The position numbers and the translations under genes were made by a program. Of a DNA stretch of 10,387 nt, positions 1-10,387 are shown piece after piece (position 1 is the first letter of the stretch; the number at the start of each line of letters is the position of its first letter). Where the stretch lies: the NCBI GenBank assembly GCA_016875255.1, contig VGRU01000120.1, positions 1-10,387 on the forward strand, written 5' to 3'. The notes beneath the pieces were generated by a model. The model did not search any database. It was given only the letters and a program-made list of their open reading frames with translations, and was not told the origin of the DNA. Source of the DNA: Deltaproteobacteria bacterium. Its GTDB lineage: Bacteria > Desulfobacterota > BSN033 > UBA1163.

Positions 1-1116
1 AGTCCGAATGGAAAGGATATGGGATTCCTCCGTGGGAAGGGCGTAGGCCTCATCATAAGAGGTGGTATGGATCGACTGGCTCCCCCCAAGGACGGCAGCG
101 AGAGTCTGAATGGCGGCCCGCACGATATTATTCAATGGCTGCTGGGCGGTGAGGGGCAGGGAGGAGGTCTGAATCGCGGTCCGGAACCAGCAACTCCTCT
201 CATTTTTGACATGAAAGGTATCCTTCATGAGACGGGCCCAGATCCGGCGCATCGCCCGAAGTTTTGCGATCTCTTCTAAAAAGTCGATATGGGCGCTCGT
301 AAAAAAGGCGATCCGGGGTCCCCATTGGTCGATCTCCATCCCTCTTGCCAGAAGATGGCGAATATACTCGGATACCAGAGAGAAGGAAAAGGCGATCTCC
401 TGGGCTGCATTGATCCCGGTTTCCCTCATATTGTAAGCATTAATATTGAGGATGTTCCATCGAGGGATATGCTTGATGCAATATTCCATCACATCGCAGG
501 CGATCTTGAGGGTGGGGTCCAGGGGAAAAAAATGCGTCCCGGATTGATAGGTCGGGCCAACGAGCTGGCTGATGGCGCAGTTCATCACTGTTCCTATGAG
601 GCCGGAAGGCTCCACGTTCTGTTTCCTGGCAACGATAAGATACATCGCCATAATGATGGCCGAATAAGGAGGATTCACGATCAACGTCGTGCTCACCTTG
701 TCCAGAGGGATTCCATGAAAAAGGGCCTCCATATCCTCCAAGGTGGCTACGGAGGTTCCGACGAGCCCCACATTTCCCTCTGCCATGGGATGATCGGGAT
801 CGAGACCCAATTTGGTCACCACATCGAAATCGATGTTCAGCCCTGTCATGCCTTTACTCAGAAGCAGGTGAATTCGCTCGTTGCTCTCTTCCGGAGTCCC
901 AAATCCACTCTGCTGTCTTCTGGTCCAGAGCCGGGACCGGTACATCTCCGGATGAATTCCCCGTGTAAAAGGGAAAACACCGGGATCCGGTGAGTCCTGG
1001 AGGGAATCTTCACGCGTATAAAATTCTTTCATCTCGATCCCGGAAAGAGTTCTGAAATGAGGGAGTGTCTCACCCTTCAGATAACGGTCGTACTCAATCT
1101 TATCTGAGGTTTTCAT
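1..1116 (-). CDS. B12-dependent acyl-CoA mutase large subunit, copy A (3' end outside window)
   Basis: This is the catalytic large subunit of a methylmalonyl-CoA-mutase-family enzyme, which performs an adenosylcobalamin radical rearrangement of an acyl-CoA. The first 372 residues are visible and the frame is open to the left edge; about 545 residues are expected from its paralogue at 3415-5052. The ATG at 1116 has a GGAG site 6 nt upstream and gives the same N-terminus as the paralogue (MK..DKI.YDRYLKGE). Family landmarks are FPFTRG (48-53), RLWTRRQQSGFG (62-73), DPDHP (106-110), PRIAFF and QTSSLPLTAQQPLNN. By hand count it differs from the paralogue at about 74 of 372 positions (about 80% identity). 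Usual active-site residues are replaced: Gln69 for Tyr89, Asn94 for Ser114, Met178 for Gln197, Asn229 for His244, Ala314 for His328. Unlike copy B it has His55 where the family has Tyr75, and keeps Tyr228. No B12 domain is expected, because the small subunit is encoded separately at 2820-3215. The substrate is unknown. Confidence 0.9.
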   Translation of the reverse strand, partial: MKTSDKIEYDRYLKGETLPHFRTLSGIEMKEFYTREDSLQDSPDPGVFPFTRGIHPEMYRSRLWTRRQQSGFGTPEESNERIHLLLSKGMTGLNIDFDVVTKLGLDPDHPMAEGNVGLVGTSVATLEDMEALFHGIPLDKVSTTLIVNPPYSAIIMAMYLIVARKQNVEPSGLIGTVMNCAISQLVGPTYQSGTHFFPLDPTLKIACDVMEYCIKHIPRWNILNINAYNMRETGINAAQEIAFSFSLVSEYIRHLLARGMEIDQWGPRIAFFTSAHIDFLEEIAKLRAMRRIWARLMKDTFHVKNERSCWFRTAIQTSSLPLTAQQPLNNIVRAAIQTLAAVLGGSQSIHTTSYDEAYALPTEESHILSIRT

Positions 1117-1132
1117 AAGTTTCTCCTTCTAT

Positions 1133-1149
1133 ATTCAATATTATTGAAT
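1133..1149. promoter_or_regulatory. Perfect 8-bp inverted repeat upstream of mutase copy A
   Basis: ATTCAATA-T-TATTGAAT is a perfect inverted repeat with a one-base centre, ending 16 nt before the mutase start at 1116, just upstream of its ribosome binding site. It is AT-rich, has no following T-run, and has the form of a dimeric repressor operator or a weak hairpin. It does not resemble the CGAACG-type site near the TetR gene. Its function is inferred only. Confidence 0.4.
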
Positions 1150-1192
1150 TTCGCATAAATGTATCAATTCAGTTGTTTGAAATCGTCTTGTA

Positions 1193-1270
1193 AAATCCCT
1201 CCCAACCTCCCTTTTCCAAAGGGAGGAGAAATTTCTCCCCCTTTTGACAAAGGGGGATTAAGGGGGATTA
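1193..1270. repeat. Double-hairpin intergenic repeat
   Basis: Two adjacent hairpins fill the gap between the ligase and mutase copy A. The first has a 9-bp stem, CCTCCCTTT/AAAGGGAGG (1206-1214/1218-1226), with a TCC loop. The second has a 9-bp stem, TCCCCCTTT/AAAGGGGGA (1236-1244/1249-1257), with a TGAC loop. The right flank is an exact tandem 10-mer, AGGGGGATTA twice (1251-1270), which pairs imperfectly with ATCCCTCCC at the left. C-rich/G-rich paired hairpins of this kind occur as dispersed repeats in environmental bacteria. It may also weaken read-through from the ligase into the mutase, but neither strand has a clear terminator U-tract. Confidence 0.6.
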
Positions 1271-1315
1271 GATACCCTTTTTCAAAACGCTAAAGTGTTA
1301 CAATTCACGAAGCGC

Positions 1316-2659
1316 CTAATGTCCTCCTTCAAATTCCCTCTGGTCAAGCACCCGTTTTGCCTTGCCTTCGTACCGAGGCAGTGATCCGGGGGGATGCAAA
1401 ACCACCTCAATGCTCATTCCCAGACGTCCATAAACTCCCTGACCAATCATTTCCTCAATGGCTTTTCTCTGGTTCATATCCTCCCAGGTGTCGGGTTGGA
1501 CTTCGGAATGAACGGTTAGTTTATCCAGGCTGTCTTTCGGGCGGTCGATCACGATCTGCCATCCGTCCCCGACCCCCGGAGTTGAGTTCAAAATCTCCTC
1601 GATCTGAGATGGAAAAACCAACGTGCTTCTCACCTTCAAAACATCATCGGTTCGGCCTGTGATCCTCTGAATCCGGGGATGGGCTATTCTTCCACAAGGA
1701 CACCCGAAGGGATTCTCGGATAGGGCTGATAGATCACGGGTTCGCCAGCGGATCAATGGCGTGGCTTCCCGGGTGAGAGTGGTCACCACCAATTCTCCTT
1801 CCTCGCCCGGTTCAAGCCTCTTTCCGGTGGCCGGATCAACCACTTCGACAAAATAGTGATCTGCCAGGATATGAAGCTCGCAGGACGGTCTTGAAAATTG
1901 ACAGCTGTGGCCAACCGTAGGGCCTCCGAGTTCGGTGATCCCGTATCCCTCATGCCATTCAAACTCTTCGGGCATAAGATCTTCAACCCGTCGCCTCAGG
2001 GCCGGGGCAGCGGGTTCACCTCCGATATGGCTGGTTCGAAGTTTCCATTCCTTCTTGGGGTCAATTCCGTTTTTTTGGGCCACATCGACTAAGTAGCTCA
2101 CAAAAGAAGGGGTCGTGCTGATGGCTTGAAATCCCAGATCCTTCAAATACTGTATTGCAGCCAGTGTCCTTCCAGGACCGGCAGGAAAAATGATAGCCCC
2201 AATGGCCTCGGCTCCTGCATCCATCCCCGGCCCACCCATAAAAAGACCATAACCCGCGCATTGATAGATGAGGTCGTTTCGGCGAAATCCCATGCTAATA
2301 AAGATCCGGCCCATCTGCTCCCGAAGGGTTTCCAGCCAGTCCTTCCGGGTGAACCCTACTAAAGTCGGAACGCCGGTTGTTCCCGAAGAAGCGGCGAACC
2401 GGTGGATCCGATCCAGAGGCACCCCCAGGATGCCGTAGGGATATAAATCTCTCAGGTCTTTTTTCTCCGTAAATGGAACAATGGCCAAATCCTCGGTGGT
2501 CTGGATATGTTTTGGTTTGATGCCGTTCTTATCGAAGAGGTCGTGGTAATAGGGAACATCGCTATAGCATCGATCCACCAGGCCACGAAGCCGCTCATTC
2601 TGGATTTCACGGAGTCTCTGTGAAGAGATCGTATCGAATTCGTTAAAAAAGTTGGACAT
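1316..2659 (-). CDS. Phenylacetate-CoA-ligase-like (PaaK family) AMP-forming acyl/aryl-CoA ligase
   Basis: A 447-residue cytoplasmic enzyme of the adenylate-forming superfamily, full length for PaaK-type ligases. It activates a carboxylic acid to its CoA thioester via an acyl-adenylate. Visible motifs: the ATP-binding loop SSGTTG (91-96), GYGLFMGG (136-143), the GGEP stretch (213-216), the YGITE adenylate motif (239-243), RTRDL (306-310), a CPCGR cysteine pair typical of this family (320-324), the hinge-region GRTDD (335-339), VFPSQIEE (348-355), and a C-terminal EGKAKRV holding the lysine expected for adenylation. The ATG at 2659 has AGGAGA upstream. It lies between the B12 small subunit and mutase copy A, so it probably makes the CoA substrate for the mutases. 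The substrate could be aromatic or aliphatic; sequence alone does not decide. The name phenylacetate-CoA ligase should be read as a family label. Confidence 0.92.
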   Translation of the reverse strand: MSNFFNEFDTISSQRLREIQNERLRGLVDRCYSDVPYYHDLFDKNGIKPKHIQTTEDLAIVPFTEKKDLRDLYPYGILGVPLDRIHRFAASSGTTGVPTLVGFTRKDWLETLREQMGRIFISMGFRRNDLIYQCAGYGLFMGGPGMDAGAEAIGAIIFPAGPGRTLAAIQYLKDLGFQAISTTPSFVSYLVDVAQKNGIDPKKEWKLRTSHIGGEPAAPALRRRVEDLMPEEFEWHEGYGITELGGPTVGHSCQFSRPSCELHILADHYFVEVVDPATGKRLEPGEEGELVVTTLTREATPLIRWRTRDLSALSENPFGCPCGRIAHPRIQRITGRTDDVLKVRSTLVFPSQIEEILNSTPGVGDGWQIVIDRPKDSLDKLTVHSEVQPDTWEDMNQRKAIEEMIGQGVYGRLGMSIEVVLHPPGSLPRYEGKAKRVLDQREFEGGH

Positions 2660-2680
2660 ACAAATCTCCTTTCTTTAGAG

Positions 2681-2806
2681 ACTGTGTCGCAAGTCCGTTC
2701 ATGGTTCGAGAGCCTCACCACGAACGGACTACAGCATATTAAAAATCGATTGCTTAGCCGTTCGTCCTGAGCATGTCGAAGGGCGAATAGCATATTACGG
2801 CACAGT
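2681..2806. mobile_element. MITE/REP-like element with two inverted hairpin units
   Basis: This occupies most of the 160-nt gap between the ligase and the B12 subunit. Imperfect terminal repeats are ACTGTGTCGCAA (2681-2692) and the reverse complement of ACTGTGCCGTAA (2795-2806), 10 of 12 matching. Inside are two copies of the same hairpin in opposite orientation. One has a stem of about 14 bp (AGTCCGTTCATGGT pairing with ACCACGAACGGACT, 2692-2730). The other reads CCGTTCGTCCTGAGC...GTCGAAGGGCGAA (2758-2787). A GCATATTA direct repeat occurs at about 2734 and 2790. Hairpins with a TGAGC...GTCGAA core are widespread extragenic repeats in bacteria. No transposase is present, so movement would have to be in trans. 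Confidence 0.55.
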
Positions 2807-2819
2807 TTTGCAACATAGG

Positions 2820-3215
2820 TCATGCACTCATCAGTTCATTCACCTTACGAAGAATCGAATCCCGCATCGTGCCGGGAGTAAAGATTGCGGATACGCCCAT
2901 CTCCTTCAATGCTTTGACATCGTCAGGAGGAACGACTCCGCCGACGATGAGCTTCTTATCCTCCAGACCATTCTGGCGCAGCAGGTCCAGCAACCTCCGG
3001 CAATAAAAGAGGTGCTCCCCGCCTAAAAAACTGCACCCGATCAGGTCTGCGTTCTCCTGGAGGACCGCCTTGACCATCCCTTCAGGGGTATTATAGAGCC
3101 CAAGGTAAATCACCTCGAATCCGGCATCCGCCAGCCATTTCGATACGATCCGGACTCCATTGTCATGGCCATCCAGGCCGATCTTTCCGACGAGAATCCG
3201 TTTCTTCTTTTTCAT
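2820..3215 (-). CDS. Cobalamin-binding small subunit of acyl-CoA mutase
   Basis: A 131-residue stand-alone B12-binding domain, the size of the small subunits of split mutases such as isobutyryl-CoA mutase and 2-hydroxyisobutyryl-CoA mutase (HcmB). The base-off/His-on signature GLDGHDNG is at 13-20, so His17 should be the lower axial cobalt ligand. SFLGGEH (43-49, usually SSLSGAH) and VGGVVPPDD follow in the Rossmann-like fold and contact the nucleotide tail. The ATG at 3215 has a GGGGAGGGG purine run just upstream. It lies downstream of mutase copy B and is the only B12-binding subunit in the window, so it may serve one or both large subunits. The lysine-rich MKKKKR start is unusual but short. 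The conserved Pro of KPGLDGHD is Ile here. Confidence 0.93.
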   Translation of the reverse strand: MKKKKRILVGKIGLDGHDNGVRIVSKWLADAGFEVIYLGLYNTPEGMVKAVLQENADLIGCSFLGGEHLFYCRRLLDLLRQNGLEDKKLIVGGVVPPDDVKALKEMGVSAIFTPGTMRDSILRKVNELMSA

Positions 3216-3249
3216 ATCCCCTCCCCAAATGAAAATTGATACAGTTCTT

Positions 3250-3382
3250 AGGTTAAGGTTACGGCTACGAAGCCCCTGCCTACCGGCAGGCAGGCGTTTC
3301 GGTTACGGGTCAGGGTTACGTGTAAAGAATTAAGAGACGACAAACGTAACCATTTATTAACGATACGGGCCTCGTTACCCTT
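3250..3382. repeat. GTTAC-rich inverted-repeat region between mutase B and the B12 subunit
   Basis: The 199-nt gap between mutase copy B and the small subunit is dense in GGTTA/GTTAC words on both strands (3251, 3258, 3301, 3314, 3346, 3374). It contains a CCTGCC-TACC-GGCAGG hairpin (3275-3290) and an 8-bp inverted repeat GGTTACGT/ACGTAACC (3314-3321/3344-3351). This looks like a decayed dispersed element. No open frame or clear terminator is visible in it. Confidence 0.45.
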
Positions 3383-3414
3383 ACCATTAGACTTTATTTT
3401 CTATGCAATTACCC

Positions 3415-5052
3415 TTATACATAGTGAACCTTAAAATCGTAGGCCTCGCGTAAGGTATCGCTGATCTCCCCCAATGTTGCCTGATCATTCACAGCTTCAA
3501 GGATGGCAGTAAACAAGTTCTCGTCAGGATGACTCCTCACGTGTTGACACAGTTGATCTAATACTCGTTTGACCTGGTCTCCATTTCGGGATTGTTTGTA
3601 GCCTCGGATATATTGAATTCTCTTCTCCTGCATATCTGAGGCTTGACGGAAGATATTGATCTTGACCTCCTCATCCTCTTCCCGTTCCATATTGACCCCG
3701 ATTTGAATCTGTTCCCCCGCCTCCAATTGGCGGGCATACTCATATCGGGCTTCATTGATCTGATTCTCAATCCATTGTGATTTGAAACACTCCAAAAAAC
3801 CGCCTTTTTTCTCGATCACCTCCATCAGGGCTAAGACACCCTCCTCAAGGTCATCGGTCAATTTCTCAATCACATAAGACCCTCCGAGAGGGTCCGCCGT
3901 ACGGCAGACCCCCGTTTCATAGGCGATCACCTGCTGTGTTCGAATGGCGAGCACCTGCGCCTCCTCCGTCGGTAGGGCGTAACCTTCATCATAGGAGGTG
4001 GTGTGGACGGACTGGCTTCCCCCTAAGACAGCCGCCAGCGTCTGAATCGCCGCCCGCACAATGTTATTCAAAGGCTGCTGAGCGCTAAGGGGCAGAGAGG
4101 AGGTCTGAACCGCAATTCGGCACAGGCAACTCTTCGGAGCTTTAGCGCCGAAGGTGTCCTTCATCAGGCGGGCCCAAATGCGCCGCATGGCTCTCAGCTT
4201 GGCGATTTCCTCAAGGAAATCGATATGGACGCTTGCAAAAAAGGCGATGCGGGGAGCAAACAGGTCAATTTCCATCCCCCGTGCTAACAGGGAACGAACG
4301 TACTCTAATGCAAGGGAAAGAACAAAGGCCACTTCCTGCACGGCATTGACCCCTGTCTCCCGGATGTTGCGGGAATTAATATTGATGATGTTCCATCGGG
4401 GCATGTGCTGAACGCAATACTCCATGACATCGGATGCAATCTTGATCGCAGGATCCAGGGGAAAGAAATGCGTTCCGGACTGGTAGGTGGGGCCGACCAA
4501 TTGGGTGATCGCACAGTTCATGATCGTCCCGATCAACCGGGAAGGCTCCACCTTCTGTTTTTGAGCGACCAGAAGATACATCGCCATGATGATCGCCGAA
4601 TAAGGGGGATTGACAATCAGGGTCGTGCTGACTTTATCCAGAGGGATCTGGTGAAAAAGGGTCTCCATGTCTTCGAGGGTGGCCACCGAAGTCCCTACCA
4701 GACCCACATCTCCTTCAGCCAAAGGGTGATCAGGGTCCAGGCCCAATTTAGTAGGAATATCAAGGTCAATATTAAGCCCTGTCATCCCTTTCTTCAAAAG
4801 GAAATGAATGAGGTGGTTGCTCTCCAAAGGAGACCCGAACCCGCTTTGCTGTCTTCTCGTCCATAACCGGCCCCGATACATGTCCCTGTAAACCCCTCTT
4901 GTAAAGGGGAAGTCCCCGGGGTCGGGCGGGTCATGGGGAGAATCCTTTCGGGTATAATACTCCTTCATCTCAATGCCTGAAAGGGTCCTGAAATGAGGAA
5001 GCCTTTCGCCTTTCAGATAGCGGTCGTATTGGATCTTATCCGGGTCTTTCAT
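3415..5052 (-). CDS. B12-dependent acyl-CoA mutase large subunit, copy B
   Basis: A complete 545-residue catalytic subunit of the methylmalonyl-CoA mutase family without its own B12 domain, the size of IcmA/HcmA-type large subunits. The start is ATG 5052: GGAG lies 6 nt upstream and the N-terminus matches copy A. An in-frame GTG at 5064 lies on that ribosome site and is less likely. The TIM-barrel landmarks are in order: FPFTRG (48-53), RLWTRRQQSGFG, GLNIDLDIPT (92-101), GTIMN, FAPRIAFF (265-272, with the conserved Arg268), QTSSLPLSAQQPLNN, SYDEGYALPTEE, DPLGGSY (387-393) and IGVN. Aligned to P. shermanii mutase, Tyr89 is Gln69, Ser114 Asn94, Ala116 Asp96, Gln197 Met178, His244 Asn229 and His328 Ala314. 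Arg207 is lost (Pro188 or Ser192, beside a 4-residue insertion). Tyr75 is kept (Tyr55), but Tyr243 is Arg228. It overlaps the TetR gene by 17 nt. The substrate is unknown; ordinary methylmalonyl-CoA mutase activity is unlikely. Confidence 0.93.
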   Translation of the reverse strand: MKDPDKIQYDRYLKGERLPHFRTLSGIEMKEYYTRKDSPHDPPDPGDFPFTRGVYRDMYRGRLWTRRQQSGFGSPLESNHLIHFLLKKGMTGLNIDLDIPTKLGLDPDHPLAEGDVGLVGTSVATLEDMETLFHQIPLDKVSTTLIVNPPYSAIIMAMYLLVAQKQKVEPSRLIGTIMNCAITQLVGPTYQSGTHFFPLDPAIKIASDVMEYCVQHMPRWNIININSRNIRETGVNAVQEVAFVLSLALEYVRSLLARGMEIDLFAPRIAFFASVHIDFLEEIAKLRAMRRIWARLMKDTFGAKAPKSCLCRIAVQTSSLPLSAQQPLNNIVRAAIQTLAAVLGGSQSVHTTSYDEGYALPTEEAQVLAIRTQQVIAYETGVCRTADPLGGSYVIEKLTDDLEEGVLALMEVIEKKGGFLECFKSQWIENQINEARYEYARQLEAGEQIQIGVNMEREEDEEVKINIFRQASDMQEKRIQYIRGYKQSRNGDQVKRVLDQLCQHVRSHPDENLFTAILEAVNDQATLGEISDTLREAYDFKVHYV

Positions 5053-5653
5053 CTTTTTCTCCACTGATATTTTTCATTTTTTCGCCATAGATCCCCTGAA
5101 ATAAAAAGGTCGTTAACTGCCATGTTAAAGCAGAAGGAGATACAGGACCTTTTGGGTCATACCACTGATAAATCCAGTTCACCAGTGCAAAGAAGGAAAA
5201 GGTCAGAACGTTAGGGTGAATCAACCGGCACCCAGCCTCTTTGGATAAACGAGCGATGACCTTCCGACATATTTCAAAATACTGTCGCTCCTGTTTTTTG
5301 ATGACCGCCAAACGTTTTCCCCTCAAATACTCCCGTTCATGGAGAAGGCACTTGGCCTCATAATAATGCCCAACGTAAAGGTGGATATGGCGTTGAAGAA
5401 TTAAGGCGATCTGCTCTCTCGGAGAAGACAGGGAAGTCAGTTCCTCATCTAAATTGGATAAAGTGAGGTCCATATAGTTTTTTAGGATCTTAAATAAAAG
5501 GTCCTCCTTGTTGTTAAAGTAATGGTAGAGTCCACCCAAACTCATCCCCATGGCTTTCCCAATATCTCTCATCGTCGTGTTTGAGAATCCTTTTCGATGG
5601 ATGAGCCGGGATGAGATTCTGCAGATGTGGTTGAATTTTTCGTCAAAGCTCAT
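5036..5653 (-). CDS. TetR/AcrR-family transcriptional regulator, probably CoA-ester responsive
   Basis: A 205-residue repressor-type protein. The N-terminal helix-turn-helix is clear: residues 26-53 contain TTMRDIGKAMGMSLGGLYHYF and NNKEDLL. The C-terminal ligand domain, with HEREYLRGKR and the tryptophan-rich VNWIYQWYDPKGPVS, resembles the C-terminal domain of TetR proteins that sense acyl-CoA esters. I chose the ATG at 5653. A TTG at 5698 in the same frame would add 15 residues, but it lies immediately upstream of the -10 region and the extension spans a perfect operator-like palindrome (5669-5682), so that stretch is better read as promoter and leader. The gene overlaps mutase copy B by 17 nt and is first in its transcript, so it probably autoregulates and controls the mutase/ligase genes. 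The ligand is inferred to be a CoA intermediate of the pathway. Confidence 0.88.
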   Translation of the reverse strand: MSFDEKFNHICRISSRLIHRKGFSNTTMRDIGKAMGMSLGGLYHYFNNKEDLLFKILKNYMDLTLSNLDEELTSLSSPREQIALILQRHIHLYVGHYYEAKCLLHEREYLRGKRLAVIKKQERQYFEICRKVIARLSKEAGCRLIHPNVLTFSFFALVNWIYQWYDPKGPVSPSALTWQLTTFLFQGIYGEKMKNISGEKDERPG

Positions 5654-5668
5654 TTCAGTAAATCCAAA

Positions 5669-5682
5669 CGAACGTCCGTTCG
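5669..5682. promoter_or_regulatory. Putative TetR operator CGAACG-N2-CGTTCG
   Basis: A perfect 6-bp inverted repeat with a 2-bp spacer, flanked by AA on the left and TT on the right (one unpaired base between). This is the usual form of a TetR-family site. It sits 6 nt downstream of the proposed -10 and would overlap the transcription start, an ideal place for repression. The spacing to the ATG at 5653 also leaves room for a short leader. I found no second copy in the window. Confidence 0.65.
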
Positions 5683-5688
5683 ATTTAT

Positions 5689-5717
5689 CTTTTACCAATA
5701 AAACAACCCTTTGTCAA
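5689..5717 (-). promoter_or_regulatory. Sigma-70-type promoter for tetR-mutase-ligase cluster
   Basis: On the minus strand a perfect TTGACA (5717-5712) is followed after 17 nt by TAAAAG (5694-5689). The -35 box is exact; the -10 is a partial match. The predicted start near 5682 falls in the CGAACG palindrome. Confidence 0.6.
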
Positions 5718-5753
5718 CATAAATATGGAGGCGGTTATTCTTGGCCTGCAGGG

Positions 5754-5777
5754 AGGCCCCCGATGGAATCGGGGCCT
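5754..5777. terminator. GC-rich hairpin between dctM and tetR
   Basis: AGGCCCCCGAT-GGA-ATCGGGGCCT forms a 10-bp stem with one bulged C and a 3-nt loop. It lies 22 nt past the dctM stop, where a terminator for the TRAP operon would be expected. The T-run (5777-5780) follows it on the plus strand, not on the minus strand, so it is a non-canonical terminator for dctM transcripts, or mainly a block to opposite-direction transcription. Confidence 0.5.
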
Positions 5778-5799
5778 TTTAAAGAGGGCAAGCGTTGAA

Positions 5800-7104
5800 T
5801 CAATAAATCTCGAACAGAGACGGAATAAAAGTGATGAGATGTGGAAAGATGAACAGCAGGGCGGCGCAAACGATCATGCCGATCAAAAAGGGATAGACCC
5901 CGCTGTAAATCTCGCCGAAGGGCACCTTGGTGATATTTCTGACCACAAAGACATTGACGGCCACAGGAGGAATCACGACCCCGATCATCACAAAAATATG
6001 GAGGATGACGCCAAACCATATGGGATCGTAGCCCAACTTGATGACGATGGGGAAAAAGATCGGAGTGGCCAGAACCATAAAGGCGAGGTCATCGATGAAA
6101 GAGCCGCCGATCTCATAAATCAGCAGAATGAAAATCATGATCAGGAAAGGCGGATAAGGGAGTTGTCCGACCCAATCGGCAGCCAGGATGGGGATCTTCG
6201 TCACCACAAGAAAATGCCCCAGGATGGTGGAGCCTGCAATCAGCATGAGGACCATACATGCGGTTCGTAAAGACTCTGCTACGGACTTAACGAATCCATC
6301 GAAATTGATGTCCCTTTTGAGAACCGATAAAAGGAGAACGGCGAATGTCCCTGCGCTCCCTGCTTCCGTGGGTGTAAAGAACCCTTTGGCCATCCCTCCG
6401 GTCACAATGATGAAGATCAGGATGACCCATATCACCTCTTTGAGTGACCGCCATCTCTCCTTCCATGTCGATTTTTCACCCTTGGGGCCCAAAGAAGGGT
6501 CGATCTTGCACCATCCATAGATGATGAAAATAAACAATGAGGTAATAATCAGCCCTGGAACAATCGCAGCCAGAAATAACTTACCAATGGATGTTTCAGT
6601 AATCATTCCAAAGACAATAAGGGTGACGCTCGGCGGAATGAGACTGCCAAGAGTGCCTGAAACAGCGATGATCCCTGTGGAGAGTTTCTTCTTATAATGG
6701 TATCGATCCATCTCGGGATAAGCCACACTGCCAAAGGTCGCTGCCGTGGCAATGGCTGATCCTGTCACCGTTCCGAAGGCGGCCGCTCCACCCACCGTTG
6801 CCATCGCCTGTCCACCGGGGATATGTCCGATAAATTTGAAGGACGCATCATACAATCTCTTTGCAATCCCGGCATTAAAAGCAATCTGCCCCATGAGGAC
6901 AAAGAGGGGAATCACGGTAAATCCATAATTGGCAAAGACATCGAAGATATCTTTGGCCAAAAGATTTAGCCCGGCCTTAAAGGAAACAATATAGCTGAAC
7001 CCAAGAAACCCAATGATGGCCATGGCAAATCCCAGTTCGATCCCGGTGAGGAATAAGGCAAGCACGGCAGCCAGGCCTAAAATCCCAATCGTCGTCTCAC
7101 TCAT
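5800..7104 (-). CDS. dctM: TRAP transporter large permease, DctM family
   Basis: A 434-residue inner-membrane protein, the usual size for DctM, almost entirely hydrophobic with about 11-12 predicted transmembrane segments. DctM is the ion-coupled transport subunit that works with DctQ and the periplasmic DctP to take up organic anions. Family features: an N-terminal ATIGILG-like helix pair, FVLMGQIAFNAGI (about 68-80), the loop GGAAAFGTVTGSAIATAATFG (about 105-125), GTLGSLIPPS (150-159), FFTPTEAGSAG (about 246-256), and a second-half repeat with GGSFIDDLAFMVLATPIFFP and GVVIPPVAVNVFV. The ATG at 7104 has GGAGGG upstream and overlaps the dctQ stop by 8 nt, indicating translational coupling. 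The stop at 5800 is followed by a GC-rich hairpin. The substrate cannot be read from this subunit. Confidence 0.95.
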   Translation of the reverse strand: MSETTIGILGLAAVLALFLTGIELGFAMAIIGFLGFSYIVSFKAGLNLLAKDIFDVFANYGFTVIPLFVLMGQIAFNAGIAKRLYDASFKFIGHIPGGQAMATVGGAAAFGTVTGSAIATAATFGSVAYPEMDRYHYKKKLSTGIIAVSGTLGSLIPPSVTLIVFGMITETSIGKLFLAAIVPGLIITSLFIFIIYGWCKIDPSLGPKGEKSTWKERWRSLKEVIWVILIFIIVTGGMAKGFFTPTEAGSAGTFAVLLLSVLKRDINFDGFVKSVAESLRTACMVLMLIAGSTILGHFLVVTKIPILAADWVGQLPYPPFLIMIFILLIYEIGGSFIDDLAFMVLATPIFFPIVIKLGYDPIWFGVILHIFVMIGVVIPPVAVNVFVVRNITKVPFGEIYSGVYPFLIGMIVCAALLFIFPHLITFIPSLFEIY

Positions 7105-7579
7105 GTTTCCCTCCGGAGATCTTCAAGATATCACACAGAAGCACAAGGCACTGAACAAAACTGCAAATCCCCAACGCGTAAGCAACCGGATAGAAAGGCA
7201 TCATCAGAGTGGGCGAGACTTCCCCTGCTTTCTTCAGATCCAATCCATACTTTATCAATTCTATCCCGAGAATGAAAAAAAGCCCTATCCCCAGGCATCT
7301 CGTCAATAGACTAAAAACGTTTCTCGTTTTTTCAGAGAATCTCATCACAAGAAAATCCGTATAGACATGCCCCTTCATCCACGAGGTATAGGGAAGAGAA
7401 AATCCGATGACGATCGCTCCTGAAAAGGCGACGATCTCAAAGGTTCCAACGATGGGTTTTCTAAAGGACCTTAAGATAATATCAGCAACCGTCAAAAACA
7501 TGATGAACGAAAGGCTGACTCCTCCGATAAAATTAATGCCTCGGGTGAGCTTCCAGACCTTATTTAGAAACCATCCCAT
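7097..7579 (-). CDS. dctQ: TRAP transporter small permease, DctQ family
   Basis: A 160-residue inner-membrane protein with four hydrophobic segments (about 14-35, 45-65, 87-108, 127-149), the DctQ topology. Family residues are present: the D33..R37...P42..G45..E48 pattern between segments 1 and 2, and GHVYTD (70-75) after segment 2. The protein is the small membrane partner of DctM. The ATG at 7579 has AAAGGAG 6 nt upstream. The gap to dctP is about 100 nt and contains a stem-loop terminator (7639-7669), so dctQ-dctM is probably made at a lower level than dctP. It overlaps dctM by 8 nt. Confidence 0.93.
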   Translation of the reverse strand: MGWFLNKVWKLTRGINFIGGVSLSFIMFLTVADIILRSFRKPIVGTFEIVAFSGAIVIGFSLPYTSWMKGHVYTDFLVMRFSEKTRNVFSLLTRCLGIGLFFILGIELIKYGLDLKKAGEVSPTLMMPFYPVAYALGICSFVQCLVLLCDILKISGGKHE

Positions 7580-7638
7580 AATGGGCTCCTTTAAAAAATT
7601 TCGGTGACGAGATGGACAGGAATCAACTGGGTGAAAGT

Positions 7639-7669
7639 AAAAAGGGGGAAGGAAACGAATCCTCCCCCC
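7639..7669 (-). terminator. Attenuating intrinsic terminator between dctP and dctQ
   Basis: On the minus strand a 10-bp GC-rich stem (7660-7669 pairing with 7644-7653, one mismatch) with a 6-nt loop is followed directly by five Ts (7643-7639). It lies 13 nt past the dctP stop. Partial termination here would give more binding protein than permease, a common arrangement in binding-protein transporters. Confidence 0.75.
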
Positions 7670-7682
7670 TCATTCCCATCGT

Positions 7683-8699
7683 CTATTTCTGATATTTATA
7701 GATGGATTCGAGATAGAATCTCAGCACTTCATCTCCAGGAAGCCCCTTGTCTCTCATGCTCTTTACGTATTCATCATAAAGGGGTTTGAGCGTCTTTTCC
7801 CATTTCCGGTTCTCATCCACCGAAAGGGTGATGATCTTGTTGCCCCTTTGGACGGTGAAATCCTTTCCTGCCTTATCAATCTCATCCCAGCCTTTTCCAT
7901 GTTTATCAATCCATTCGGCGTTGATCTGTTCAATGATTTTCTGGTCACCTGGAGGAATGGAATCCCACTTAGCCTTATTCATGGCGATGAAGAAGGCAGA
8001 GCTGTAATACATTCCGGGCGCTTCCGTGGTAAATTTTACGACCTCGCCCCATTTCCATGCCTGAAGAGCTTCATAGGGTGCAATCGAACCTTCGACGACG
8101 CCTCTGCTCAAAGCCTCATAGGTTTCACCCATAGCCATCGCTACAGGAGCTCCTCCGAGGAGGGTGACAATCTTTGTGACCGCACCAAAGGCGCGAACTT
8201 TCATTCCTTTCATATCCTCAAGTTTTTCAACAGCTTTTTTAGTATGGAGAAGTCCGGGCCCATGGGCATGCATATACATCATCTTCACATCATCAAATTC
8301 CTTTGGCCTAAATTTGGCGACGTAATCATTGATCGTTTTCGTAATGGCCCACCCACTTTTGTGGCCAAGAGGAAGTTCGACTACCTCGGTCAGAGGAAAT
8401 CTTCCTCGCGTGTAGCCACAGACGGACATGCCGACATCCGAAAGCCCTTTTACAACTCCGTCATAGACTGCGGGGGCAGGCGTGAGGGTGCCGCCATAGT
8501 GCATCGTTACGACCACCCTGCCATTGGTCCTCTTCTCAATCTCCTTTCCCCATTCTGCGGCCAGCACGCTATGCTTATGAGGGGCAGGGAAAAAGATGGA
8601 GTAGCTGAGTTTGATCTGTGCAGAAGCAGGAGAAATGAAAAGCATCCATCCAAAAATTGAAACACATAATACTAAAGAAATAATCTTAAAACGTCCCAT
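7683..8699 (-). CDS. dctP: TRAP transporter periplasmic solute-binding protein, DctP family
   Basis: A 338-residue exported binding protein. Residues 1-27 form a signal peptide: basic start MGRFK, hydrophobic core, cleavage after PASA before Gln28. The mature protein shows DctP features: LAAEWGKEIEKRTNGRV near the start, the central MKGMKVRAFG (163-172), whose Arg169 corresponds to the arginine that clamps the substrate carboxylate in most DctP proteins, then GGAPVAMAMGETYEALSRG (182-200) and VVEGSIAPYEAL. It should bind a carboxylate ligand in the periplasm and pass it to DctQM. The ATG at 8699 has AAAGGAGG 5 nt upstream. It is the first gene of the TRAP operon, behind a leader of about 335 nt. 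Being next to a CoA ligase/mutase cluster suggests it imports the acid that the ligase activates, but the two operons have separate promoters. Confidence 0.95.
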   Translation of the reverse strand: MGRFKIISLVLCVSIFGWMLFISPASAQIKLSYSIFFPAPHKHSVLAAEWGKEIEKRTNGRVVVTMHYGGTLTPAPAVYDGVVKGLSDVGMSVCGYTRGRFPLTEVVELPLGHKSGWAITKTINDYVAKFRPKEFDDVKMMYMHAHGPGLLHTKKAVEKLEDMKGMKVRAFGAVTKIVTLLGGAPVAMAMGETYEALSRGVVEGSIAPYEALQAWKWGEVVKFTTEAPGMYYSSAFFIAMNKAKWDSIPPGDQKIIEQINAEWIDKHGKGWDEIDKAGKDFTVQRGNKIITLSVDENRKWEKTLKPLYDEYVKSMRDKGLPGDEVLRFYLESIYKYQK

Positions 8700-8767
8700 G
8701 AGATCCTCCTTTCATTTTTTGTTCCGTTATCCCGAAATGACTCAATTTAACTTTGTCTCTTTTTTTA

Positions 8768-8782
8768 GGATCACCTCCTTTT
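8768..8782 (-). promoter_or_regulatory. Perfect extended Shine-Dalgarno sequence in the dctP leader, without a start codon
   Basis: AAAAGGAGGTGATCC on the minus strand is an exact complement of the 3' tail of 16S rRNA (GGATCACCTCCTTT). It lies about 70 nt upstream of the dctP ATG, and no credible start codon follows at normal spacing. It may act as a ribosome standby site, or be the ribosome site of a lost leader peptide. Confidence 0.45.
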
Positions 8783-8818
8783 AAACAGAATTTGTCCCTC
8801 TGGGGGAGGGATTTTCTT

Positions 8819-8953
8819 AGAGTCTGTTTATAAACCAATGTTTTCAAAAAAGGTTGTCATTCCGGCGAAAGCCGGAATCCAGTAATTTCAAAACCTTCTG
8901 GATGCCGGATCATGTCCGGCATGACGGAAAAAGTGCATTTATAAACAGACACT
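8819..8953. mobile_element. MITE-like element of about 135 bp in the dctP leader
   Basis: The 16-bp terminal inverted repeats AGAGTCTGTTTATAAA (8819-8834) and the reverse complement of AGTGTCTGTTTATAAA (8938-8953) differ at one base. The interior has two strong hairpins: ATTCCGGC-GAAA-GCCGGAAT and ATGCCGGA-TCATG-TCCGGCAT. The outer GTCAT/ATGAC and ATCCAG/CTGGAT words also pair, so the whole interior can fold as one structure. CTTA occurs on both sides (8816-8819, 8955-8958) and could be a target duplication. No transposase is encoded. Confidence 0.7.
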
Positions 8954-9041
8954 ACTTAATATGACGAAAAGTAAATGTAATTATTCAAGGGAGAGAATGT
9001 TTTCCCCTCTTTTTTATCTCCACTTTGAGAATTTTTTAACA

Positions 9042-9069
9042 AGTATAACGGGTGGATTATTTTTGTCAA
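9042..9069 (-). promoter_or_regulatory. Strong sigma-70-type promoter of the dctPQM operon
   Basis: On the minus strand an exact TTGACA (9069-9064), a 16-nt spacer, then TATACT (9047-9042, 5 of 6 matching the -10 consensus). It is the best promoter match in the window. Transcription would begin near 9035, giving dctP a leader of about 335 nt that carries the MITE-like element and the extended Shine-Dalgarno site. Confidence 0.7.
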
Positions 9070-9140
9070 GTCATTTTTAAGAGCGCACCCTTTCACTCTC
9101 TGATTGCACTGATTAAAAAAAAGATTCCATAGATTTTTCA

Positions 9141-9167
9141 GAGATTTCTTGGCCTTTCAGAAATCTC
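9141..9167. promoter_or_regulatory. 9-bp inverted repeat between the divergent promoters
   Basis: GAGATTTCT (9141-9149) and AGAAATCTC (9159-9167) are exact inverted repeats separated by 9 nt. They lie 15 nt upstream of the -35 of the flavin-reductase gene and about 70 nt upstream of the dctP promoter. This could be a regulator site for either divergent unit. No U-tract follows. Apart from this site, the promoters and the MITE-like element, nothing else is seen in the 567-nt gap 8700-9266. Confidence 0.4.
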
Positions 9168-9181
9168 ACAGAAAACGAAAA

Positions 9182-9210
9182 TTGACAAAGATTTTTTAAT
9201 CTGATAAGAA
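9182..9210 (+). promoter_or_regulatory. Promoter of the flavin-reductase-like gene
   Basis: An exact TTGACA (9182-9187) is followed after 17 nt by TAAGAA (9205-9210), a weak -10 match. Transcription would begin near 9217, giving a leader of about 50 nt. Confidence 0.45.
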
Positions 9211-9236
9211 TCTAACCGGCAGAAGCAGTTCCTCGA

Positions 9237-9248
9237 AGCCGGCCGGCT
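9237..9248. promoter_or_regulatory. 12-bp perfect palindrome in the flavin-reductase leader
   Basis: AGCCGGCCGGCT is a perfect 12-bp palindrome 18 nt upstream of the start codon, just before the ribosome site. It may be an operator; it is too compact to form a normal hairpin. Chance occurrence is possible in GC-rich DNA. Confidence 0.25.
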
Positions 9249-9266
9249 CTCCAGGGAGAAAGACTG

Positions 9267-9926
9267 ATGTATTACGATCCGGAAAAAAATGACCACGGCC
9301 TTCCCCACAACCCCTTTAAATCCTGCGTGGTGCCTCGCCCCATTGGTTGGATCTCAACGGTCAGCCCCGGAGGGATACACAACCTTGCGCCTTACAGCCA
9401 GTTCCAGAACCTGACCTTCGATCCTCCCTACGTGATGTTTGCGGCCAACCAGAACACCCGGGGCAACCGTAAGGATTCGGTGGTCAACGCCGAGCAAGCC
9501 GGTGAATTCGTCTATAACATGGCAACCTACGACCTGCGCGAGGCAGTCAACCGTTCAGCCGCAGAAGTGGAGCCGGAGGTGGATGAATTTGAACTTGCCG
9601 GCCTGACCAAGGCGCCATCGGTCCGGGTAAAACCCTGTCGGGTTGCGGAGTCCCCGATTCAATTCGAGTGCCGCTACTACGGGACGCTGCGGTTGCCTGG
9701 CAATGGACCCATGGGCACCGTGGATGTGATCATTGGCCGGGTGGTTCTGATCCACATTAAAGACGACATCATTGCTTCGGACGGCCGGATTGATCTCCTG
9801 CGGATCCGCCCCTTAGCCCGGCTCGGTTACTATGACTATACAAGTGTGGAGTCTATCTTCGAAATGGTGATTCCTGACGCCAATGAAGCTCTGCTCGCAG
9901 GTCTTGAGGGTAAAAAGGAGAAGTGA
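9267..9926 (+). CDS. Flavin reductase-like protein (FMN-binding split-barrel, DIM6/NTAB type)
   Basis: A 219-residue cytoplasmic protein of the flavin-reductase-like split-barrel family, full length for the group. The characteristic FMN-binding region is near the N-terminus: PRPIGWIST (23-31) then NLAPYSQF (39-46), followed by the conserved RKDSVVNAEQAGEFVYN stretch (68-84) and a central SPIQFECRYY segment. Members bind FMN and reduce free flavin or act as small flavoproteins; the partner here is not evident. The ATG at 9267 has CAGGGAGAAAG upstream. It is transcribed alone, divergently from dctPQM, and ends 40 nt before a convergent gene. It looks richer in G+C than the neighbouring genes and uses more GCC/CGG-type codons, so it may have a different history. 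A role in the mutase pathway is not supported by position alone. Confidence 0.9.
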   Translation: MYYDPEKNDHGLPHNPFKSCVVPRPIGWISTVSPGGIHNLAPYSQFQNLTFDPPYVMFAANQNTRGNRKDSVVNAEQAGEFVYNMATYDLREAVNRSAAEVEPEVDEFELAGLTKAPSVRVKPCRVAESPIQFECRYYGTLRLPGNGPMGTVDVIIGRVVLIHIKDDIIASDGRIDLLRIRPLARLGYYDYTSVESIFEMVIPDANEALLAGLEGKKEK

Positions 9927-9966
9927 AGAGGCTGTTTGAAAGGGAAGTTGGTGGGATAGGCAGGAC

Positions 9967-10387
9967 CTATGTGATCAGTGAAGAAAGGGCTCTCTCCATT
10001 TCCAGTTTTTTTAATGTCCCCCTGTGATTCTCTATGAAGGATTCGATCCCGGCTTTCAATTTTAGTGAGACCATCTTCTCTCTTGGCAATTCTTCTTCCA
10101 GATGAGACACGGCGGAACGAAAAGATTCTATGATGCCTCTTGCAAAATCTTCCTTTCCAGCCTCTCCTGAGAACTGGATCGTTCCGTTCCCATATTTAAA
10201 TTCTCCTGCAAACGGATCCAGAAAACCGAACTCCTCCGATTTTTCAATGAGGGCCTTCTTAAACCCCTTCTTGAAGGTTCCTCCGGAAGAAAGGCTGTCC
10301 ACTATTCTCTCAGCGCTGAAAAGAAACTCCTGAAAGAGGAGAAGAACCTTCTTAAAGCCTTCCTCTCTTTCTGCCGGCGCTGCTTTT
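9967..10387 (-). CDS. Hypothetical protein (5' end outside window)
   Basis: The last 140 codons of a minus-strand gene whose frame stays open to the right edge. A GTG at 10302 could start a 111-residue protein, but the in-frame sequence upstream (EGFKKVLLLFQEFLFSAERI) looks like real helical protein and there is no ribosome site before the GTG, so a longer gene is more likely. The visible part is soluble, charged and mostly helical, with a distinctive GFLDPFAGEFKYGNGTIQF segment that looks like a short beta hairpin. I do not recognise the family. It converges on the flavin-reductase gene with a 40-nt gap and no clear terminator. Confidence 0.65.
   Translation of the reverse strand, partial: KAAPAEREEGFKKVLLLFQEFLFSAERIVDSLSSGGTFKKGFKKALIEKSEEFGFLDPFAGEFKYGNGTIQFSGEAGKEDFARGIIESFRSAVSHLEEELPREKMVSLKLKAGIESFIENHRGTLKKLEMERALSSLIT

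Follow-up and report, generated by a model that had tools for sequence, protein, structure and literature searches.

To our knowledge, few acyl-CoA mutase reactions are known, and a mutase that has exchanged most of its diagnostic active-site residues raises the question of whether it is decaying or belongs to a group with a substrate of its own. The case considered here is a 10,387-nucleotide stretch of a Deltaproteobacteria bacterium genome (contig VGRU01000120.1; hereafter the window), which encodes two mutase large subunits, copies A and B. Sequence comparisons confirmed that these represent a real, conserved, and previously uncharacterised subfamily, of a known kind of enzyme but with its pocket remodelled, and that neither copy nests with methylmalonyl-CoA mutase (MCM), 2-hydroxyisobutyryl-CoA mutase (HCM), or a pivalyl-CoA mutase (PCM) candidate. 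No description of the subfamily, its residues, or its gene set was found in search listings of open-licence PMC papers.

The cassette is transcribed in the order DctP, DctQ, DctM, TetR, mutase B, B12 subunit, PaaK-like ligase, and mutase A (Table 1). On the plus strand, frame 1 across the copy B region (3415-5052) is interrupted by many stops. Copy B has the full-length large-subunit domain and the fold of the AdoCbl acyl-CoA mutase family (PF01642), and a B12-binding partner with the family's DxHxxG motif (solved relatives 2yxb and 4r3u_C) is encoded beside it at 2820-3215. Structure searches with the copy B model (Foldseek, VIA-align) returned mutases already known, together with remote B12 enzymes and common barrels. 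Copy A continues past the window start; a full-length counterpart of 545 aa lies in locus L003 (9144-10781). Genes for MeaB chaperone, MeaH, CoA-transferase, or acyl-CoA dehydrogenase were not found within the window. A flavin-reductase-like gene (9267-9926) is divergent from the cassette; such a gene also adjoins the TRAP genes in L002, and in L003 it comes after an AMP-ligase-like gene near the TRAP genes.

Table 1. Genes of the window and pocket codons of the two mutase copies.
Feature	Position	Strand	Basis and remarks
N-terminal 372 aa of mutase large subunit copy A, which runs on past window start	1..1116	minus	profile/domain searches; alignment with copy B
Codon Tyr228 of copy A (Arg in copy B)	433..435	minus	alignment
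PaaK-like acyl-CoA ligase, 447 aa	1316..2659	minus	domain/profile searches
B12-binding small subunit, 131 aa	2820..3215	minus	motif GLDGHDNG (DxHxxG); TIGR00640 132 bits, cut-off 57
Mutase large subunit copy B, 545 aa	3415..5052	minus	PF01642 / TIGR00641; ATG 5052, stop ends 3415
Codons Arg228 (MCM Tyr243) and Asn229 (MCM His244)	4366..4371	minus	alignment
Residues 187-191 (GPTYQ), containing the 4-residue insertion of the Arg207 loop	4480..4494	minus	alignment
Codon Asp96 (MCM Ala116, HCM Asp117)	4765..4767	minus	alignment
Codon Gln69 (MCM Tyr89, HCM Ile90)	4846..4848	minus	alignment
TetR-family regulator	5036..5698	minus	TetR_N, TetR_C_24; 17-base overlap with start of copy B
TRAP transporter large permease DctM	5800..7104	minus	profile/domain searches
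TRAP transporter small permease DctQ	7097..7579	minus	domain search
TRAP solute-binding protein DctP	7683..8699	minus	nearest solved 4n6d, 7nr2, 7nsw, 7nrr, 4pgn, 4nap, 5i5p

In MCM, Tyr89 and Arg207 recognise the methylmalonyl group and set specificity, His244 contacts the thioester carbonyl, and much activity is lost without His244. Copy B was mapped onto P. shermanii MCM (1req numbering) by pairwise phmmer and MAFFT. Both programs reproduced, at each named residue, the replacements that the original prediction had read from a hand alignment: Tyr89 by Q69, Ser114 by N94, Gln197 by M178, His244 by N229, and His328 by A314. Their agreement rules out hand misalignment as the source, and no alignment restored the missing His or Arg, whose return had been named beforehand as counter-evidence. 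The proposed loss of Arg207 beside an insertion was also found, with Ser192 as its partner and four extra residues within 187-191, and phmmer placed the expected additional residue a few positions past Asn148. The predicted retention of Arg283 (R268) and Gln330 (Q316) holds in the alignments, and Asn168 is kept as N148. Two further positions concern the pocket: D96 corresponds to Ala116 of MCM and Asp117 of HCM (4r3u numbering, with an offset of 11 that also places Ile90 correctly), and R228, directly before N229, corresponds to Tyr243. We take Asp117 and Ile90 of HCM to set specificity for a hydroxylated substrate, and Tyr243 to line the substrate pocket in MCM structures. Equivalents of Glu247, Gln330, and Glu370, which presumably have cofactor-side roles, are kept in both A and B. 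The structure of the H244A variant of MCM (1e1c) is among the structure-search matches. In one HCM, every tried change of first-shell residues abolished activity, according to PMC11599936. Taken together, the cost of losing His244 in MCM and this sensitivity imply that in the subfamily the task either falls to other residues or is solved by different chemistry; with both His244 and His328 gone, catalysis may be weak or different.

These replacements are conserved among close relatives. Two homolog searches each gave ~8000 matches below 1e-60, of which the best 120 per search were retained; the resulting 227 sequences (120 from one search and 107 new from the second) are close relatives by construction. 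Among these listed homologs, N94, M178, N229, A314, and Q316 occur in 227/227 and Q69 in 221, the other six being gapped there; position 96 is Asp in 203 and Asn in 24. None of 34 contrast mutases (solved MCM and HCM chains, Xanthobacter plasmid mutases, plasmid or genome relatives, and same-genome paralogs; the fragment L037 was dropped before counting) has Q69, M178, A314, or the insertion, while N229 appears in one and N94 in five. His244 is retained in 33 and His328 in 27 of the 34. Three (4r3u, Xaut_5021, and L013) have Asp at place 117, in each case together with Ile in place of Tyr89, which is the residue pair of HCM; L058 is MCM-like in its residues. A second contrast set of 30 mutases, fetched from a longer match list covering 85 genomes of one other class, is uniform (30/30) in Tyr/Phe89, Ser114, Ala116, Gln197, Tyr243, His244, Arg283, His328, and Gln330, and Q69, N94, M178, N229, A314, and the insertion occur in 0/30.

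Phylogenetic analysis placed the subfamily apart from its relatives. Maximum likelihood (ML) trees of 53 and 58 sequences were built from homologs thinned at 78% identity, with proteins of ≤520 aa excluded; L013, L030, and L058 are in no tree and were judged by residues alone. The subfamily (27 sequences in each ML tree) formed one clade with bootstrap 100 in both. Five long-branch mutases (L024, L026, L027, L028, and L036) were absent from the 53-sequence tree and from a FastTree analysis, and their inclusion in the 58-sequence tree left the clade unchanged. FastTree (257 sequences, 231 from the subfamily) placed no outsider within it, at a local support of 0.602 for the node after re-rooting. 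Nodes outside the subfamily were weakly supported in the 58-sequence tree (61-84), and the nearest outgroups, L036 and Xaut_5043, joined at supports of only 61 and 80. The proposed status of a separate subfamily is supported within the range of these trees, which cover MCM, HCM, and the PCM candidate: neither copy nests in any of these groups. Between the window and L003, dN/dS (Nei-Gojobori) was ~0.07 for both copies (B, 0.093/1.41; A, 0.035/0.506). Conservation and low dN/dS rule out decay of the mutase, and the earlier claim that the replacements are selected is sustained by the clade with bootstrap 100, this ratio, and more than 200 conserved members.

At 15 loci, which come from 14 genomes, the neighbours of subfamily mutases were labelled by BLAST against reference genes; seven of the loci were rechecked by tblastn. 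A Pfam check of ten neighbour proteins (three loci and L073) agreed with nine labels; the tenth is a purine enzyme outside the cassette. A DxHxxG-type small subunit adjoins the mutase in 15/15 loci, and MeaB adjoins it in L073 and L086. Both observations, together with the strong conservation and low dN/dS of the rest of the protein, argue against a protein that has lost mutase activity and serves some non-radical role, a reading for which the loss of two active-site histidines speaks but which we consider very improbable. A ligase is present in the cluster in 11/15 loci (five PaaK-like and six of the ordinary AMP-binding type) and was not seen in L001 (which ends in the small subunit), L073, L096, or L099. 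TetR genes occur in 11/15 loci (in L097 only as a fragment at the contig end) and TRAP transporter parts in 8/15. An MmgE/PrpD protein, remotely similar to cis-aconitate decarboxylase (94 bits) and IDS-epimerase (89 bits), is encoded in six loci (L072, L074, L075, L086, L087, and L098), always with a ligase of the AMP-binding type; in the 15-locus set none was labelled where the ligase is PaaK-like only. In L098 both genes lie on the other strand, and L072 has an additional PaaK-like gene in a divergent unit. In L003, copy A is followed (at 12018-14279) by one gene that is ferredoxin-like and one that is aldehyde:ferredoxin oxidoreductase-like, both named by eye, and genes similar to this pair lie near copy A in G004:C22.

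Relatives of the window mutases were detected in 4/23 genomes of one class. The wider subfamily is present in 6/395 genomes of the phylum, 4/46 of a second class, and 6/85 and 1/10 of others, in genome sets that overlap. Contigs of the close relatives (L001-L005) belong to proteobacterial, Deltaproteobacteria, or Thermodesulfobacteriota MAGs.

Known mutase systems resemble the window in part. MCM (P. shermanii and human) shares with copy B its fold and Arg283, Gln330, Glu247, and Glu370, but the two are only 35-37% identical, and Tyr89, Gln197, Arg207, His244, and His328 are replaced in copy B. We take Xaut_5043/5044, of the Xaut_5040-5045 set, to be a PCM candidate. Its cassette likewise combines TetR, a small subunit, and a PaaK-like ligase, and has a MeaB-type and a PaaD-like gene besides; Xaut_5043 is 32.8% identical to copy B, keeps His244, His328, and Gln197, and has neither D96 nor the insertion. 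The 2-hydroxyisobutyrate set Xaut_5018-5021 comprises a small subunit, a PaaK-like ligase, a MeaB-type GTPase, and a large subunit, and Xaut_5019 is 33.5% identical to the window ligase. Because its gene order resembles these two cassettes, the window is read as a unit for uptake, activation, and rearrangement.

HcmAB (4r3u) shows further likenesses: split large and small subunits, Asp117 in the place of D96, and a PaaK-like ligase in the operon. It is also the best solved sequence match of copy B (415 bits vs 361 bits for human MCM). The subfamily could on these grounds be a form of HCM, possibly of the RCM type, which forms (R)-3-hydroxybutyryl-CoA, with a cassette that degrades 2-hydroxyisobutyrate or a close short-chain relative; PMC7176365 mentions an RcmAB-like mutase from a deltaproteobacterium and describes hcl as occurring with hcmAB or rcmAB and meaH. 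Such an identity is distinctly unlikely, since copy B has Q, M, N, and A where HCM has Ile90, Gln198, His245, and His330, HCM lies neither within nor next to the subfamily in the 58-sequence tree (outside supports weak, 61-84), and MCM and HCM tie as structural matches of the copy B model. HCM and copy B are 38.6% identical, and the four-residue insertion sets copy B further apart. The HCM operon includes hcl-meaH, whereas the window is without MeaH and its ligase is nearer to PaaK (4r1l 283 bits, 2y4o 279, 2y27 276) than to HCL (6hdw, 164 bits). A search for HCM or RCM candidates with an HCM-type query matched 79 of the 85 genomes of the other class; no candidate was picked out from the 30 fetched loci, because all have Tyr/Phe at 89 and Ala at 116. 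An Amycolatopsis mutase (L013, 10001-11560) has the HCM pair of Ile at 89 and Asp at the 117 place and, judged by these residues, is likely a relative of HCM.

Copy A is 80% identical to copy B over 372 aa and carries all the listed replacements, as had been claimed; overlooked was a difference at position 228, which is Tyr in A and Arg in B. Among the 227 listed homologs this position is Arg in 79 and Tyr in 148. Arg228 is found in the B clade (100), in P0098 next to A+B, and, far from these, in a clade formed by G047, G370, and P0120 (100). As the A+B+P0098 and G047/G370/P0120 clades are separate, with Tyr228 sequences between them, Arg228 appears to have been gained at least twice; within A+B+P0098, Arg228 may have been gained a second time or copy A may have reverted. 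A single ancient split into A-type and B-type enzymes is ruled out by the separation of the two clades (both 100). An R-type and a Y-type gene belong to the same operon in the window, in L003, in G047, and in G370, and lie on different contigs in G002 and G423. In G001 an R-type but no Y-type gene was found, on a contig that ends in mutS. The R-type gene adjoins a TetR gene in the window, L001, L002, L074, L075, and L087; beside the R-type mutase of L003, no TetR gene was found.

The pairing allows for A and B forming one heterodimeric enzyme with a single catalytic large subunit, like alpha/beta MCM. A single small-subunit gene for both large subunits, as seen in L003 and in the window (where copy A is truncated and a second small-subunit gene may lie beyond the edge), would fit such an arrangement, as would the co-occurrence of Y-type genes in 5/6 genomes with R-type (G002, G003, G047, G370, and G423). 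The arrangement is nonetheless unlikely: each copy has a separate small subunit in G047 and G370, as do the two copies of G423, which are found on different contigs, and the Glu247, Gln330, and Glu370 equivalents are intact in both A and B. Two enzymes, A (Tyr228) and B (Arg228), would probably act on two related esters or isomers.

Residue 228 also bears on the proposal that the substrate probably has no free carboxylate at the usual place. This proposal is not supported in the form given: Arg207 is indeed lost, but B has Arg228, a polar D/N96 is kept, and 47/122 members of a wider set have Arg195, within the loop that takes the place of the Arg207 stretch. Since Arg228 has arisen at least twice, the absence of a free carboxylate is an unsafe assumption for B. 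The substrate might then be a CoA ester with a second carboxylate, such as an aryl- or alkylsuccinyl-CoA or a substituted malonyl-CoA, with Arg228 in B or Arg195 in relatives taking over from Arg207. A precedent is IaaGH, the benzylmalonyl-CoA (arylsuccinyl-CoA) mutase of indoleacetate degradation, whose pathway includes the CoA ligase IaaB, as given in PMC8360864; by this description it resembles the window system in linking an acyl-CoA mutase, in its case one for an aromatic ester, to a CoA ligase. We give a second carboxylate a small chance, in view of its R-type support (79/227 listed homologs, at least two origins) set against Tyr228 in copy A and 148/227, His195 in both A and B, and a window without CoA-transferase and acyl-CoA dehydrogenase genes. 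The IaaGH pathway also has IaaL and IaaF, neither with a counterpart in the window.

We consider it likely, on sequence evidence, that A and B are AdoCbl acyl-CoA mutase large subunits of a distinct subfamily, in a cassette for uptake, CoA activation, and rearrangement of a branched acid. The comparisons establish gene identity, residues, conservation, and gene order; activity, direction, substrate class, and the division of labour between A and B are given here as we infer them. A carboxylic acid would be imported by the TRAP system and converted to its CoA ester by the PaaK-like ligase. The mutase would then use the usual radical mechanism to shift the C(O)SCoA group onto the adjacent carbon, so that a branched or tertiary acyl-CoA, which is unusable for beta-oxidation, becomes a linear one. 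Because the pocket is remodelled (Q69, N94, D96, M178, N229, A314, and a longer 187-191 loop), methylmalonyl-CoA would not be the substrate, and we infer that the subfamily acts on a different CoA ester. That ester is probably bulkier and carries a polar, hydroxyl-like group close to D96, perhaps together with an aromatic ring; an acid that is branched, and perhaps also aromatic or hydroxylated, appears to be the best reading.

Weak signs of an aromatic substrate come from the similarity of DctP, from a ligase that scores higher with PaaK than with HCL, and from BamA in host genomes. Several of the nearest solved chains of DctP (Table 1) are, we assume, binders of aromatic or indole acids. BamA, of the benzoyl-CoA pathway, scored over the cut-off in 6/9 genomes (G002, G003, G004, G005, G187, and G195), was below it in G047 and G370, and is split in G001. 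As a marker of aromatic degradation in subfamily hosts it is not discriminating: G005 has BamA but no subfamily member that passes the cut used, and in G047 and G370 BamA is below the cut-off. In G001:C325 (16057-17149) the BamA-like gene is in pieces, one with an internal TAA, perhaps through assembly error. TRAP ligands include indole acids (PMC5812351), and the R. palustris protein TarP binds acids of the coumarate type (PMC3610893); neither paper is tied to DctP's nearest chains.

Going further, we tentatively suggest, as a possibility with the odds against it, a large subfamily performing a radical 1,2-shift without His244 and His328, by way of Asn229 and D/N96, in which paired Tyr228/Arg228 isoenzymes evolved more than once and which, in the bacteria of the window, would provide an anaerobic route for branched aromatic or hydroxy acids, e.g. 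from 2-aryl-branched acids to linear ones open to beta-oxidation. With His244 kept in 33/34 and 30/30 comparison mutases, a conserved group without it, in a defined importer-ligase-mutase cassette, offers a way to a new skeletal rearrangement. The subfamily can inform how far the pocket may change while radical catalysis stays, and the paired R/Y copies are a natural test of one pocket residue (228). The cassette also points to unrecognised use of branched acids by uncultured anaerobic relatives of the Desulfobacterota.

Other mutases with unusual pockets were encountered. A second odd group occurs in G001-G004 (L024 1444-3072, L026 1474-3102, L027 1474-3132, and L028 1474-3102), in the gene order GntR-like gene, small subunit, large subunit, and 3-hydroxyacyl-CoA dehydrogenase-like protein (named by eye). 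Its large subunit keeps His244, but Arg283 and Gln330 are both replaced by Gly, and His328 by Ile/Leu. L030, from G005, is partly similar (Asn114, Ile328, and Gly330) and keeps Arg283. Plasmid mutases of Diaphorobacter and Marinobacter (L060 4857-6482 and L061 4929-6584) lie beside enoyl-CoA hydratase and CoA-transferase genes; in both, Tyr243 is replaced by Ala, His328 by Gly, and Gln330 by Val.
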